From Ruminiclostridium josui JCM 17888 (lineage in GTDB: Bacteria > Bacillota > Clostridia > Acetivibrionales > DSM-1351), in assembly GCF_000526495.1 (NCBI RefSeq), contig NZ_JAGE01000002.1, forward strand, positions 248,001 to 312,000: a stretch of 64,000 nucleotides of DNA, read 5' to 3'. Below the pieces are notes generated by a model. That model was not told where the DNA came from and searched no databases. It saw nothing but the letters and a program-made list of their open reading frames with translations. The position numbers and the translations under genes are program-made. Of the stretch, positions 1 through 64,000 are shown piece by piece (within the stretch, counting starts at the first letter, position 1; the number at the start of each line of letters is the position of its first letter).

Positions 1-327
1 TATAAGATGAGTTTTATATGCGAAAAACCAGGCTATATACAGTCTATGCAAACTGATAAAATTGGAATGGCTTCTCTGGTTCTTGGTGCAGGAAGAGAGA
101 CAAAGGATAGTAAAATTGACTACAGTGCAGGTATCATGTTTAGTAAAAAAACCGGCGACAGGGTTGAAGTTGGGGATTGTATTGCAGTTCTGTATACCAA
201 TAGGGAAGATACCCTTTTACAAGCTGTTTCCATTTTAAAAGAAGCTGTTGTAATAAGTGAATTGCCTTATGAAAGAAAACCGCTGATTCTAGCGTATATC
301 GACAGTGAAGGAAACATAAAAAAATAA
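1..327 (+). CDS. pdp: Pyrimidine-nucleoside phosphorylase, C-terminal part (5' end outside window)
   Basis: The reading frame is open from the first base of the window, so this is the tail of a longer gene. The roughly 108 visible residues match the C-terminal domain of pyrimidine-nucleoside / thymidine phosphorylases: the segment LGAGRETKDSKIDYSAGI and the following Lys-Gly-Asp-x-Val-like stretch (KTGDRVEVGDCIAVLYT) are the family signature. The enzyme splits thymidine or uridine with phosphate in the cytosol for nucleoside salvage. The catalytic N-terminal domain cannot be inspected here. It is followed after about 90 bp by a dacF-like gene on the same strand; no terminator separates them, so they may be cotranscribed. 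Confidence 0.85.
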   Translation, partial: YKMSFICEKPGYIQSMQTDKIGMASLVLGAGRETKDSKIDYSAGIMFSKKTGDRVEVGDCIAVLYTNREDTLLQAVSILKEAVVISELPYERKPLILAYIDSEGNIKK

Positions 328-420
328 ATTTTTACTAGAATATCCTAATGTTGTCCCGCATAACAATTAACTAGGACGAATTGTGTTTTGAATAACGAAT
401 AGTTAACTGGAGGGACATAA

Positions 421-1647
421 GTGAAAAGAAACTCTGTTTTAGCTTTTTCTTTGATTATAGCTATAGTTACAACTATGTTGCCAGCTGCGGTATTGGCAGA
501 TACAAATGAAGCAGCAGTTGAGGCATCGGTAAAATATGACGATGTAGCAGTAACAAAATTGGAAACCAAGACTAATGTTCTTGATTTAAAGGCAAAGTCT
601 GCGGTATTGATGGACGCAGCTTCTGGAAAAGTTCTTACTGAAAAGAATAGCCATGAGAGGCTTGCAATTGCAAGTGTAACCAAGGTTATGACAATGCTTT
701 TGGTGATGGAGGCTATAGATTCAGGTAGATTAACTTTTGATGATAAAGTAAGCGTATCAGAGTATTCGGCAGGCATGGGCGGTTCTCAAGCTTATTTGGA
801 GCCGGGAGAAGAATTCACCGTTACTGAAATGATGAATGCTTTAGCAATACACTCTTCAAATGATGTGGCAGTTGCTTTGGCGGAAAAGGTCAGCGGCAGC
901 GAGGAAACATTCGTAAGTGATATGAATAACAAGGCTCAAGAGCTGGGAATGAAGGATACAAAATTTTTGGATTGTACGGGATTGAACGATGACGGTTACA
1001 GTTCTGCATATGATGTGGCTTTAATGTCAAGAGAATTGATTATAAAACACCCGAAAGTTCTCCAGTTTACTGGTAAATGGCATGACACTTTCAGAAACGG
1101 AACATTTGACTTGTATAATACAAATAAGCTGGTAAAATTCTACGCAAATTGTGACGGACTTAAAACGGGTTTTACAAGCAAAGCAGGATTTAATTTAACT
1201 GCTACTACATGTAGAAATAATTTAAGACTGGTTTCAGTTGTGCTTGGGGAACCCGATTCAAATACAAGGTTTGCTGAGTCAAGGAAACTTATGGATTACG
1301 GTTTTGCAAACTATGAGGTAATAAATCTTGATAAAAGAGGGAACGCTGTAGGCAATATACCCGTAAAAAAGGGAAACAAACTGAGTGTTAGTGCAGTATA
1401 TGGCACTGATACCAGTATAATGGTTTCAAAAGGTCAAAAGGGTAAAGTAGAAAAGGAAGTAGCACTTCTGCCAGGACTTTCTGCACCAGTTGAAATAAAT
1501 CAAAAGGTTGGGGAAGTAGTTTATAAAATAGACGGAAAAGAAGTAGGAAGATTTGATCTTATTGCAAGCGAAAAAATTGATAAAATGACTTACGGCAATA
1601 TTTTTTCTAAACTCATTATAAGGTGGTTCAGTCTTGGGAGAGCATAA
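421..1647 (+). CDS. dacF: D-alanyl-D-alanine carboxypeptidase (DacF/DacA type, PBP5 family)
   Basis: Serine-type DD-carboxypeptidase that trims the terminal D-Ala from peptidoglycan stem peptides outside the membrane. The 408-residue protein has a signal peptide (about residues 1-26, cleavage near VLA-DT) and the three active-site motifs of family S11: S85-V-T-K88, S145-S-N147 and K248-T-G250. A C-terminal beta-rich domain and a final stretch like an amphipathic anchor (KLIIRWFSLGRA) follow, as in PBP5. The start is GTG at 421 with GGAGGG just upstream. The DacF assignment (sporulation-linked paralogue) rests on family resemblance; it could be a vegetative DacA paralogue. The stop codon lies in the loop of the terminator hairpin. 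Confidence 0.9.
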   Translation: MKRNSVLAFSLIIAIVTTMLPAAVLADTNEAAVEASVKYDDVAVTKLETKTNVLDLKAKSAVLMDAASGKVLTEKNSHERLAIASVTKVMTMLLVMEAIDSGRLTFDDKVSVSEYSAGMGGSQAYLEPGEEFTVTEMMNALAIHSSNDVAVALAEKVSGSEETFVSDMNNKAQELGMKDTKFLDCTGLNDDGYSSAYDVALMSRELIIKHPKVLQFTGKWHDTFRNGTFDLYNTNKLVKFYANCDGLKTGFTSKAGFNLTATTCRNNLRLVSVVLGEPDSNTRFAESRKLMDYGFANYEVINLDKRGNAVGNIPVKKGNKLSVSAVYGTDTSIMVSKGQKGKVEKEVALLPGLSAPVEINQKVGEVVYKIDGKEVGRFDLIASEKIDKMTYGNIFSKLIIRWFSLGRA

Positions 1648-1661
1648 ATGCTCTCCTTTTT
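1637..1661 (+). terminator. Intrinsic terminator after dacF
   Basis: Perfect 8-bp stem GGAGAGCA / TGCTCTCC (1637-1644 and 1649-1656) with a TAAA loop, followed by TTTTT. The loop contains the dacF stop codon. Confidence 0.85.
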
Positions 1662-2301
1662 ATAAAATAATAGCCTTATAGAGGGAAACAAAAATATATG
1701 ATGCTGGAATTCCAACTATTTTATCAAAAACTTTGCTGAATACTAAAAGTATGAAAATAATCATACTATATTGCTCCAATAAAGTAAAAAAACGGTATCT
1801 CCAAGTATTAAATATATTTGAAATAACATGATAACCGTCAAAAAATGGTATTGGAAGAAGGTTCAGCACAAAAAGCACAACATTAATTTGAGCTGAATAA
1901 CTTAACAGATACGACATGTTTTGGTAAACTGCTAAATTATTTGAAAGTAACCCAGTTACTGTTACCAGCTTTAATATTATCAAAAAACCGATTGCTACTA
2001 GTAAATTCATGAAAGGCCCTGCAAGGGAAACAAGAATGTCATCTCTTCTGGGTTTTTTGTAATGTCGTGGGTTAGTCATAACAGGCTTTGCCCAACCAAA
2101 TCCTACAAGAAGAATCATAATAAATCCAATAATATCTATATGGGCTCTGGGGTCTAGAGTAATCCTTCCTTGAGCTCTAGGGGTAGGATCACCAAGTTTG
2201 TCAGCGGTAAGTGCATGTGCAAATTCATGCAGTACAAACCCCAAAAGTATTCCCGGTATAATCATCAACTTATATATTATATACTCACGTGAAAAAAGCA
2301 T
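1660..2301 (-). CDS. Site-2 protease family (M50) membrane metalloprotease
   Basis: Integral membrane zinc protease of 213 residues with about five to six hydrophobic segments. The zinc motif HEFAH is near residue 25, followed by a conserved region with TPRAQGRITLDP, and the third-ligand motif NLLPIPFFDG lies near residue 147, the layout of the small YwhC-like M50B proteins. Start ATG at 2301 is preceded by GGAGG at a good distance. Substrate unknown; related small M50 proteins are often linked to sporulation or stress signalling, but nothing in the neighbourhood names the target. It is transcribed towards dacF and away from scpA. Confidence 0.85.
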   Translation of the reverse strand: MLFSREYIIYKLMIIPGILLGFVLHEFAHALTADKLGDPTPRAQGRITLDPRAHIDIIGFIMILLVGFGWAKPVMTNPRHYKKPRRDDILVSLAGPFMNLLVAIGFLIILKLVTVTGLLSNNLAVYQNMSYLLSYSAQINVVLFVLNLLPIPFFDGYHVISNIFNTWRYRFFTLLEQYSMIIFILLVFSKVFDKIVGIPASYIFVSLYKAIIL

Positions 2302-2480
2302 ATTTCCTCCATGCCTGAAAGGCGGTCTTTATTAGCATCTTCTTTGAAGTCGCTGTATAAATTTTACTAAAACTTTAATAATATGTCTACCATCGCAATG
2401 ATATTGTAATTATTGTCCCATTTATGATAAGATTAAAAGGTTGAAAAAATATATTACATAAATAATTAAGGTGGTAGTTG

Positions 2481-3284
2481 ATGGAAAGCTCCCTTACAAA
2501 GGCCTGTACTTTAAAGCTTGACAATTTTGAAGGTCCATTTGATTTATTGTTTCATTTATTTGAAAAAAATCAGGTGGATATTTATGATATACCTATAAGT
2601 TCTATAACAGACCAATATCTTGATTATTTGTATACCATGCAGCAGCTTGACCTTGAAGTGGCAAGTGAGTTTCTTATAATGGCTGCAACGCTTTTGCATA
2701 TAAAGTCAAAGACCCTTCTTCCAAGCAAAAAAGAAGAAAAGCAAGAGGAACAAGACCCAAGGGAAGAGCTGGTTAGACGTTTGGTTGAATATAAGAGGTA
2801 TAAGGAATTTACAAAAGAACTTAAAGAGATGGAAAAGAAATGGGATAGAGTTACTTTCAGACTTCCGGAAGCCATTGATTTACCCGTTAGAGAGGAAATC
2901 ATGGAAATAGATCCCCAGGTTTTGCGGCAGCAGTATATTGCAATATTGAACAGAAATAAGAAAAAAATAAATTTGGGTGCAAAAAATATCACAAAGCTTG
3001 TAGAACATGAAAAAGTTTCCCTTCGCAGTAAAATGAGAGAGGTAATAAAACAGTTGATACACAGGGTTTCCTTTAAGTTCTCGGAGCTTTTTTCCTTTAA
3101 AACCAAGTCCAAGACAGAGGTTGTAACAGGTTTTATGGCGATTTTGGAACTGGCTAAGATGAAGAAGGTCAAGATTGTTCAGAATCAGCAATTTTCGGAT
3201 ATTCATGTAATCAGTAATGCAGAGAATGAAAAAGAAGAATATGAGTTATATGATGATATAGATGAAAACATAAGTGAATTCTAG
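2481..3284 (+). CDS. scpA: Segregation and condensation protein A
   Basis: Kleisin subunit of the bacterial SMC condensin; it bridges the SMC heads and binds ScpB to organise and segregate chromosomes. The 267-residue protein carries the typical start (LDNFEGPFDLLFHLFEKNQVDIYDIPI), the helical N-terminal domain with AATLLHIKSKTLLP near residue 73, a charged middle region and a C-terminal winged helix (SFKFSELFSF...VVTGFMAILELAK). I place the start at ATG 2481, with AAGGTGG at 2468-2474, rather than the TTG one codon upstream. scpB follows immediately, the standard operon order. Confidence 0.95.
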   Translation: MESSLTKACTLKLDNFEGPFDLLFHLFEKNQVDIYDIPISSITDQYLDYLYTMQQLDLEVASEFLIMAATLLHIKSKTLLPSKKEEKQEEQDPREELVRRLVEYKRYKEFTKELKEMEKKWDRVTFRLPEAIDLPVREEIMEIDPQVLRQQYIAILNRNKKKINLGAKNITKLVEHEKVSLRSKMREVIKQLIHRVSFKFSELFSFKTKSKTEVVTGFMAILELAKMKKVKIVQNQQFSDIHVISNAENEKEEYELYDDIDENISEF

Positions 3285-3309
3285 AACTAGCTGTAAAATG
3301 GAGGTCAAA

Positions 3310-3882
3310 ATGGAAATCAGTACTATAGAGTGCGTAATTGAAAGTCTTATTTTTTCCTACGGAGATCCTTTACCACTGGATAAAATATGCGAAATACTAG
3401 AATTGGATAAAAAAACTGCAAGAAGCATAATTAAAAATATGATGGATTCGTATAACACATCTAACAGGGGTATTATTATAAGAGAAATCAATGATAAATA
3501 CCAGATGTGCTCAAAACCCGAATATTTTGATTATGTATCAAAACTTTATCAAATCAGGCAGAAACAGGCTCTTTCACAGGCAGCATATGAAGTCCTTGCG
3601 ATTATTGCATATAATCAACCAATAACAAAGGCCAAGATTGAGCAAATAAGGGGTGTTAATTCCGATAGTGCAGTTACAAGACTCATGGAAAGAAACCTCA
3701 TTAAAGAAGCAGGGAAATTGGATGCTCCGGGAAGACCTAGATTGTATGAAACCACCGATGAGTTTTTAAGATGTTTTGGATTTAAATCTCTTAGAGATTT
3801 GCCGTTGTTGGATATTGACGATTTAAGTGAACTCAGTCTTCAGGAACTAGTTGATGAAGTACAAGTAGAGGATGATAAGTGA
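3310..3882 (+). CDS. scpB: Segregation and condensation protein B
   Basis: Partner of ScpA in the SMC-ScpAB complex. The 190-residue protein has two winged-helix domains, with the family stretch AAYEVLAIIAYNQPITKAKIEQIRGVNSD and APGRPRLYETTDEFLRCFG. Start ATG 3310 is chosen because GGAGGT lies 4-5 bases upstream; a longer reading frame from GTG 3274 would overlap the end of scpA and has no SD. It sits 25 bp after scpA and is probably cotranslated from the same message. A 13-bp hairpin lies between it and the next gene. Confidence 0.95.
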   Translation: MEISTIECVIESLIFSYGDPLPLDKICEILELDKKTARSIIKNMMDSYNTSNRGIIIREINDKYQMCSKPEYFDYVSKLYQIRQKQALSQAAYEVLAIIAYNQPITKAKIEQIRGVNSDSAVTRLMERNLIKEAGKLDAPGRPRLYETTDEFLRCFGFKSLRDLPLLDIDDLSELSLQELVDEVQVEDDK

Positions 3883-3903
3883 TTTAAAATTGTAAAACAT
3901 GTC

Positions 3904-3940
3904 AAAAATAACCAAGAGGTGATTCCCTTGGTTATTTTTT
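3904..3940 (+). promoter_or_regulatory. 13-bp perfect hairpin holding the SD and start codon of the next gene
   Basis: Positions 3904-3916 (AAAAATAACCAAG) pair perfectly with 3927-3939 (CTTGGTTATTTTT), leaving a 10-base loop AGGTGATTCC. The loop carries the AGAGGTG Shine-Dalgarno and the stem covers the likely TTG start at 3928. A T-run ends the right arm, so it also has the shape of a weak intrinsic terminator. Confidence 0.6.
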
Positions 3941-4557
3941 TTATTGCTATAATAACAATTTGCATTTTTTTAACTATAATCTTGAATATCAGACTGACAT
4001 TGGGTTTTACAGCAAAACTGCAAAACAAGGACTGTTCGGTTTTTATTACTATATATTCATTTAGAAATAAAGTTGTTAAAAACATAATGATATATCCTGT
4101 TCCCAAAAAGAATAAAAAGCATAAGAGAAAAAAGGTAAATGGAAAAAGAGACTTGAAAGAGTTAAGAAGAACATTGCAGGTATTGAGAAGACTTTTCAGA
4201 AGATCTTTGATAATAAAAGACTTCAAACTTCATGTTAAAGAAGGATGCGGAGATGCATTTAATACGGCTATTTTATATGGCTTTATATGGAGCATGATAG
4301 GAATAATAGAAAGTCGGATTTTTACGCAATATAAAGTTAAAAATAAGGAAATTAATGTTGAGGCCGATTTTAATGGAAAATATATTAAAGTAAACTTTGA
4401 CTGCATATTTAGCCTAAAAATTGTAAATATTATTACTGTAGCTAAAGTAATTATCATACTGTACTTAAAAAATAGAAAGGGCGGTGGTGCTGGTGTCAAA
4501 TCATCCAATAGAAGGCTTAATGACTACAGCAATGCAAAGTATCAAGGAAATGGTTGA
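3928..4557 (+). CDS. DUF2953 family membrane-anchored protein
   Basis: Protein of about 209 residues with one N-terminal membrane helix (VIFFIAIITICIFLTIIL), a very basic linker (PKKNKKHKRKKVNGKRD) and a soluble domain with KEGCGDAFNTAILYGFIWSMIG, typical of clostridial/bacillar DUF2953 proteins that sit directly before ytfJ. Function unknown; the conserved link with ytfJ suggests a sporulation role (inference). The start is probably TTG 3928 (SD AGAGGTG six bases upstream); the GTG at 3919 lies inside that SD. Its 3' end overlaps the start of ytfJ by about 65 bases, so translation is likely coupled. Confidence 0.75.
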   Translation: MVIFFIAIITICIFLTIILNIRLTLGFTAKLQNKDCSVFITIYSFRNKVVKNIMIYPVPKKNKKHKRKKVNGKRDLKELRRTLQVLRRLFRRSLIIKDFKLHVKEGCGDAFNTAILYGFIWSMIGIIESRIFTQYKVKNKEINVEADFNGKYIKVNFDCIFSLKIVNIITVAKVIIILYLKNRKGGGAGVKSSNRRLNDYSNAKYQGNG

Positions 4558-4960
4558 TGTTAATACAATAGTTGGTGATGCAGTGCAAGCACCTGACGGA
4601 ACTGTTATTATACCTATTTCTAAGGTTTGTTTTGGGTTTGCAGCAGGAGGAGGAGACTATGGTGAAAATTCTTCCAATAATTCACAGGAAGAACAAGATA
4701 CTGGGAAATTTCCATTTGCAGGAGGTAGTGGAGCAGGTGTTTCAATAAATCCTGTGGCATTTATGGTATGCGGACAGAATCAAATAAAGCTACTACCAGT
4801 AAATGTAAATTCTTCTGTTGACAAAATTCTAGATATGGTTCCGGATTTAGTTCAAAAAGCAAGCGACTTGATAAACGAAAAAATGTCCAAATCCAAAGGC
4901 GAAAATTCAAAACACAAAAAAGAAGATAAAAAAGAGGACAGTGAGAAGTCCAAAGAATAA
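4493..4960 (+). CDS. ytfJ: Spore protein YtfJ (GerW family)
   Basis: Homologue of Bacillus YtfJ/GerW, a spore protein needed for germination responses in Bacillus species. The hallmark N-terminus NHPIEGLMTTAMQSIKEMVD and the Gly-rich GFAAGGGDYG and GGSGAGVSINPVAF segments are present; the C-terminus is a Lys/Glu/Ser-rich tail. Length is about 155 residues, normal for the family. Several GTG codons (4484, 4487, 4493) could start it; GTG 4493 gives the N-terminus seen in relatives. It overlaps the upstream DUF2953 gene. Confidence 0.88.
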   Translation: MSNHPIEGLMTTAMQSIKEMVDVNTIVGDAVQAPDGTVIIPISKVCFGFAAGGGDYGENSSNNSQEEQDTGKFPFAGGSGAGVSINPVAFMVCGQNQIKLLPVNVNSSVDKILDMVPDLVQKASDLINEKMSKSKGENSKHKKEDKKEDSEKSKE

Positions 4961-4971
4961 TATAAGTTTTT

Positions 4972-5039
4972 CGTTAAAGCAAAACAACAACTGACAAAGG
5001 ACAATGCGACTTTTTTGTAAGTTGTTGTTTTACTTAACG
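4972..5039. repeat. Long imperfect inverted repeat between ytfJ and rluB
   Basis: Left arm 4972-4992 (CGTTAAAGCAAAACAACAAC...) pairs with right arm 5019-5039 (AAGTTGTTGTTTTACTTAAC...) over about 20 bp with one small mismatch/bulge. It could act as a terminator for ytfJ, although no T-run follows directly. Confidence 0.6.
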
Positions 5040-5138
5040 TAGTTTTATGCCGCCTGTAAGCTCTCATAATGTTGACTCATTTAAAAATCAAATATAGAAT
5101 AAAAGGTACCACTAAAATTTATATAAGGGATATTATGA

Positions 5139-5846
5139 ATGTTAGAAATCAGATTACAGAAATTTTTAGCACATGCCGGAATAGCTTCCAGAAGAAAAGC
5201 AGAAGAAATGATTAAACAGGGTAGAGTTGCTGTGAATAACGTCATTGTGGAGAACATGGGGGTTACGGTATCAAGCAATGATGTTGTAACCGTAGACGGA
5301 GTTCCCGTTATAACGGAAGAGAAAAAAGTGTATATAATGCTGAATAAGCCTGTGGGTTTTGTTTCTACAAGCAAAGACCAGTTTGGACGACCAACGGTTA
5401 TTGATTTGGTAAAGGATGTGGAAATGAGAATATATCCTGTCGGGAGGCTTGACTATGATACATCAGGTCTTATTCTTCTTACCAATGACGGTGATTTCAC
5501 ATACCGACTAACCCATCCAAAACATGAGATAAATAAGGTTTATGAGGCTGTCATTTCTGGTTTTCCTAAGGACAATGAAATTAAAAGGTTTGAAGCTGGA
5601 TTGAAAATAGAAGATTATCAAACTTCTCCAGCAAAATTTCTGGTTTTAGATAAACAGGGAGTTAATACCCTTGTCCGGATTACCATCCATGAAGGAAAAA
5701 ACAGACAGGTGAGAAAGATGTGCGAAGCCATAGGCCACAAAGTTCTGACATTAAAAAGAATTCAGATAGGGCCTATAGCTCTGGGTAACCTTCCCGAAGG
5801 AAAGTGGAGACATCTTTCTGATAATGAAATAAAAACCTTATATTAA
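5139..5846 (+). CDS. rluB: Ribosomal large subunit pseudouridine synthase B
   Basis: RsuA/RluB-type pseudouridine synthase of 235 residues, expected to modify 23S rRNA helix 80-93 uridines. An N-terminal S4 domain (RLQKFLAHAGIASRRKAEEMIKQGRV) is followed by the catalytic domain with the catalytic aspartate motif VGRLDYDTSGLILLTNDG and NRQVRKMCEAIGH near the end. Start ATG 5139 has AAGGGA eight bases upstream. The scpAB-ytfJ-rluB neighbourhood is conserved in Firmicutes. Its stop codon overlaps the stop of the convergent DUF5362 gene. Confidence 0.92.
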   Translation: MLEIRLQKFLAHAGIASRRKAEEMIKQGRVAVNNVIVENMGVTVSSNDVVTVDGVPVITEEKKVYIMLNKPVGFVSTSKDQFGRPTVIDLVKDVEMRIYPVGRLDYDTSGLILLTNDGDFTYRLTHPKHEINKVYEAVISGFPKDNEIKRFEAGLKIEDYQTSPAKFLVLDKQGVNTLVRITIHEGKNRQVRKMCEAIGHKVLTLKRIQIGPIALGNLPEGKWRHLSDNEIKTLY

Positions 5847-6313
5847 TAATTATACATATAACTGTAAGCACCAAGAGCAAGAATAACCAATACAATAACT
5901 ATATATACAAAGGCAAGTGCAATAGACACAATTGCCAAGATACCTTGGATTTTAAAGTACTTTTTAAGATAGGAAAACAAATTGTACAGTACGTTGGGAT
6001 TCTTAAAATCTGCATATTCCTTGACGGTCTTAGATGCATTTGTAAGGGAAATACCTGCAAATATCATAGGAACACCAATTGCTGCAGATATAATACCTAT
6101 ACAAGTTATCGCACCGATTACAATTGTAAAAATTCCTAAGAATTTCATCCACCCGGATAGACTGTTTATAATGGAATTATAAAAATCCGGTTGAGGCGTC
6201 TGCTGATACTGATATGGGTAGTCAACTTGCGGACGCTGATAGGTATTGGTGTTAGTTGCTGTTGATTGAGGCTTTTCCTGTAAAACAATATCTGATTCAT
6301 TATATTGCTCCAT
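5843..6313 (-). CDS. DUF5362-like small membrane protein
   Basis: 156 residues: a hydrophilic, Gln/Pro/Tyr-rich N-terminal tail (about 1-42, with YPYQYQQTPQPD), then two hydrophobic regions (about 55-90 and 118-152) separated by an Ala/Lys-rich loop. The pattern matches clostridial DUF5362-type proteins of unknown function. The start has GGAGA about 5 bases upstream on the minus strand. It converges on rluB with overlapping stops, so each is the other's boundary. Confidence 0.6.
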   Translation of the reverse strand: MEQYNESDIVLQEKPQSTATNTNTYQRPQVDYPYQYQQTPQPDFYNSIINSLSGWMKFLGIFTIVIGAITCIGIISAAIGVPMIFAGISLTNASKTVKEYADFKNPNVLYNLFSYLKKYFKIQGILAIVSIALAFVYIVIVLVILALGAYSYMYNY

Positions 6314-6423
6314 AATTAAATCTCCTTAATACAAGTTTTAGTATGTGTGTTTAAATTATAGCATAAAAAACGTGATTAAAATATATCAACCATAAGTAAA
6401 GTTAGCGAAAAGGAGAGTTTTTG

Positions 6424-6987
6424 ATGTGTATTTTAAAAAATTCATTATACCAATCCCATGAAATTATTACACGTGTGGTCTGTAATGGTGATACAGTTGT
6501 TGATGCGACTGCCGGAAATGGACACGATACAGCATTTATGGCAAGACTTGTGGGTGCCGATGGGCAGGTTTATGCCTTTGACATCCAAGAATCAGCACTA
6601 AATACCACAAAGAATAGGTTGGAAGCTGAAAATCTTCTAAGCAGGGTTAAACTGGTACATGATGGCCATCAAAATATGCAAAAGTATGTAAATAAACCTA
6701 TTAAAGCTGCTATGTTTAACCTGGGATATCTTCCTGGCGGAGACCATAACATAGGTACTAAAGGCGGAACTACTATCGAGGCTATAAAAAGTGCTATGGA
6801 ACTGGTAGTTCCTCACGGAATAATCAGTATTGTTGTATACTACGGGGGAGACAGCGGTTTTGATGAAAAGAACGAAGTTATAAACTATATTAAAACAATA
6901 GACTGTAAAAAATTCAGTGTAATGCAAACAGAGTTTGTTAATCAAATAAACTGCCCACCAATTCTTGTTTGTTTGGAGAAACTTTGA
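6424..6987 (+). CDS. mnmM: tRNA 5-(aminomethyl)-2-thiouridine methyltransferase (YtqB/MnmM family)
   Basis: SAM-dependent methyltransferase of 187 residues (rRNA_methylase Pfam family). The SAM motif VVDATAGNGHDTAFMA (near residue 28) and the acidic end of strand 2 (VYAFDIQ) are clear, as is the family signature FNLGYLPGGDH. Bacillus YtqB (MnmM) makes the last methylation of mnm5s2U at the tRNA wobble base; the same role is inferred here. ATG 6424 is preferred over TTG 6421 because AGGAG (6411-6415) is then eight bases away. It appears monocistronic. Confidence 0.82.
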   Translation: MCILKNSLYQSHEIITRVVCNGDTVVDATAGNGHDTAFMARLVGADGQVYAFDIQESALNTTKNRLEAENLLSRVKLVHDGHQNMQKYVNKPIKAAMFNLGYLPGGDHNIGTKGGTTIEAIKSAMELVVPHGIISIVVYYGGDSGFDEKNEVINYIKTIDCKKFSVMQTEFVNQINCPPILVCLEKL

Positions 6988-7163
6988 TAGTCATACCATT
7001 GTAAGCTTATTTTTAGATGGTATTATCATTATAATAGGAGTATTTTGTCGTATTCTGAAGAAATAGGTTTTGAGTCCTTGTTCACATAATTAAATGCCAA
7101 CCGTATTATGTAAAATCGATGTTCTATAAAATAAAATTATGATATGAGTATATAAGCCCTATA
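6988..7163. other. Intergenic DNA with no recognisable gene
   Basis: AT-rich spacer upstream of the carboxylase operon. A 7-bp inverted repeat ATACCAT/ATGGTAT around 6994-7023 may be a weak terminator for mnmM. I see no RNA gene or riboswitch. Confidence 0.5.
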
Positions 7164-7192
7164 TTGACATTCTTTTCCTTATATGATATAAT
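7164..7192 (+). promoter_or_regulatory. Consensus sigma-A promoter of the carboxyltransferase operon
   Basis: TTGACA at 7164-7169, exactly 17 bases, then TATAAT at 7187-7192: a perfect match to both hexamers. Transcription would begin near 7199 and leave a leader of about 110 bases. Confidence 0.85.
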
Positions 7193-7225
7193 TATTACTA
7201 GGTAATAATAACTAATAATAGTTAT
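7191..7225. promoter_or_regulatory. Two adjacent dyads over the transcription start (possible operator)
   Basis: ATTATTAC (7191-7198) TAG GTAATAAT (7202-7209) is a perfect palindrome that overlaps the -10 box and the expected start. Directly next to it, ATAACTA (7208-7214) pairs with TAGTTAT (7219-7225). The position suits repressor binding. The shape vaguely recalls FapR operators, but the match is not close enough to name the regulator. Confidence 0.5.
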
Positions 7226-7312
7226 AAGACTGCCGGATAAATTATCAGCTTTGAGAATTGACACGTGATTTATATAATAATTTATCTAGTATATTTTTAA
7301 AGAGGTGATTAC

Positions 7313-8863
7313 ATGTCACAAATTGAAAAGATACAAAATCTAAAAAACATGAAGATAACTATAGCTCAGGGCGGCGGTGAAGAGAAGATAGCAAAAAGAC
7401 ACGCAGATGGAAAGCTGTCTGCCAGAGAAAGAATCGACTTATTATTTGACGATAACAGTTTTGTTGAAGTAGATACATTTATAGAATCCAGATGCTTTGA
7501 CTTCGGCATGCAGAAGAAGAAACTTCCGGGTGACGGGGTTGTGACCGGTTACGGAACGGTTAACGGCAGAAAAGTTTTTGTTGCATCACAAGACTTTACT
7601 GTTATAGGCGGCTCATTGGGAGAAATGCACGCAAAAAAGATAACAAAGGTTATGGATATGGCTCTGAAAATGGGAGTACCTTTTATAGCAATTAATGATT
7701 CCGGTGGAGCTCGTATAGAGGAAGGTTTGGATGCACTTTCAGGTTATGGAGATATTTTTTATAGAAATACTCTTGCATCAGGAGTTATACCTCAGATATC
7801 AGTAATAATGGGACCCTGTGCAGGCGGTGCTGTTTATTCACCTGCCATAACCGACTTTATATTTATGGTAGAGAAAACAAGTCAGATGTTTATTACAGGA
7901 CCTCAGGTAATCAAGTCTGTTACTGGTGAAGACGTATCAGTTGAAAATCTTGGAGGTGCAGATGTTCATACTGCTGTAAGCGGTGTGGCGCATTTCAAGT
8001 CTTCAAGTGAAGAAGAGTGTATTGAAGATATAAAGAGACTTTTAAGTTTTATTCCGGATAATAATGTATCTGATACTATGTACTATGGAGTATCAGATGT
8101 TGCTGACAGATTAGTGGAAAGCTTTAATACTATTATCCCAGAAGAATCAAACAAGCCTTACGATATGTATGATGTAATTACTGAAGTAGTAGATGATGGT
8201 GATTTTTTTGAAATTCAAAGTTGTTTCGCTCAGAATATTATAATCGGATTTGCTAGAATGAATGGCAAAAGTGTTGGTATAGTTGCGAATCAACCAAAAG
8301 TTATGGCCGGCTCTCTTGATATGAATGCAGCTGATAAAGCAGCACGTTTTGTCCGTTTCTGTGATGCTTTCAATATACCTTTAATTTCATTGACAGATGT
8401 ACCTGCATTCTTGCCAGGTGTGGCGCAGGAGCACAACGGTATAATTCGTCATGGTGCGAAACTCTTATATGCATTCTCAGAAGCAACAGTTCCTAAGATA
8501 AATGTTATTCTTAGAAAGGCATATGGCGGAGCGTATATCGCTATGAACAGTAAGACAATAGGAGCAGATATGGTTTTTGCATGGCCATCAGCTGAAATAG
8601 CTGTTATGGGACCTGAAGGAGCGGCAAATATCATATTCAAAAAGGATATTACAGCATCTGAAAATCCAGCAGAAACCAGAAAGGAAAAGATTTCAGAATA
8701 TAAAGATAAATTCTCAAATCCTTATGTAGCAGCATCAAGAGGCTATGTTGATGATGTTATTGAGCCTTCTGAAACAAGAATAAAAATTATATCAGCGCTG
8801 GAAATGTTGGATACAAAGAGGGAAAACAGGCCTTCAAAGAAGCATGGCAACATTCCGCTGTAA
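7313..8863 (+). CDS. Biotin-dependent acyl-CoA carboxyltransferase, 12S / MmdA-PccB type
   Basis: 516-residue carboxyltransferase with the full two-lobed crotonase fold of the methylmalonyl-CoA decarboxylase alpha / propionyl-CoA carboxylase beta / transcarboxylase 12S family. Visible signatures are HADGKLSARERIDLLFDD at the start, the N-lobe oxyanion region GPCAGGAVYSPAITDF, the C-lobe RKAYGGAYIAMNSK and the typical end KKHGNIPL. It moves carboxyl groups between biotin and propionyl-/methylmalonyl-CoA. The gene is first in a three-gene operon with a biotin carrier and a 5S-like subunit and has an AGAGGTG SD. Which acyl-CoA reaction it runs depends on its partners; a PccB role would need a biotin carboxylase that is not in this window. 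Confidence 0.9.
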   Translation: MSQIEKIQNLKNMKITIAQGGGEEKIAKRHADGKLSARERIDLLFDDNSFVEVDTFIESRCFDFGMQKKKLPGDGVVTGYGTVNGRKVFVASQDFTVIGGSLGEMHAKKITKVMDMALKMGVPFIAINDSGGARIEEGLDALSGYGDIFYRNTLASGVIPQISVIMGPCAGGAVYSPAITDFIFMVEKTSQMFITGPQVIKSVTGEDVSVENLGGADVHTAVSGVAHFKSSSEEECIEDIKRLLSFIPDNNVSDTMYYGVSDVADRLVESFNTIIPEESNKPYDMYDVITEVVDDGDFFEIQSCFAQNIIIGFARMNGKSVGIVANQPKVMAGSLDMNAADKAARFVRFCDAFNIPLISLTDVPAFLPGVAQEHNGIIRHGAKLLYAFSEATVPKINVILRKAYGGAYIAMNSKTIGADMVFAWPSAEIAVMGPEGAANIIFKKDITASENPAETRKEKISEYKDKFSNPYVAASRGYVDDVIEPSETRIKIISALEMLDTKRENRPSKKHGNIPL

Positions 8864-8894
8864 TATAGGACAAATTATCTGGAGGATGGGTGTA

Positions 8895-9263
8895 ATGAAT
8901 AAATATATAATTAAGGTAAACGGAATTCCTTATGAGGTAGAAGTTCAAGAAGTTGGCGGAGGAAGACCAGGTGCGGCTGTTCCAAAGCCAAAAGCTTACA
9001 AGCCCGGACAGACAACAACTGCAAAATCTTCACAACTTCAGGCAGGCAAAGCAGGAGATGTTGTTGCTCCACTGCCGGGAACTGTTTTAAAAGTGAAAGT
9101 TAATCTCGGCGATGATGTAAAAAAAGGACAGGTGCTTTTAATACTGGAAGCAATGAAAATGGAGAATGAAATAGTTGCCCAGGTTGATGGTAAAGTAACC
9201 GCTTTAACAGTTGAGGCCGGAAAGGCTGTTACTGCTGGAGAATTAATGGTATCTATAGGCTAA
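8895..9263 (+). CDS. Biotin carboxyl carrier protein (1.3S / gamma-type subunit)
   Basis: 122-residue biotinyl carrier. A short N-terminal beta segment (MNKYIIKVNGIPYEVEVQEV) that anchors to the partner enzyme, a Pro/Ala/Lys-rich linker (about 24-55) and a biotinyl domain with the biotin-lysine motif EAMKMENE are seen, as in transcarboxylase 1.3S and decarboxylase gamma/delta carriers. ATG 8895 is chosen (GGAGG at 8881-8885); the frame extends upstream into the previous gene but without a suitable start. It sits between the two carboxyltransferase genes it should shuttle between. Confidence 0.9.
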   Translation: MNKYIIKVNGIPYEVEVQEVGGGRPGAAVPKPKAYKPGQTTTAKSSQLQAGKAGDVVAPLPGTVLKVKVNLGDDVKKGQVLLILEAMKMENEIVAQVDGKVTALTVEAGKAVTAGELMVSIG

Positions 9264-9296
9264 TAGAGCTGACTTTACCGCAAAGGAGATGGAATA

Positions 9297-10829
9297 ATGG
9301 CAGGCGTGAAAATTACCGAAACAGTATTAAGAGACGCTCACCAATCCCTTATAGCAACCAGAATGAAGACCGAAGATATGCTTCCGATTGTTGAGAAGCT
9401 TGACAATATAGGGTATCATTCCTTGGAAGCATGGGGTGGAGCTACTTTTGATTCATGTATGAGATTCTTAAATGAAGATCCATGGATGAGACTTAGAAAA
9501 ATAAAAGATGCTGCTAAAAAGACACCTCTGCAGATGCTTCTGAGAGGTCAGAATCTTTTAGGATATAAACATTATGCAGATGATATAGTAGAATATTTTG
9601 TCCAAAAAGCAATTGCAAATGGTATGGACATAATAAGAATATTTGACGCATTGAATGATGTCAGAAATGTTGAGACGGCAATTAAAGCATGCAAAAAAGA
9701 AGGCGGCCACGCTCAGGGCTGTATCTGTTACACAATAAGTCCGGTTCATAATCTTGAACTTTTTGTAAGGGATGCAATACAGTTGGAGAGCATAGGAGCA
9801 GATTCTATCTGCATTAAGGACATGGCTGGACTTTTAGTACCATATCAGGCGTATGAATTGGTTAAAGCTTTAAAAGAAAGTGTTAAGATACCGATACAAC
9901 TACACACTCACTGTATAAGCGGTATAGCATCAATGACATATTTGAAGGCTATAGAAGCAGGTGTTGATGTAGTTGACTGTGCAATTTCACCTATGTCAAT
10001 AGGAACGTCACAGCCGCCTACAGAGTCGTTGGTAACAACCTTAAGGGGAACTGAATTCGATACAGGATTGGATTTGGAAAAACTCAGCGAAATTGCAGAC
10101 TATTTCAAAACGCTTAAAGAAAAATATATAGAAAGCGGACTATTTGATATAAAGATTATGGGTGTTGACGTTAACTCACTTATTTATCAGGTACCCGGTG
10201 GAATGCTTTCGAACCTTGTTTCCCAATTGAAGCAGTTTAATGCTATGGATAAATATGAAGAGGTTCTCAAGGAAGTTCCAAGAGTAAGAGCTGATTTTGG
10301 CTATCCTCCACTTGTTACACCATCAAGTCAGATTGTTGGTACTCAAGCGGTACTTAATGTATTAAATGGTGAAAGATACAAGATGGTGCCAAAGGAATCA
10401 AAAGGCATTGTAAAGGGAGAATACGGCAAAACACCTGCACCTATTAGTGATGAAATAAAAGCTAAGATTCTGGGGGATGAAGAGCCTATTACATGCCGAC
10501 CTGCTGACCTTATTGAACCTGAGCTTGAAAAGATTAAAGAAGCTGTTAAGGACTATATAGAGCAGGATGAGGATGTACTTTCATATGCAATGTTCCCACT
10601 GGCTGCTGAAAAGTTCTTTAAGCAGCGCATTAAGGATAGAAATAAGGCTACTGCTCCTGCGGCAGAAGGAATAAAACCCGAAGTTGTAGCGGCAATATCT
10701 GCTGTAGTTAATGAAATGGCCGAAAGAGACGGTACACAGTACAGAATAGGCAATATCTCAAGGATTAACCAGAATCAGAATAGATGGACTCTGTATGGCA
10801 TGCTTGAGAGATTCAGAACAAAGCTTTAA
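9297..10829 (+). CDS. Pyruvate/oxaloacetate carboxyltransferase (5S / OadA / PycB type)
   Basis: 510-residue TIM-barrel carboxyltransferase that exchanges CO2 between oxaloacetate/pyruvate and biotin. Conserved elements: ETVLRDAHQSLIATRMKTEDM near the start, WGGATFDSCMRFL, the carbamylated-lysine region SICIKDMAG and the metal-binding HTH in IQLHTHCISGIAS; a C-terminal conserved-carboxylase domain follows. It lacks a fused biotinyl domain, which is supplied by the preceding gene. With the 12S-like and 1.3S-like genes the set matches methylmalonyl-CoA:pyruvate transcarboxylase. No OadB/MmdB membrane pump subunit is nearby. Confidence 0.9.
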   Translation: MAGVKITETVLRDAHQSLIATRMKTEDMLPIVEKLDNIGYHSLEAWGGATFDSCMRFLNEDPWMRLRKIKDAAKKTPLQMLLRGQNLLGYKHYADDIVEYFVQKAIANGMDIIRIFDALNDVRNVETAIKACKKEGGHAQGCICYTISPVHNLELFVRDAIQLESIGADSICIKDMAGLLVPYQAYELVKALKESVKIPIQLHTHCISGIASMTYLKAIEAGVDVVDCAISPMSIGTSQPPTESLVTTLRGTEFDTGLDLEKLSEIADYFKTLKEKYIESGLFDIKIMGVDVNSLIYQVPGGMLSNLVSQLKQFNAMDKYEEVLKEVPRVRADFGYPPLVTPSSQIVGTQAVLNVLNGERYKMVPKESKGIVKGEYGKTPAPISDEIKAKILGDEEPITCRPADLIEPELEKIKEAVKDYIEQDEDVLSYAMFPLAAEKFFKQRIKDRNKATAPAAEGIKPEVVAAISAVVNEMAERDGTQYRIGNISRINQNQNRWTLYGMLERFRTKL

Positions 10830-10876
10830 AGTATTTTAAAGTATAAAATATAATTATCAATTTTTTGCAATAGCGT

Positions 10877-10912
10877 GACCTCCATAGTAAACCTGTGGGG
10901 GTCTTGTTTGTA
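10877..10912 (+). terminator. Intrinsic terminator after the carboxyltransferase operon
   Basis: GACCTCCATAG (10877-10887) pairs with CTGTGGGGGTC (10893-10903), with G-T wobbles, a TAAAC loop and a TTGTTTG tail. Confidence 0.65.
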
Positions 10913-11557
10913 TTAATTTACACACCCGCTGTGAAGATAAATGAAATTTTGCTTATTACTGAAAAACTCAAGTACAGCAACGTCAGAACCTTTTTTTATA
11001 TGTTTTCCGCATTTCAGACATACAAAATTTGACTGCTGGATTTGTGTATAACTCAATGTAGGGGTAATATCTTTAATTTTTTGCCAGCTTTTCCATCCAA
11101 CCTTGCACAGGTTTATCCTTTTATCATAATCAGACAGCACCCATCTGAGAAGTTTGTGGAAATGAAAGGGAAATCTAGTGAATTTTATATAATCATTAGG
11201 AAGGCCAAGATTAACTGCATATAGTTCAAAGTTTCTTTCAACAATTTCCTGTATCCGGCCAGTTATCTGTGTCACGTACCAACAAAAGCCTTCTTCTGTT
11301 AACCAAGATTTCAGTCTCTCGAACATATAGCCCCTGCAAATTTCAATAGATTCAGACTTTGGTACGCGAAGAGCCGTAAAGGCTTTCTTGGCGATTTCAA
11401 CAACATCGTCAAGATACAATTTTTTTTTAAAGTTATCGGTATTATAAAGTTCTACTGGAATAATATCAAAGTAATATTCGTTTGTTTCAGGTCTGTAAAA
11501 ACCGATACATGTGCCACCAACAAAGCTACCGCTGCCTGCATCATCGATTTGAATCAT
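10913..11557 (-). CDS. Unrecognised protein with C-terminal CxxC/HxxC zinc-finger-like motif
   Basis: 214 residues, no family recognised with confidence. The N-terminus IDDAGSGSFVGGTCIGFYRP has an acidic residue, small loops and beta strands somewhat like an RNase H-like fold, but this is only a resemblance. The C-terminus has CLKCGKHIKKG followed about 20 residues later by HSGC, a likely zinc-binding CxxC...HxxC site. There is no signal peptide or membrane segment. The ATG at 11557 lies 14 bases from its SD; a better-placed ATG at 11567 opens a nine-codon frame that overlaps it (see findings). It is transcribed divergently from the rpiR-type gene. Confidence 0.7.
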   Translation of the reverse strand: MIQIDDAGSGSFVGGTCIGFYRPETNEYYFDIIPVELYNTDNFKKKLYLDDVVEIAKKAFTALRVPKSESIEICRGYMFERLKSWLTEEGFCWYVTQITGRIQEIVERNFELYAVNLGLPNDYIKFTRFPFHFHKLLRWVLSDYDKRINLCKVGWKSWQKIKDITPTLSYTQIQQSNFVCLKCGKHIKKGSDVAVLEFFSNKQNFIYLHSGCVN

Positions 11558-11580
11558 ATTCAGCCATTTAACCTCCTAAT

Positions 11581-11624
11581 AATTATATTAATTATTATTA
11601 GTATGTTTCGTAATTAATATAATT
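11581..11624. promoter_or_regulatory. Perfect 14-bp dyad in the divergent intergenic region
   Basis: AATTATATTAATTA (11581-11594) is the exact reverse complement of TAATTAATATAATT (11611-11624), separated by 16 bases. It lies between the unrecognised minus-strand gene and the rpiR-type gene and may be an operator, possibly for that regulator. The composition is only A/T, which lowers its weight. Confidence 0.4.
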
Positions 11625-11674
11625 CTAATAGAAACTTATTTTTCATTACCATGTATTTAAAAAAATGCAATTGC

Positions 11675-11703
11675 TTGATTTTTTTCCTGCAAAAAGGTAA
11701 TAT
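11675..11703 (+). promoter_or_regulatory. Probable sigma-A promoter of the rpiR-type gene
   Basis: TTGATT (11675-11680), 17-base spacer, TAATAT (11698-11703), about 40 bases before the start codon. Confidence 0.5.
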
Positions 11704-11742
11704 ATAATTTATATTGTTTGAAAAGTGCATTTGGAGGAGATT

Positions 11743-12636
11743 ATGATGAACAGCCTTAAAAATAATGACTTATTGAGTTTAATACAACAGAAATATAATG
11801 ATTTCAGTAAGGGCCAAAAGCTCATAGCCAACTATATAACAAACCATTATGACAAGGCGGCATTTGTCACTGCAGCAAAGCTTGGAGACATAGTAGGTGT
11901 CAGTGAATCAACTGTAGTAAGATTTGCTATAGAACTGGGATTTGACGGCTATCCGAAGCTTCAGAAGGTTCTTCAGGAGCTTATAAAAAGCAAACTTACT
12001 TCAGTACAGCGAATAGAGGTATCATCCAATAGGATAAACGAGGACAATATACTAAAAAGTGTATTGCAATCTGATATGGATAAAATTAAATTAACACTTG
12101 AACAAATGGACACAAACAATTTTGATGAAATAGTTGAAACCATACTAGGAGCAAAAAGGATATTCATTCTAGGAGTAAGAAGTTCTGCTCCTCTTGCAAG
12201 TTTTCTTGGATTTTACTTCAATTTAATATTTGATAATATAAGGCTTGTTCACACCACAAGTGTCAGCGAGATGTTTGAGCAAATCATAAAGGCACAGCCT
12301 GGAGACGTTGTTATTGGCATTAGTTACCCACGTTACTCTAAAAGAACAATAAAAGCATTACAGTTTGCAAAGGATCAGGGTGTTAACACAATTGCCATAA
12401 CTGACAGTGCTGATTCTCCGGTGGCACAGGCTGCCAATAAGTATTTGTTGGCTAGGAGTGATATGGCTTCCTTTGTAGACTCACTTGTTGCCCCATTAAG
12501 CCTTATAAATGCATTAATAGTAGCTATAGGTATGAGAAGGAAAAATGATGTCTACAATACCTTTGAAAAGCTTGAAAAGATATGGGATGAATATGAAGTT
12601 TACGAAAAAGACGATTATCGCGATGAAAAACTGTAA
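11743..12636 (+). CDS. MurR/RpiR family transcriptional regulator
   Basis: Regulator of about 297 residues with an N-terminal HTH_6 domain (FSKGQKLIANYITNHYDKAAFVTAAKLGDIVGVSESTVVRFAIELGF) and a C-terminal SIS sugar-phosphate-binding domain (about 125-265, with FILGVRSSAPLA and GDVVIGISYPRYSKRTI). Such proteins sense phosphosugars and control sugar, amino-sugar or cell-wall genes. ATG 11743 and ATG 11746 both follow GGAGGAG (11733-11739); 11746 has the more usual spacing. The next gene is a YhiN-type flavoprotein 20 bp downstream, probably in the same operon. The effector cannot be told from context. Confidence 0.88.
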   Translation: MMNSLKNNDLLSLIQQKYNDFSKGQKLIANYITNHYDKAAFVTAAKLGDIVGVSESTVVRFAIELGFDGYPKLQKVLQELIKSKLTSVQRIEVSSNRINEDNILKSVLQSDMDKIKLTLEQMDTNNFDEIVETILGAKRIFILGVRSSAPLASFLGFYFNLIFDNIRLVHTTSVSEMFEQIIKAQPGDVVIGISYPRYSKRTIKALQFAKDQGVNTIAITDSADSPVAQAANKYLLARSDMASFVDSLVAPLSLINALIVAIGMRRKNDVYNTFEKLEKIWDEYEVYEKDDYRDEKL

Positions 12637-12656
12637 TTTATATTGAAAGGACACAT

Positions 12657-13883
12657 ATGGGTAAAGTAATAGTAATTGGAGGCGGCCCGGCGGGAATAAT
12701 GGCTGCAGGAATTGCAGCCGGAAGAGGACGGGACGTTATTTTATTGGAGAAAAACAGCAGGCTTGGCAAAAAACTATTAATATCTGGTAAAGGTAGATGT
12801 AATATTACCAATGATACTGATGTTGAAGGTTTGATAGAAAATACGCCGGGGAATGGAAATTTCCTTTACTCAGCTTTTTATACGTTTTCAAATCAGGATT
12901 TAATTGATTTTTTCAATGAAAGGGGACTTCGTACAAAAGTAGAGAGAGGCGGAAGAGTATTTCCTGAATCAGATTCTTCCAGAGATGTACTTAACACACT
13001 TATGAATTTCCTTAAATCCAACGGTGTTAAAATAACTACAGAAGCGACAGTTACTGAAATTCTTGCCCAAGATAATAAAGTTACGGGAGTTCGCCTTTCG
13101 GACGGAAGCACAATTGAGGCTGAGGCGGTTATACTTGCAGTAGGCGGAATGTCTTATCCGGGAACAGGCTCAACTGGAGACGGTTATGAAATGGTAAAAA
13201 AGCTTGGCCATACCATAACTCCCCTGAAACCATCCCTTGTACCTCTAATTACACGTGAAGAATGGATTAAGGATTTACAGGGACTTTCTCTTAAAAATGT
13301 TTCAGTTTCATTTAAAAACAGTAACGGTAAGGAGATATATAACGATTTTGGTGAAATGATTTTCACTCACTTTGGAGTTTCAGGGCCGGTAATTTTGAGT
13401 GCAAGCAGACATTTACTTTCTTATGATTTTAAAAATATAGAGCTTTTTCTTGATTTAAAACCTGCATTGGCTTGGGAAAAACTAGATGAGAGAGTTCAGA
13501 GGGATTTTGACAAATATTCAAGAAAGCAATATAAAAATTCACTGAATGATTTACTTCCACAAAAGTTTATTCCCGTAATTATAAAGTTATCTGAAATCAA
13601 TCCTGAGAAGCCTGTACATCAAATTACAAAGGAAGAAAGAAGAAGACTTGTCACACTGCTTAAAAGCCTAAAAATGACTATTATCGGGGCAAGACCAATT
13701 AAGGAAGCTATAGTTACAGCCGGTGGAGTAAAAACAAGTGAAATAAATCCATCAACAATGGAATCTAAAAAGATAAGTGGTTTATTCATGGCAGGAGAGG
13801 TAATAGATGTTGACGCTTACACAGGAGGCTTTAATTTGACAATTGCCTTTTCAACAGGCTACATTGCAGGACTAAATTGCTAA
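12657..13883 (+). CDS. NAD(P)/FAD-dependent oxidoreductase, HI0933/YhiN family
   Basis: 408-residue flavoprotein. The Rossmann dinucleotide motif VIGGGPAGIMAAGIAAGRG with the acidic end LLEKNSRLGKK, the family motif GKGRCNITND, the central GGMSYPGTGSTGDGYEMVKKLGH and the C-terminal GEVIDVDAYTGGFNLTIAFSTGYIAG all match the HI0933-like group. Physiological substrate is unknown for most members. It has an AAAGGA SD before ATG 12657. No redox partner is encoded next to it; cotranscription with the RpiR gene is likely from the 20-bp gap. Confidence 0.88.
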   Translation: MGKVIVIGGGPAGIMAAGIAAGRGRDVILLEKNSRLGKKLLISGKGRCNITNDTDVEGLIENTPGNGNFLYSAFYTFSNQDLIDFFNERGLRTKVERGGRVFPESDSSRDVLNTLMNFLKSNGVKITTEATVTEILAQDNKVTGVRLSDGSTIEAEAVILAVGGMSYPGTGSTGDGYEMVKKLGHTITPLKPSLVPLITREEWIKDLQGLSLKNVSVSFKNSNGKEIYNDFGEMIFTHFGVSGPVILSASRHLLSYDFKNIELFLDLKPALAWEKLDERVQRDFDKYSRKQYKNSLNDLLPQKFIPVIIKLSEINPEKPVHQITKEERRRLVTLLKSLKMTIIGARPIKEAIVTAGGVKTSEINPSTMESKKISGLFMAGEVIDVDAYTGGFNLTIAFSTGYIAGLNC

Positions 13884-13971
13884 AACATTAAGTAATTTTG
13901 GGAAATTATGTGTATTTGGCCGAAAGTTTGTACATATTATCAGTAAATAAACAAATTGAGGCTTGATATAT

Positions 13972-14457
13972 ATGAAAATTAATCTAAAAAGAAACAACGG
14001 CAAAGACACTCAAACAGATAAAAGTGCATTTTTAGAAAAAATACTGTTTCGTACTTGTATTATATTTTTTATAGTACTTATATCTGTTCAGATTATACTT
14101 TCAATGCCTTCAGTCCGGATGCGACTGAACATTACGGATAAATCTGTAGGGATACCTCTTGGAAGTGACGAATACCTCTATGGAAGAGGAATGGTGACTT
14201 TGGAAATGATTGCTGAAGAGCCGGATCCGCAAACTAAAATACTGGTGAATGGTGAACAGGTTGCAGGATTTGACAAGATAGAAATACCAATTAATGTAAA
14301 CGATGGAGATGTCATTGAGATAGACGGTAGTGAAAGCCAAGTGAACCACATGGTAAAGGTTAAGAATGCTTCATCCAACATAAATAATAAATGTATAAAT
14401 GCGATTGTAAATACTGAACATAATATTAAGAAATTGGTAAAAATTCAGTTTAATTAA
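13972..14457 (+). CDS. Hypothetical single-pass membrane protein
   Basis: 161 residues, not recognised. A Lys/Asn-rich cytoplasmic start is followed by one membrane helix (about 27-47, CIIFFIVLISVQIILSMPSV), then an extracytoplasmic domain of beta character with ILVNGEQVAGFDKIEIPINVNDGDVIEI, which looks like a small carbohydrate-binding or Ig-like sandwich (weak resemblance). ATG 13972 is preferred over TTG 13963 because TTGAGGC lies nine bases upstream. A terminator follows. Its role is unknown. Confidence 0.6.
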   Translation: MKINLKRNNGKDTQTDKSAFLEKILFRTCIIFFIVLISVQIILSMPSVRMRLNITDKSVGIPLGSDEYLYGRGMVTLEMIAEEPDPQTKILVNGEQVAGFDKIEIPINVNDGDVIEIDGSESQVNHMVKVKNASSNINNKCINAIVNTEHNIKKLVKIQFN

Positions 14458-14505
14458 TTGGTTTGTGTATTTGACAAAATTAACTTAATTATTGTTTTAT
14501 ATTAG

Positions 14506-14540
14506 AAAAACCTATATAATTTAATGTATAGGTTTTTATT
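14506..14540 (+). terminator. Intrinsic terminator before the hutP-like operon
   Basis: Perfect 11-bp stem AAAAACCTATA (14506-14516) / TATAGGTTTTT (14527-14537) with a 10-base loop and a T-rich end. Confidence 0.7.
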
Positions 14541-14568
14541 GACTTAAAACTCCTTATAAGGCAAAAAA

Positions 14569-14577
14569 TGTTACAAT
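14569..14577 (+). promoter_or_regulatory. Possible extended -10 promoter of the hutP-like gene
   Basis: TGT-TACAAT (14569-14577) is an extended -10 element; no good -35 lies 17 bases upstream. Confidence 0.35.
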
Positions 14578-14652
14578 TATAGATCTTTTGAGATGAAAAA
14601 ATAATTATATAAAATTATTATTAGTCGCACTATGGCTAGCGGAGGTTTTGAT

Positions 14653-15072
14653 ATGGTTAATGAAGGATTTGGAAGCAAAGAAATAGCAAGTGCAGCAATA
14701 AGAATTGCACTAACCAATGACAGGGCAACTGAAAAGAAGCTTCAGCAAGAATTTATGCAAACAGGAATTAGTACTGCTGCTGTTGACTACGGTGGGGAGT
14801 TTATTTCATCGGTAATGAAGATTGTGGAGAGAGCAGTTGTATCCTCAAAACGTGAAGGAGTAATTAGCGAAAGTCATGCAGAGCAGGGGGCAGTTGCAGG
14901 TGCAACAAGAGAGGCCATATCGCAGATTATGCCAAAAGCAATAGGTCTGAATGTCGGCGGAAAAATCGGAATAGCAAGGTATAAGGACCATGTAAGTGTT
15001 GCCGTGTTTTTCGGTATTGGACTTCTGAATTTAAATGAGGTTTCAATAGGACTAGGACATAGAGCAGTATAA
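14653..15072 (+). CDS. HutP family protein (histidine-responsive RNA-binding antiterminator homologue)
   Basis: 139 residues with the HutP fold signatures: VISESHAEQGAVAGATREAI in the middle and the conserved end VSIGLGHRAV. In Bacillus subtilis, HutP binds hut mRNA when L-histidine and Mg2+ are present and lets transcription continue. Here H75 and H136 line up with metal-ligand histidines of the Bacillus protein, while the position equivalent to the third (four after H75) is G79. ATG 14653 is chosen with GGAGG at 14641-14645; an upstream in-frame ATG at 14632 lies before that SD. No histidine-utilisation gene is in the window; aroH, cmk and ispH-S1 follow. Confidence 0.82.
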   Translation: MVNEGFGSKEIASAAIRIALTNDRATEKKLQQEFMQTGISTAAVDYGGEFISSVMKIVERAVVSSKREGVISESHAEQGAVAGATREAISQIMPKAIGLNVGGKIGIARYKDHVSVAVFFGIGLLNLNEVSIGLGHRAV

Positions 15073-15104
15073 GTTTATAAATACCAATTTACAAGGAGAG
15101 AACA

Positions 15105-15467
15105 ATGGCTGTAAGAGCGATAAGAGGGGCAATAACCGTAACAGAAAATACAAAAGAGTCAATTTGGGAAGGAACAAAAGAGCTTCTTGCAGAAATAATA
15201 GAAAGAAATTCTTTAGAAAATAAAGATATAATAAGTGTAATATTTACTGTTACACAGGATTTGAATGCAACTTTTCCGGCAGTAGCTGCAAGGCAAATAG
15301 GTTGGAATGACATTCCACTTATGTGTACAAGCGAAATCAATGTTCCGGGCAGTTTGGAGAAATGTATACGGGTGCTGATACACATTAATACTGAAAAGAG
15401 TAATATAGAAATTAATCATGTTTATCTCAAAGGGGCTCAGGTATTAAGACCTGACTTAGTTGAGTAG
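15105..15467 (+). CDS. aroH: Chorismate mutase, AroH type
   Basis: Monofunctional trimeric chorismate mutase (chorismate to prephenate, phenylalanine/tyrosine synthesis) of 120 residues, the usual length. The N-terminus [19 protein letters not shown], the central [21 protein letters not shown] and the C-terminal VLIHINTEK...[14 protein letters not shown] match Bacillus AroH, including Arg6/Arg7-like and the Arg near residue 90 that bind the substrate. AAGGAGAG precedes ATG 15105. It lies 32 bp after the hutP-like gene and 36 bp before cmk. Confidence 0.93.
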
Positions 15468-15503
15468 TAGTAGACATAAGATAAATACAATAAAAGAAAC
15501 GGA

Positions 15504-16184
15504 ATGATAAGAATGCCAAAAAGCATAGCAATAGATGGTCCGGCAGGCGCCGGAAAAAGTACAATTGCCAAAAAGGTTTCAGCGGAGCTTGGGTTTATAT
15601 ATCTTGATACTGGAGCAATGTATAGGGCAGTAGCCTTGAAGGCAATAGAAAGTGGTGTTGACACCAAGGCAAGGGAAGATTTAATTAAAATAATAGATAA
15701 TATAAATATAGCAATCACACATGATGACAATATCCAGAAGATTTTCTTGGATGGTCGTGATGTTTCAGAGGATATAAGAACGGGAGAAGTATCTGCCGGT
15801 GCCGCAAACGTGGCAGCTATAAAAGAAGTAAGACTAAAAATGGTTGAACTTCAAAGGAAGATTGCATCTGACAAAGATGTTGTTATGGACGGCAGGGATA
15901 TAGGTTCATATGTACTGCCACAGGCAAATCTAAAGATATTTTTAACTGCAGATATTGAAGAAAGAGCTAAGCGGAGATATGAAGAACTGGTTTTAAAAGG
16001 GCAGCAGGTTAATTTGGATGATGTCAGAGAGGATATTCGCAATAGAGACAATAACGATATGTCAAGAGCTTTTGCTCCTCTGAAAAAAGTGCCGGATGCA
16101 CTTGAGATAGATTCTACTTCCATGACAATTGATGAAGTAGCTGAGAGAATACTTTACTTCTATAAAAATTATGCAAGTAACTAA
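15504..16184 (+). CDS. cmk: Cytidylate kinase
   Basis: Phosphorylates CMP and dCMP with ATP. P-loop IDGPAGAGKSTIAKK near the N-terminus, DTGAMYRAVA, the CMP-binding insert and DGRDIGSYVLP / RNRDNNDMSRAFAPL are all present; 226 residues is typical. The start is uncertain: ATG 15504 gives the longest form, ATG 15513 gives MPKSIAIDGPAG as in relatives; neither has a strong SD. Genes cmk and ispH-S1 are adjacent in many clostridia. Confidence 0.93.
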   Translation: MIRMPKSIAIDGPAGAGKSTIAKKVSAELGFIYLDTGAMYRAVALKAIESGVDTKAREDLIKIIDNINIAITHDDNIQKIFLDGRDVSEDIRTGEVSAGAANVAAIKEVRLKMVELQRKIASDKDVVMDGRDIGSYVLPQANLKIFLTADIEERAKRRYEELVLKGQQVNLDDVREDIRNRDNNDMSRAFAPLKKVPDALEIDSTSMTIDEVAERILYFYKNYASN

Positions 16185-16202
16185 AATTGTGAGGTTGTTT
16201 TA

Positions 16203-18221
16203 ATGGAACTGGTTATTGCAAAAACCGCTGGCTTTTGCTTTGGAGTAAATAATGCGGTTAATATAGTATATGATTTGGCAACAAATTCAGAACATAAAAT
16301 ATATACACTTGGACCAATAATTCATAATGAACAGGTAGTACAAAAACTTACAGAATATGGTGTTTCTACAATAAACAATCCGGAAGAGGCAGAAGCACCT
16401 GCAAAAGTTGTTATAAGAGCTCATGGTGTAGGTCCACAGGTAATTGAAAGATTGAAAACTCGGGGGCTTGAGGTAGTAGACGCTTCATGTCCTTATGTAG
16501 AAAAAATACATGACTTAGTTAACAAAAAGTACAAAGAAGGTTACCAGATAATTATTGCAGGTGACAAAACCCATCCTGAAATAATAGGAATAAACGGATG
16601 GTGCGATAACAGTGCTTTTATCATTGAAAACGAGGATAATGTTGATGATTTGCCGGATATAAAAAAAAAGATATGTATTGTTGCACAAACTACATTTATT
16701 CGTGATAAATGGGAAAAAATTATAAATAGATTAAATAAAAGGTTTGAAAATGTTTTAAAATTTGATACAATATGTAATGCGACAGACAAAAGACAAACTG
16801 AAGCAGAAAAAATTTCGAAAATAGTTGACATGATGTTGGTTATTGGCGGAAATAATAGTTCTAATACTAATAAACTTTATCAAATTTGCAAGGCAAATTG
16901 TGATAATACATTAAAAGTACAAACAGCCGATGATATTCCATCGGTTGATATAAAAAAAATTAAAAAAATTGGTATTACTGCAGGGGCGTCAACACCTGAC
17001 TGGGTAATCAAGGAGGTTATTCATAAAATGAGTGAATTAAATAGACAGGATTTGGAAATGAGCTTTGCTGATGCTTTTGAAAGCTCACTTGTAACTTTGA
17101 CTACGGGTCAGATTACAAAAGGTAAAATTATTGGATATAACCATAACGAAGTATTTATTGACATGGGGTATAAATCAGACGGAATAATTCCAATGCAGGA
17201 GTTTTCTGATGATCCGGACTTTAATCCTGAAAAATCACTTAAGGTTGGAGACGAGATTGACGTTTTTGTAGTACGTGTAAACGATGGTGAAGGCAACGTT
17301 CTTCTGAGCAAGAAGAGAGTTGATGCCGTTAAAGGCTGGGATATAATTGAAAGTGCATTTGAGAACAAACAGCCTATAAAGGTTAAAATTACTGAAAAGG
17401 TTAACGGCGGTGTAATAGGTAATGCTAGTGGGGTTAGAGTATTTATTCCTGCTTCACAGCTCAGTGACAGATTTGTTAAGGATCTTTCTGAATTTGTAAA
17501 ACAAGTTTTACAGGTTGAGATTATAGAATTAAATAAGCAGAAAAGAAAAGTTGTGGGTTCAGCAAGAACTTTAATTGAAAAGAGCAAGGAAGCTGCATCC
17601 AATGAAATATGGAATAATATAGAAATCGGAAAAACTTACAAAGGTCAAGTTAAGAGTCTTATGGACTTTGGTGCTTTTGTAGATATTGGCGGAGTAGACG
17701 GACTTGTTCATCTTAGCGAACTTTCATGGAGCAAGATAAAGCATCCATCAGAGGTTGTTAATGTTGGAGATGAAATAATTGTTTCGGTACTGGATTTTGA
17801 CAAGGAAAAGAAACGTATTTCACTGGGCTACAAGAAACAAGCAGACAATCCATGGGTTAAAGCTGTAGAAAAATATCAGGTAGGTAACGTAGTATCTGGT
17901 AAGGTTGTAAGACTTGTACCATTTGGTGCATTTGTTGAACTTGAAGAAGGAATTGACGGATTAGTTCATATCTCTCAGATTTCATCAGTTCGCTTAGGCA
18001 AACCTGGTGATGTTTTGACAGTTGGTCAGCAGGTTGAAGCAAAGGTAATTGAATTTGATGCGGAATCAAAGAAAATTAGCCTTAGCATAAAGGAAGTTAA
18101 CCCAATTGATCCTGTAGGAGCAAAAAAGGAAGAAGGCCTTTCAGCAGCTGAAGAGGAAGAACTTCCAAAAGAACATATTGAAGATATGACTACTACAATT
18201 GGTGAGAGCATTAAAGGATAA
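16203..18221 (+). CDS. ispH: IspH (4-hydroxy-3-methylbut-2-enyl diphosphate reductase) fused to ribosomal-protein-S1-like domains
   Basis: 672-residue fusion. Residues 1 to about 283 are IspH, the last enzyme of the MEP isoprenoid pathway, with the three [4Fe-4S] cysteines C12, C96 and C191 in FCFGV, DASCPYV and TICNAT. After a short linker (MSELNRQDLEMSFADAFESS) come four S1 RNA-binding repeats at roughly 300-371, 388-455, 475-545 and 560-632, the last two with the canonical GAFVDIGGVDGLVHLSEL-type pattern. The protein ends with an acidic tail. IspH-S1 fusions are known from clostridia; the S1 part presumably acts in translation. The downstream hairpin ends the operon. Confidence 0.95.
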   Translation: MELVIAKTAGFCFGVNNAVNIVYDLATNSEHKIYTLGPIIHNEQVVQKLTEYGVSTINNPEEAEAPAKVVIRAHGVGPQVIERLKTRGLEVVDASCPYVEKIHDLVNKKYKEGYQIIIAGDKTHPEIIGINGWCDNSAFIIENEDNVDDLPDIKKKICIVAQTTFIRDKWEKIINRLNKRFENVLKFDTICNATDKRQTEAEKISKIVDMMLVIGGNNSSNTNKLYQICKANCDNTLKVQTADDIPSVDIKKIKKIGITAGASTPDWVIKEVIHKMSELNRQDLEMSFADAFESSLVTLTTGQITKGKIIGYNHNEVFIDMGYKSDGIIPMQEFSDDPDFNPEKSLKVGDEIDVFVVRVNDGEGNVLLSKKRVDAVKGWDIIESAFENKQPIKVKITEKVNGGVIGNASGVRVFIPASQLSDRFVKDLSEFVKQVLQVEIIELNKQKRKVVGSARTLIEKSKEAASNEIWNNIEIGKTYKGQVKSLMDFGAFVDIGGVDGLVHLSELSWSKIKHPSEVVNVGDEIIVSVLDFDKEKKRISLGYKKQADNPWVKAVEKYQVGNVVSGKVVRLVPFGAFVELEEGIDGLVHISQISSVRLGKPGDVLTVGQQVEAKVIEFDAESKKISLSIKEVNPIDPVGAKKEEGLSAAEEEELPKEHIEDMTTTIGESIKG

Positions 18222-18255
18222 AATTTTGACTATACTTTTCATATTAAATAGTTAT

Positions 18256-18292
18256 AATAAAGGATGTACGTTGGTACATCCTTTATTTAAGT
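18256..18292 (+). terminator. Intrinsic-terminator-like hairpin after ispH-S1
   Basis: 14-bp perfect stem AATAAAGGATGTAC (18256-18269) / GTACATCCTTTATT (18274-18287) with loop GTTG; only a short T-tract lies in the right arm. Confidence 0.65.
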
Positions 18293-18369
18293 GTAAAAAC
18301 ATCATCATACCTCATTCAGAATATAATATTGTATAAAAAACGTAATAATAAACCAATGAGGAGGTTCCT

Positions 18370-19161
18370 ATGGATTACGAAGGCTTTAAAGAAGAAATAT
18401 TCAAAATGACTAAGATAAATCTTACTCTCTACAAAGAAAAGCAAATGAAAAGAAGAATTGATGCTCTAATAAGAAAGAATAATTATAATACATACAAGGA
18501 TTATGTTCAAGCATTAAAAGATAATAAGGAATTGTTCAAAGAATTTATAAATTACCTTACGATAAATGTTTCTGAGTTTTACAGGAATCCCGACCAATGG
18601 TCAGTTTTAGAGAAAGAGATTTTTCCACTTTTGCTGAGCAAAAAAAAGAAGCTGACAATATGGAGTGCCGCATGTTCTACAGGAGATGAACCATATACCC
18701 TTGTTATGGTACTCAATAAACTTTTGCCTCTTAGCTCTATAAAGATACTAGCAACAGATATAGACATGGGTGCTATAGAAAAGGCAAAAGCTGGTATATA
18801 TAATGCCAAAAGTGTCGAGAATTTACCACAGGAGTTTAAAAACAAGTATTTTACAATTTTGGGTGAGAGTTATAAAATAAAGGATGAAATAAAAAATTGC
18901 GTAGAGTTCAAACAGCACAATCTTTTAAGAGACCCTTATCCTACCAACATTGATTTAATAGTATGTAGAAACGTATTGATTTACTTTACAGAGGAAGCGA
19001 AAACAGAAATATACAAAAAATTCAATATGTCATTAAATCCTCAAGGTATACTTTTTGTAGGAAGTACGGAACAGCTTATAATGGCGAATAAGTACAATTT
19101 TAAGTCACTGAAGACATTTTTCTATATAAAGGACTCAGATAATTTTAATTATCCGGTTTAG
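18370..19161 (+). CDS. CheR-type protein-glutamate O-methyltransferase
   Basis: 263 residues: an N-terminal CheR_N helical domain (about 1-75, with LYKEKQMKRRIDALIRK) and the SAM-binding catalytic domain with WSAACSTGDEPYTLVMVL and the CheR signature LIVCRNVLIYFTEEAK. CheR methylates glutamates of chemoreceptors. No other chemotaxis gene is nearby, so this stand-alone copy may serve a separate receptor set or another target. ATG 18370 follows GAGGAGG. A bidirectional terminator and the convergent tRNA gene follow. Confidence 0.88.
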   Translation: MDYEGFKEEIFKMTKINLTLYKEKQMKRRIDALIRKNNYNTYKDYVQALKDNKELFKEFINYLTINVSEFYRNPDQWSVLEKEIFPLLLSKKKKLTIWSAACSTGDEPYTLVMVLNKLLPLSSIKILATDIDMGAIEKAKAGIYNAKSVENLPQEFKNKYFTILGESYKIKDEIKNCVEFKQHNLLRDPYPTNIDLIVCRNVLIYFTEEAKTEIYKKFNMSLNPQGILFVGSTEQLIMANKYNFKSLKTFFYIKDSDNFNYPV

Positions 19162-19178
19162 AGTATTAATAGAAGCAA

Positions 19179-19211
19179 AAAAGAGTTTGAAATTATAATT
19201 CAAACTCTTTT
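19179..19211. terminator. Bidirectional terminator between cheR-like gene and tRNA-Leu
   Basis: Perfect 13-bp stem AAAAGAGTTTGAA (19179-19191) / TTCAAACTCTTTT (19199-19211), loop of 7. On the minus strand it starts right after the tRNA CCA end and finishes in six T residues. Confidence 0.85.
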
Positions 19212-19297
19212 GGTGCGGATAACAGGAGTTGAACCTGCATGAAATTGCTTTCACATGGACCTGAACCATGCGCGTCTGCCAATTCCGCCATATCCGC
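19211..19297 (-). tRNA. tRNA-Leu (anticodon CAG)
   Basis: 87 bases on the minus strand including an encoded CCA. The 7-bp acceptor stem GCGGATA/TATCCGC, anticodon stem CATGG/CCATG with loop TTCAGGT (anticodon CAG), a long variable arm typical of class II tRNAs and the T-loop GGTTCAACTCC are all visible. It reads CUG codons. Confidence 0.95.
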
Positions 19298-19316
19298 ATG
19301 ACTTAACTGCACTAGT

Positions 19317-19345
19317 ATTTTACTATATGTTTTTTGATTTTTCAA
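19317..19345 (-). promoter_or_regulatory. Sigma-A promoter of tRNA-Leu
   Basis: Read on the minus strand: TTGAAA (19340-19345), 17-base spacer, TAAAAT (19317-19322), about 20 bases before the tRNA 5' end. Confidence 0.7.
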
Positions 19346-19393
19346 TAGGCAATATTTATTTTATGTGGATTATGGAGAATAACGGAGGTAATT

Positions 19394-20791
19394 ATGAATA
19401 ATAAGCTGGAACAGTTCAAGAAAGACGTTATAAATAAAAAGGTTGCTGTTATGGGAATAGGTATAAGTAATATTCCCTTAATTAAATATCTTGTAAATTT
19501 TGGTGTAGATGTAACTGCATTTGATAAATCACCAGAAGAAAAGCTTACAGATGCTTTCAATGAACTAAAAGGATTGCCTGTTAAATATAGTGTTGGGCCT
19601 GATTATCTTTCTGAGTTAAATGGATTTGATTTGATATTTCGTACACCGGGAATGAGACCCGATTTACCGGAACTAGTTCAGGCTGTAGAGAATGGTGCTG
19701 AACTTACATCAGAAATGGAAGTATTTCTAAAGTTATGTCCTGCACAGGTTTTTGCGGTTACAGGCAGTGATGGAAAAACCACTACGACTACCTTAATATA
19801 TAAGATACTCACGGAAGAAGGTTATAATTGCTGGCTTGGGGGTAATATAGGGACACCTCTGCTAAGTAAAATAGATGATGTTGCAGAAACGGACAAGGTA
19901 GTATTGGAATTAAGCAGTTTCCAATTAATGACAATTAGAGACTGTCCGTCAGTTGCAGTTATTACAAACATAACTCCAAATCACCTTGATGTTCATAAGT
20001 CTTTACAAGAGTATATTGATGCTAAAAAGAACATATTTATTAATCAAAAGGAAAATGATAAGCTTGTTCTCAATTATGATAATGAAATCACAAGGAGTTT
20101 TAATTATGAGGCACGTGGGGAACATGTTTATTTTTCACGACTTAAAAATCTTGACGTAGGCGTTGTATATCAAGATGGCAAAATAATAGTTAAAAAAGAA
20201 AACAGCAGTACAGAAATTGTAGAAGGTGACAAAATTAAGATACCCGGAGTTCATAACATAGAGAATTACATGGCTGCAACTGCAGCGACTATAGATTATG
20301 TTAGACCTGAGACCATAGCAAAGGTTGCCGCTACATTTAATGGAGTTGAACATAGAATAGAATTGGTAAGGGAGCTTAATGGGGTAAAATTCTACAATAG
20401 TTCTATTGATAGCAGTCCTTCAAGAACAATAGCAGCATTAAAAACCTTCAAAAATAAAGTAATTCTTATTGCGGGAGGAAAAGATAAGGGAATACCATAT
20501 GATTCCATAGGAGAAATTATCGACGAGAAGGTAAAATGTCTGTTGCTAATAGGAGCTACTGCTTCAAGAATCGAGGAAGCATATAAGAATTATCTCCAGC
20601 AAAGGGACATAGAAGATGAGATAAAAATTATTCATTGTGATAGTTACGAAGAAGTTGTTCAAAAAGCATATGAAGAAGCAAAACCAGGTGACTGCGTGAT
20701 TCTATCACCTGCAAGCACAAGCTTTGATATGTTTAAAAATTTTGAACACCGTGGAAACGTATTTAAAGAATTGGTTAATAAGCTTAAATAG
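19394..20791 (+). CDS. murD: UDP-N-acetylmuramoylalanine--D-glutamate ligase
   Basis: Adds D-Glu to UDP-MurNAc-L-Ala in cytoplasmic peptidoglycan synthesis. 465 residues with the Rossmann-like first domain (VAVMGIGISNIPLIKYL), the ATP loop VTGSDGKTTTTTLIYKIL, the Mur ligase ITPNHLDVHKS and the third domain (NGVKFYNSSIDSSPSRTIAALK, then ILIAGGKDKGIPYDSI). SD CGGAGG lies before ATG 19394. It stands alone, outside a dcw cluster, with its own terminator. Confidence 0.95.
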   Translation: MNNKLEQFKKDVINKKVAVMGIGISNIPLIKYLVNFGVDVTAFDKSPEEKLTDAFNELKGLPVKYSVGPDYLSELNGFDLIFRTPGMRPDLPELVQAVENGAELTSEMEVFLKLCPAQVFAVTGSDGKTTTTTLIYKILTEEGYNCWLGGNIGTPLLSKIDDVAETDKVVLELSSFQLMTIRDCPSVAVITNITPNHLDVHKSLQEYIDAKKNIFINQKENDKLVLNYDNEITRSFNYEARGEHVYFSRLKNLDVGVVYQDGKIIVKKENSSTEIVEGDKIKIPGVHNIENYMAATAATIDYVRPETIAKVAATFNGVEHRIELVRELNGVKFYNSSIDSSPSRTIAALKTFKNKVILIAGGKDKGIPYDSIGEIIDEKVKCLLLIGATASRIEEAYKNYLQQRDIEDEIKIIHCDSYEEVVQKAYEEAKPGDCVILSPASTSFDMFKNFEHRGNVFKELVNKLK

Positions 20792-20803
20792 TTTGGGATT
20801 TAA

Positions 20804-20830
20804 AGGGGCTGTTGCAACAGCCTCTTTTCG
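20804..20830 (+). terminator. Intrinsic terminator after murD
   Basis: AGGGGCTGTTG (20804-20814) folds directly back on CAACAGCCTCT (20815-20825) and ends in TTTT; the inner bases form the loop. Confidence 0.75.
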
Positions 20831-20839
20831 TTTCAGACA

Positions 20840-21580
20840 TTAGTCCGGTTTTTTCTCTGTAAGATTTTTCCAATAACGTTTTGGCATAAAATTCTTTTGA
20901 AGTTTAGGATTTATTCTATTCTTTATTGCTATATGCTTATAATAATTTTTCCAAAGTGCTTGGAATTTAAGTTCATCAGAGTGTAATTCAGGTATATTGG
21001 ACAAATCCATATAGGAAAGAAGCATTTTTTTTGTGTTATACAAAGAAGCAATTTTACGTTTTGTATCATGAATTATCCAGTTCTGGTCAGAAAAGCGGTT
21101 TTTAAAGTGGGGAGATATGAAAGATATTATATTATGGTCAGGCTGGATTTTTGAATAATAAATACCACCTTCTAAAAGCTCAAAACGAATCAACCCCAGC
21201 ATTCTATGACATTCAAGGCCTACTTTTCTGGCAGGAATCAGCACATCCAAAACAGTTTTGTCACCAAGCATACTGTCTATACGGCTGCCTATTTTAAAAC
21301 CCATACGAATGTATTTTAAAATCCAAATTTCGCGACCTTCAATTTCGGAAAAAAAACATCTTTGAATATTTTCAAGACTTTCTGCTGAAATCTTGTGCAG
21401 TATTGCTTCTTCTACGGCCTTAGCCTTTATAATATCAGTAGTTATGGTTCTGTATTCGTCAATAAGATTTGGTTTATAGCAAAGGCTCGATTCAATATTT
21501 GAAACATCCTGCTTGTCATAATAATAATGATGAATTGCTGTCAAAAAGCAATCCCATGTTCCGTCATAAATGTATATCAC
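20840..21580 (-). CDS. Predicted DNA repair/metabolism protein, TIGR03915 / DUF4130 family
   Basis: 246 residues beginning MIYIYDGTWDCFLTAIHHYYY, the hallmark of the DUF4130/TIGR03915 proteins that are always partners of the TIGR03916 radical SAM protein. Other conserved parts are RFELLEGGIYYSKIQPDHNI and the C-terminal PKRYWKNLTEK. It is thought to act in DNA modification or repair; no biochemical reaction is established to my knowledge. Its start overlaps the end of the radical SAM gene by 17 bases, so the two are translationally coupled and share the LexA-box promoter upstream of the first gene. Confidence 0.85.
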   Translation of the reverse strand: MIYIYDGTWDCFLTAIHHYYYDKQDVSNIESSLCYKPNLIDEYRTITTDIIKAKAVEEAILHKISAESLENIQRCFFSEIEGREIWILKYIRMGFKIGSRIDSMLGDKTVLDVLIPARKVGLECHRMLGLIRFELLEGGIYYSKIQPDHNIISFISPHFKNRFSDQNWIIHDTKRKIASLYNTKKMLLSYMDLSNIPELHSDELKFQALWKNYYKHIAIKNRINPKLQKNFMPKRYWKNLTEKKPD

Positions 21581-22949
21581 TTAGCAAAAGCCTCCCATCC
21601 TGTGGTTGATTGAAATAGCTGAGCCATTGACGACTATTTGAAGGAGATTCTGTTAGAAGAAATTCTGACAAGCTTTCATCGGCTTCACTATCATTTACAA
21701 ATGAAAATAATGACATTTGTCCTGCAACAGACTTTTTGCTTTTGGGCTGAAGTTTTGCACTTATCAAGGAGTCTTTTACAATAGCTTCGTTTGAACTGTA
21801 ACTCTCATAAGTTTTACCCTGACAGGTTACAAAGTGTCCTGCACGTTTCAAAACTACTCCAATTCTTTTTAAGTTATCAAAAGTTAATCTACCGACTCTT
21901 CTGGCAGCAATAATTCTTTGTGCAGATTTAACACCTATACCAGGTACTCTCAAAAGCATTTCATATTCTGCAGAATTTACCTCTATGGGAAATAAATGCA
22001 AATTCCTTAAAGCCCAGTCAGCTTTAGGATCAAGCTCAGGATTAAAATTTGGATTAGTTTTGCTTAGTAATTCATCAGCTTCAAACCCATAAAACCTCAA
22101 AAGCCAGTCGGCCTGATACAATCTATGTTCACGTAAAAGGGGAGGCTTAATAAGAGCAGGAAGTCTGGGATCTGTGACTGTTGGTACAAAAGCCGAGTAG
22201 TAAACCCTCTTGAGGTTAAAATTGCTGTACAAGGCTTCTGAGAGTTTTAAAATGCTTAAATCCTTATCTGGTGTTGCCCCCACAATAAGTTGTGTACTTT
22301 GTCCAGCCGGTACAAAAGATTCGCTCTTCTTAAATAATCTCTTATTTTCTTTGGATTCGATTATTTTGTTGCTTATTTGATGCATTGGTTTTAGCAAAGC
22401 TTTTTTGGGCTTTTGAGGGGCAAGTACTTCAAGGCCTTTGTCAGATGGCAGTTCTATGTTTACGCTCATTCTGTCAACGTACATTCCGGCTTCGTTAATA
22501 AGCCTTTCATCAGCTCCGGGAATAGCTTTTATATGTATATAACCAAAAAATTTGTGTTGGGTACGAAGTTTTTTTACAATTTCAAGCATTAATTCCATGG
22601 TATGGCTTGGATTTTTTAAAACAGCGGAGCTTAAGAAAAGTCCTTCTATATAGTTTCTTCTATAAAAATTCATGGTAAGCTCTATAACTTCCTCAGCCGT
22701 AAAGCTGGCACGAGGCACGTCATTTGAAGACCTGTTTATACAGTATACGCAGTCGTAGATACATTCATTTGACAACAGAATTTTAAGCAGAGAAACACAT
22801 CTTCCATCATCTGCCCATGTATGACATATTCCACATGCATGACTGTCTCCTACACCGTTTTTATTTTTTCTTGTCCCACCGCTGGATGAACATGAAACGT
22901 CATATTTCGCTGCATCTGCTAATATACCTAATTTTTCATTCAAGTCCAT
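21564..22949 (-). CDS. Putative DNA modification/repair radical SAM protein, TIGR03916 family
   Basis: About 461 residues. The [4Fe-4S] motif of radical SAM enzymes is seen as C-I-Y-D-C-V-Y-C (CxxxCxxC) near residue 63; additional conserved cysteines lie in SHACGICHTWADDGRC. A helix-hairpin-helix LLRVPGIGVKSAQRIIAARRVGRL (about residue 325) suggests DNA binding. Near residue 411, QMSLF resembles a DNA-polymerase sliding-clamp-binding pentapeptide. ATG 22949 is preferred over 22964 because GAGGA lies eight bases before it. Promoter and LexA box are at 23010-23048. The reaction is unknown. Confidence 0.87.
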   Translation of the reverse strand: MDLNEKLGILADAAKYDVSCSSSGGTRKNKNGVGDSHACGICHTWADDGRCVSLLKILLSNECIYDCVYCINRSSNDVPRASFTAEEVIELTMNFYRRNYIEGLFLSSAVLKNPSHTMELMLEIVKKLRTQHKFFGYIHIKAIPGADERLINEAGMYVDRMSVNIELPSDKGLEVLAPQKPKKALLKPMHQISNKIIESKENKRLFKKSESFVPAGQSTQLIVGATPDKDLSILKLSEALYSNFNLKRVYYSAFVPTVTDPRLPALIKPPLLREHRLYQADWLLRFYGFEADELLSKTNPNFNPELDPKADWALRNLHLFPIEVNSAEYEMLLRVPGIGVKSAQRIIAARRVGRLTFDNLKRIGVVLKRAGHFVTCQGKTYESYSSNEAIVKDSLISAKLQPKSKKSVAGQMSLFSFVNDSEADESLSEFLLTESPSNSRQWLSYFNQPQDGRLLLSDIHL

Positions 22950-23009
22950 ATTTGTTTTCCTCATAAGAATAATTTACTCAAAATTAAACTAATTTATCTG
23001 TTTTAATAT

Positions 23010-23038
23010 AGTATAACATATTTTCTCATAGAAATCAA
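23010..23038 (-). promoter_or_regulatory. Sigma-A promoter of the TIGR03916-TIGR03915 operon
   Basis: Minus strand: TTGATT (23033-23038), 17 bases, TATACT (23010-23015). Nearly the same hexamers and spacing as the lexA promoter at 53120-53148. Confidence 0.8.
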
Positions 23039-23048
23039 ACGTATGTTC
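23037..23048. promoter_or_regulatory. LexA (Cheo-type) SOS box at the radical SAM operon
   Basis: AAACGTATGTTC on the plus strand, that is GAAC-ATAC-GTTT on the minus strand, one base off the Gram-positive consensus GAACNNNNGTTC. It overlaps the -35 hexamer exactly as the box at lexA does. Confidence 0.75.
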
Positions 23049-23061
23049 GAAATGATAATGA

Positions 23062-23090
23062 TTGATATTTATATATTAAAGATATATAAT
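23062..23090 (+). promoter_or_regulatory. Sigma-A promoter of the ACT-DUF711 operon
   Basis: TTGATA (23062-23067), 17-base spacer, TATAAT (23085-23090), about 70 bases before the GTG start at 23162. Confidence 0.75.
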
Positions 23091-23161
23091 ATAAACCAAC
23101 TCTGATACATTAGTAAGTTAAATTAGAATAATATTTATAAGCATTTACGGGAGGTATTAGC

Positions 23162-23431
23162 GTGAGAGCAGTAATAACAGTTATCGGTAAGGATAAAGTT
23201 GGAATAATTGCAGGTGTTAGCAACATATTGGCAGAGTGTAATGTTAATATACTTGACATATCCCAAACTATTCTCCAGGATGTATTTACTATGATAATGA
23301 TTGTAGATATATCCAAATGCAGTATACCATTTCATGACATTTCTGATAAGTTAGAATCCAAGGGTGTTGAAATGGGGCTGAAAATACAGATTCAGCACGA
23401 AGATATTTTTAATTCAATGCATAGGATATGA
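23162..23431 (+). CDS. ACT domain protein (UPF0237 family)
   Basis: 89 residues forming one ACT domain (RAVITVIGKDKVGIIAGVSNILAECNVNILDISQTI), a fold that binds amino acids or acts as a dimerising sensor, as in the C-terminal domain of GcvR-like proteins. Start is GTG 23162 with GGGAGG upstream. It is followed after 11 bp by the DUF711 gene, an arrangement conserved in Firmicutes and archaea. Ligand unknown. Confidence 0.85.
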   Translation: MRAVITVIGKDKVGIIAGVSNILAECNVNILDISQTILQDVFTMIMIVDISKCSIPFHDISDKLESKGVEMGLKIQIQHEDIFNSMHRI

Positions 23432-23442
23432 GGTGAGCAATA

Positions 23443-24801
23443 ATGTTAGGTCCTTTTGAAGTACTAGAAACCATAGAAATGATTCAAAAAGAAAATCTTG
23501 ATATAAGAACAATTACCATGGGAATTTCATTAAGGGATTGTTGTCATTCCGATATAGATATTTCATGTAAGAAGATTTACGATAAGATAACCAAATATGC
23601 TGAAAAGCTTGTTGTTACCGGAGAAAATATAGAAAGGGAGTATGGTATCCCCATAATAAATAAAAGAATATCAGTTACTCCCATTGCTCTTGTAGCTGAA
23701 AGCTGTGAAAGTGACGAGTATGTGAAGTTTGCGGAAGCGCTGGACAAGGCTGCTCAAACTGTGGGTGTAAATTTTATAGGAGGATTTTCATCTCTTGTTC
23801 ATAAGGGTTATACAGTAGGTGATAAGAGACTTATTCAATCTATTCCTGAAGCCTTAAGCCGAACAAAACTCGTTTGCTCATCTGTAAATGTTGCTTCTAC
23901 AAAAGCTGGTATAAATATGGATGCCGTGGCTGAAATGGGCAGGGTTATAAAGAAATGTGCTGAATTGACCGCAGATAACGGAGCACTTGCATGTGCAAAG
24001 CTTGTTGTTTTTGCAAATGCTGTAGAAGACAATCCGTTTATGGCCGGTGCTTTTCATGGTATCGGAGAACCCGAATGTGTTATAAATGTTGGTGTAAGTG
24101 GACCCGGCGTTGTAAAATGTGCTTTGGAAAAGGTTAAGGGTGCGGATTTTGGAACTGTTTCTGAAACTATAAAGAAGACTGCTTTTAAGATAACAAGGAT
24201 GGGACAGCTGGTAGCTCAGGAGGCATCCAGAAGGTTAAATGTTCCTTTTGGTATTGTTGATTTATCTTTGGCACCTACTCCTGCAATTGGAGACAGTGTT
24301 GCGTATATTCTTGAAGAAATGGGCCTTGAGAAGTGTGGAACTCATGGAACTACTGCGGCTCTAGCTCTTTTAAATGATGCAGTTAAAAAGGGAGGAGTAA
24401 TGGCTTCTTCCTACGTTGGAGGTCTTAGCGGTGCTTTTATCCCTGTAAGTGAAGATGCTGGAATGATTAATGCAGCTCTTTCAGGGGCATTAACTCTGGA
24501 AAAGCTTGAAGCAATGACTTGTGTATGTTCAGTAGGACTTGACATGATTGTTGTTCCCGGTGATACTAGTGCCGAAACCATTTCTGCAATAATTGCAGAC
24601 GAAGCTGCAATCGGTGTGGTGAATACAAAAACCACTGCTGTCAGAATAATTCCTGCTCCGGGTAAGAAGGTTGGAGATAAGGTTGAGTTTGGAGGGCTGC
24701 TGGGCTCAGGTCCTGTTATGAAAGTAAATCCTTTCAGTAGTAGTGAGTTTATTAATAGAGGCGGAAGGATTCCGGCTCCAATGCACAGCCTGAAAAACTA
24801 A
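23443..24801 (+). CDS. PFL family protein, DUF711 / UPF0210
   Basis: 452 residues matching the DUF711 family, whose fold is related to pyruvate formate-lyase/glycyl radical enzymes but lacks the glycyl radical site. Signatures: [16 protein letters not shown]-like start (here [21 protein letters not shown]), [32 protein letters not shown]-like ([17 protein letters not shown]) and the C-terminal [20 protein letters not shown]. Function is not established. It is paired with the ACT gene, which may regulate it (inference). Confidence 0.85.
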
Positions 24802-24824
24802 ATTAATAAAATTGAATTTTATAT

Positions 24825-24865
24825 AGGGTGGCAAATTACCGGGAAAACAGGTTTTTTACCACCCT
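24825..24865 (+). promoter_or_regulatory. Hairpin in the leader of the nitrilase-family gene
   Basis: AGGGTGG (24825-24831) pairs with CCACCCT (24859-24865) and inner AAA/TTT pairs extend it. No T-run follows, so its function is open: mRNA structure or weak terminator after the DUF711 gene. Confidence 0.45.
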
Positions 24866-24902
24866 TAAAATATGTATGAATCATATTACTAGGAGGTGTC
24901 AT

Positions 24903-25706
24903 ATGAAAACTAATATTAAACTTGGGTTATGTCAAATGACTGTTTCGGATAATAAGGATGATAACTTGAAAAAAGCAGCGTCCATGCTTGATGAATGTTG
25001 TAAACTTGGCGCAGATATAGCAATACTTCCTGAAATGTTTAATTGTCCCTATGACACAAAGATGTTTCCTTTATATACTGAAAATCTAGAAAATAGTAAA
25101 ACTCTATCAGTTATTTCAGATTCGGCTAAGTATAATAATATGTACATAGTGGCGGGCACTATTCCTGAGAGTTCCGATGGGTGTATATATAACACATCTG
25201 TTATGTTTGACAGAGAGGGTAACATAATTGCAATACATAGAAAAGTACATCTTTTTGATATAAATATTAAGGGTGGCATTGTATTTAGGGAATCGGATGT
25301 TTTAACAGCGGGAAAGTCGGTTACTGTTGCTGAAACTGAATTTGGACGTGTAGGCATTGGGATTTGTTTTGATATGCGTTTTACCGAGCTTTACTCAAAA
25401 ATGACTGAAGCAGGAGCAAAAATTATTATTACACCGGCTTCATTCAATATGACAACAGGCCCTGCACACTGGGATTTGCTTGTGAGGGCAAGAGCACTCG
25501 ATAATCAGGTTTTTCATGCAGCGGTTTCTTCTGCAAGGAATTCAAAGGCTGATTATGTGTCTTATGGAAATTCCATGGTATGTGATCCTTGGGGGAGTAT
25601 TATTTCAAGGGCGGATGAAAAAGAGGGAATAATGATTGCTGATATTGACCTTAAGATGGTAAATAGTGTACGCAGTCAAATTCCGGTTAATAAGATTATA
25701 GATTAG
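24903..25706 (+). CDS. Carbon-nitrogen hydrolase (nitrilase superfamily, omega-amidase/Nit2-like)
   Basis: 267-residue amidase with the Glu-Lys-Cys triad: E in ILPEMFNCPYDTK, K in IHRKVHLFDI and C in GIGICFDMRFTELY. The layout is that of omega-amidase (alpha-ketoglutaramate or 2-oxosuccinamate hydrolysis) and similar Nit-branch enzymes. ATG 24903 follows AGGAGGTG (24891-24898); the frame is open further upstream but through the hairpin and without an SD. It may be read through from the ACT-DUF711 operon. Confidence 0.87.
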   Translation: MKTNIKLGLCQMTVSDNKDDNLKKAASMLDECCKLGADIAILPEMFNCPYDTKMFPLYTENLENSKTLSVISDSAKYNNMYIVAGTIPESSDGCIYNTSVMFDREGNIIAIHRKVHLFDINIKGGIVFRESDVLTAGKSVTVAETEFGRVGIGICFDMRFTELYSKMTEAGAKIIITPASFNMTTGPAHWDLLVRARALDNQVFHAAVSSARNSKADYVSYGNSMVCDPWGSIISRADEKEGIMIADIDLKMVNSVRSQIPVNKIID

Positions 25707-25729
25707 AATAGGTGAAAGGTGAGCAGATT

Positions 25730-26122
25730 TTGAAAAATAATCTAAAATGGATAAAGGCCGCAGTCTGTATTTTTCCTTTTGTGCTGATTGTTTCAGTTTA
25801 TTTCCTAAAAAATCAGATAATCTATTTAGGAACACTTTTTCCTTCATGTCCAAGCTATACTTATCTCAACATATATTGTCCCGGATGCGGAAATACAAGA
25901 AGTGTTCAGCATTTACTAAAAGGTGATATTACAGAATCCATAAGGTTTAATCCAATACCATTACTGGGTATTATTCTGGCTATACTGGCATATATTGAGT
26001 TGATAACTTATGTATTCCACCGACATAAAAAGATATTTCCAAGAAATCGTATCTTCTGGTGGGTATTGGGTGCCATTTCTTCTGTATATTTCGTGGTAAG
26101 AAATTTTATACGGCCATTTTAA
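25730..26122 (+). CDS. DUF2752 family membrane protein
   Basis: About 130 residues, three membrane helices, with the family motif YLNIYCPGCGNTRSVQHLLKGD between helices 1 and 2. The CPGCG motif may bind metal or form a disulfide; function unknown. TTG 25730 is the probable start, since AAAGGTGAG lies six bases before it, while the upstream GTG 25712 has no SD. It is 23 bases after the amidase gene, likely the last gene of that operon, and ends at a strong bidirectional terminator. Confidence 0.8.
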   Translation: MKNNLKWIKAAVCIFPFVLIVSVYFLKNQIIYLGTLFPSCPSYTYLNIYCPGCGNTRSVQHLLKGDITESIRFNPIPLLGIILAILAYIELITYVFHRHKKIFPRNRIFWWVLGAISSVYFVVRNFIRPF

Positions 26123-26134
26123 ATCTGTAAATTT

Positions 26135-26190
26135 AAAGGGACTGTAGCAAAACAGTTAAGTATTTCTGTTTTGCTACAGTCCCTTTCTTT
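26135..26190. terminator. Bidirectional terminator with 21-bp perfect stem
   Basis: 26135-26155 (AAAGGGACTGTAGCAAAACA...) pairs without mismatch with 26166-26186 across a 10-base loop. It serves the DUF2752 gene on the plus strand and the LCP gene on the minus strand. Confidence 0.9.
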
Positions 26191-27328
26191 AAGGTCTATC
26201 TTTACCGTTACTTTTTGACTCAGTATTACTGTTTGATGGATTATCCAATAGTAATGAGCGATAATTGTATTTTTTATCAGGGTCAGGCAAAAACTTGCCT
26301 GTTTTTGTTTTAAAGTACTTGTCAATTATCTCCTGAGTATCATATTGCTCTCTTGTTTTGGTATCTTCAACTTTTTGGTTGTAAATGAAATAGTAGATTT
26401 CATTTATGGTTCTATCTAATCCACATAGTTTAAAAGTGTTCATTTCCTGTTTGTTGGCTTTTGTAAGTCCGCTGGCTAAGTTAAGTGTGTCCGAAAGAGT
26501 AATGTTAGTAATTACATTGCTGAAAGCATAATTTATGACAGGAACCAGCTTAGGCATATTTAAAAGAGTTACTTTCTGTTTAATAAGTTCATTAACGAAT
26601 TTTATCTGCATTTCCGTTCTTTTGAGGTCTGAACCGTCGTAATATTTCCGAAGGTCTTCAGATGCTTTTCTGAGACTGTATGGGGGTTTCCTGAATCTCA
26701 GCAATTGTTCTGCTTTGTCACCATCAAGGAGTTGATATCCTTTTTTTAGGTTAATATTCAGGCCTTGAGACGGGTCTACATATCTTAAATCGGCAGGTAC
26801 ATCAAAATAAACTCCGCCAAGCATGTCCACGATTTCCTTGATTGTATCTATTTCAAGGTAAACATAGTAATCAATTGGAATATTGGTAAGGTTGCTTATG
26901 GACTGTGTTGCATATTCGATAGCTTTACTTTTTTGTTGGCTTTTTGGTAAATCTGCATACTTATTTAAACCCATTGAAAAGACGTTGTTAATTTTTAAAG
27001 ATGATTTTCCGAATGGCTTTGTGTCCCTGGGTACTGTCAGTAGACTAATTTGATTAGTCACAGGCTCGTAATTACCAATTATAATGGTATCTGTGTGCAG
27101 GCCAGATGCTTCTTTAATAAGAACAAGAAAATTTAGAGGATCACTGATATTTTTGTATGTATCAGTTACATCTATAGTTTTTTTAGAATCTCCGGAAGGT
27201 AAGACTGCATCATTGTTTGGTTTAGGGGGAGGCGATGTACGAATATTTACTAATAATGCAGAACCTATTATAAATAAAATAATTCCACTGAAAAGGCATG
27301 CTAAAAAAGATAACTTTGCAGATTTCAT
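26189..27328 (-). CDS. LytR-CpsA-Psr (LCP) family cell-wall glycopolymer ligase
   Basis: 379 residues with a short cytoplasmic end, one membrane helix (about 8-28) and the extracellular LCP domain. Conserved parts: TDTIIIGNYEPVTNQISLLTVPRDTKPF (with the active-site Arg), NVFSMGL, the IDYYVYLEIDTIKEIVDMLGGVYFDVP stretch and LLDGDKAEQLLRFRKPPYS. LCP enzymes attach teichoic acid-like or capsule polymers to peptidoglycan. AGGAGTG lies upstream of the ATG. The C-terminal tail is Lys/Asn-rich. Confidence 0.9.
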   Translation of the reverse strand: MKSAKLSFLACLFSGIILFIIGSALLVNIRTSPPPKPNNDAVLPSGDSKKTIDVTDTYKNISDPLNFLVLIKEASGLHTDTIIIGNYEPVTNQISLLTVPRDTKPFGKSSLKINNVFSMGLNKYADLPKSQQKSKAIEYATQSISNLTNIPIDYYVYLEIDTIKEIVDMLGGVYFDVPADLRYVDPSQGLNINLKKGYQLLDGDKAEQLLRFRKPPYSLRKASEDLRKYYDGSDLKRTEMQIKFVNELIKQKVTLLNMPKLVPVINYAFSNVITNITLSDTLNLASGLTKANKQEMNTFKLCGLDRTINEIYYFIYNQKVEDTKTREQYDTQEIIDKYFKTKTGKFLPDPDKKYNYRSLLLDNPSNSNTESKSNGKDRP

Positions 27329-27438
27329 TTGTCACACTCCTAAACTTTTTTGTTCGGTAAATTAAATATATATTAGTTCAGCAAATTTTGTAAGCAATTA
27401 TTTCAAATTTGTAACCTTCATAAAATCTACACATCTTA

Positions 27439-27467
27439 TTGATAGTATTTAGCTGTAGCTTCAAAAT
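27439..27467 (+). promoter_or_regulatory. Possible sigma-A promoter of the DUF2318 gene
   Basis: TTGATA (27439-27444), 17 bases, CAAAAT (27462-27467), about 30 bases before the start codon. Confidence 0.5.
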
Positions 27468-27496
27468 TAATACAATTAAATACAAGGAGGTTCAAA

Positions 27497-27979
27497 TTGA
27501 AAAAATCACGTAAGTTAAACTTTACCATAATTGCAGCAATAATAGTAGTATTAACAGGAATTTTTATATTTAAATTTGCAATAAATGATTCGAAAAATAG
27601 TGTAGAGTTGGCAGATATTGTAATATCTAAGAGTCAGATTACAGATAAAGTAACATTTTATCCTGTAAAAGTAGGAAAAACCAATATGGAAGTCCTTGCA
27701 GTGAAAGCAAGTGATGGTACTATAAGGACAGCATTTAATACATGTCAGGTGTGCAATGGCTCACCAAGAGCTTATTATAAACAGGAAGGGGACACAATTG
27801 TGTGTCAGAACTGTGGAAACAGATTTTCCTTGGATATGATAGAGCAGCAAAGAGGAGGATGTAATCCAATTCCTATTTATAGGGAAAACAGAAATGAAGA
27901 TGCTGAAAATATCATCATATCAAAAGAGCTTATTGAAAATAATAAGGGACTGTTTACTGCTAATTGGAAAACCAAGTAA
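27497..27979 (+). CDS. DUF2318 domain protein, membrane-anchored, predicted metal binding
   Basis: 160 residues with an N-terminal membrane anchor (about 10-27) and the DUF2318 domain: RTAFNTCQVCNGSPRAYYKQEG followed by IVCQNCGNRFSLDMIEQQRGGCNPIPI, giving two CxxC pairs plus a later Cys. Such domains occur with Fe2+/metal transport and periplasmic heme or Fe-S systems; the exact role is unknown. TTG 27497 is the start, with AAGGAGG upstream. The copper-chaperone-like gene lies downstream, which suggests metal handling. Confidence 0.85.
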   Translation: MKKSRKLNFTIIAAIIVVLTGIFIFKFAINDSKNSVELADIVISKSQITDKVTFYPVKVGKTNMEVLAVKASDGTIRTAFNTCQVCNGSPRAYYKQEGDTIVCQNCGNRFSLDMIEQQRGGCNPIPIYRENRNEDAENIIISKELIENNKGLFTANWKTK

Positions 27980-27992
27980 AATTAGTTATAAA

Positions 27993-28049
27993 TCAACTTT
28001 TGCAGCTTGCATAAAACCAAGGATTGGTATATACTTGCGAAAGTTGAAT
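27993..28049 (+). promoter_or_regulatory. Hairpin between DUF2318 gene and copZ-like gene
   Basis: CAACTTTTGCA near 27993 pairs with TGCGAAAGTTG ending near 28048, one G-T pair. No T-run follows; it may be a leader structure. Confidence 0.4.
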
Positions 28050-28111
28050 ACATAAAGATTTGAAACTAAAAAATAATAACATTGTGGAATCGTAAAAAGG
28101 GAGGGACTTTT

Positions 28112-28327
28112 ATGGCCAAAGAAATAACAGATATTGTTGTTGAAGGAATGAGCTGTAATCACTGTGTAAACAGTATTAAGAATGCTGTAGGCTCCTTAAA
28201 AGGAGTAGAAAAGGTTGACGTTGACCTGGCTACTAAGAAGGTAACAGTTGAGTTTGACCCTGAGATTGTTAAAGGAAACCAAATTAAAGAAGCAATTGAG
28301 GATCAGGGTTATGATGTTACCATGTAA
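28112..28327 (+). CDS. Heavy-metal-associated (CopZ-like) chaperone
   Basis: 71-residue HMA domain with the metal-binding loop GMSCNHC (MxCxxC) near residue 13, and the usual ferredoxin-like pattern SIKNAVGSLKGVEKVDVDLATKKVTVEFDP. Delivers Cu(I) or a similar soft metal to a P-type ATPase in known cases. ATG 28112 follows GGGAGGG. No copper ATPase or CsoR regulator is present in the window. Confidence 0.88.
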   Translation: MAKEITDIVVEGMSCNHCVNSIKNAVGSLKGVEKVDVDLATKKVTVEFDPEIVKGNQIKEAIEDQGYDVTM

Positions 28328-28352
28328 CATCATAATTTCGTGTAAAAAGTAA

Positions 28353-28386
28353 GCCTCGTTTCACTGTTTATATGTGTGGAACGGGG
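28353..28386 (+). terminator. Hairpin after the copZ-like gene
   Basis: CCTCGTTTCAC pairs with GTGGAACGGGG with two G-T wobbles; the tail TATATTTATATA is only partly T-rich. Confidence 0.5.
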
Positions 28387-28425
28387 TATATTTATATATA
28401 ATAAATATTGATGGAGGATTTTGGA

Positions 28426-29130
28426 TTGACGGATTTTGCAAAAAAAATACTGGTTGTTGATGATGAAGCAAAAATATCAGATGTTGTAAAATCATATCTT
28501 GAACATGCTGGTTACAAGGTATTTACAGCAGTAAACGGTAAAGAAGCTATGGAGGGTTACAATGATTTTAATCCTGATTTAATAATACTTGATTTGATGC
28601 TGCCTGATATTTCAGGGGAAGAAATATGTAAAAGAATTAGAAAAAATTCTTCCGTTCCAATAATAATGTTAACGGCTAAAGTAGCTGATGATGAAGTAAT
28701 AACAGGCTTGGATATTGGTGCAGATGACTATGTTTTAAAACCATTTAGTCCAAGGCAGCTTCTTGCAAGAGTTGCAGCAGTGCTCAGAAGAACTGTGAGA
28801 GAACCTGTTGAAGACAACAGAAAAGTTATTTTTGACAATGGAGACCTTGCAATAGATACCTTTGTTCATGAAATAAGAAAAGCAGGCAATATAATAAATC
28901 TTACTCCTAATGAATACAGGATATTGGTTACTATGGCAAGATACCCTAAAAAAGCCTTTACTCGTGAAGAACTTATAAGTATGGCTCTTGGTGACGATTT
29001 TGAGGGTTTCGACAGAACCGTTGATACTCACATAAAAAATATTAGACAAAAAATAGAGGATGACCCCAAAACTCCAAAGTATCTGGTGACTGTTCACGGA
29101 GTAGGCTACAGATTTGCGGGAGAATTTTAA
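28426..29130 (+). CDS. Two-component response regulator, OmpR/PhoB family
   Basis: 234 residues: receiver domain with the acidic pocket VVDDE, phosphoacceptor D56 in ILDLMLPD, T in MLTAK and K in YVLKPF, then a winged-helix DNA-binding domain (about 130-232, ending TPKYLVTVHGVGYRFAGEF). TTG 28426 is taken as start because GGAGG lies eight bases before it. It is followed by a sensor kinase 28 bp downstream; the two form one system. The signal is not evident. Confidence 0.92.
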   Translation: MTDFAKKILVVDDEAKISDVVKSYLEHAGYKVFTAVNGKEAMEGYNDFNPDLIILDLMLPDISGEEICKRIRKNSSVPIIMLTAKVADDEVITGLDIGADDYVLKPFSPRQLLARVAAVLRRTVREPVEDNRKVIFDNGDLAIDTFVHEIRKAGNIINLTPNEYRILVTMARYPKKAFTREELISMALGDDFEGFDRTVDTHIKNIRQKIEDDPKTPKYLVTVHGVGYRFAGEF

Positions 29131-29158
29131 TTAATTTGAATAAATTGAGGTAGCGGAC

Positions 29159-30547
29159 ATGAATTCCAGTTTAAGAACAAAGCTTTCAATTTCATATGTT
29201 GCCATTGCTCTTATTTGTATCATGCTTATAAGTGTTTTTACAACCCTTTTTATATATAAGCACTTTGAAGAATATGTAAAACAAAATACTGAGCAAAAAA
29301 ACCGAGAAATCGTTACTACCCTTTCTGGTCAATACTTGGGAAACGGTAAATGGAATACAAAAGTAATTGAATCAATTGGCATAAGTTCTATGGAGAATGG
29401 AATTATTCTAATAGTCAAAGATATTAATGGTAATGTTATATGGGATGCAAAAGCTCATAACAATGGTATGTGTCAAAGAATAATAGAGCATATGTCAAAG
29501 AATGCAAGCAGGATGCCTGGCGGTGGTAAGTCAGGCTATACAGAGGTTCCATATTCTATAAACCATAACCTTAACAAGGTAGGAACTGTAGAGATAGGAA
29601 CCTATGGAGATAATTATCTTAATGAACGCGATATTGCATTTATAAATGATTTATACAATTTACTTTGGGCTGTAGGGATTTTTTCTTTAATTCTTTCCTT
29701 GTTATTCGGAAATGTTATGTCAAAAAGACTGGTTTCACCCATAGCAAGGGCCATAGATACAGCAAAAGCCATATCAAGAGGCTTTTATTCAGACAGAATT
29801 ACAGATAAGTCAAATACCCGAGAAATCAATCAGCTTACTGTTACCATAAATGAGCTCGCAGAAAACATGCAAAAGCAGGAAATATTAAGAAAAAGGCTTA
29901 CGGGAGATGTAGCACATGAACTCAGAACTCCCCTGGCAACTCTTCAGAGTCATTTGGAAGCTATGATAGACGGAATATGGCCAGCTGATTCGGAAAGACT
30001 AAAAAGCTGTCATGAAGAGATTGTAAGGATTAGCAAAATGGTAGGTGACCTTGAAAAGCTAGCAAGATATGAAAGTGAAAATCTTGTATTGAATATGGAT
30101 ACATTTGATATTACTGAGCTGGCAAAAAGACAAATTCACAATTTTGAAAGGGAATTTTTAAGTAAAGGTCTTGAATTAAAACTTACAGGTACAGATTGTA
30201 TTGTGTATGCTGATAAAGATAAAATAAGTCAGGTATTTGTGAATTTACTCTCAAATGCTTTAAAATACACTCCTGAAGGTGGAGAGGTGGTAATAAATAT
30301 ACAGGATAATGTAGCAAATACGGAAATAACTGTGACGGATAATGGACCGGGTATACCTCATGAAGATTTGCCTTATATTTTTGAGAGGTTCTATAGGGCT
30401 GATAAGTCACGAAATAAGCTGACAGGCGGTTCCGGAATAGGTCTTACTATTTGCCAATCCATTGTTGCTGCTCACGGAGGAAGTATTTATGTACAGAGTA
30501 CTTATGGTAAAGGTACGAAATTTACATTTACCATTCCTAAAATATAA
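29159..30547 (+). CDS. Sensor histidine kinase
   Basis: 462 residues: membrane helices at about 8-30 and 165-187 flanking an extracellular sensor domain, a HAMP linker (SKRLVSPIARAIDTAKAISRGFYSD), the HisKA domain with phosphorylated H253 in DVAHELRTPLA, and the HATPase_c domain with N-box VFVNLLSNALKYTPEGG, DNGPGIP, FERFYRAD and GGSGIGLTI. Works with the preceding response regulator. The sensor domain shows no feature that names the stimulus. Confidence 0.92.
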   Translation: MNSSLRTKLSISYVAIALICIMLISVFTTLFIYKHFEEYVKQNTEQKNREIVTTLSGQYLGNGKWNTKVIESIGISSMENGIILIVKDINGNVIWDAKAHNNGMCQRIIEHMSKNASRMPGGGKSGYTEVPYSINHNLNKVGTVEIGTYGDNYLNERDIAFINDLYNLLWAVGIFSLILSLLFGNVMSKRLVSPIARAIDTAKAISRGFYSDRITDKSNTREINQLTVTINELAENMQKQEILRKRLTGDVAHELRTPLATLQSHLEAMIDGIWPADSERLKSCHEEIVRISKMVGDLEKLARYESENLVLNMDTFDITELAKRQIHNFEREFLSKGLELKLTGTDCIVYADKDKISQVFVNLLSNALKYTPEGGEVVINIQDNVANTEITVTDNGPGIPHEDLPYIFERFYRADKSRNKLTGGSGIGLTICQSIVAAHGGSIYVQSTYGKGTKFTFTIPKI

Positions 30548-30550
30548 AAT

Positions 30551-30599
30551 CCCTTCTATTTTGAACATTATAATGATAGAATATGAGGGTATCTTTTGT
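30551..30599 (+). terminator. Weak terminator-like hairpin after the kinase gene
   Basis: TTCTAT (30554-30559) pairs with ATAGAA (30576-30581) and outer CCC with GGG (about 30586-30588); ATCTTTTG follows. Confidence 0.4.
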
Positions 30600-30674
30600 A
30601 TACATTAATATTCAAATTAAAAACTTTACATAACAGTTGTCTGAAAGGATTGATTTAAAATTAGCAGCTTACAT

Positions 30675-31547
30675 ATGAAATCATTTATGCCAAAGCTAGC
30701 ACTTTTTTGTGCTGCTTTTATTTGGGGTAGTTCATTTTTTATAATGAAGGATACTGTTGACATATTTCCACCGCATATTCTTTTGGGATTCCGTTTTACC
30801 ATAGCTTGTATTATGCTTGGTGTGATATTTTACAAAAGGCTTAAAAATATAACTTTTGAATACCTATGGAAAGGCGGAGTTATTGGGCTTTTTTTGTTTT
30901 TGGGATATAGTACTCAAACTATTGGTATAACAAATACTACACCTGGAAAAAACGCATTTTTAACGGCAATTTATTGTGTAATCGTACCGTTCTTATTCTG
31001 GCTTGTTGATAAGTCAAAACCGGACATATACAACTACTCAGCAGCAGTTATTTGTATTACGGGGATAGGCTTGGTTTCTCTTACTGGAAGCTTTACCGTA
31101 GGAATTGGCGACGCTTTTACTTTACTGGGCGGTTTTATATATGCTGCTCACCTTGTGGCTGTTGCAAAATTGGGGAAAGGAAAGGACCCAATAATACTTA
31201 CTATAGTCCAATTCGGGTTTGCTGCTGTTTTTTCTTGGATAATTGGTCTTACTGTAGAGTATATCCCTAAAGAAGTGAGTATTCAAAATGTTGCAGGAAT
31301 TCTGTATTTGGCTGTTTTTGCCACGGCAGTAGCCCTGCTATTCCAGAATATAGGACAAAAGTACACACATCCTTCTGCTGCTGCAATCATATTGAGCCTT
31401 GAATCAGTATTCGGTGTTATGTTTTCTATTATTTTTTATGGTGAGAAGTTGACAGTCAGACTTGCCTGGGGCTTTTTACTTATATTTATTGCAGTTATAA
31501 TTTCTGAAACAAAGCTGTCTTTTATTAAGAAGTCAAAAACAGGCTGA
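30675..31547 (+). CDS. EamA family (DMT superfamily) transporter
   Basis: 290 residues with ten hydrophobic helices arranged as two EamA repeats; LALFCAAFIWGSSFFIMKDTVD begins the first and the second half contains GDAFTLLGGFIYAAHLVAVAK. Members export amino acids or other metabolites; substrate unknown. ATG 30675 has no clear SD nearby (AAAGGA lies 25 bases upstream), so expression may be low or the start imprecise. The stop codon is in a bidirectional terminator hairpin. Confidence 0.85.
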   Translation: MKSFMPKLALFCAAFIWGSSFFIMKDTVDIFPPHILLGFRFTIACIMLGVIFYKRLKNITFEYLWKGGVIGLFLFLGYSTQTIGITNTTPGKNAFLTAIYCVIVPFLFWLVDKSKPDIYNYSAAVICITGIGLVSLTGSFTVGIGDAFTLLGGFIYAAHLVAVAKLGKGKDPIILTIVQFGFAAVFSWIIGLTVEYIPKEVSIQNVAGILYLAVFATAVALLFQNIGQKYTHPSAAAIILSLESVFGVMFSIIFYGEKLTVRLAWGFLLIFIAVIISETKLSFIKKSKTG

Positions 31548-31578
31548 AAATCAGTGATTTCAGCCTGTTAATAAATTT
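31538..31578. terminator. Bidirectional terminator between EamA and transglutaminase genes
   Basis: AACAGGCTGAAA (31538-31549) / TTTCAGCCTGTT (31558-31569), perfect 12-bp stem, 8-base loop, overlapping the EamA stop codon; AT-rich tails with T runs in both directions. Confidence 0.8.
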
Positions 31579-34002
31579 TTATACTTTACCAAGAAAATAT
31601 TTATAAAAGTTGAATTTGACTCTGTTTACTTTTTCGGAAGTAAGTTTTAAAACAGTTTCAATAAAATCAATCATATCTTGTTTTGCTTTGTCAGGAAGGG
31701 TATCCCTGCTGTATCTAGCCTTGACATAATATTCGGTTATTATATTAAAATCGTATTTGTTAAAACTGTATCCTTTAAAGTCCATTATTTTTTCAACCCT
31801 TGTTCCAAATTGAAAGGGAGTTTCTCCAGCTGAGATAGTTACATTTTGTAATTTGAATAGCTTTATAATATAACTGTAGGCAGTCAAAACTGCATCATTT
31901 GGGTTTTGCTTTCTTATTTTGCTTAGTAAATAGTAAAATTTTATTCTGTTGAATGATACAATGATTAATATAGCCAGCAGAATCAATGAAATCAATGAAA
32001 TAGCTGTAATAAAAGCTACTCGGATAGTATTGCTATCTTCATTATCAGCAGGCAAATTACCGGAAAGATCTATAGTTTGATTGTTATTTCCCCTTTGATA
32101 TTTCTCCATCATTCTACGATATTCATCATAATATTGACCGGTCATATTAGTTGCAATAACAGGCCTTATATGGTTATCCTGGTACATTGCTGCTACAAAA
32201 GGAGAGGTAGGCTCAAAGGGAATCCATCCAAATCCCTCGAAATATGCTTCAACCCATGCATGAGCCTGCTGGTTTGTAACTTTAAAAATTCCATTCCTGT
32301 TGTCGGGAGGCAAGATATATCCTTCAACATAACGGGCAGGTATCCCAATGCACCTTAATAATACAGTCATAGCAGTTGCATAATACGTACAGTATCCTTT
32401 TTTGCCCTCAAAAAGGAAATAATCAACAAAATCTTTACTCAAAGGTGGTTTACCCGGCTTAAGGGTGTACGGATAGTTTGTGGCCAAATAAGTTTCTATA
32501 GCTTTTGCTTTATCATAGTTATTGCTTTGATTTATAGTTATATTCTCGGCCAGATCCCGAACTCTTTGAGTTACTGTACTTGGTAATGAAACATATTTTG
32601 TATAAATTTCACGTAATTGATCCTGAAGGGTACGAAATACATTTACACTAGCAATGACATTTCTGTCTTCGTCAGATAAGTTGTCTATGTCAATATTAAA
32701 TAAAAGCTTGAATTGATTTTTTTCATAAGTGTATAGATTATCCATTAAATACCCTTTGTAGCTCTGCCGGATACTGTTTTTGAATTCGTCACTGTTAAGA
32801 AACATATAATCGAAATTGACAATATATTCAAAATTGCTGCCTTGGGTTTTTTCGGCAGAAATCATTCCGGAATTATCTATAAATAATTTCAGCAGTTTTT
32901 TAGGTGTAATCTGATATGTCTTGGCAGGTATAAAAAGTGACTTTGTCTTCAGATTTTTAAATTTGACTTCGATTTTTGAACTTTTATATAGTTCATTTTT
33001 ATTACTTGAACTGTTAATCAGGCTTCCTGCTTCAAACTGATTAGCATCCACACTTATATTGCTAAAAGGTGATTGAACTGCGTTCCCATAGACAGGGTTA
33101 TAAGTAGGATCATCGTCATACCAACCATGACCGTTATAATATGCCTTTGAAGATGCTTTTAAGTAAAGATTATAGTACTCTGATTTTACATCCATAACAT
33201 GGGTTTTGTCAGGACTAATATTACCTCCCAGAATATCATTGTCTCCAAAACCTGTTGCGTTTAAAGAAAAGAAGTCAAAAGAGGAGGTATTTTTGTGTGA
33301 AAAGCTTTCAATTGCTTTGTCCAACTTACTATCCAACCAGGGCCAAGATATTCTTTTATTACCTATTGGAAAGTTAAAACTGAGAATTAGTACAGCTATA
33401 CAGACAGGGATTATGTACAGCAGGTACTTAAGTCTGTTGCCGGGATCGTAAGATTTTCCTTCGGTTCTTACTTTTAATATGTAAAAAAAGTAATAGAGCA
33501 GAAATGAAAAAAGAAAAAGAACAAATGCTGGTTTACTTACAAAAATGTTTGCATAAGCTTGGCCAAAGAACAAACTGAAGGTTATAAAGCTAACTAAGTA
33601 GATATTATACAGTTTAATGGCGAAGATATATACCATCAGCGTAACAATAAAGGTTATAAGAAACACTGTTATTGTTTGGTAACGCAAGTTTGGCTCGCCA
33701 ATGTATCCTTGCATTGTATCAATCAGCCAAATAGAGTAGGAACTAAAGCTATTTGAATTATATACTATAACAAAAGAACAGCCTGCAAGCAAAAACAATG
33801 TAATACCTGATACAATACAGGTAACTTTATTTTTTAGCATCAGATAAAAAATAAAAGTTAGTGGTACTACGTAAAGAAAAATGTTTATGCTCCATCTGTA
33901 TGTCATAAAAAGAGAGGTATACAGGGTCTGACAAACAGACAAGGATAAAAGCATTACTAATATTAAATTAACAAATACACTGTATTTATTTTCGCGTCCC
34001 AT
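31579..34002 (-). CDS. Transglutaminase-like membrane protein (TgpA type)
   Basis: 807 residues: about six to seven N-terminal membrane helices (1-215), a large extracellular region, then a transglutaminase core with Cys in KGYCTYYATAMTVLLRCIG, PARYVEGY, His in QQAHAWVEAYF and the acidic residue in GWIPFEPTS. A C-terminal membrane helix (about 672-695) and a DUF4129-like tail follow. The family is predicted to cleave or crosslink peptides at the cell surface. Its ATG shares a base with the stop (TGATG) of the upstream DUF58 gene, so translation is coupled in the moxR-DUF58-tgpA operon. Confidence 0.88.
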   Translation of the reverse strand: MGRENKYSVFVNLILVMLLSLSVCQTLYTSLFMTYRWSINIFLYVVPLTFIFYLMLKNKVTCIVSGITLFLLAGCSFVIVYNSNSFSSYSIWLIDTMQGYIGEPNLRYQTITVFLITFIVTLMVYIFAIKLYNIYLVSFITFSLFFGQAYANIFVSKPAFVLFLFSFLLYYFFYILKVRTEGKSYDPGNRLKYLLYIIPVCIAVLILSFNFPIGNKRISWPWLDSKLDKAIESFSHKNTSSFDFFSLNATGFGDNDILGGNISPDKTHVMDVKSEYYNLYLKASSKAYYNGHGWYDDDPTYNPVYGNAVQSPFSNISVDANQFEAGSLINSSSNKNELYKSSKIEVKFKNLKTKSLFIPAKTYQITPKKLLKLFIDNSGMISAEKTQGSNFEYIVNFDYMFLNSDEFKNSIRQSYKGYLMDNLYTYEKNQFKLLFNIDIDNLSDEDRNVIASVNVFRTLQDQLREIYTKYVSLPSTVTQRVRDLAENITINQSNNYDKAKAIETYLATNYPYTLKPGKPPLSKDFVDYFLFEGKKGYCTYYATAMTVLLRCIGIPARYVEGYILPPDNRNGIFKVTNQQAHAWVEAYFEGFGWIPFEPTSPFVAAMYQDNHIRPVIATNMTGQYYDEYRRMMEKYQRGNNNQTIDLSGNLPADNEDSNTIRVAFITAISLISLILLAILIIVSFNRIKFYYLLSKIRKQNPNDAVLTAYSYIIKLFKLQNVTISAGETPFQFGTRVEKIMDFKGYSFNKYDFNIITEYYVKARYSRDTLPDKAKQDMIDFIETVLKLTSEKVNRVKFNFYKYFLGKV

Positions 34003-35207
34003 CAGTCCGAACCTCCAAGTAAGATTTTTATATCATCGTCTGGATGTATGGAATATGCCTTAATACCTATTTCTGGAAGATTTTCCATTATATCTTCAAT
34101 GATGTCAGATTTTACATTTTGGGAACTGTCCGGTGATACATAAATTAGATTGACAGTATGGTTTGCCATCTGTGCTTTGTACATTTCATTATACAAATCA
34201 ATATCCAGTATACTGGTAAAAATAATCATATCCGATGGATTAGTACAGGATTCTGAATGAAACCTCAGAATGTCAGGCATGGGTACTTGCTCATCGAAGT
34301 TTACACATGATAATGATTTGTAGATTTGCTCGAAATCCATCATATTGGAAGCTTTGAACACCTCTAGCTTACCATTAAAATATACATAATTAACAGAAAC
34401 ATCCTTGGATAAATAATAATACAATACAGCAACAACCGCTTCAATTAGCTTATCTTCTATAATTATGTTTTCTTCATCACTATAGACATTTTTTCTTAGG
34501 TCAAGAAGAATATTTATATTTGCTTCTGTAACACCCTCATAGTTTTTAACCATAAGTTTGTCATTTCTGGCAGTAAGCTTCCAGTGTATCTTTCTGAAGC
34601 TGTCTCCGGCCATGTATTCACGGATATCTTTAATGTTATTTATATTATCCTGTAAACCGTTTTGAGTAGCTTGAGAATCGGAACTTCCCGAAGACATGAT
34701 ACTGAAATTTGAAAGATGCTCAATTTTAGGATAAACAATGATTTTTTTGGGTTCAGGTATTTTATACTTTAACTTTATTAACCCAAGAAAATCTTCAATA
34801 TAGATTTCACTTAGCCCTACATCATACTCACCTCTGAATTTACATTCCATATCAAAGATAAATTCCTTACCGGATTTGGGGCTGATGGCTAAGCTTTGTG
34901 AAGAATTTTTACCTTTAAAGGAGGAATGGGAACTAAAAAAGGTTGCAAAAACATAAGGGTATACTAAAATATCCTCGTTTGAAATCTTTACAACAAGCCT
35001 TACATTCTCTCCTTTTACAATAGTCCTTTTGTCTATTTCCTGTATAAATTTAATTCTTACAAATACAAATATGGTATATGCAAGAGATAATATAAATAAG
35101 GCAACAAGGGTGTTAAAAAAGAAGAAGGATACAAAGCCGCCGAAATTATATATAAATATTATTGACAATACAAATAAAAAGATAAAGGTAATTCTACTTT
35201 TTCTCAT
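34002..35207 (-). CDS. DUF58 domain protein
   Basis: 401 residues with two N-terminal membrane helices (about 5-45) and a DUF58 domain with the signature DIREYMAGDSFRKIHWKLTAR followed by a von Willebrand A-like region (INILLDLRKNVYSDEE). DUF58 proteins accompany MoxR ATPases, which are thought to act as chaperones in maturing such complexes. The gene overlaps the moxR gene by 14 bases upstream and the transglutaminase gene downstream. Confidence 0.88.
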   Translation of the reverse strand: MRKSRITFIFLFVLSIIFIYNFGGFVSFFFFNTLVALFILSLAYTIFVFVRIKFIQEIDKRTIVKGENVRLVVKISNEDILVYPYVFATFFSSHSSFKGKNSSQSLAISPKSGKEFIFDMECKFRGEYDVGLSEIYIEDFLGLIKLKYKIPEPKKIIVYPKIEHLSNFSIMSSGSSDSQATQNGLQDNINNIKDIREYMAGDSFRKIHWKLTARNDKLMVKNYEGVTEANINILLDLRKNVYSDEENIIIEDKLIEAVVAVLYYYLSKDVSVNYVYFNGKLEVFKASNMMDFEQIYKSLSCVNFDEQVPMPDILRFHSESCTNPSDMIIFTSILDIDLYNEMYKAQMANHTVNLIYVSPDSSQNVKSDIIEDIMENLPEIGIKAYSIHPDDDIKILLGGSD

Positions 35208-36159
35208 AGTTATCTACCATAGGTATGTATACCTTGTCAATTATTGAAGTTAGTATGTCAGAGGAGGACATTTTTTTGAGCTTAGCCTCCTGCTTTAAAA
35301 CAAGTCTGTGTGAAAGGGTAGGCAGAAGCATCTTTTTTATGTCTTCAGGAATTACATAATCTCTGCCGTTGAAATACGCCCATGCCTGCGCAGCACGACA
35401 AACTGCAATTGAACCTCTCGGACTTGCCCCAAGGGCAATATACTGGTTCTTTCTTGTCATACTTACAATATCAATAACATAGTTTTTTAAGGTCTTATCT
35501 ATGTAAATCTGTTTTACATCTTTTTGAATTTGAAGAATATCGTCACTAGTTGCAACTGCTTCAAGAGTTTCTAATGGATTATCTTCCAGAAATCTTGATA
35601 AGATATAAACTTCTTCACCTTGTTGAGGGTATCCAAGAGATATTTTTATGAAGAACCTGTCCATCTGTGCCTCAGGAAGAGGATATGTACCAATATATTC
35701 AATTGGATTTTGGGTTGCCAGAACCATGAATGGTTTTGGAAGCTTATATGTAGTACCGTCAACTGTGACTTGGTTTTCTTCCATTATTTCCAGCAAACTG
35801 GACTGGGTTTTAGGAGAGGTTCTATTAATTTCATCGGCAAGAAGAATTTGACACATAGCTGTTCCCGGCCTGAATTCGAACTCTCCCGTTTTTTGATTGA
35901 ATATTGAAAAACCGGTTATATCAGAGGGAAGAACATCTGGGGTAAACTGAATTCTTTTAAAGGATGCAGAAATGGATTTGGCCAAAGCTGAAACAAGGCT
36001 CGTTTTACCTACGCCGGGAACATCCTCCAAAAGAACGTGTCCATTACTGATAAGGGCAATTATTGCTAATTCAATAGCATTTCTTTTTCCGACAATTACA
36101 TTTTCAACATTATCGGCAATTCTTTTTAAAAGAGCAGAATTATTATTAATATAAACCAT
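35194..36159 (-). CDS. MoxR family AAA+ ATPase
   Basis: 321 residues. Walker A LLEDVPGVGKTSLVSALAKS, Walker B LLADEINRTSPKTQSSLLEIMEE, sensor ATQNPIEYIGTYPLPEAQMDRF and the C-terminal lid (ALGASPRGSIAVCRAAQAWA) identify it as MoxR. First gene of the minus-strand operon with DUF58 and transglutaminase genes. AAGGAGATGG-type SD is visible before the start. Confidence 0.93.
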   Translation of the reverse strand: MVYINNNSALLKRIADNVENVIVGKRNAIELAIIALISNGHVLLEDVPGVGKTSLVSALAKSISASFKRIQFTPDVLPSDITGFSIFNQKTGEFEFRPGTAMCQILLADEINRTSPKTQSSLLEIMEENQVTVDGTTYKLPKPFMVLATQNPIEYIGTYPLPEAQMDRFFIKISLGYPQQGEEVYILSRFLEDNPLETLEAVATSDDILQIQKDVKQIYIDKTLKNYVIDIVSMTRKNQYIALGASPRGSIAVCRAAQAWAYFNGRDYVIPEDIKKMLLPTLSHRLVLKQEAKLKKMSSSDILTSIIDKVYIPMVDNYEKK

Positions 36160-36177
36160 CTCCTTGCGATAAAATAT

Positions 36178-36206
36178 ACTATATTAAGTATATAAGATTA
36201 AGACAA
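36178..36206 (-). promoter_or_regulatory. Sigma-A promoter of the moxR operon
   Basis: Minus strand: TTGTCT (36201-36206), 17 bases, TATAGT (36178-36183). The 316-base gap between moxR and rpsO holds this promoter, the rpsO promoter and the rpsO leader; nothing else is recognised. Confidence 0.65.
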
Positions 36207-36346
36207 TTTAATCCATAAATTCTAATAATTTAATTGAAATATAGGAAATAGTTGTTTGATTTTAATATGTTCTTAGTAAAAAATAATACAAGTTAAAAAT
36301 ATAGTAATATAAGGTTTTTAACTTTATGATATACATAAATTTATCA

Positions 36347-36375
36347 TTGTAAATATTTATTAATTGTGCTAAAAT
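36347..36375 (+). promoter_or_regulatory. Sigma-A promoter of rpsO (extended -10)
   Basis: TTGTAA (36347-36352), 17 bases, TAAAAT (36370-36375) preceded by TGC, an extended -10. Confidence 0.7.
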
Positions 36376-36389
36376 ACATAAGTATGAAA

Positions 36390-36455
36390 TTTATAACCAT
36401 TAACTAGGTTTTTGGGTTACTCCATCCAATTACCCGGTTTATGGCGATTCAACAA
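36390..36455 (+). promoter_or_regulatory. Structured rpsO leader, candidate S15 autoregulatory site
   Basis: CCAT (36397-36400) can pair with ATGG (36441-36444) and GGGT (36414-36417) with ACCC (36432-36435), enclosing a branched fold just before the SD. Firmicute rpsO leaders often bind S15 this way; the assignment here is inference from position and pairing. Confidence 0.4.
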
Positions 36456-36475
36456 AATCTTGGAGGTATTTTAAA

Positions 36476-36739
36476 ATGGTTAAAGATTTAAAGCAGGAAA
36501 TAATTGCTAAGTATCAGTTGCATGAAGGTGATACTGGTTCACCAGAAGTTCAGGTTGCTATTCTTACAGAGAGAATCAACCACCTTAATGAACACTTAAA
36601 GATTCATAAAAAGGACTACCATTCAGGAAGAGGACTTCTTAAAATGGTTGGTGCAAGAAGAAGCTTATTAAATTATCTTAAAAAGAATGATATCGAAAGA
36701 TACCGTGCAATTATTGAAAAACTTGGTCTAAGAAAATAA
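36476..36739 (+). CDS. rpsO: 30S ribosomal protein S15
   Basis: 87 residues, the normal S15 length, with [53 protein letters not shown]; binds the central domain of 16S rRNA. SD TGGAGGT precedes ATG 36476. A strong terminator separates it from pnp, although the rpsO-pnp order itself is conserved across bacteria. Confidence 0.97.
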
Positions 36740-36743
36740 TCAT

Positions 36744-36780
36744 ATAAAAGCAGGCAGGCTAACCGCCTGCCTGCTTTTAT
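36744..36780 (+). terminator. Strong intrinsic terminator after rpsO
   Basis: 16-bp perfect stem: ATAAAAGCAGGCAGGC (36744-36759) / GCCTGCCTGCTTTTAT (36765-36780), loop TAACC. Confidence 0.92.
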
Positions 36781-36838
36781 ATGCATTCAGAATACATACG
36801 TATTGTGGAAATATTTAAGTATAATTTATGGAAATAAG

Positions 36839-36867
36839 TTGTGTTAAATATGAAATAATACTAATAA
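36839..36867 (+). promoter_or_regulatory. Possible promoter of pnp
   Basis: TTGTGT (36839-36844), 17 bases, TAATAA (36862-36867). If used, the RNA would begin at the foot of the long pnp leader hairpin. Confidence 0.4.
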
Positions 36868-36871
36868 AGCA

Positions 36872-36965
36872 CATATGACTATAGACGGTAGAAGGTAGAT
36901 TGTGCGTCAAAAATCAATTTGGCGTAGAATCTACATGCTACAGTCTATAGTTTTAATAGCATATG
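36872..36965 (+). promoter_or_regulatory. Long stem-loop in the pnp leader
   Basis: Stacked pairings: CATATG (36872-36877) with CATATG (36960-36965), CTATAGAC (36879-36886) with GTCTATAG (36943-36950), GTAGATT (36895-36901) with AATCTAC (36928-36934), and CGTCAAA (36905-36911) with TTTGGCG (36918-36924) around a 6-base loop. The position matches the RNase III-processed leader hairpin of enterobacterial pnp. Confidence 0.7.
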
Positions 36966-36995
36966 TAAAACTATTAAAAACTTAGGAGGACTTAT

Positions 36996-39107
36996 ATGTT
37001 TAAAACATTTAGCATGGAACTTGCAGGTAGAACACTAACAGTTGAAACAGGGAAGCTTGCCCAATTGGCAAATGGCTCAGCATTAATCAGATACGGAGAT
37101 ACCGTAGTAATGTCTTCAGCAACAGCTTCGGCTGCACCAAGAGATGGAATTGATTTTTTCCCGCTCAGCGTTGATTATGAAGAAAGACTATATGCAGTAG
37201 GAAAGATTCCCGGTGGATTTATTAAGAGAGAAGGAAAGCCTTCTGAAAAAGCAATATTGACTTCAAGAGTTATAGACAGACCAATCAGACCTCTTTTCCC
37301 AAAGGATTTGAGAAATGATGTAGCTGTTGTAAATACAGTAATGTCAGTTGAACAGGATAATTCTCCTGAAATAGCTGCAATGATAGGAGCTTCCGTTGCA
37401 ATAAGTATTTCAGATATACCCTTTAACGGACCTATTGGTGGAGTTGTTCTTGGTTTAATAGACGGTGAAGTAATCATTAACCCAAATGAAGAACAGCGTG
37501 CAAAAAGCAAGATGTATGTTACACTTGCCGGAACAAAGGAAAAGATAACAATGATTGAAGCAGGAGCTGACATAGTTCCTGAGGATGTTATGTTGGATGC
37601 CATTAAAAAGGGTCACGAAGAGATAAAAAAGATTTGTGACTTTATTGATGGAATAGTAAAAGAGGTAGGTAAACCTAAATTTACCTATGAATCAGCAGAT
37701 GTTCCTGCAGAAATATTTGCTGCAGTAAAAGAATTTGCATATGATAAAATGCGTATTGCAGTTCTGGCAACAGATAAGCAGGACAGAGATACCAAGGTTT
37801 CAGAATTAACAGAAGAAACTCAGGCAGCTTTGGCTGAACAATTCCCTGAAATGGAAAGCAAGATAAATGATGCTATATATAAGCTTGAAAAGAAAGTAGT
37901 TCGTGAATATATATTAAAGGAAGGAAAGCGTGTTGACGGCAGACGTTTAGACGAGATAAGACCACTTTCCGCAGAAGTTGGCATATTGCCAAGAACGCAT
38001 GGCTCAGGTCTTTTCCAGAGAGGACAAACTCAAGTACTTACTACTGTAACATTAGGTGCAATGGGAGATGTTCAAATGCTGGACGGTATTGATACCGAAG
38101 AAACTAAGAGATACATGCATCACTACAATTTCCCTGGCTACAGTGTAGGTGAAGCAAAGACTTCAAGAGGCCCCGGAAGAAGGGAAATCGGACATGGTGC
38201 TTTAGCTGAAAGGTCACTTGTACCTGTTATTCCATCAGAAACCGAATTCCCATATGCATTCAGGCTTGTATCAGAAGTATTGATGTCAAATGGTTCAACC
38301 TCACAGGGTAGCGTATGCGGTAGTACTTTGGCACTTATGGACGCAGGAGTTCCTATAAAAGCACCTGTAGCTGGTATATCAGCAGGATTGGTTATTGACG
38401 AAGAGAACCCAGACAATTTTATAACCTTTATGGATATTCAGGGTATAGAAGACTTCTTCGGAGATATGGACTTTAAGGTTGCAGGAACAACAGAAGGTAT
38501 AACTGCTATTCAGATGGATATAAAGGTTGACGGTCTTAATTATGAAATTATTCGTCAGGCATTTGAGTTAACAAGAAAAGGTCGTTTACAGATTATTAAC
38601 GATGTAATTTTGAAGACTATACCTGAACCTAGAAAAGAACTTTCGGAATATGCGCCCAAAATAATAACTACTAATATAGATCCAGAAAAAATCCGCGATG
38701 TCATTGGACCTGGTGGAAAGATGATAAACAAGATAATAGCTGAAACAGGTGTAAAAATAGACATTGAGGAAGATGGCAGAGTATATATTTTAACACCTGA
38801 CAGTGCAGCTGCACAAAAGGCTCTTAGGATAATACAGGGAATAGCAAAGGATATTGAACCAGGTGAGGTATACCTTGGTAAAGTTGTAAGAATAACAACT
38901 TTCGGTGCTTTTGTTGAAATACTACCTGGTAAGGAAGGTTTGGTTCATATTTCAAAACTTGATAAAAAGAGAGTTGAAAAAGTCGAAGATGTTGTTAATA
39001 TCGGCGATGAAATTCTTGTAAAAGTTACTGAGATTGATAAGCAGGGAAGAATCAATTTGTCAAGAAAAGATGCTATGGCTGAGGAAAATACAACAAAAGA
39101 AAAATAA
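36996..39107 (+). CDS. pnp: Polyribonucleotide nucleotidyltransferase (PNPase)
   Basis: 3'-5' phosphorolytic exoribonuclease. 703 residues: two RNase PH domains (about 10-140 and 310-450, the second with [13 protein letters not shown] and [13 protein letters not shown]), an alpha-helical linker between them, then a KH domain ([29 protein letters not shown]) and an S1 domain ([31 protein letters not shown]). TAGGAGG lies before ATG 36996. The preceding leader hairpin suggests post-transcriptional control. Confidence 0.97.
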
Positions 39108-39196
39108 ATCCTTAGTTTATTGTGAATTGATTTTTGGGGGCGTAGACTTTTGGTTTACGCCCAATTATGTATTTAAAATTTACATCGGAGGACTAG

Positions 39197-40432
39197 ATGT
39201 TCAAAAAAGTACAATTAAGTAATGGATTAAGACTTGTATATGAAAGAATTCCATATGTTAGGTCAGTTTCAGTTGGCATCTGGGTTGGTACTGGTTCCAG
39301 AAATGAAACGTCAGAAAATAACGGCATATCCCATTTTATTGAGCATATGCTTTTTAAAGGAACTTCTAAAAGGTCCGCAAAGGATGTTGCTGAGTGTATA
39401 GACGCTATCGGTGGACAGATAAACGCGTTTACCGGTAAAGAATGTACATGTTATTATACAAAAACACTGGATACTCATCTTGATATTGCCGTGGATGTGC
39501 TGGCTGACATGTTTTTTAACTCATCATTTGCCAGTGATGATATTAACGTAGAAAAGCGTGTTGTAATTGAAGAAATAGGTATGTACGAGGATACCCCTGA
39601 GGAACTGGTACATGATATTTTTTCTGAAATGGTATGGGATGGAAATCCATTAGGATATCCTATTCTCGGTACTGAAATGTGTATTAACAAATTTGACAGA
39701 AATATGATATTAAAGTACATGGATGAATTTTATACACCTTACAATACAGTAATATCAGTTGCAGGTAATTTTGATGAAGTAAAGCTTATTGAACTTATTA
39801 ATAAGTACTTTCAGTATTGGAAATTTGATAAAACCTTCAGTAATAAATTTACTCCTGCACAGTACAAGGTTAATAAAATTGTACGTGAAAAGGATACGGA
39901 ACAGGTTCACTTATGTATGGGTTTTGAAGGTATTGAACACGGGAACGAAAAGTTATATTCATTACTAGCTCTAAATAACATATTGGGAGGCGGAATGAGT
40001 TCTCGCTTGTTTCAGAATATAAGAGAAAAAAGAGGACTTGTTTATTCCATTTATTCATACCCATCAACTTATCAGGGCTCAGGTCTTTTTGTAATATACG
40101 CTGGGATGAATCCTGAATATCTTCAAACAGTTATTGATCTGACAAAAGAGGAATTGAACCTTATTATTAAGAAAGGTATAACAAAGGATGAACTGAATAA
40201 GGCAAAAGAACAGCTAAAGGGCAATTATATTCTGGGGCTAGAGAGTACCAGCAGCAGGATGAATAGCATAGGAAAATCTGAATTGATGCTTGGTAAAATA
40301 AACACTCCTGAGGAGATATTGCAGAAAATTGAAAGAGTTAATATGGACAGCGTTGATGAAATGATTAAAAGAGTGTTTAATTTTGAAAAAATGAGTATTT
40401 CAGCAGTTGGAAATATTAAAAACAATATATAA
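39197..40432 (+). CDS. M16 family zinc peptidase (YmxG/PqqL-like)
   Basis: 411 residues with the inverted zinc motif HFIEH (HxxEH) near residue 50, the distal glutamate in EKRVVIEEIGMYED, and the C-terminal M16 domain with GGGMSSRLFQNIREKRGLVYSIYS. It is the processing-peptidase-like protein that follows pnp in Bacillus and clostridia; substrate unknown. SD CGGAGG precedes ATG 39197. A strong terminator follows. Confidence 0.92.
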   Translation: MFKKVQLSNGLRLVYERIPYVRSVSVGIWVGTGSRNETSENNGISHFIEHMLFKGTSKRSAKDVAECIDAIGGQINAFTGKECTCYYTKTLDTHLDIAVDVLADMFFNSSFASDDINVEKRVVIEEIGMYEDTPEELVHDIFSEMVWDGNPLGYPILGTEMCINKFDRNMILKYMDEFYTPYNTVISVAGNFDEVKLIELINKYFQYWKFDKTFSNKFTPAQYKVNKIVREKDTEQVHLCMGFEGIEHGNEKLYSLLALNNILGGGMSSRLFQNIREKRGLVYSIYSYPSTYQGSGLFVIYAGMNPEYLQTVIDLTKEELNLIIKKGITKDELNKAKEQLKGNYILGLESTSSRMNSIGKSELMLGKINTPEEILQKIERVNMDSVDEMIKRVFNFEKMSISAVGNIKNNI

Positions 40433-40439
40433 TATTTAT

Positions 40440-40486
40440 TAACAAAACAGACCGATGGATTTAAGCCATCGGTCTGTTTTGTTATG
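40440..40486 (+). terminator. Strong intrinsic terminator after the M16 gene
   Basis: Perfect 18- to 19-bp stem: the left arm begins TAACAAAACAGACC at 40440, the right arm is CCATCGGTCTGTTTTGTTA ending at about 40484; 7-base loop. Confidence 0.9.
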
Positions 40487-40519
40487 CTCAAATATCAGAA
40501 TTAGTGTATTTGGTACAGG

Positions 40520-40548
40520 CACTCGGTATATGTTTGTTTCATAAGATA
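40520..40548 (+). promoter_or_regulatory. Candidate sigma-K (mother-cell) promoter of dpaA
   Basis: CATAAGATA at 40540-40548 fits the sigma-K -10 pattern CATAnnnTA exactly; an AC-containing -35 (CAC at 40520-40522) lies 17 bases upstream. Bacillus spoVF (dpaAB) is sigma-K dependent. Confidence 0.55.
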
Positions 40549-40595
40549 TACTAGTCGTCATAATTAGTTTATTCTTCGGTTGCGTGGGAGGGCTT

Positions 40596-41471
40596 ATGGT
40601 GAGTAGTAAAAGGTATAGCATAATAGGAGGAGATTTACGAAGTGTAAAGTTGGCAGAGTTAATTGCGCAAGATGGTAATTCCGTTAATATATATGGTTTT
40701 ACAACAGCGGGTTTTGAGATAAAACTGAAACAAAGCAAAACCTTAATGGAGTCTGTCGTAGATTCAGATGTAATAATCGGACCCATACCTTGTTCAAATG
40801 ATAACGAGTTTATAAATGCTCCTTTTCATAATGAGAGTATTCATGTGAACGAGTTATTTAAAGCAATGAATAAAAATCAACTTTTCCTTGCAGGAAGAAT
40901 AAGTGATAAAATAAGTCACTTGGCGCAAGTATGTAATGTTTATACAGTTGACTTGCTAGAGAGGGAGGAAATGGCGGTTTTAAACGCAATACCTACCGCT
41001 GAGGGTGCTATTCAAATTGCAATGGAAGAAATGCCAATAACTTTACATAACAGCAATTCACTGATTTTAGGATACGGAAGAATAGGCAAAATTCTCGCAA
41101 AGATGCTGCATGGTATAGGTTCCAATGTTTATGTTGAAGCACGTAAGTATGCTGATTTGGCTTGGATAAGGAGCTTAGGGTACCATCCTGTAATGCTGAG
41201 TAATCTATCACAGGTTCTTGAAAAAGCAGATGTTATCTTTAATACTATTCCATCTATGGTACTTAATTATGAGCTTTTAAAATTACTGAATCCCGAATGT
41301 CTTATAATAGACCTTGCATCAAAGCCTGGAGGGGTTGATTTTAGCAAGGCTAAAGAACTTGGACTAAAAGCTATCTGGGCTCTATCACTTCCGGGAAAAG
41401 TTGCCCCTGTAACAGCAGCAGGATTTATTAAAGATACTACATATAACATTATTGAAGAGTTGGGGGTATAA
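40596..41471 (+). CDS. dpaA: Dipicolinate synthase subunit A
   Basis: Rossmann-fold subunit of dipicolinate synthase, which makes the calcium-chelating dipicolinic acid of the spore core in the mother cell from dihydrodipicolinate. 291 residues with IGGDLRSVKLAELIAQDG at the N-terminus, GAIQIAMEEMPITLHNSNSLILGYGRIGKILAKMLHGIGSNVYVEARK (NAD(P)-binding) and LIIDLASKPGGVDF. ATG 40596 follows GGGAGGG; the frame also has a GTG at 40599. dpaB begins two bases after its stop. Confidence 0.92.
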   Translation: MVSSKRYSIIGGDLRSVKLAELIAQDGNSVNIYGFTTAGFEIKLKQSKTLMESVVDSDVIIGPIPCSNDNEFINAPFHNESIHVNELFKAMNKNQLFLAGRISDKISHLAQVCNVYTVDLLEREEMAVLNAIPTAEGAIQIAMEEMPITLHNSNSLILGYGRIGKILAKMLHGIGSNVYVEARKYADLAWIRSLGYHPVMLSNLSQVLEKADVIFNTIPSMVLNYELLKLLNPECLIIDLASKPGGVDFSKAKELGLKAIWALSLPGKVAPVTAAGFIKDTTYNIIEELGV

Positions 41472-41473
41472 AC

Positions 41474-42061
41474 ATGTTACTGGAAGGAATTAAAATCGGA
41501 TATGCATTAACAGGTTCCTTTTGCACCTTTAGTAAAACAATTCCACAGATAGAAAATTTAGTAAAAGAGGGTGCCGAAGTTATTCCAATAATTTCACAGG
41601 CTGTTAATGATTTTGATACTCGTTTTGGAACTGCTGAAGACTTAAAAGCTAAATTAACAAAAATTACAGGTAAAACTCCTATAAGTACAATTGTAGAAGC
41701 TGAGCCATTTGGACCTAAAGCAATATTGGATATACTTGTAATAGCCCCGTGTACGGGAAACACTATTGCAAAAATTGCCAATGCTGTTACGGACAGCTCG
41801 GTTACTATGGCTTGTAAAGCACACCTGAGAAATGGAAGGCCCGTTGTTATTGCAGTTTCAACCAACGATGGGTTAAGTGCAAATGCAAAAAACATCGGTA
41901 TACTGCTAAATACTAAAAACGTATATATGGTCCCATTCGGTCAGGATGATCCAATAAAGAAATGTACTTCATTGGTTGCTGATTTTGATAAAATTCTGCC
42001 TACGGTTGTTGAAGCTTTAAAACACAAGCAGATTCAGCCAATATTAGTACATAAGAACTAA
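41474..42061 (+). CDS. dpaB: Dipicolinate synthase subunit B
   Basis: Flavoprotein-like second subunit of dipicolinate synthase, 195 residues, with GIKIGYALTGSFCTFSK at the start, LVIAPCTGNTIAKIANAVTDSSVTMACKAHLRNGRPVVIAVSTNDGLS in the middle and MVPFGQDDPIKKCTSLVADF at the end. Expressed with dpaA. ATG 41474 uses the GGGGG region at the end of dpaA as SD. Presence of both subunits shows the organism makes dipicolinate by SpoVF rather than by the EtfA-dependent route of some clostridia. Confidence 0.93.
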   Translation: MLLEGIKIGYALTGSFCTFSKTIPQIENLVKEGAEVIPIISQAVNDFDTRFGTAEDLKAKLTKITGKTPISTIVEAEPFGPKAILDILVIAPCTGNTIAKIANAVTDSSVTMACKAHLRNGRPVVIAVSTNDGLSANAKNIGILLNTKNVYMVPFGQDDPIKKCTSLVADFDKILPTVVEALKHKQIQPILVHKN

Positions 42062-42072
42062 AATATAATTGT

Positions 42073-42120
42073 GCCAATTTTTGTCAGGACAACAAACCTG
42101 ACTAAAGTTGGCAATTCTTA
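42073..42120 (+). terminator. Hairpin after dpaB
   Basis: GCCAATTTTTGTCAGG (42073-42088) pairs with CCTGACTAAAGTTGGC (42097-42112) with few mismatches; the tail is only weakly T-rich. Confidence 0.6.
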
Positions 42121-42202
42121 TCATTATTAGATTTACGTATTTTTTCTATAAATAAAATAGATAATAAGAAAGACTAAATTATAATAAACTGAGGTATAAA
42201 CC

Positions 42203-42958
42203 GTGAAGAATAAAAACTATAGAAATAATGAAGATTCAGAAACACAACCAGCGGAACAGAATAAAGAAGCTGCTGAACTTCAGCAGATAAAAGAACTTGG
42301 AACAGCTGAAATTCCTAAAGAGGAGAGTAATATTCACTGTCTTACAATTATAGGGCAGATAGAAGGACATATATTATTACCACCACATAATAAAACTACG
42401 AAATATGAGCATATAATTCCACAGTTGGTTGCCATTGAAGAAAGCAAACAGATAGAAGGTCTTCTTTTGGTTCTTAATACTGTGGGAGGGGATGTAGAAG
42501 CAGGACTTGCCATATCAGAAATGGTATCGAGTTTATCAAAACCAACGGTTTCACTGGTTCTGGGAGGCGGACATAGTATTGGTGTACCTATGGCAGTATC
42601 TGCTGACTATTCTTTTATTGCCAGTTCTGCAACCATGACAATACATCCTATCAGAATGAATGGGCTGGTAATAGGTGTACCTCAAACATATGAATACTTT
42701 GATAAAATGCAGGAAAGGGTAGTTAATTTTGTCTGTTCCCATTCCAGAATAAAAAGGGAGAAATTCCGGGAACTTATGCTAAAAACCGGTGAACTGGCAA
42801 ATGATGTGGGTACAGTACTGTTTGGAGAAGAAGCAACAAAATCGGGTTTAATTGATCAGGTAGGTGGGTTATCTGATGCAATAAAGAAACTCAATGAACT
42901 TATTGAATTGAGACGAAATGAAAATTCTTTGCAGCAGCAGGGAGGGAAGCTCCAATGA
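42203..42958 (+). CDS. tepA: ClpP-like serine protease, TepA family
   Basis: 251 residues of ClpP/crotonase fold. A charged N-terminal tail (about 1-45) precedes the domain with [22 protein letters not shown], nucleophile-region [15 protein letters not shown] and [10 protein letters not shown]. TepA (YmfB) of Bacillus degrades signal peptides and was named translocation-enhancing protein. Start GTG 42203 has GAGGT upstream. The order dpa genes - tepA - ylzJ - (spoIIIE beyond) is conserved in Bacillus and clostridia. Confidence 0.87.
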
Positions 42959-43176
42959 TTCTTTATACTATTTATGACCATAATGTGGTCATGGGAAGCA
43001 GTTCTAAGGATAATGGGAAAAATAATCTTAACTATAGCGAAATGAATATTGACGGGATACAAGTACAAGTATCCCGTTATGGCGACTCCGATTATCAGGT
43101 TCAAAGAATAATAAGCACCAACCCCTACGACTATTTAAACCCCAAAATTCAACCCGGTACAATAATACCAAAATAA
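42955..43176 (+). CDS. ylzJ: YlzJ-like protein
   Basis: 73-residue small protein starting [14 protein letters not shown] and ending [12 protein letters not shown], as in the YlzJ-like family found directly after tepA. Function unknown. ATG overlaps the tepA stop (ATGA), with GGGAGGG as SD, so translation is coupled. The gene converges on the thioesterase gene; no terminator is obvious between them. Confidence 0.82.
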
Positions 43177-43605
43177 TTACTTAATTTTTGTAAGCGTTCC
43201 TGTAGCAAAATCTATTTTCAAGCCTTTTCTGTAGCCTGTTCCGCTGAACTTGGCTATAAGGGTACCGTCTTCGTCAAATACATCTACATCGCATCCGCAG
43301 ATTTTTTTTCCTGCGGATGTTTCTCTGGCCACAGCAGTGATTCTATTACCTTTAGGAGCTTTAAAATATGTAATATTTGAATTAATTCCAACAGTAGCAA
43401 AACCCTCTGAATTTATTGCCGCTGCAAAGGCAAAGTCCGCAAGGGTAAATATTACACCACCATGTACACCATCTAATCCGTTCAAATGTTTTTCTGATAA
43501 ATCAAGACTTGTTTCGGCATAACCTTTACCTACTTTTTTAAGTTCAATTCCGGCAAAATGAGCAAATCTGTCTTTATCAAAAAATCTGATTATATCTTTT
43601 TCCAT
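43177..43605 (-). CDS. PaaI-type hotdog thioesterase
   Basis: 142 residues, hotdog fold, with the PaaI signature LNGLDGVHGGVIFTLADFAFAAAIN. Hydrolyses an acyl-CoA thioester; substrate unknown. ATG 43605 is chosen because AAGGAG lies upstream and relatives start here; the frame is open to 43725 but the extra 40 residues are Cys/Ile-rich and not conserved. Minus strand, convergent with ylzJ. Confidence 0.85.
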   Translation of the reverse strand: MEKDIIRFFDKDRFAHFAGIELKKVGKGYAETSLDLSEKHLNGLDGVHGGVIFTLADFAFAAAINSEGFATVGINSNITYFKAPKGNRITAVARETSAGKKICGCDVDVFDEDGTLIAKFSGTGYRKGLKIDFATGTLTKIK

Positions 43606-43697
43606 TATAACTATACTCCTTATGTTAGGAAATTCATTACAATCAATTATACAAGAATAACCACAAAAGTAAATATAACTTTTTACACCAAGGTTAG

Positions 43698-43726
43698 TTG
43701 ATAGAATTAAAGTACTTTGATACAAT
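43698..43726 (+). promoter_or_regulatory. Sigma-A promoter of the GNAT gene
   Basis: TTGATA (43698-43703), 17 bases, TACAAT (43721-43726), 34 bases before the start codon. Confidence 0.7.
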
Positions 43727-43759
43727 AGGCAAGAAGTTTATTTTAACTATGGAGAACAT

Positions 43760-44314
43760 ATGAGAATAATCAGGTCTGCAACGTTAGATGATGTAACGGC
43801 AATGAGCTATATTCATTCAACAACATGGAAAACTGCTTATAAGGATTTCATTTCTCAGGAATATTTGAACAATATATCTGATGATGGTTGGATTAAAATA
43901 TTTAGTAGGTCTATTTCTAAAAATATACACCGAGCTGCGGTCTTTGAACTTGATAATAGGATTACCGGCTGCATAACCTTTGGTAAAGGGCGAGTAGGTC
44001 AAACCTGTACCATGTCAAATTCAGATATTAACTATTCAAGCAATTGTTATAACTGTAATTCAGGTGAGATAATATCACTTTATGTCCTACCTGAATACTG
44101 GCATACAAAACAAGGCTATGAACTGACAAAATATGCGGTGGAAAGACTTAAACAGCAGGGCTTTGATGATTGCTACTTATGGGTTATAAAGGACAATGAA
44201 CGTGCAAAAGGATTCTATAGGAAATTCGGATTTAAAAGCACAAATACATTTGCAACTGTTAACCTTGGCGGTAGAGATATTGTAGAGGAAAAATTCAATT
44301 ATATATTTATTTAA
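43760..44314 (+). CDS. GNAT family N-acetyltransferase
   Basis: 184 residues. The acetyl-CoA-binding region is ISLYVLPEYWHTKQGYELTKYAVERL and the C-terminal part DNERAKGFYRKFGFK is typical of RimI/PhnO-like GNAT proteins. Substrate is unknown. The central insert with SNCYNCNSGE contains two Cys separated by two residues, unusual but not diagnostic. It has its own promoter. Confidence 0.87.
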   Translation: MRIIRSATLDDVTAMSYIHSTTWKTAYKDFISQEYLNNISDDGWIKIFSRSISKNIHRAAVFELDNRITGCITFGKGRVGQTCTMSNSDINYSSNCYNCNSGEIISLYVLPEYWHTKQGYELTKYAVERLKQQGFDDCYLWVIKDNERAKGFYRKFGFKSTNTFATVNLGGRDIVEEKFNYIFI

Positions 44315-44322
44315 TAAAATTA

Positions 44323-44331
44323 TGTTATAAT
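44323..44331 (+). promoter_or_regulatory. Extended -10 promoter of miaB
   Basis: TGT-TATAAT at 44323-44331, about 48 bases before the start; -35 is poor. Confidence 0.5.
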
Positions 44332-44378
44332 AGCTTTTGTATAAAAATATCATGGCTTATATCAATGGAGGAATTTAT

Positions 44379-45824
44379 TTGAGTGAGGGCAAGAGAATTA
44401 CTACAAAAGTGTCTGCTGAAGAAATCAATCAGCAGTACAAATATATAGAAACAATGAAGCAATATAATCAGGGAATTATATCAAATATGGGAAAGCCTGT
44501 AAGATACAATATTGAAACCTTTGGCTGTCAGATGAATGAAAATGATTCTGAGAGACTTTCAGGTATGCTTTCTGAAATGGGTTATTCGGAATGTTCAGAA
44601 AGAAAGGACAGCGATCTTATAATATTCAACACATGTTGTGTTCGTGAAAATGCCGAACAAAAGGTTTATGGACATCTAGGAGCTTTAAAGAAGCTAAAGG
44701 AGACAAACCCAAACCTTATAATTGCTATATGCGGATGCATGATGCAGCAGAAGGAAGTTGTTGAGCATATTAAAAAGACTTACAAACATGTAGACATAAT
44801 ATTTGGTACTCATAACTTATATAAATTTCCGGAATTACTTAATACGGCAATTACCACAAAAAGCACGGTTATTGATGTATGGGATTCCACTGGATCAATA
44901 GCGGAAAACATGCCTATAGCAAGAAAGGACAATATAAAGGCCTGGGTTACCGTAATGTATGGCTGCAACAATTTCTGCTCCTATTGTATTGTTCCGTATG
45001 TTAGGGGTAGAGAACGCAGCAGAAGCTTGGAAGAAATAAAAAATGAGGTTGAAAAACTGGCTGCGGACGGGTGCAAAGAAATAACATTGCTAGGCCAAAA
45101 TGTAAACTCATATGGTAAGGATCTTGAAGGGGATGTAACCTTTGCAGGATTGTTAAGAGAGCTGAACAAAATACAGGGAATTGAGAGAATAAGATTTATG
45201 ACTTCTCATCCTAAAGATTTGTCAGATGATTTAATATATGCAATAAGGGATTGCGAGAAAGTGTGCGAACATTTGCATTTGCCGGTGCAGGCAGGAAGTT
45301 CAAAAGTACTGGATGAAATGAACAGAAAGTACAAAAAAGAACAGTACCTTGAACTTATTGAAAAGGTTAAAAGCAACATTCCAGGCATTGCATTATCTAC
45401 AGATATAATAGTAGGTTTCCCTGGTGAAACTGAAGAAGACTTCAGTGAAACGCTGGATGTTGCTGCAAAAGTAAGGTTTGATATGGCTTATACCTTCCTC
45501 TATTCCAAGAGAACAGGTACTCCTGCTGCAAAAAATCCGGATCAGGTACCTGAAGAAGTTAAAAAACAGAGGTTTGATAAGCTTTTAGAGCTACAGAACA
45601 AAATCAGCAAGGAAATAAATGACGAGCTTTTGGGTAAGGAAGTGGAAGTTTTGGTGGAAGGACTTAGTAAAAACAGCAAAACCACTTACACCGGAAGAAC
45701 CAGAGAAAATAAAATCGTTAATTTTAAGGGAAGTCCTGATATTGTAGGGAAACTTGTAAAAGTTAAAATAGATGAAATACAAACTTGGTCGCTGCTTGGA
45801 AAAATTGCAGAAGGTCAGGCTTAA
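44379..45824 (+). CDS. miaB: tRNA-2-methylthio-N6-dimethylallyladenosine synthase
   Basis: Radical SAM methylthiotransferase that converts i6A37 to ms2i6A37 in tRNA. About 481 residues: UPF0004 domain with the three cluster cysteines ([36 protein letters not shown]), radical SAM domain with [22 protein letters not shown] and a C-terminal TRAM domain. TTG 44379 follows GGAGG (44367-44371). The substrate-making enzyme MiaA is 5 kb downstream. Confidence 0.94.
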
Positions 45825-45852
45825 AAAATATATAAATGATGAGGTAATTAAA

Positions 45853-46239
45853 ATGGATATTATAGAAAAAGCAAGAGAATTAGGACAAATGCTGGCCAAG
45901 TCAACAGAGATGGAGCGTTATAATACTGCAGAAGCTGCTATGAAATCTGATGATAAATCTACAACTCTCATGAAGGAGTACAAACAGCTTCAGATAGAGA
46001 TGGTTAAGCTCACAAAAGATGGAGCCGAAAAACAAGCAATAGAAGAAACAAAGGAAAAATTGCTTGCAAAGCAGCTTGAAATCAATTCATACCCCGTTAC
46101 TTTCGATTATCTGACAGCCAAGGCGAATCTTGAAGCTTTGATGAAGAAGGTAAATGATATATTAGTATTTTCAATAACTGGAGAGTCAGGGTGTTCAGAT
46201 GATAAATGCAAGAGCTGCGGTGGAGGCTGCAGAGGCTAG
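45853..46239 (+). CDS. YlbF/YmcA family protein with Cys-rich C-terminus
   Basis: 128 residues, helical, matching the YlbF (RicF) / YmcA (RicA) family. In Bacillus the RicA-RicF-RicT complex controls mRNA processing and sporulation and carries [4Fe-4S] clusters. The last 16 residues, GCSDDKCKSCGGGCRG, hold four cysteines and could be a cluster or zinc ligand set. ATG 45853 follows GAGG; the frame is open upstream into miaB without a start that suits. Gene lies between miaB and mutS in the same direction. Confidence 0.82.
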   Translation: MDIIEKARELGQMLAKSTEMERYNTAEAAMKSDDKSTTLMKEYKQLQIEMVKLTKDGAEKQAIEETKEKLLAKQLEINSYPVTFDYLTAKANLEALMKKVNDILVFSITGESGCSDDKCKSCGGGCRG

Positions 46240-46324
46240 TACTTTTAATTAATTACAATCAATAATAAATTTACCAATGTGCCTGATGGTTTTATACATC
46301 AGGTACAATAACATGGAGGATAAA

Positions 46325-48946
46325 ATGGGAACTGTTACGCCAATGATGCAGCAGTACCTGGATATAAAGGAACAATATAAGGATTGTATTTTATTTTTCC
46401 GACTGGGAGACTTCTATGAGATGTTTTTTTCAGATGCGGAACTGGCGTCCAGGGAACTGGAGATTACACTAACCGGAAGGGATTGCGGACTTGAGGAGCG
46501 TGCACCCATGTGCGGTGTTCCTTTTCACGCTGCCGATAATTATGTGGCCCGATTGGTGTCAAAAGGTTACAAGGTTGCCATATGTGAGCAGGTTGAAGAT
46601 CCTGCACTGGCAAAAGGAATCGTTAAAAGGGATGTAATAAAGGTTGTTACACCAGGTACTGTTACTGACATTACTATGTTAGACGAAAGAAAAAACAATT
46701 ACCTGATGTCTGTTTATAAAAACGGTAATTTTTACGGTTTAGGAGCAGTAGACATAACTACAGGTGATTTCTATGCAACAAGAATAACCTGGGGCAACAC
46801 AAGAGGGAAACTTTTGGATGAGATTGCAAAGTATCTTCCTTCTGAAATTATTGTAAATAGTGAATTAAATGGTGACAATGCGCTTACATCTGAAATAAAG
46901 CAAAGATTTAATACCTATGTGTCGACCTTTGAAGATTCTTCATTTGAATATGGAAATACTATGGATACCCTGAAAAATCAATTTGAAGGGAAGACACTGA
47001 ATATTCAGGAATATGACATTGCCGTTAACGCTTCAGGAGCACTAATTAAATATCTTGAGAGTACTCAAAAGGTTAATTTGAGTCACATACAGAATTTTAA
47101 CTCCTATGCACTTGAAGAATACATGATTCTGGATGCCTCATCCCGAAGAAATCTAGAACTGACAGAAACCATGAGAGAGAAATCAAAGAAGGGCTCACTT
47201 CTTTGGGTACTGGATAAGACAATGACCTCCATGGGGGGAAGACTACTTCGGAAATGGATTGAACAGCCATTAATAAATCACGGTGATATCTCTCTTCGTC
47301 TCGATGCTGTAGAGGAGCTTAAAAATAAGTTCATGGCAAGAGTAGAAGTAAGAGAACTTCTTAAAAGGGTTTATGACATTGAAAGACTGATGGGAAAGGT
47401 AATATTGGGCAGTGTGAATTGCAGGGATTTGATAGCACTTAAAAATTCCATGTGCCAGATACCCTACATAAAAGAACTTCTTAATGGATTTGAAACAGAG
47501 TATATAAAAAATTGCTATCAGCAGTTGGATTCCCTTGAAGATGTTTGTAATCTTATAGAAGCATCAATAATTGATGATCCTCCTATAACAATAAAAGAAG
47601 GAGGAATAATCAAAGACGGATATAATTCAGAAGTAGATAAGCTCAGGATGGCTTCAATACAGGGTAAAGACTGGATAGCTGCTCTGGAGGCTTCCGAACG
47701 TGAAAAAACAGGTATAAAGAATCTAAAAGTAGGTTTTAACAGAGTATTTGGCTATTATATTGAAGTAACTAAATCATATTTTTCCCTTGTGCCAGAGGAG
47801 TATATCAGAAAGCAAACTCTTGCTAATTGTGAAAGGTATATAACTCCTGAGCTCAAAGAGATTGAAGACAATATTCTTGGAGCGGAAGAAAAGATAGTAC
47901 AGCTGGAATACAGTTTGTTTGTACAAATAAAGGATAAGATTGCAGAGCAGTTATCAAGAATAAAGTCAACTGCAAGAGCTCTTGCAGAAATTGACGTATT
48001 GGCTTCGCTGGCAGAGGTAGCTGACAGAGAAGGGTACTGTAAACCTGAGGTTTCTGTTTCTGACAAAATAGAGATCACAGATGGAAGACACCCTGTGGTG
48101 GAAAAAATGACTGAAAAAAGCGGGTTCGTTCCAAATGATACTATCCTTGACATGGAAGAGGACAGGCTTGCTATAATAACAGGCCCCAATATGGCAGGTA
48201 AATCAACGTACATGAGGCAAACTGCCCTTATTGTTTTGATGGCTCAAATAGGTAGCTTTGTTCCCGCAGCTTCTGCAAAAATCGGTTTAGTGGACAGGAT
48301 TTTTACAAGAGTAGGGGCTTCAGATGACCTAGCATCGGGACAAAGTACTTTTATGGTAGAAATGTCAGAGGTAGCAAATATATTAATTAATGCAACAAAA
48401 AGAAGTCTTCTGGTTCTTGATGAGATAGGCAGGGGAACAAGCACTTTTGACGGATTAAGTATTGCATGGGCAGTGATTGAGTATATTGTGAGCAAGGAGC
48501 AGCTTGGCTGCAGAACACTTTTCGCGACTCATTACCATGAATTAACCGAGCTAGAAGGAAAGCTGCCCGGTATAAAGAACTATTGCATAACCGTTAAGGA
48601 AAAGGGAGACGATGTAATATTCTTAAGAAAAATAATTCGAGGCGGTGCTGACGGAAGCTATGGTATACAGGTAGCAAAGCTTGCTGGAGTACCTCAGACT
48701 GTTATTGACAGAGCAAAAGAAATACTGGCAAACTTGGATGATGCTGATATAAACAGAAATGGAAAAGTACGAAGATTAAAGAAACAGGTTGACGGACAGT
48801 TGGATTTATTTGCACAAGCTGCAAAAGCATCTGCTGATGCAGAAATACTTGAAGAAATAAGAAAAATTGATATATCAAGGCTTACTCCAATTGATGCAAT
48901 GAATATATTATATGAGCTTCAAAGGAAAATGAACAGCCGGGAATAG
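46325..48946 (+). CDS. mutS: DNA mismatch repair protein MutS
   Basis: Mismatch recognition ATPase, 873 residues. The N-terminal mismatch-binding domain has the Phe-x-Glu motif in FFRLGDFYEMFF; the ATPase domain has ITGPNMAGKSTYMRQTAL, the signature region DDLASGQSTFMVEMSEVANIL and LVLDEIGRGTSTFDG. Near residue 825, QLDLF is a sliding-clamp-binding pentapeptide. ATG 46325 has GGAGG upstream; a longer frame from 46277 is not plausible. mutL starts 25 bp downstream. Confidence 0.97.
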   Translation: MGTVTPMMQQYLDIKEQYKDCILFFRLGDFYEMFFSDAELASRELEITLTGRDCGLEERAPMCGVPFHAADNYVARLVSKGYKVAICEQVEDPALAKGIVKRDVIKVVTPGTVTDITMLDERKNNYLMSVYKNGNFYGLGAVDITTGDFYATRITWGNTRGKLLDEIAKYLPSEIIVNSELNGDNALTSEIKQRFNTYVSTFEDSSFEYGNTMDTLKNQFEGKTLNIQEYDIAVNASGALIKYLESTQKVNLSHIQNFNSYALEEYMILDASSRRNLELTETMREKSKKGSLLWVLDKTMTSMGGRLLRKWIEQPLINHGDISLRLDAVEELKNKFMARVEVRELLKRVYDIERLMGKVILGSVNCRDLIALKNSMCQIPYIKELLNGFETEYIKNCYQQLDSLEDVCNLIEASIIDDPPITIKEGGIIKDGYNSEVDKLRMASIQGKDWIAALEASEREKTGIKNLKVGFNRVFGYYIEVTKSYFSLVPEEYIRKQTLANCERYITPELKEIEDNILGAEEKIVQLEYSLFVQIKDKIAEQLSRIKSTARALAEIDVLASLAEVADREGYCKPEVSVSDKIEITDGRHPVVEKMTEKSGFVPNDTILDMEEDRLAIITGPNMAGKSTYMRQTALIVLMAQIGSFVPAASAKIGLVDRIFTRVGASDDLASGQSTFMVEMSEVANILINATKRSLLVLDEIGRGTSTFDGLSIAWAVIEYIVSKEQLGCRTLFATHYHELTELEGKLPGIKNYCITVKEKGDDVIFLRKIIRGGADGSYGIQVAKLAGVPQTVIDRAKEILANLDDADINRNGKVRRLKKQVDGQLDLFAQAAKASADAEILEEIRKIDISRLTPIDAMNILYELQRKMNSRE

Positions 48947-48971
48947 TTGTTGATATGATGTGGGGTGAACT

Positions 48972-50969
48972 ATGGGACGCATAATTGTACTGGATGAAAA
49001 TACTTCAAATAAAATAGCCGCCGGAGAAGTTGTCGAAAAGCCGGCTTCCGTTGTAAAGGAACTAGTGGAAAACTCTATTGATGCCGGTGCAACTAGCATC
49101 TCAGTAGATATAAAAAATGGCGGTATATCCTATATAAAAATTACCGATAACGGAAGTGGCATGGATGAAGACGATGTAGAAATTGCATTTGAGCGTCATG
49201 CTACAAGTAAAATTAAAAGGGCAGAAGATCTTGATTCTGTTATAACAATGGGTTTCAGAGGGGAAGCTCTGGCAAGTATAGCGGCGGTTTCATCTGTTGA
49301 ACTTATGACAAAGACAGCAGAAAGCCCGTATGGAATGTATGTACACATAAAGGGAGGAGTTTTTAAAGATGTAAGGCAGACAGGATGTCCTGTTGGCACA
49401 ACCTTTATTATTAAGGATTTATTTTATAATACCCCGGCACGTTACAAGTTTTTAAAGAAGGATTCTACAGAAGCGGGCTATATTTCTGATACAATAGCGA
49501 GAATAGCTTTGGGTAATCCGGATATTTCTTTTAAACTGACAAACGGAAAAACAACATTGATTCATACCCCGGGAAATAATGACTTAAAAAGTGTAATTTA
49601 CAGTATATACGGAAAAGAAATAATAAAAGATCTTGTTGCAGTCGAGTATGCAGATGAAAAAATAAAGATAAGCGGATATGTAGGTAAACCTGAAGCTGCC
49701 AGGTCCAACAGAAACTATCAATCTCTTTATATAAATAAAAGATATGTAAAAAGCAGATTGGTATCGTATTCAGTTGAACAAGCCTTTTCAAGCATACTTA
49801 TGAAAAACAGGTTTCCTTTTTTCGTATTGAATATTGATATTAATCCTATATTGGTAGATGCTAACGTACATCCTGCGAAAACCGAGGTGCGGTTTGCCGA
49901 TGAAAGCTATTTGTCCAGAACCATATATATGGCTGTTTCAAATGCCATTACTACAGGTGGAAGCTTGTTTAATCCTGTAGAAGTTCCTATTAAAGATAGA
50001 GAGCTGTTTAAGTTTACAGGTAATTCCCAACCTAAAAATGAATATGTTCAAAAAGAAATAGAAATAAGCAAAAAACAGAATGACAATAAAAAAGCGGAGG
50101 AGATACGGCTATTTACAAAAGCCCTGGAGCCATTGGCAAAGTGTGATGTACACAAAGTAAGTACATTTACGGAAAAGCCCCAGACAGATATGTCCTCTTT
50201 TACCTTTACAAAGTCTGAAGATTATAATGTAAATCTGCCACAGACTGTGTCAAACGAAGTAAAACAGGAAAATACTATTAAAACAGATAATAATTTCAAT
50301 GTAATTAAAGAAGCTGATTATTCAAAAGATGTTGAAGAAGATTTAAATGAGGACAATCGGGAAGCAAATACAGAAAAGGTCCATCCTGAACTTGCCGACA
50401 TGAAATATATAGGCCAGGCCTTTTCTACATATATTATTTTACAGAGTAATGATGAGCTGGTAATGGTAGATCAGCATGCAGCACATGAGCGAATAATATA
50501 TGAAAAGCTCAGAGAAAAATTTGATTCTCAAGAAAATACAACTCAACTGTTACTGGAACCAGTAGTCCTTCAACTTCAGCCTTTTGAACTGGATGCAATA
50601 AAATCCAAAGAGGAATTATTGACACGTATCGGGTTTGATTTTGAGGATTTTGGAAACAATTCCATTATTATTAGAGGAATTCCGTATATGGTAGGAGACT
50701 GCTCTCCAAGAGATATATTTATTGAGCTAACACAAAAGCTTCAGGAATCAATAAAACCTGTCAGCACACCTTTAGCTGATGAGATAATTCATACTATTGC
50801 GTGCAAGGCTGCTATAAAGGCAAATAAAAAACTTGATGAAAAGGAAGTTCATCAGCTGTTGACTGAACTCTCAAACACAGGAAGACGGTATACTTGTCCT
50901 CACGGACGTCCTACCGTAATACGCCTGACAAAATATGAAATAGAAAAAATGTTTAAAAGAATTGTTTAG
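48972..50969 (+). CDS. mutL: DNA mismatch repair protein MutL
   Basis: 665 residues. GHKL ATPase domain at the N-terminus with NKIAAGEVVEKPASVVKEL, NSIDAGAT, DNGSGMD and GFRGEALASI; a Lys/Glu/Asn-rich linker (about 340-475); and the C-terminal dimerisation/endonuclease domain with DQHAAHERIIYE, which fits the metal-binding motif DQHA(x)2E(x)4E of nicking MutL proteins, plus ACKAAIKA and CPHGRP. So strand nicking is done by MutL, as expected where MutH is absent. Stop is 11 bases before miaA. Confidence 0.97.
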   Translation: MGRIIVLDENTSNKIAAGEVVEKPASVVKELVENSIDAGATSISVDIKNGGISYIKITDNGSGMDEDDVEIAFERHATSKIKRAEDLDSVITMGFRGEALASIAAVSSVELMTKTAESPYGMYVHIKGGVFKDVRQTGCPVGTTFIIKDLFYNTPARYKFLKKDSTEAGYISDTIARIALGNPDISFKLTNGKTTLIHTPGNNDLKSVIYSIYGKEIIKDLVAVEYADEKIKISGYVGKPEAARSNRNYQSLYINKRYVKSRLVSYSVEQAFSSILMKNRFPFFVLNIDINPILVDANVHPAKTEVRFADESYLSRTIYMAVSNAITTGGSLFNPVEVPIKDRELFKFTGNSQPKNEYVQKEIEISKKQNDNKKAEEIRLFTKALEPLAKCDVHKVSTFTEKPQTDMSSFTFTKSEDYNVNLPQTVSNEVKQENTIKTDNNFNVIKEADYSKDVEEDLNEDNREANTEKVHPELADMKYIGQAFSTYIILQSNDELVMVDQHAAHERIIYEKLREKFDSQENTTQLLLEPVVLQLQPFELDAIKSKEELLTRIGFDFEDFGNNSIIIRGIPYMVGDCSPRDIFIELTQKLQESIKPVSTPLADEIIHTIACKAAIKANKKLDEKEVHQLLTELSNTGRRYTCPHGRPTVIRLTKYEIEKMFKRIV

Positions 50970-50980
50970 AAAGGGGACAT

Positions 50981-51907
50981 ATGAACCGAGTTATAGTTAT
51001 AGTTGGTCCTACTGCATCAGGAAAAACAAATTTATCTATTGAGCTTGCAAAAAGAATGAATGGAGAAATTATTTCTGCTGATTCCATGCAGATTTATAAA
51101 TATATGGACATTGGGACTGCAAAACCAACAAAGGAAGAAATGCAGGGCATAAAACATTACCTTATTGATGAAGTATTTCCCAATGAAGACTTTAATGTTG
51201 TAAGGTTCAAGGATTTGGCTGAAAAATATATAGATACCATTATTGAAAAAGGTAAACAGCCAATTGTAGCAGGGGGCACAGGACTTTATATCAGTTCTTT
51301 GATAAACAATATCAATTTTAGTGAAAGTGAAAGCGACTGGGAACTCCGAGAAACTTTAAAAAAAGAAGCAGAGGAATTAGGGCCTGAGTTTCTCCATAAA
51401 AAGCTACAGGAAGTTGACCCGGATTCAGCTCTAAATATTCATCCTAATAATATAAAAAGAGTAATAAGAGCATTGGAAGTATATTATCAGACACAAAAAC
51501 CAATATCTTATCATAATAAGGTATCAAGGAGTATACCGCCCAGATACCAATTTGTTCTTGTTGGTTTAAATATGGACAGGCAGGTTTTATATGAACGAAT
51601 AAATAAGAGAGTGGACATTATGATACAAAATGGCCTTGTAGATGAAGTAAAACAGCTTGTAGACCTTGGTTATGCTGATAGTATAATTTCTATGCAGGGT
51701 ATCGGATATAAAGAGATACTTGAATTTTTGAAAAATAATATAACACTTGAACAGGCAATCGAAAATATAAAACAGGGAACCAGAAGATATGCTAAAAGAC
51801 AAATTACATGGTTTAAGAGAATTAATGGAATTAAGTGGTTTATTATAGATGATTCTGGAAATAATATAAATGTAATAAATGAGGTTTATGAATACGTAAA
51901 TGGCTAA
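50981..51907 (+). CDS. miaA: tRNA dimethylallyltransferase
   Basis: Transfers dimethylallyl from DMAPP to A37 of tRNAs that read U-starting codons. 308 residues with P-loop IVGPTASGKTNLSIELAK, DSMQIYKYMDIGTAKPT, GGTGLYISSLINN and the C-terminal QGIGYKEIL...GTRRYAKRQITWF. AAAGGGG lies before ATG 50981. Gene order mutS-mutL-miaA-hfq is the conserved clostridial/proteobacterial one. Confidence 0.96.
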   Translation: MNRVIVIVGPTASGKTNLSIELAKRMNGEIISADSMQIYKYMDIGTAKPTKEEMQGIKHYLIDEVFPNEDFNVVRFKDLAEKYIDTIIEKGKQPIVAGGTGLYISSLINNINFSESESDWELRETLKKEAEELGPEFLHKKLQEVDPDSALNIHPNNIKRVIRALEVYYQTQKPISYHNKVSRSIPPRYQFVLVGLNMDRQVLYERINKRVDIMIQNGLVDEVKQLVDLGYADSIISMQGIGYKEILEFLKNNITLEQAIENIKQGTRRYAKRQITWFKRINGIKWFIIDDSGNNINVINEVYEYVNG

Positions 51908-52057
51908 AAACCTTGGTAAAACTATATTCTTGTTGCATGAAATGGTATTATCTAGTAAAATAATAAAGAGTGGTTTTAGTATATCAAAATTAAGTTAAGC
52001 CCGATTTTGTGGGGATAGCTTATGGATAAATATATATATAACAAAGGAGTGAATACT

Positions 52058-52300
52058 TTGGTAAAGAATACTATCAATTTGCAGGACATTTTCTTGAATC
52101 AAGTAAGAAAGGAACACATTGCTGTTACTATCTATCTTACAAATGGGTTTCAATTAAAGGGGATGGTCAAGGGATTTGATAATTTCACTGTGGTTCTTGA
52201 CAGTGACGGAAAACAGCAGTTGGTATACAAGCATGCGATTTCTACCATAAGTCCAATGAAATCGGTGAATCTTATTTTTAATGAGCAGGGAAAAGAATAA
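52058..52300 (+). CDS. hfq: RNA chaperone Hfq
   Basis: 80-residue Sm-like hexameric RNA-binding protein that helps small RNAs meet their targets. Sm1 [20 protein letters not shown] and Sm2 with [10 protein letters not shown] (KH motif) are clear. TTG 52058 is the start, with AAAGGAGTG upstream. A terminator follows, so this is the last gene of the run. Confidence 0.96.
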
Positions 52301-52328
52301 TACTACATATTTATATATATGTAAATAA

Positions 52329-52374
52329 TAAAACGCAAGAGGAGCATAAAAATTGTCCTTTTGCGTTTTTTATT
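52329..52374 (+). terminator. Intrinsic terminator after hfq
   Basis: TAAAACGCAAGAGGA (52329-52343) pairs with TCCTTTTGCGTTTTTA (about 52356-52371) with one bulge; ends in a T-run. Confidence 0.85.
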
Positions 52375-52394
52375 TAATATGTAAGGTGTTAGAA

Positions 52395-53042
52395 CTACAT
52401 ACGCCTAAATACACCAATTACTTTTCCTAGAATTGATAAATTATCTTTTACAATGATTGGTTCCATACTGCTGTTCTGTGGCTGAAGCCTAACATGGTCT
52501 TTTTCACGATAAAAGGTTTTACATGTAGCCTCATCACCAATCAAGGCTACAACAATATCGCCATTATTGGCAGAAGACTGCTGTCTTACCAGTACAAAGT
52601 CCTTGTCAAGTATTCCTGCTTCTACCATACTATCACCTTGAATTCTGAGCATAAATGCATCGCTGTTTTGTACGAAATCTACAGGAAGAGGAAATGTATC
52701 AGTAATGTTTTCAACGGCGAGAATAGGCTGGCCTGCTGTAACTTTTCCCACAACTGGAACATCCACCATTTCACGGGTTGTATAATACCCATCTTTATTA
52801 GTACGGCTTTCCTTAACCTGGTTTGTTTTATTTAAAATTTTGATTGCTCTCGGTTTAGTAGGATCCTTTTGAAGAAGTCCGCTATCAATAAGTTTTTGAA
52901 GGTAGGAATGTACAGTAGAAGTAGACTTAAAACCTACCGCTGAACATATTTCCCTTACAGAAGGCGGGTAACCGTTTTCATGAACACATTTATAAACATA
53001 ATCAAGAATTTCCTGTTGCTTGTTAGAATTCTTCTTTGCCAT
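52395..53042 (-). CDS. lexA: LexA repressor
   Basis: SOS repressor, 215 residues. Winged-helix DNA-binding domain at 1-65 ([26 protein letters not shown]), then the self-cleaving domain: cleavage site A103-G104 in [10 protein letters not shown], catalytic S138 in [11 protein letters not shown] and K175 in [13 protein letters not shown] 53042 with AAGGAGG is preferred to the in-frame ATG at 53060, which lies before the SD. The promoter at 53120-53148 carries a LexA box, so the gene is likely autoregulated. Confidence 0.96.
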
Positions 53043-53119
53043 AAAGACCTCCTTGAGCATATGCTCATAATTTTATGTAATAAAAGTCTTAACCCCCAAA
53101 AAGCAGTTATTACTGCTAT

Positions 53120-53148
53120 AGTATAACACATACAAAACAGGAAATCAA
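53120..53148 (-). promoter_or_regulatory. Sigma-A promoter of lexA
   Basis: Minus strand: TTGATT (53143-53148), 17-base spacer, TATACT (53120-53125). Confidence 0.8.
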
Positions 53149-53158
53149 ACTAATGTTC
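53147..53158. promoter_or_regulatory. LexA box at lexA
   Basis: Plus-strand AAACTAATGTTC (minus GAAC-ATTA-GTTT), overlapping the lexA -35 hexamer. Confidence 0.75.
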
Positions 53159-53178
53159 GGATGTTTTTCCAAAACCTA

Positions 53179-53207
53179 TTGACAAAAGAACACATGTTCC
53201 TTAAAAT
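53179..53207 (+). promoter_or_regulatory. Sigma-A promoter of the yneA-like gene
   Basis: TTGACA (53179-53184), 17 bases, TAAAAT (53202-53207). A perfect LexA box sits in the spacer. Confidence 0.85.
53188..53199. promoter_or_regulatory. Perfect LexA (Cheo) box in the yneA-like promoter
   Basis: GAAC-ACAT-GTTC, complete match to GAACNNNNGTTC, between the -35 and -10 hexamers, so bound LexA would block RNA polymerase. Confidence 0.9.
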
Positions 53208-53218
53208 ATAAGTATAAA

Positions 53219-53230
53219 GAACGTATGTTT
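53219..53230. promoter_or_regulatory. Second LexA-like box downstream of the yneA-like start
   Basis: GAAC-GTAT-GTTT, one mismatch from consensus, located just after the expected transcription start. Confidence 0.6.
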
Positions 53231-53248
53231 GTTGCAAGGAGGGTTAAT

Positions 53249-53539
53249 ATGACTAGAAAAAAATATGTTTTAAAAAATAAAAAGAGATTTTTAAGTTTTT
53301 TGTTTTTTATTCTATTTATAACTTTTACCCTGGTTTATACAGTTACAGTGGCAGGTTTTTCTGATAAGCAGTACATTACGGTTACAGTAGGAAAAGGGGA
53401 TTCCTTATGGTCTATAGCTTCGAAGTACGGTGGAAAAACTGATATAAGAAAGAAGATATATTTAATAAAAAAGATAAATAATATGGATTCAAGTGATTTA
53501 AGAGAGAACGTATCTCTATTGGTACCCGTCGACAAATAA
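53249..53539 (+). CDS. YneA-like SOS cell-division inhibitor (membrane helix plus LysM)
   Basis: 96 residues: basic N-terminus (MTRKKYVLKNKKRF), one membrane helix (about 15-35) and a LysM domain (YITVTVGKGDSLWSIASKYGGKTDIRKKIYLIKKINNMDSSDLRENVSL split over residues 43-92). Size, topology and position divergent from lexA match YneA of Bacillus, which blocks septation during the SOS response. ATG 53249 follows AGGAGGG. The promoter carries one perfect and one imperfect LexA box. The sequence similarity is to the LysM part only; the YneA identity rests on context. Confidence 0.82.
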   Translation: MTRKKYVLKNKKRFLSFLFFILFITFTLVYTVTVAGFSDKQYITVTVGKGDSLWSIASKYGGKTDIRKKIYLIKKINNMDSSDLRENVSLLVPVDK

Positions 53540-53579
53540 ATATAAATCATATCATTTACTAACAAAGACTCGTGCTTAT

Positions 53580-53608
53580 TTGACATTTAAAATTCATGGT
53601 AGTATTAT
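53580..53608 (+). promoter_or_regulatory. Sigma-A promoter of the Ehr-type complex operon
   Basis: TTGACA (53580-53585), 17 bases, TATTAT (53603-53608), 57 bases before the first start codon. Confidence 0.7.
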
Positions 53609-53664
53609 ATAACCTGTATTTATTTAAGTCTTACAATAAGGAGTTCTTTGGAGGTTTTTGACTC

Positions 53665-55731
53665 ATGATGTCAAATCAAATAGCAGTTTTCTTTATAGTA
53701 TGTGTAATCTTGTATGTAATCGGAGCATTGACATCTCTAGCTTCATTTGCAAGTCCAAAGTGGTCAAACAGATTGTCAAATACCTTTGCACTTTTAGCAA
53801 GCAGCTTACTTACATTCTTAATGATTTACAAATTGGTATATTCCAGAGACATATCAATAAATTTAAATTTTAATACCAATATTCCTTTTTTCACTGTAAA
53901 GTTTAATATTGATAATCTATCAGCTTTTTTTATATTGATTATTTCAATAGTAGCAATTATTGTTTCGTTATTCTCATATACATATATGTCCCACTATATT
54001 TCAAAAAAAAATATATCTATTTTCGGTTGTTTGTACAACTTGTTTATTGTCTCAATGGTTCTTTTGGTTTCAAGCAGCAACCTGCTGCTTTTCTTAGTTT
54101 TTTGGGAACTGATGTCTCTTATTTCTTTTTTTCTCGTTATATTCGAGCATGGAAAAGAGGAGGTTCAGAAAGCCGGCAGAATATACATTATAATGACTTA
54201 TACTGGAACTGCTTGCATTACAGCAGCTTTTGTTTTGATTGCAGCCTATACAGGTAGTTTTAATTTTACATCAATTAATTTGCAATCCATACCTCAAGGC
54301 GCAGCTAATTTTATTTTTATCCTTCTGCTAATTGGATTAGGAACCAAAGCAGGTATTATACCTGTTCATATCTGGTTGCCATATGCTCATCCGGTAGCTC
54401 CTAGCAATATATCAGCCTTAATGTCGGGTGTTATGATAAAGATGGCTGTTTATGGTCTCATAAGATTTATTTTTAATGTTCTTCCTGCTGGTGATTTGTG
54501 GTGGGGAGTACTTGTCCTTTGCATAGGTATTGTTTCAGCATTAATTGGAATTGCTTATTCCATCGCCTCTACTACAAACATTAAAAGGCTATTGGCATAT
54601 TCCAGCATAGAAAATATAGGGATTATTTTAGCAGCCCTTGGAATAATGCTTATTGCAAGAGCATCAAACAACCTGTTTCTTCTTTCGCTGTCCTTAACGG
54701 CAGTACTCCTGCATACCTTAAATCACGCGGTTTTTAAATCACTACTTTTCATGGGTGCAGGTGCAATTCAATATTCAGCACATACCAAGAATATGGAGAA
54801 ACTGGGGGGGTTAATAAAAAAAATGCCTTTAGCCTCAGTGTTTATTTTCATAGGTTGTCTTTCTATTTCTGCAGTACCGCCTTTTAACGGATTTATAAGC
54901 GAATATATGATTTTTAGGACTATTATTAGCAGTATCAGCTATTTTGCACCATTACAAAGCTTCCTTCTGGTTGTAATCTTAATGGTAGCTGCAGCTGCAC
55001 TTGCTTTAACCGGAGCTTTGGTTGCATTCTGTTTTGTTAAATTCTTCGGTATTTGCTTTTTGGGAATGACAAGAAGTAAAGAAGCAGAGAATGCCAAGGA
55101 GCCGGGTAAGCCTATGATTATGGCACTTGCGTCAGCTGCAGTGCTTTGTCTGTTGCTTGGTATTTTCCCAAATTATGCTATAAAACTTATAGATAGCGTT
55201 GGCAGTCAATTGATTTATATAAAGCTGTTAACAACAAACTGGTCGCTACTACCATCAGAATATTATCCTGCGAATAACAGTAGATTAAGCATACCTTCGG
55301 GACTTATTGCTCTTCTGCTGGTAGTGTTGGGAGCTATAGTATTGTTAGTAGTAATGGCACTGAGAAAAAGAACTTTTGTCCAACGATATAATACATGGGA
55401 TTGCGGGTATACAAAGCTAAACTCAAAAATGCAGTATTCTGCAACCGGATTTTCTAAATCTTTGAGAATTATATTCAGAGGATTATTTAAACCTGTAAGA
55501 GACTTAGAAATAACAGAAGGAATTGCACCTTATCATATTAAAGCTGGTAGATATACAACATCTACGGTAAAATTTTTTGAAAAATATTTATACCAACCTT
55601 TTGTTAAAAGTATAATTTATTTTTCAAGGAAAATCCGTTTTACCATTCAGACAGGGAGTATACATGCATATTTAATGTATTTCTTTGGGATTATGGTGCT
55701 TATGCTTTTATATTATTCATTTACAGCATAA
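53665..55731 (+). CDS. Ehr/Hyf-type complex membrane subunit, antiporter-like (HyfB/NuoL-like)
   Basis: 688 residues, about 14-16 membrane helices, proton_antipo domain with LLLFLVFWELMSLISFFLVIFEH, GTKAGIIPVHIWLPYAHPVAPSNISALMSGVMIKMAVYG and TNIKRLLAYSSIENIGIIL, as in HyfB/HycC/EchA-type subunits. Charged residues inside helices (Glu in the FWELMS segment and Lys in GTKAG and MIKMA) are those used for ion translocation in the family. The C-terminal part adds helices and a cytoplasmic stretch (YNTWDCGYTKLNSKMQYSATGFSKSL) also seen in HyfB proteins. First gene of the operon, ATG 53665, SD GGAGG. Confidence 0.9.
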   Translation: MMSNQIAVFFIVCVILYVIGALTSLASFASPKWSNRLSNTFALLASSLLTFLMIYKLVYSRDISINLNFNTNIPFFTVKFNIDNLSAFFILIISIVAIIVSLFSYTYMSHYISKKNISIFGCLYNLFIVSMVLLVSSSNLLLFLVFWELMSLISFFLVIFEHGKEEVQKAGRIYIIMTYTGTACITAAFVLIAAYTGSFNFTSINLQSIPQGAANFIFILLLIGLGTKAGIIPVHIWLPYAHPVAPSNISALMSGVMIKMAVYGLIRFIFNVLPAGDLWWGVLVLCIGIVSALIGIAYSIASTTNIKRLLAYSSIENIGIILAALGIMLIARASNNLFLLSLSLTAVLLHTLNHAVFKSLLFMGAGAIQYSAHTKNMEKLGGLIKKMPLASVFIFIGCLSISAVPPFNGFISEYMIFRTIISSISYFAPLQSFLLVVILMVAAAALALTGALVAFCFVKFFGICFLGMTRSKEAENAKEPGKPMIMALASAAVLCLLLGIFPNYAIKLIDSVGSQLIYIKLLTTNWSLLPSEYYPANNSRLSIPSGLIALLLVVLGAIVLLVVMALRKRTFVQRYNTWDCGYTKLNSKMQYSATGFSKSLRIIFRGLFKPVRDLEITEGIAPYHIKAGRYTTSTVKFFEKYLYQPFVKSIIYFSRKIRFTIQTGSIHAYLMYFFGIMVLMLLYYSFTA

Positions 55732-55767
55732 TTAAAAATTTTATCTACAATAAAAAGGATTGTTAAT

Positions 55768-56706
55768 ATGTTTGTGTCAATGTTGAAGTTTATTTTTCAA
55801 ATGTTTTTTATACTTTTAATATCTCCGCTATTTACCGGGGTAATAAGGAAAATCAAATCAAAAATACAGCATAAAATAGGTGCTTCGGTTTTTCAACCCT
55901 ATTATGATTTGATAAAGCTATTAAAAAAAGATTTGGTGGTATCAAATACCTCATCTTGGATTTATAATGTGGCACCATATGTTTATTTTATAACTTCCCT
56001 TGCAGCAGCTATGTGTTTGCCTGTAGTATATCAATTGAGGGGGTTTTCCTTGTATACTGACCTTCTGGTAATAGTTTATTTTTTTGTGGCCGGACGTATT
56101 TTTATGGCTCTGGCAGGACTGGACACTGGAAGTACATTTGGAGGGATGGGAAGCAGCAGAGAATTACTGATTTCAGCTTTGGTTGAACCTGCGCTTTTTC
56201 TTATTATTATAACAGTAGGTGCAAATCCCGAGATTGCTTCAACAAGCGTTTTTTCAATATACGATTATGTAGTAGAAAACAGCTCTAATACTTTTTCAAC
56301 TATAAATATATTGCTGTTTGCAGCCATGTTGATGGTAATGATTGCGGAGTCATCCAGAATTCCGGTTGATGATCCGTCAACACATCTTGAGCTTACCATG
56401 GTCCACGAAGCAATGACTTTGGAATACTCGGGAAGACATCTTGCTTTCATTGAAATGGGTACATATATAAAGCAATTGGTATTTATGACTTTTATGGCCA
56501 ATATATTAATTCCCCTTGGATTAAACGCGGAAAGTTTAATAGTTGGACTTGGCATATATCTGTTAAAAATAGTAGTAATTACTATTTTAGTTGGTGTTAT
56601 TGAGATTAATACAGTCAAATTCAGGCTTTTCAGTCTTCCAAACTATGCTGTAATTGCTCTCATTATTGCTGTTTTAGGTTTTTTAACCCGCTTTGTTTTG
56701 AGGTAA
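55768..56706 (+). CDS. Ehr/Hyf-type complex NuoH-like membrane subunit (HyfC)
   Basis: 312 residues, about eight membrane helices, NuoH/HycD family: ISPLFTGVIRKIKSKIQHKIGASVFQPYYDLIKLLKKD near the start, GGMGSSRELLISALVEPALFL and the conserved acidic segment MIAESSRIPVDDPSTHLELTMVHEAMTLEYSG. This subunit connects the hydrophilic arm to the ion-moving arm. SD AAAAGGA precedes ATG 55768, 36 bases after the first gene. Confidence 0.92.
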   Translation: MFVSMLKFIFQMFFILLISPLFTGVIRKIKSKIQHKIGASVFQPYYDLIKLLKKDLVVSNTSSWIYNVAPYVYFITSLAAAMCLPVVYQLRGFSLYTDLLVIVYFFVAGRIFMALAGLDTGSTFGGMGSSRELLISALVEPALFLIIITVGANPEIASTSVFSIYDYVVENSSNTFSTINILLFAAMLMVMIAESSRIPVDDPSTHLELTMVHEAMTLEYSGRHLAFIEMGTYIKQLVFMTFMANILIPLGLNAESLIVGLGIYLLKIVVITILVGVIEINTVKFRLFSLPNYAVIALIIAVLGFLTRFVLR

Positions 56707-56731
56707 AACAATATGGTATGGAGGTAAATAA

Positions 56732-57394
56732 ATGTACAATAATGCTTTAAACCTTTTGGCAATTCTAATATTGATTTCATCTTTTAGACTAGTGGCCAAT
56801 AAACGTCAAAATGGTTATATTACAACTTTCAGACTTCAGTCACTTTTACTAGCTTTGATTTCACTAATTATTTCAGTTAAAAGCATGGTTGAAACAAAAA
56901 AGTTTGATGAGGTTATTATTATATTTGTTCTTATAGTAGTATTTAAAGTAATAGTGATTCCAATGGCTCTGAGAAAAACCTCCGACAAGGTGGAATACAA
57001 GGTAGAAAAAGATTTTTTTATAAATATACCTATTTCAATGCTTTTATGTTGCGGATTGGTTGTTCTTTGTTGGTACGTTGTTCATCATGTAGAAGGTATT
57101 ACAAATCCTACAACTGAAAATTATCTTGTTTATTCGTTATCAGTTGTTATGATTGGATTATTCTTTATGATAAGCAGAAAAAAGGCATTGGGACAGATTA
57201 TCGGATTTCTTGTAATAGAGAATGGTTTGTTTTTGGCAGCCATGATGACGACTGATGGAATGCCGATGATTGTTGAGCTTGGTCTTTTCTTTGACTTATT
57301 AACTGCATTTTTAATTATGGGTATATTTGTTTTTAAGATTAATAGTACATTTGATTCAATAGATGTAAATAAGTTAAAGCATTTAAAAGGTTAA
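56732..57394 (+). CDS. Ehr/Hyf-type complex subunit HyfE-like
   Basis: 220 residues with about six membrane helices; the C-terminal half (GQIIGFLVIENGLFLAAMM...ELGLFFDLLTAFLIMGIFVFKI) contains the NuoK-like helices with a buried Glu in the VIEN and VELG positions. The family is HyfE. Sits 25 bases after the NuoH-like gene, with GGAGG SD. Confidence 0.87.
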   Translation: MYNNALNLLAILILISSFRLVANKRQNGYITTFRLQSLLLALISLIISVKSMVETKKFDEVIIIFVLIVVFKVIVIPMALRKTSDKVEYKVEKDFFINIPISMLLCCGLVVLCWYVVHHVEGITNPTTENYLVYSLSVVMIGLFFMISRKKALGQIIGFLVIENGLFLAAMMTTDGMPMIVELGLFFDLLTAFLIMGIFVFKINSTFDSIDVNKLKHLKG

Positions 57395-57418
57395 ATTATT
57401 GAGTTTCAGGGAGGAAAT

Positions 57419-58906
57419 ATGATTCCGGCATTGATTGTTATACCGATACTGGCAGGTGGGCTGGTATGGATTAGTAAAAATAAATTATTTATACATACCA
57501 TAAATTTAATTGGAGCAGCAGGATTACTCATAATATCAATTCTGTCACTTATTGATATTAATAATAATAAGGTGATAACAAGCTCTGGTTTATTCAAAAA
57601 TCTTTTTTATATGGATTCACTAAGCGGTTATATATTGTTTATAACCGCATTGGCATTCTTTTTAGTTTCTCTCTACTCAATAAGTTATTTTGGACAGGAA
57701 TTAAAAGAAAAGGTTATTACAATTAGTAAGCTAAAGTTATATTATTCATTATCCAATGCATTTGTATTATCAATGATTCTGGCTTTAACTACTCGTAATA
57801 TGGGAGTTATGTGGATTTCAATTGAAGCTACCACTTTGGCTTCTGCGTTTTTGGTTGGTTTTTATAACAACAAACGCGCAATTGAAGCTGCTTGGAAGTA
57901 CCTTATTATTTGCTCTGTTGGTATTGCGTTTGCGTTGCTTGGAATCATTCTCCTGTTTTACTCGTCAACTGTCAAATTGGGAGGAGCAAGAATTTCGGGA
58001 CTTGATTGGAGTTATCTTATCAAATATGCGGTTTCCCTTGATCCAAGTATTTTAAAAATCGCATTTATTTTTATATTAATAGGTTTTGGTACGAAAATTG
58101 GTTTTTCACCTATGCATACCTGGCTTCCTGATGCTCATAGTCAAGCACCTTCGCCTGTAAGTGCACTTCTGTCGGGAGTATTGCTTAATACGGCAATGTA
58201 TGGAGTAATAAGGGTTATGTCCATTGTGAATAAATGCCTGGGAAACAGTAATTACACTGGAAATCTGCTGATTTTACTGGGGGTACTTTCAATTGGCACT
58301 GCGGCTTTATTCATACTGGTACAGCAGGATTATAAACGTATATTGGCGTATTCCAGTATAGAACATATGGGAATCATTGCTTTAGGTCTTGGAGTTTGTA
58401 CGCCAATAAGCATTTTTGCGGCACTTTATCATACCTTTAATCACGCAATGACAAAACTGATGTTGTTTCTGGCAACAGGAAATGTTTATTTGAAACACCA
58501 TACTAAAAAGATTTCCAGTATTCATGGCCTTATAAAAACAATGCCTGTAACAGGAGTTGTTTTTGTACTTGGTACTTTTGCTATAACTGGTATGCCTCCT
58601 TTTGGTGTGTTTATGAGCGAGTTTAATACTGTTGTGGGTACGCTGTTTTCCAAAAAGTATTTGGTAACAGCTTTGCTTTTAATATTTCTTTCAATGGTTT
58701 TTGCCGGATTTACAAAACAGTTGGGAAAAATGTTTTACGGAAGAAATGTTAACCCCGAAATAAAACAGGGTGAACTTGATATTATAGGGCCGGCAGTACT
58801 TATTGTTCTCTTATGTATTACGGTTTTGGCAGGGATATATATTCCGACGCCTTTCAAAGAGTTAATGGACAACACAACCAATATTATACTGGGAATTGGG
58901 GGTTAG
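57419..58906 (+). CDS. Ehr/Hyf-type complex antiporter-like subunit (HyfF/NuoN-like)
   Basis: 495 residues, about 14 membrane helices, proton_antipo domain with MWISIEATTLASAFLVGFYN, GTKIGFSPMHTWLPDAHSQAPSPVSALLSGVLLNTAMYG and DYKRILAYSSIEHMGIIALGLG. A second antiporter-type subunit in the same complex points to more than one ion path. The stop is three bases before the next start, typical of tight operons. SD GGGAGG. Confidence 0.9.
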   Translation: MIPALIVIPILAGGLVWISKNKLFIHTINLIGAAGLLIISILSLIDINNNKVITSSGLFKNLFYMDSLSGYILFITALAFFLVSLYSISYFGQELKEKVITISKLKLYYSLSNAFVLSMILALTTRNMGVMWISIEATTLASAFLVGFYNNKRAIEAAWKYLIICSVGIAFALLGIILLFYSSTVKLGGARISGLDWSYLIKYAVSLDPSILKIAFIFILIGFGTKIGFSPMHTWLPDAHSQAPSPVSALLSGVLLNTAMYGVIRVMSIVNKCLGNSNYTGNLLILLGVLSIGTAALFILVQQDYKRILAYSSIEHMGIIALGLGVCTPISIFAALYHTFNHAMTKLMLFLATGNVYLKHHTKKISSIHGLIKTMPVTGVVFVLGTFAITGMPPFGVFMSEFNTVVGTLFSKKYLVTALLLIFLSMVFAGFTKQLGKMFYGRNVNPEIKQGELDIIGPAVLIVLLCITVLAGIYIPTPFKELMDNTTNIILGIGG

Positions 58907-58909
58907 CTT

Positions 58910-60502
58910 ATGGTTTCGGAAGCTATTTTTGATACTATAAAGAAATTATTATCCACTCATGTACAAGAAAGCAGGCTTATCAATGACAATGAAATCTACT
59001 TCTGCATTTCTTCTTCCACTGTGAAGGAGGATTGCATTAATGTATACAATAATATTGAATGTGTACTTGTTAATTTATTTGCAAATGATACTACACCAAT
59101 TGACAACAAGCTAACTATATATTATACATTTGCCATAAGATCATCAAATACCCTATTTACATTGTATTCGAAACTTGAAAGTGATGGCTCGGCAAAGGTT
59201 GATTCCATAGCTTTGGAAGTTCCAGCTGCAAGCTTGTATGAACGTGAGATTCATGATATGTATGGAATAAACTTTGAAGGATGTCCTGACAGCAGGGAGT
59301 TGGTTCATCATGGAAATTTTCCTCTGAATGTGTATCCTTTAAGAAGGGATTTCAAAGCAAATACGAGACTTCCTTTTCAACAGCGGGAGTTAGAGTTTTC
59401 AACTATTACTGGAAAGGGTGTTTTTGAAGTGCCGGTGGGGCCTGTTCATGCAGGTATTATTGAGCCGGGCCATTTCCGATTCAGTGTGGCAGGGGAACCA
59501 ATAATAAATCTAGAAGCAAAACTATATTATGTACACCGAGGTCTTGAGAAACTATGTGAAAACCAACATTATATGAAGGTCCTTTTGTTTTCAGAAAGAA
59601 TTTCGGGAGATGAGACATTTACTAATTCACTGGCTTTCTGCCATGCAATTGAAAAGATAAATGGAATCACATATATACCAGAACGTGCAGCATATTCCAG
59701 AGTGATATTTGCAGAACTTGAACGTATATGTGGTCACTTGGGAGATATATCAGGACTATGTGTAGATACAGCTTATATATTTCCGTCAGGTCAATTTGGA
59801 ATGATGCGAAGATGGATACAACTTCTCAATGAACAACTAACAGGCAGCAGATTTCTTAGGAATACAAATAAACCAGGTGGATTAAGACGTGATTTTATAC
59901 GCAATAATGATAAGATTATTCTTGAATGCATAAGCAAGCTGGAAAAAGAGTTTAAGGATACAGTATCTATTATAAAAAATAGTGGAATGTTTATAGATAG
60001 AGTTGAGCATACAGGGATTTTAGAAAATTCCATTGCAGTTGATTTGAATGCTGTTGGGCCTGCAGGAAGGGCTAGCGGTGTAAAAACCGACGTGAGAAAG
60101 GATTTCCCATATGCGGCATATTCAAAACTGAAGTTTAATGTTCCAGAACATAATAATTGTGACGTTAATTGCAGAATGAACGTAAAAATAGAAGAAGTAA
60201 TGGAGTCTATAAATATTATAAGGCAGTCGTTGGGAAAGATGCCGGAGGAAGGGCCTGTATCAGTTGATATTGGGGATTTAAAGCCATATTCTTATGGATT
60301 TGGTTTGACAGAGTCTCCAAGAGGCGAAAATATACATTTTGTAATGACAGGTGAAAATAACACTATTTTCCGCTATAAAGTAAGAACGCCGTCTTTCTGT
60401 AACTGGCCGGCTCTATGTCATGCGGTAAATACCAATACTTTGACGGACTTCCCGTTAATAAATAAAAGCTTTAATCTCTCGTATGCAGGAAACGATTTAT
60501 AA
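58910..60502 (+). CDS. Ehr-type complex large subunit, NuoC-NuoD fusion lacking the NiFe cysteines
   Basis: 530 residues. Residues 1 to about 155 are NuoC/30-kDa-like (ALEVPAASLYEREIHDMYGINFEGCPD), the rest is NuoD/HyfG-like (FEVPVGPVHAGIIEPGHFRFSVAGEP, HRGLEKLCEN, ERICGHLGDISGL). In group 4 NiFe hydrogenases a CxxC follows at RxCGxC; here the same position reads R-I-S-G-D-E (residues 230-235). The C-terminal DPCxxC is S-F-N-L-S-Y (520-525), and only five residues follow, so no cleavable maturation tail. It therefore cannot hold a normal NiFe site. Probable substrate unknown. Confidence 0.88.
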   Translation: MVSEAIFDTIKKLLSTHVQESRLINDNEIYFCISSSTVKEDCINVYNNIECVLVNLFANDTTPIDNKLTIYYTFAIRSSNTLFTLYSKLESDGSAKVDSIALEVPAASLYEREIHDMYGINFEGCPDSRELVHHGNFPLNVYPLRRDFKANTRLPFQQRELEFSTITGKGVFEVPVGPVHAGIIEPGHFRFSVAGEPIINLEAKLYYVHRGLEKLCENQHYMKVLLFSERISGDETFTNSLAFCHAIEKINGITYIPERAAYSRVIFAELERICGHLGDISGLCVDTAYIFPSGQFGMMRRWIQLLNEQLTGSRFLRNTNKPGGLRRDFIRNNDKIILECISKLEKEFKDTVSIIKNSGMFIDRVEHTGILENSIAVDLNAVGPAGRASGVKTDVRKDFPYAAYSKLKFNVPEHNNCDVNCRMNVKIEEVMESINIIRQSLGKMPEEGPVSVDIGDLKPYSYGFGLTESPRGENIHFVMTGENNTIFRYKVRTPSFCNWPALCHAVNTNTLTDFPLINKSFNLSYAGNDL

Positions 60503-60525
60503 GTCTGCACGTATTAGGAGGAATA

Positions 60526-61326
60526 ATGTATAACATAGTAAAAAAGATGATACAGCATGGTACTGTTACTGTAGAGTATCCGAAAAAGAATACAAAAAGT
60601 ACTTATATTACAGGTATTCCAGCATTTGATTATTTAAAATGTACACGGTGCGGAAAGTGTATTTCTGCTTGTCCCACAGGGGCAGTTGTTCTGGTTGATA
60701 AGGATGGGGAAAAAGAGAAAGTTCCAGCAGTAAATACTGATGAGTGCATATTCTGCAAGTTTTGTGAAGAAGCCTGTTCAAACCAGGCAGTAAGACTATC
60801 AAATGAATTTGAGCTTGCCCAGAAAAGCAGAGATTTACTTAGAGCTGCCCCTTTATATATCAGAGACGAAGAAATAAATGGTACTGATTATGAAATAATT
60901 GGAAAAAAGTTAAATGATAAAGTTGGTAAGAAATTTGGAAGAAGCCTTAACATTAGGGAAGTTGATGCTGGCTCTTGCAATGGTTGCGATTATGAAATTC
61001 AAGCACTTAACGGTCCATATAACGATATTGAAAGATTTGGTATACATTTTGTTGCATCTCCCAGGCATGCAGATCTGCTCCTGGTGACAGGATGTGTTTC
61101 AAGAAACATGGAAGAAGCGTTGGTCAAAACATATAATGCGACCCCATCTCCTAAACTGGTAGTAGCAGTAGGAGCTTGTGCTTGCAGTGGTGGACTTTTC
61201 AAGGATAGTTATGCTGGAAGAAATGGGATTGACACTATTTTACCAGTAGATGTTTATATTCCGGGTTGTCCCCCTAGGCCTCAGGCATTAATTTATGGTA
61301 TACTAAAAGCAATTGGACGATTATAA
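60526..61326 (+). CDS. Ehr-type complex electron-transfer subunit: 2x[4Fe-4S] ferredoxin fused to NuoB-like domain
   Basis: 266 residues. The N-terminal half has two 4Fe-4S motifs, CTRCGKCISACP and CIFCKFCEEAC (HyfH/NuoI-like). The C-terminal half is NuoB/HyfI-like with the proximal-cluster ligands in DAGSCNGCDYEI, TGCVSR, ACACSGG and PGCPPRP. So the electron path to the large subunit is intact, although that subunit has lost its NiFe ligands. Elsewhere these two parts are usually separate genes. SD AGGAGG, 23 bases after the large subunit gene. Confidence 0.9.
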   Translation: MYNIVKKMIQHGTVTVEYPKKNTKSTYITGIPAFDYLKCTRCGKCISACPTGAVVLVDKDGEKEKVPAVNTDECIFCKFCEEACSNQAVRLSNEFELAQKSRDLLRAAPLYIRDEEINGTDYEIIGKKLNDKVGKKFGRSLNIREVDAGSCNGCDYEIQALNGPYNDIERFGIHFVASPRHADLLLVTGCVSRNMEEALVKTYNATPSPKLVVAVGACACSGGLFKDSYAGRNGIDTILPVDVYIPGCPPRPQALIYGILKAIGRL

Positions 61327-61352
61327 GATATATATTATACTAGAAGGAGGCA

Positions 61353-61377
61353 GCACGATTTGCAGAGTTAATCGTGC
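61353..61377 (+). promoter_or_regulatory. Hairpin between SD and start codon of the Cys-rich gene
   Basis: GCACGATT (61353-61360) pairs perfectly with AATCGTGC (61370-61377) with a 9-base loop. AAGGAGG (61344-61350) lies just before and ATG 61386 eight bases after. Confidence 0.6.
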
Positions 61378-61385
61378 AAGTTAGA

Positions 61386-61616
61386 ATGACAGACCAATGT
61401 GAGTTATATGAAAGAGAATGTATAGATTGCGGTGAATGTGATATATGCGATCTTGATCCTACAAAACATTGTGATGACTGCGGAAAGTGTATTGATGAAG
61501 CAGATGAATACAGGAGTATTACCCTTCGTGACTTTATGAAAGAACACATAACGAAGGAGCAGATAGAGAAATTAAGCAAAAAATTAGAAGATAAAGAGAA
61601 TAGCAAAACGAAATAA
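61386..61616 (+). CDS. Small Cys-rich protein after the Ehr-type operon
   Basis: 76 residues from ATG 61386 (80 from GTG 61374), not recognised. Eight cysteines in about 35 residues: CELYERECIDCGECDICD then KHCDDCGKC, a spacing that could hold a [4Fe-4S] cluster or zinc. The rest is an acidic helix (TLRDFMKEHITKEQIEKLSKKLEDK). It lies about 60 bases after the ferredoxin-NuoB gene with no terminator between, so it may belong to the complex. The start is uncertain: the only good SD is 35 bases from ATG 61386 and a hairpin fills the gap. Confidence 0.65.
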   Translation: MTDQCELYERECIDCGECDICDLDPTKHCDDCGKCIDEADEYRSITLRDFMKEHITKEQIEKLSKKLEDKENSKTK

Positions 61617-61653
61617 TAATTTTATATATACTAATAATATATTTTAATCAGTA

Positions 61654-61683
61654 TATAACTCGGGGTAAGCTGCTCGAGTTATA
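61654..61683. promoter_or_regulatory. 9-bp dyad upstream of the cysteine desulfurase gene
   Basis: TATAACTCG (61654-61662) and CGAGTTATA (61675-61683), perfect inverted repeat with a 12-base centre, 18 bases before the start codon. Could be an operator or a leader hairpin. Confidence 0.5.
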
Positions 61684-61700
61684 ATTATGAGAGGTTATTT

Positions 61701-62864
61701 ATGAACAATGAGATATATCTCGATAACAGTGCTACCACAAAGCCATACGATGAAGTTATTGAATATGTTGCAAAAGTAAGCAGAGAGTTCTACGGGAACC
61801 CTTCTTCCTTACATACAAAAGGTATCGAATCAGAGAATCTGGTAAAAAAAGCAAGAAGCCAGATTGCTCAAGCTTTAAAAGTGGATTCCAAAGATATTTG
61901 CTTTACTTCAGGAGGTACTGAATCGAATAATTTGGCAATATTAGGCTATTTGAAGGCAAATCCGAGAGCAGGTAAACATATTATAACAAGTGAAATAGAG
62001 CATCCGTCAGTTTTAGAAGTGTACAAGCAATTAGCTAAGGACGGGTATAGGGTAGATTTTATGCCAGTGGATAGCGACGGTGTTATCAAATTAGATGTTT
62101 TAAAGGATATGATTTCAGAGGAAACATCAATAATTAGCATTATTCATACAAATAATGAAACAGGTTCGGTACAACCCATAGAAGAGATTTGTAACCTTAG
62201 AAGAAAATTATGTCCTAATGCGGTAATTCATGTTGACGCTGTCCAGGCTTTTGGCAAAACAGTGATTAACCCGACAACCTGTAATGTTGACTTAATGTCT
62301 TTTAGCTCACATAAAATACATGGCCCAAAAGGTGTTGGAGGTTTGTATATTCGAAAAGGACTTAGATTGAAACCTGTTTTAATAGGAGGAGGACAGGAAT
62401 CCGCTTTGAGATCGGGTACTGAAAATGTACCGGGCATTTGCGGTTTTGGATTGGCGGCGGAAATAACATTTGCAAAGCTTGATGATAATTATAAAAAAGC
62501 AAAGGAACTAAGAAACCATTTTGTAAAAAGAATAAATGAAACATTCCCGGATGCTGTTGTCAACTCACCCCATAGTGCATCACCATACATTATAAATGTT
62601 TCATTCCCAAATTTAAAATCGGAAGTACTGCTGCATCACCTTGAACAGAAAAATATATTTGTATCAACTGGCTCGGCATGTTCTTCACGAAAGGCACATC
62701 ACAGCCATGTATTAAAAGCTATGGGTGTAAGTCCTAAGTATATAGACGGTGCAATACGTTTTAGTTTATCACATTCAAACAACATATATGAAATGGACAA
62801 AACTATTGAAGCACTGAATGAAATTATTCCGATTATAAGTATAAAACGTGGAGGTAAGAGATGA
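61701..62864 (+). CDS. Cysteine desulfurase (NifS/IscS-like)
   Basis: PLP enzyme, 387 residues, that takes sulfur from cysteine for Fe-S clusters and thiolated tRNA. Features: NEIYLDNSATTKPYDEV at the start, HVDAVQAFGK, the PLP lysine in SSHKIHGPKGVG and the catalytic cysteine loop STGSACSSRKAHHSHVL. The following thiI starts within its stop codon (ATGA), which makes ThiI the most likely sulfur acceptor, as with NifZ-ThiI in Bacillus. Confidence 0.93.
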   Translation: MNNEIYLDNSATTKPYDEVIEYVAKVSREFYGNPSSLHTKGIESENLVKKARSQIAQALKVDSKDICFTSGGTESNNLAILGYLKANPRAGKHIITSEIEHPSVLEVYKQLAKDGYRVDFMPVDSDGVIKLDVLKDMISEETSIISIIHTNNETGSVQPIEEICNLRRKLCPNAVIHVDAVQAFGKTVINPTTCNVDLMSFSSHKIHGPKGVGGLYIRKGLRLKPVLIGGGQESALRSGTENVPGICGFGLAAEITFAKLDDNYKKAKELRNHFVKRINETFPDAVVNSPHSASPYIINVSFPNLKSEVLLHHLEQKNIFVSTGSACSSRKAHHSHVLKAMGVSPKYIDGAIRFSLSHSNNIYEMDKTIEALNEIIPIISIKRGGKR

Positions 62865-64000
62865 ATAAAGTAATACTGGTACGTTATGGTGAGATAATAC
62901 TAAAAGGGTTAAACAGGCCCGTTTTTGAGGATAAACTTATTGGAAATATAAAGAGTGCGATTTTTAAATTTGGTAAAGTCAAGGTAATAAAATCTCAAGG
63001 CAGAATTTATATTGAGCCTCAGGAAGAAAACTATGACTTTGATGCAGTGCTTTTAAAGGTGGCTAAGGTATTTGGTGTTGTTTCTGTAAGCCCAGTCTGG
63101 AAGGTTGAAACCGACTATGAGACAATAAAGGCTACTTCTCTTAAAATGGCTTCTAAACTGGTAGAAGAAAAGGGATACAAGACTTTCAAGGTTGAGACTA
63201 AAAGAGGAAACAAGAGATTTCCTATGCAATCCCCTGAAATCAGTGCCGATGTAGGAGGTTTCATACTGGAAAACATAGAAGGATTATCTGTGGATGTTAA
63301 AAATCCTGATTTTATACTTTACCTTGAAGTTAGAGAAAGTACTTATATTTATTCTGAAACAATAAAGGCTCAGGGAGGAATGCCTCTGGGGTCAAACGGT
63401 AAAGCAATGCTACTTCTTTCAGGAGGAATTGACAGTCCTGTAGCCGGATGGATGATGGGCAAAAGGGGTGTAGAAATTGAAGCAGTACATTTTTACAGCT
63501 ACCCATATACAAGTGAAAGAGCAAAGCAGAAAGTAATTGATTTGGCTCGAATAATGGCCCAATACTGTGGTAAAATTCGGTTGCATGTTGTTCCTTTTAC
63601 AGAAATACAACTTAAAATAAACGACAATTGCCCAGAAGAGCAGCTTACCATTATTATGCGAAGGATTATGATGAAAATTGCAGAGCAAATAGCTGAAAAA
63701 GTAAATGCTATGGCACTTATTACCGGAGAGAGCATGGGACAGGTTGCCAGTCAAACAATGCAAAGCCTTTACTGTACGGATGCCGCTGTAAATATGCCTG
63801 TATTTAGGCCATTGATTGGTATGGACAAAGTTGAAGTAATAGAAATAGCACGAAGGATTGAAACTTTTGATACTTCAGTGCTTCCCTATGAAGATTGCTG
63901 TACCGTGTTTGTTGCAAAACATCCTCAAACCAAGCCGAAGCTTGAGAAAATAATAAAATCTGAGTCAGTTGTTGACTTTGAGCCCCTTATAAATACAGCA
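62861..64000 (+). CDS. thiI: tRNA 4-thiouridine synthase ThiI (3' end outside window)
   Basis: 380 codons are visible and the frame stays open to the last base. N-terminal ferredoxin-like/THUMP domains (VILVRYGEIILKGLNRPVFEDKL, about 1-165) and the PP-loop ATPase domain with LLLSGGIDSPVAGWMMGKRG and TGESMGQVASQTMQ are clear. ThiI adenylates U8 of tRNA and passes on sulfur from a desulfurase. It overlaps the desulfurase gene by four bases, with GGAGG as SD. Whether a rhodanese domain follows cannot be seen. Confidence 0.95.
   Translation, partial: MNKVILVRYGEIILKGLNRPVFEDKLIGNIKSAIFKFGKVKVIKSQGRIYIEPQEENYDFDAVLLKVAKVFGVVSVSPVWKVETDYETIKATSLKMASKLVEEKGYKTFKVETKRGNKRFPMQSPEISADVGGFILENIEGLSVDVKNPDFILYLEVRESTYIYSETIKAQGGMPLGSNGKAMLLLSGGIDSPVAGWMMGKRGVEIEAVHFYSYPYTSERAKQKVIDLARIMAQYCGKIRLHVVPFTEIQLKINDNCPEEQLTIIMRRIMMKIAEQIAEKVNAMALITGESMGQVASQTMQSLYCTDAAVNMPVFRPLIGMDKVEVIEIARRIETFDTSVLPYEDCCTVFVAKHPQTKPKLEKIIKSESVVDFEPLINTA

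Follow-up and report, generated by a model that had tools for sequence, protein, structure and literature searches.

An intact Ehr-type complex of Ruminiclostridium josui without NiFe-binding cysteines: a putative cation pump with a rebuilt large-subunit cavity

Positions 53665-61326 of the window (the whole 64,000-nucleotide stretch of Ruminiclostridium josui DNA that was analysed) hold six intact, uninterrupted open reading frames that correspond to HyfB, HyfC, HyfE, HyfF, HyfG and a fused HyfH-HyfI (Table 1). Pfam and NCBIfam profile scans assigned all six products to Hyf/Nuo types, in agreement with the original prediction of six adjacent Hyf-type genes, and the operon combines the NuoH-, NuoL/M/N-, HyfE-, NuoB- and NuoC/D-like subunits by which Ehr operons are recognised. 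The nearest solved chains were formate hydrogenlyase (FHL) subunit 4 for HyfC and FHL subunits 7 and 6 for the fused small subunit (EhrS). The family scan of these six genes recovered neither the NADH-oxidising module (NuoE, NuoF, NuoG) nor a formate dehydrogenase, and no partner gene for the complex was found. The six-gene order was constant in the 22 loci compared with the window (20 from genomes of clade A, to which the window's genome belongs, plus L080 and L081; L080 and L175 are one contig, and L167 starts within HyfE).

Table 1. Genes and residues of the Ehr-type operon, with positions in the window and supporting evidence
Feature	Coordinates	Strand	Evidence
HyfB-type antiporter-like subunit, 688 aa	53665..55731	+	PF00361 1.2e-53; NF005086 4.1e-194 (646.8 bits, below its cut-off of 667)
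HyfC / NuoH-type membrane anchor, 312 aa	55768..56706	+	PF00146 7.1e-37
HyfE-type subunit, NuoK-like C-terminal half, 220 aa	56732..57394	+	NF008556 3.9e-30; PF00420 6.5e-05 (both scores below cut-off)
HyfF-type antiporter-like subunit, 495 aa	57419..58906	+	PF00361 1.3e-56; NF005044 7.6e-141 (score below cut-off)
EhrL / HyfG-type large subunit, 530 aa, NiFe-ligand positions without Cys	58910..60502	+	PF00346 2.9e-47; PF00329 2.6e-18; HycE (FHL subunit 5) 2.4e-79
EhrS: HyfH (two [4Fe-4S] ferredoxin) fused to HyfI / NuoB-type small subunit, 266 aa	60526..61326	+	PF01058 2.1e-33; PF00037 4.3e-12
EhrL RISGDE, residues 230-235, at RxCGxC place	59597..59614	+	HycE alignment
EhrL C-terminal NKSFNLSYAGNDL, residues 518-530, at DPCxxC place	60461..60499	+	Alignment; Cys-less rows
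EhrL Glu185, at MbhL E21 place	59462..59464	+	Alignment; 80/83 Cys-less rows
EhrL Asp286, at Nqo4 D139 and MbhL D121 places	59765..59767	+	Alignment; D in 77/83 Cys-less rows
EhrS ferredoxin-domain stretch with eight Cys, residues 39-84	60640..60777	+	24/24 clade-A rows
EhrS proximal-cluster stretch with C151, C154, C218, C248	60976..61269	+	24/24 clade-A rows

Group 4 [NiFe] hydrogenases are defined by four ligand cysteines (RxCGxC and DPCxxC), none of which is present in EhrL. The alignment with HycE places RISGDE and SFNLSY (residues 520-525) opposite RVCGIC and SLDPCYSC, with Ser232, Glu235, Ser524 and Gly527 at the four ligand positions, which bears out the predicted loss of both NiFe motifs; in this alignment no cysteine from elsewhere in EhrL takes a ligand position, as one of the refutations named beforehand would have required. 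The chain does end at residue 530 without a C-terminal maturation tail, as first noted, and this is uninformative, since the same genome's Ech-type hydrogenase (L025, L180; so named from motif and size) has a group 4-type large subunit with intact CGIC and DPCISC that is also tail-less, stopping right after DPCISCTER in L025 (EhrL shares 32% identity with the Ech-type large subunit).

No difference exists among the 34 clade-A large subunits at positions 185, 232-235, 286, 518-520, 522-525 and 527-530, so that sequencing error, the other refutation foreseen, does not account for the missing cysteines; because the same letters recur in 34 of 34 close orthologues and dN/dS lies at 0.06-0.10 (purifying selection; 10 pairs among five close genomes), the loss does not reflect decay either. 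Fixed in clade A is a polar replacement set consisting of Ser232, Asp234, Glu235, Asp286, Asn522, Ser524, Gly527, Asn528 and Asp529. Throughout the 83 alignment rows of Cys-less large subunits, S232, N518, K519, S520, S524, Y525 and D529 are each invariant (83/83), followed by G527 (82/83), D234 (77/83), N522 (75/83), N528 (60/83) and E235 (29/83), and Arg387 is mostly kept. Sharp switches between Cys-less and four-Cys subunits occur at positions 232, 234, 286, 494, 496, 522, 524 and 527; at 286, the Asp that prevails in Cys-less rows stands against Gly in all 25 four-Cys Ehr rows.

Clade A also carries non-ligand cysteines (C244, C284, C497 and C503 in 33/34, C421 in 32/34), of which C244, C284 and C497 are common in four-Cys relatives too, and C421 and C503 belong largely to clade A. 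Near-fixed cysteines such as C421, C497 and C503 make a different metal site possible. The AF2 model of EhrL (pLDDT 93.4) superposes on 7z0s_E (HycE) with VIA Z 50 and rmsd 1.8 over 521 residues, which predicts a HycE-like fold. Escherichia coli formate hydrogenlyase-1, which we take to be group 4a, provides the solved large and small subunits nearest in sequence, and the model fits its HycE over the full length, but HycE has the four NiFe cysteines that EhrL lacks.

The window's EhrS has eight ferredoxin-type and four proximal-cluster cysteines, the latter including an SCNGC motif with hydrogenase-like C-x2-C spacing, and every one of the 24 clade-A rows read retains all 12 (they represent 23 contigs, L080 being the same as L175), in keeping with the earlier remark that the Fe-S cysteines of this subunit were preserved. 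The membrane arm has the Glu and Lys residues in its antiporter-like subunits and the acidic HyfC loop (E194, E208, E214, E219) of a complex-I-type cation-translocating arm. HyfB carries E148, K228, K259, K358 and K459, and HyfF carries E136, K226 and K346, with Asn257 replacing the usual Lys (we take the diagnostic residues to be the TM5 Glu and TM7 Lys, and HyfF 257 to be the usual TM8 Lys place). The main residues of the predicted ion pump are present, with Asn257 as the exception, and HyfB and HyfF may translocate cations.

In a quick tree, several deep forks of which are open, the window row is one of 24 that form a clade of Bacillota-type loci (support 100) inside an 87-row group (support 91) that also contains Nitrospira, Nitrososphaeria and CPR rows, and so groups with organisms named in the literature as having Ehr. 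Four-Cys Ehr subunits form basal branches immediately next to the Cys-less group, and about one origin of the Cys-less form would be needed. They share GPxHAGIIEPGHFR and NKSF.L.Y with Cys-less Ehr but retain CGxC or CAxC together with LCYxC. The window clade carries the ferredoxin and the small subunit in one chain, as most four-Cys loci do, and a fully fixed SGDE...SFNLSY.GNDL set. This set is undescribed in the Ehr literature passages covered, outside which lie Coppi 2005 and Marreiros 2013, reportedly the defining Ehr papers.

Passages of the published work describe Ehr complexes as energy-converting (or Ech) hydrogenase-related, with the NiFe-binding cysteines lost and the reaction not established (PMC6349859, PMC10284858, PMC4378227, PMC10432482, PMC3569383, PMC12342949). 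The window shares with them the subunit set, the antiporter-like subunits and a group-4-type large subunit deprived of one or both NiFe CxxC pairs, and alignment, Cys-less rows and tree all agree with the initial assignment; judged from its sequence, the complex is an intact Cys-less member of this family. The EhrL of Desulfotomaculum ruminis (Desru_3264) has the four cysteines, according to a passage of PMC3569383, and presumably belongs to the four-Cys group. Ehr is spread over many bacterial and archaeal phyla, and its Fe-S equipment is uneven: four-Cys forms have the full cluster set, the window type three cluster sites, most of the Nitrospira-, Rokubacteria- and Saganbacteria-type loci examined only the proximal site, and CPR-type loci together with a Dehalococcoidales/Altiarchaeales-type group no complete site, while most cavity and pump residues persist. 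The family itself was already known; new here are the basal four-Cys forms, the roughly single Cys-less origin and the loss of cluster ligands in two sublineages.

We reason, at about an even chance of being right, that the window encodes a cation pump linked to ferredoxin, its chemistry being proton-coupled, not H2-based and probably not quinone-based. Low-potential electrons would enter from ferredoxin and pass to the proximal cluster; they would power proton-coupled reactions in the remodelled EhrL cavity or, in the opposite direction, be lifted by them, and HyfC would link these reactions to cation translocation through HyfB and HyfF. In Glu185, EhrL keeps the glutamate of the hydrogenase proton-transfer position. 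Electron flow from ferredoxin to some acceptor, as proposed originally, is possible for the window clade; the acceptor would be neither H+/H2 nor, probably, a prenylquinone, a small polar ligand being likelier than a quinone.

A more doubtful reading, still deserving attention, is that Ehr is basically not an oxidoreductase: the EhrL cavity would bind or convert a small ligand, or relay protons, and thereby drive or gate cation transport, and the Fe-S chain, where it is kept as in the window, would be a redox regulator or an older side part. This reading draws on the 53 named Cys-less loci in which the small subunit could be read: 11 of them lack three or four proximal-cluster ligands, together with the ferredoxin domain, at two places on the tree (two Cys-less sublineages). 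These 11 loci keep E185, S232, G233, D234, N518, K519, S520, S524, Y525 and D529 unaltered, D286, N522 and G527 in 10 of 11 each and N528 in seven, and 10 of the 11 have the window's residues at all five HyfB pump positions. Because sublineages with a near-identical cavity have lost both cluster ligands and ferredoxin domain, electron delivery to the cavity is not needed everywhere, which counts against the ferredoxin-linked reading. All eight CPR-type loci have the small-subunit gene upstream of HyfB, and five of the 11 ligand-losing genomes yielded no PF01058 protein besides the Ehr small subunit, but these genomes are draft MAGs and the other six have further ones. A search of 379 genomes of one ligand-losing phylum gave 14 matches, 11 with the loss, although a cluster-less protein served as the query, a choice that biases towards such matches, and four of the 11 came from genomes counted before. 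At position 235 the window has Glu and the eight CPR-type loci have Ser/Thr. Lineages may differ in function, and the 12 cysteines kept throughout clade A argue for a working electron chain.

The quinone-like site originally suggested would make the complex an ion-pumping ferredoxin:quinone oxidoreductase, which we consider improbable. EhrL residues ~167-530 share the fold of NuoD/Nqo4 (Z 44.7-47.2 among the matches listed), likewise without NiFe cysteines, and Asp286 occupies the D139 place, but an Asp there is shared with MbhL, a hydrogenase. Nqo4 H38 and Y87, the quinone-headgroup residues according to passages of PMC7684303, align with Ile184 and Gly233. The window's genome has an MqnP-like (UbiA-type prenyltransferase) gene adjoining an MqnL-type TIGR03701 menaquinone decarboxylase gene (628 bits against a cut-off of 496), so that a quinone could conceivably be built from a scavenged precursor. 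Among clade-A genomes MenD exceeds its cut-off in 5/34 and PF02621 (MqnA/D) gives two strong matches and one weak, yet 27 of the 34, the window's included, have neither MenD above cut-off nor a strong MqnA/D match, and G029, G030, G607 and G582 have no UbiA match at all (G030 has a MenD-model match below cut-off). Quinone-biosynthesis markers do not follow the Ehr complex; strong MqnA/D matches go instead with the four-Cys group (15/16 genomes).

That a NiFe-less relative of MBH and complex I can act as a polysulfide reductase, its proximal cluster itself reducing sulfane sulfur, is exemplified by Pyrococcus furiosus MBS, and passages of the same source attribute to it two retained NiFe-site cysteines, a missing MbhL E21 equivalent, and a shorter cluster loop in which three Cys coordinate the proximal cluster (PMC7684303). 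The window has no site cysteine, does have E185, and shows four proximal cysteines with C-x2-C spacing, and we regard such an activity as quite unlikely. Hardly credible is a cryptic, possibly formate-linked hydrogenase with other residues holding the metal centre, even though the HycE-like fold, E185, the mostly kept Arg387 and the near-fixed clade-A cysteines would suit it. Passages of a Geobacter sulfurreducens proteome study report more Ehr subunits on formate than in hydrogen-containing conditions and propose that Ehr is connected with formate dehydrogenases and H2 (PMC7894505), and an FDH-Ehr complex was proposed for Riflemargulisbacteria (passage of PMC6349859); against this stand Ser, Glu, Ser and Gly at the ligand positions, three of them practically invariant, and Nitrospira moscoviensis, in which Ehr expression did not rise with H2 (passage of PMC12342949).

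Judging from its relatives, the rebuilt pocket seems to serve a purpose other than hydrogen or ordinary quinone chemistry, and the conserved substitutions at the former active site give mutagenesis and structural studies a well-defined target. Speculatively, the Ehr family may form a natural series among the relatives of complex I, with redox centres lost along it, and its core work would be cation transport that is driven by a ligand or by protons and does not depend on redox chemistry. Whether a complex-I-type pump can run without electrons could be tested directly in those relatives that have almost the same cavity and apparently no Fe-S clusters, and the answer bears on how, in complex I, chemistry at the Q site is coupled to distant ion movement.

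The complex encoded in the window is an energy-converting hydrogenase-related (Ehr) complex, in whose large subunit (EhrL) the four NiFe-ligand positions, as aligned with HycE, are held by Ser232, Glu235, Ser524 and Gly527; because the ligands are missing, a normal NiFe site is excluded. The motif letters and residue numbers of the original prediction proved correct, and the HycE alignment revealed no cysteines elsewhere in the subunit that take over the ligand positions. Sequence error or decay was ruled out as the cause of ligand loss, since the reading frames are open, dN/dS is low (0.06-0.10 in ten pairs from five close genomes) and the large subunits of clade A are identical at the positions checked (34/34). 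This clade comprises the 34 loci from the genus, order and phylum searches that outscored the first locus with all four ligand cysteines (four-Cys), the much weaker L047 and L048 being excluded. The absence of a maturation tail, formerly read as a further sign of lost hydrogenase function, had to be discarded, as an intact Ech-type subunit is also without one. Apart from this complex, the window genome (4.47 Mb, two contigs) encodes an Ech-type hydrogenase whose motifs are intact and whose large subunit shares 32% identity with EhrL.

Features of the window and its genome, and loci with cluster-less small subunits (L, locus; C1, contig of the window genome)
Feature	Location	Strand	Remark
Six ORFs: HyfB, HyfC, HyfE, HyfF, HyfG, HyfH-HyfI fusion	53665-61326	+	adjacent, intact
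HyfF	57419-58906	+	
EhrL (HyfG-type)	58910-60502	+	
Cys-rich 80-aa ORF	61374-61616		between complex and NifS-type gene (name by reading)
MqnP-like UbiA-type prenyltransferase (under its cut-off) adjoining TIGR03701 menaquinone decarboxylase	L179:7429-9774		window genome, contig C1
Small subunits with three or four proximal [4Fe-4S] ligands lost, no ferredoxin domain	L102, L104, L107, L113, L116, L122, L123, L124, L125, L126, L135		

The six-gene order was constant across the clade-A loci read, of which one runs off its contig, and all cluster cysteines of the small subunit (eight in the ferredoxin domain and four at the proximal site) were retained in 24/24 clade-A rows from 23 distinct contigs. 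The membrane arm carries charged pump residues in HyfB (E148, K228, K259, K358, K459) and HyfF (E136, K226, K346), together with the acidic loop of HyfC. Position 257 of HyfF, which we take to be the place of the usual TM8 lysine, is occupied by Asn, the residue most often seen at this position in other Ehr loci too. The AF2 model of EhrL is confident (pLDDT 93.4) and matches HycE with a Z score of 50 across 521 residues.

Both the complex (74-100% identity) and the Ech-type subunit were recovered from 11/11 genomes searched in the genus, and the complex from 21 of 58 in the order (54-100% identity), the remaining matches being relatives at 28-37%. A phylum sample of 398 genomes yielded 54 with a relative at an E value of 1e-60 or better, four-Cys forms counted in. 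The named relatives, the best 80 of the matches listed, include those from Nitrospira moscoviensis and further Nitrospira, Nitrososphaeria, Acidobacteria, Rokubacteria, Saganbacteria and several CPR groups. Ehr complexes devoid of NiFe ligands have been reported from several of these groups (PMC6349859, PMC10284858, PMC4378227, PMC10432482, PMC7304191, PMC12342949, PMC6147122), and the relevant passages of most of these papers call their function unknown.

The tree placement proposed with the original prediction was run and set the EhrL forms without ligand cysteines (Cys-less) inside Ehr, with four-Cys Ehr basal (quick method, motif columns masked, Ech as outgroup; 33 of 116 inner branches below 80). 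The basal four-Cys subunits mostly read CGxC ... ELCYxC, and the section consulted of the Desulfotomaculum ruminis genome paper likewise describes an EhrL with four cysteines retained (PMC3569383). Cys-less rows need two label changes, the second accounted for by a nested partial row (L132), and a four-Cys row (L085) sits at an open fork inside a group of 87 rows that are otherwise Cys-less or partial. A comparison of 25 four-Cys rows with 83 Cys-less rows (counts that omit L047, L048, L066, L087, L132, the partial L139, L079 and L080 as duplicates, most members of the genus and any row more than 85% identical) shows sharp switches, here given from the four-Cys to the Cys-less letter: C to S at 232, A or V to D at 234, G to D at 286, A to P at 494, Y to F at 496, E to N at 522, C to S at 524 and C to G at 527. 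Both groups share invariant Asn518, Lys519, Ser520, Tyr525 and Asp529, and residues 286 and 494-496 are predicted to line the cavity, i.e. the former NiFe pocket.

Other cysteines of EhrL (C244, C284, C421, C497 and C503) are near-fixed in clade A (32-33 of 34). Two of them, C421 and C503, are seldom found beyond this clade (21/83 and 23/83 Cys-less rows, clade A counted in), and Cys is not among the three commonest letters at either position in four-Cys rows. C421, C497 and C503 may thus form a clade-specific site, possibly a metal site of another kind. In a Desulfosporosinus-bin EhrL (L087) the ligand positions read Ser, Cys, Ser, Cys, and this row may be an intermediate of cysteine loss. 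The divergent EhrL of L047 and L048 (RIACES or RVACES plus NKSFNMSYSENDR) represent another form without ligand cysteines.

Among the named Cys-less loci the small subunit proved variable. Small-subunit counts refer to named loci from the best 80 listed (8/78 lacked a detectable small subunit and were left out), of which 70 had a readable small subunit and 53 of these a Cys-less large subunit. Ferredoxin-domain cysteines number at most one in 31/53, beside three or four proximal ones; roughly half of the set remains in 9/53 and seven or eight remain in 2/53, the proximal site being full in both groups; and 11/53 have at most one cysteine of either kind. The ferredoxin-domain state changes six times on the quick tree, therefore we read a series of losses and not one staircase. 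At one locus (L086) the large- and small-subunit genes are separated by one that encodes a stand-alone two-cluster ferredoxin.

The 11 cluster-less loci occupy two places on the tree (two changes), and their proximal-ligand letters are T/D-C-D-D in seven CPR-type loci, S-E-G-D in L123 and D-T-D-N in L124, L125 and L135. The small-subunit gene lies directly 5' of HyfB in 8/8 CPR-type loci, and the cluster-less protein is the sole PF01058 protein found in five of the 11 genomes, more being present in the other six. A cluster-less query matched 14 of the 379 genomes sampled from one such phylum. Ligand loss is seen in 11 of these (four belong to genomes already included among the named loci, and one, L203, was counted without an operon check), all four cysteines are present in two, and the remaining sequence is too short for a decision. 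The AF2 model of one ligand-less small subunit is modest (pLDDT 74.3) and matched chains of the NuoB type, with Z scores of 11.9-13.7 among the rows listed, which suggests, with modest confidence, that the NuoB fold is retained. Where PMC7304191 treats CPR Ehr, cysteine loss is mentioned and the small subunit is not described.

The main rival to a ferredoxin-linked reaction is that the conserved work of the cavity is redox-independent and the Fe-S chain a regulator or an older part, which we regard as rather unlikely. The EhrL of all 11 keeps E185, S232, G233, D234, N518, K519, S520, S524, Y525 and D529, with D286, N522 and G527 in 10/11 each and N528 in 7/11; position 235 is Glu in three and Ser/Thr in eight, and the five HyfB pump letters are those of the window in 10/11. 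In the window's own clade, complete cluster ligands accompany a nearly identical cavity.

A quinone site as in complex I, raised by the original prediction, is poorly supported at the residue level: the places of Nqo4 H38 and Y87, proposed for the quinone headgroup in the pertinent part of PMC7684303, are taken by Ile184 and Gly233. Asp286 was dropped as a quinone mark because MbhL has Asp at the equivalent place; it is Glu in the relatives L037, L039 and L049. Among the 34 clade-A genomes, MenD exceeded its cut-off in five, PF02621 (MqnA/D) matched strongly in two and weakly in one (G701), and UbiA matched above 150 bits in eight and not at all in four (G029, G030, G607, G582). The window genome had no PF02621 match and a MenD match below cut-off only. 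Unlike Cys-less clade A, a four-Cys Ehr group (L062-L077; 16 genomes, one of which, G635 with L066, has three of four cysteines) gave strong MqnA/D matches in 15/16. The claim that the organism has no quinone is nevertheless weakened by the prenyltransferase/decarboxylase pair: as a UbiA-type prenyltransferase adjoins a menaquinone-pathway-type decarboxylase, a salvage route to a quinone may exist, and the organism may use a scavenged quinone precursor.

A catalytic cluster like that of MBS, the NiFe-less polysulfide reductase of Pyrococcus, is unlikely. MBS is described in PMC7684303, within its account of the site, as keeping two site cysteines, lacking an equivalent of MbhL E21 and bearing a three-Cys cluster, whereas the window complex has no cysteine at the site positions of EhrL, Glu185 at the E21 place and four proximal cysteines in its small subunit. 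A search of the window genome for RnfC_N (Rnf as alternative ferredoxin outlet) gave no match; 15/34 clade-A genomes have one, and the result does not discriminate.

Flanks were read in 20/34 clade-A genomes plus L080 and L081, with genes named by reading. No constant partner gene was found beside the operon in 23 loci, the flanks differing outside the genus and near relatives, within which a NifS-type gene and one further gene lie 3' of the complex (9/23). Neither Pfam nor NCBIfam gave a match to the 80-aa ORF at E 0.001; within the order it occurs in 18/21 genomes with Ehr and 6/37 without. It was not accepted as a subunit, because in G028 it is distant from the complex and in G029, G030 and G031 it sits on a different contig.

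Published proposals link Ehr to formate: a formate-dehydrogenase-Ehr complex is put forward in the section concerned of PMC6349859, and the Geobacter sulfurreducens data excerpted from PMC7894505 show Ehr subunits more abundant on formate than under hydrogen-containing conditions. These proposals differ from the ferredoxin-linked reading given here. Direction, ion and acceptor go beyond what sequence alone can fix. We reason, with confidence evenly balanced, that the complex encoded in the window is linked to ferredoxin and translocates cations, that its rebuilt, polar active site is probably accessible to protons, and that a ferredoxin-linked step at the cavity would be tied to cation translocation, while the acceptor at EhrL would be other than H+/H2 and probably other than a prenylquinone.
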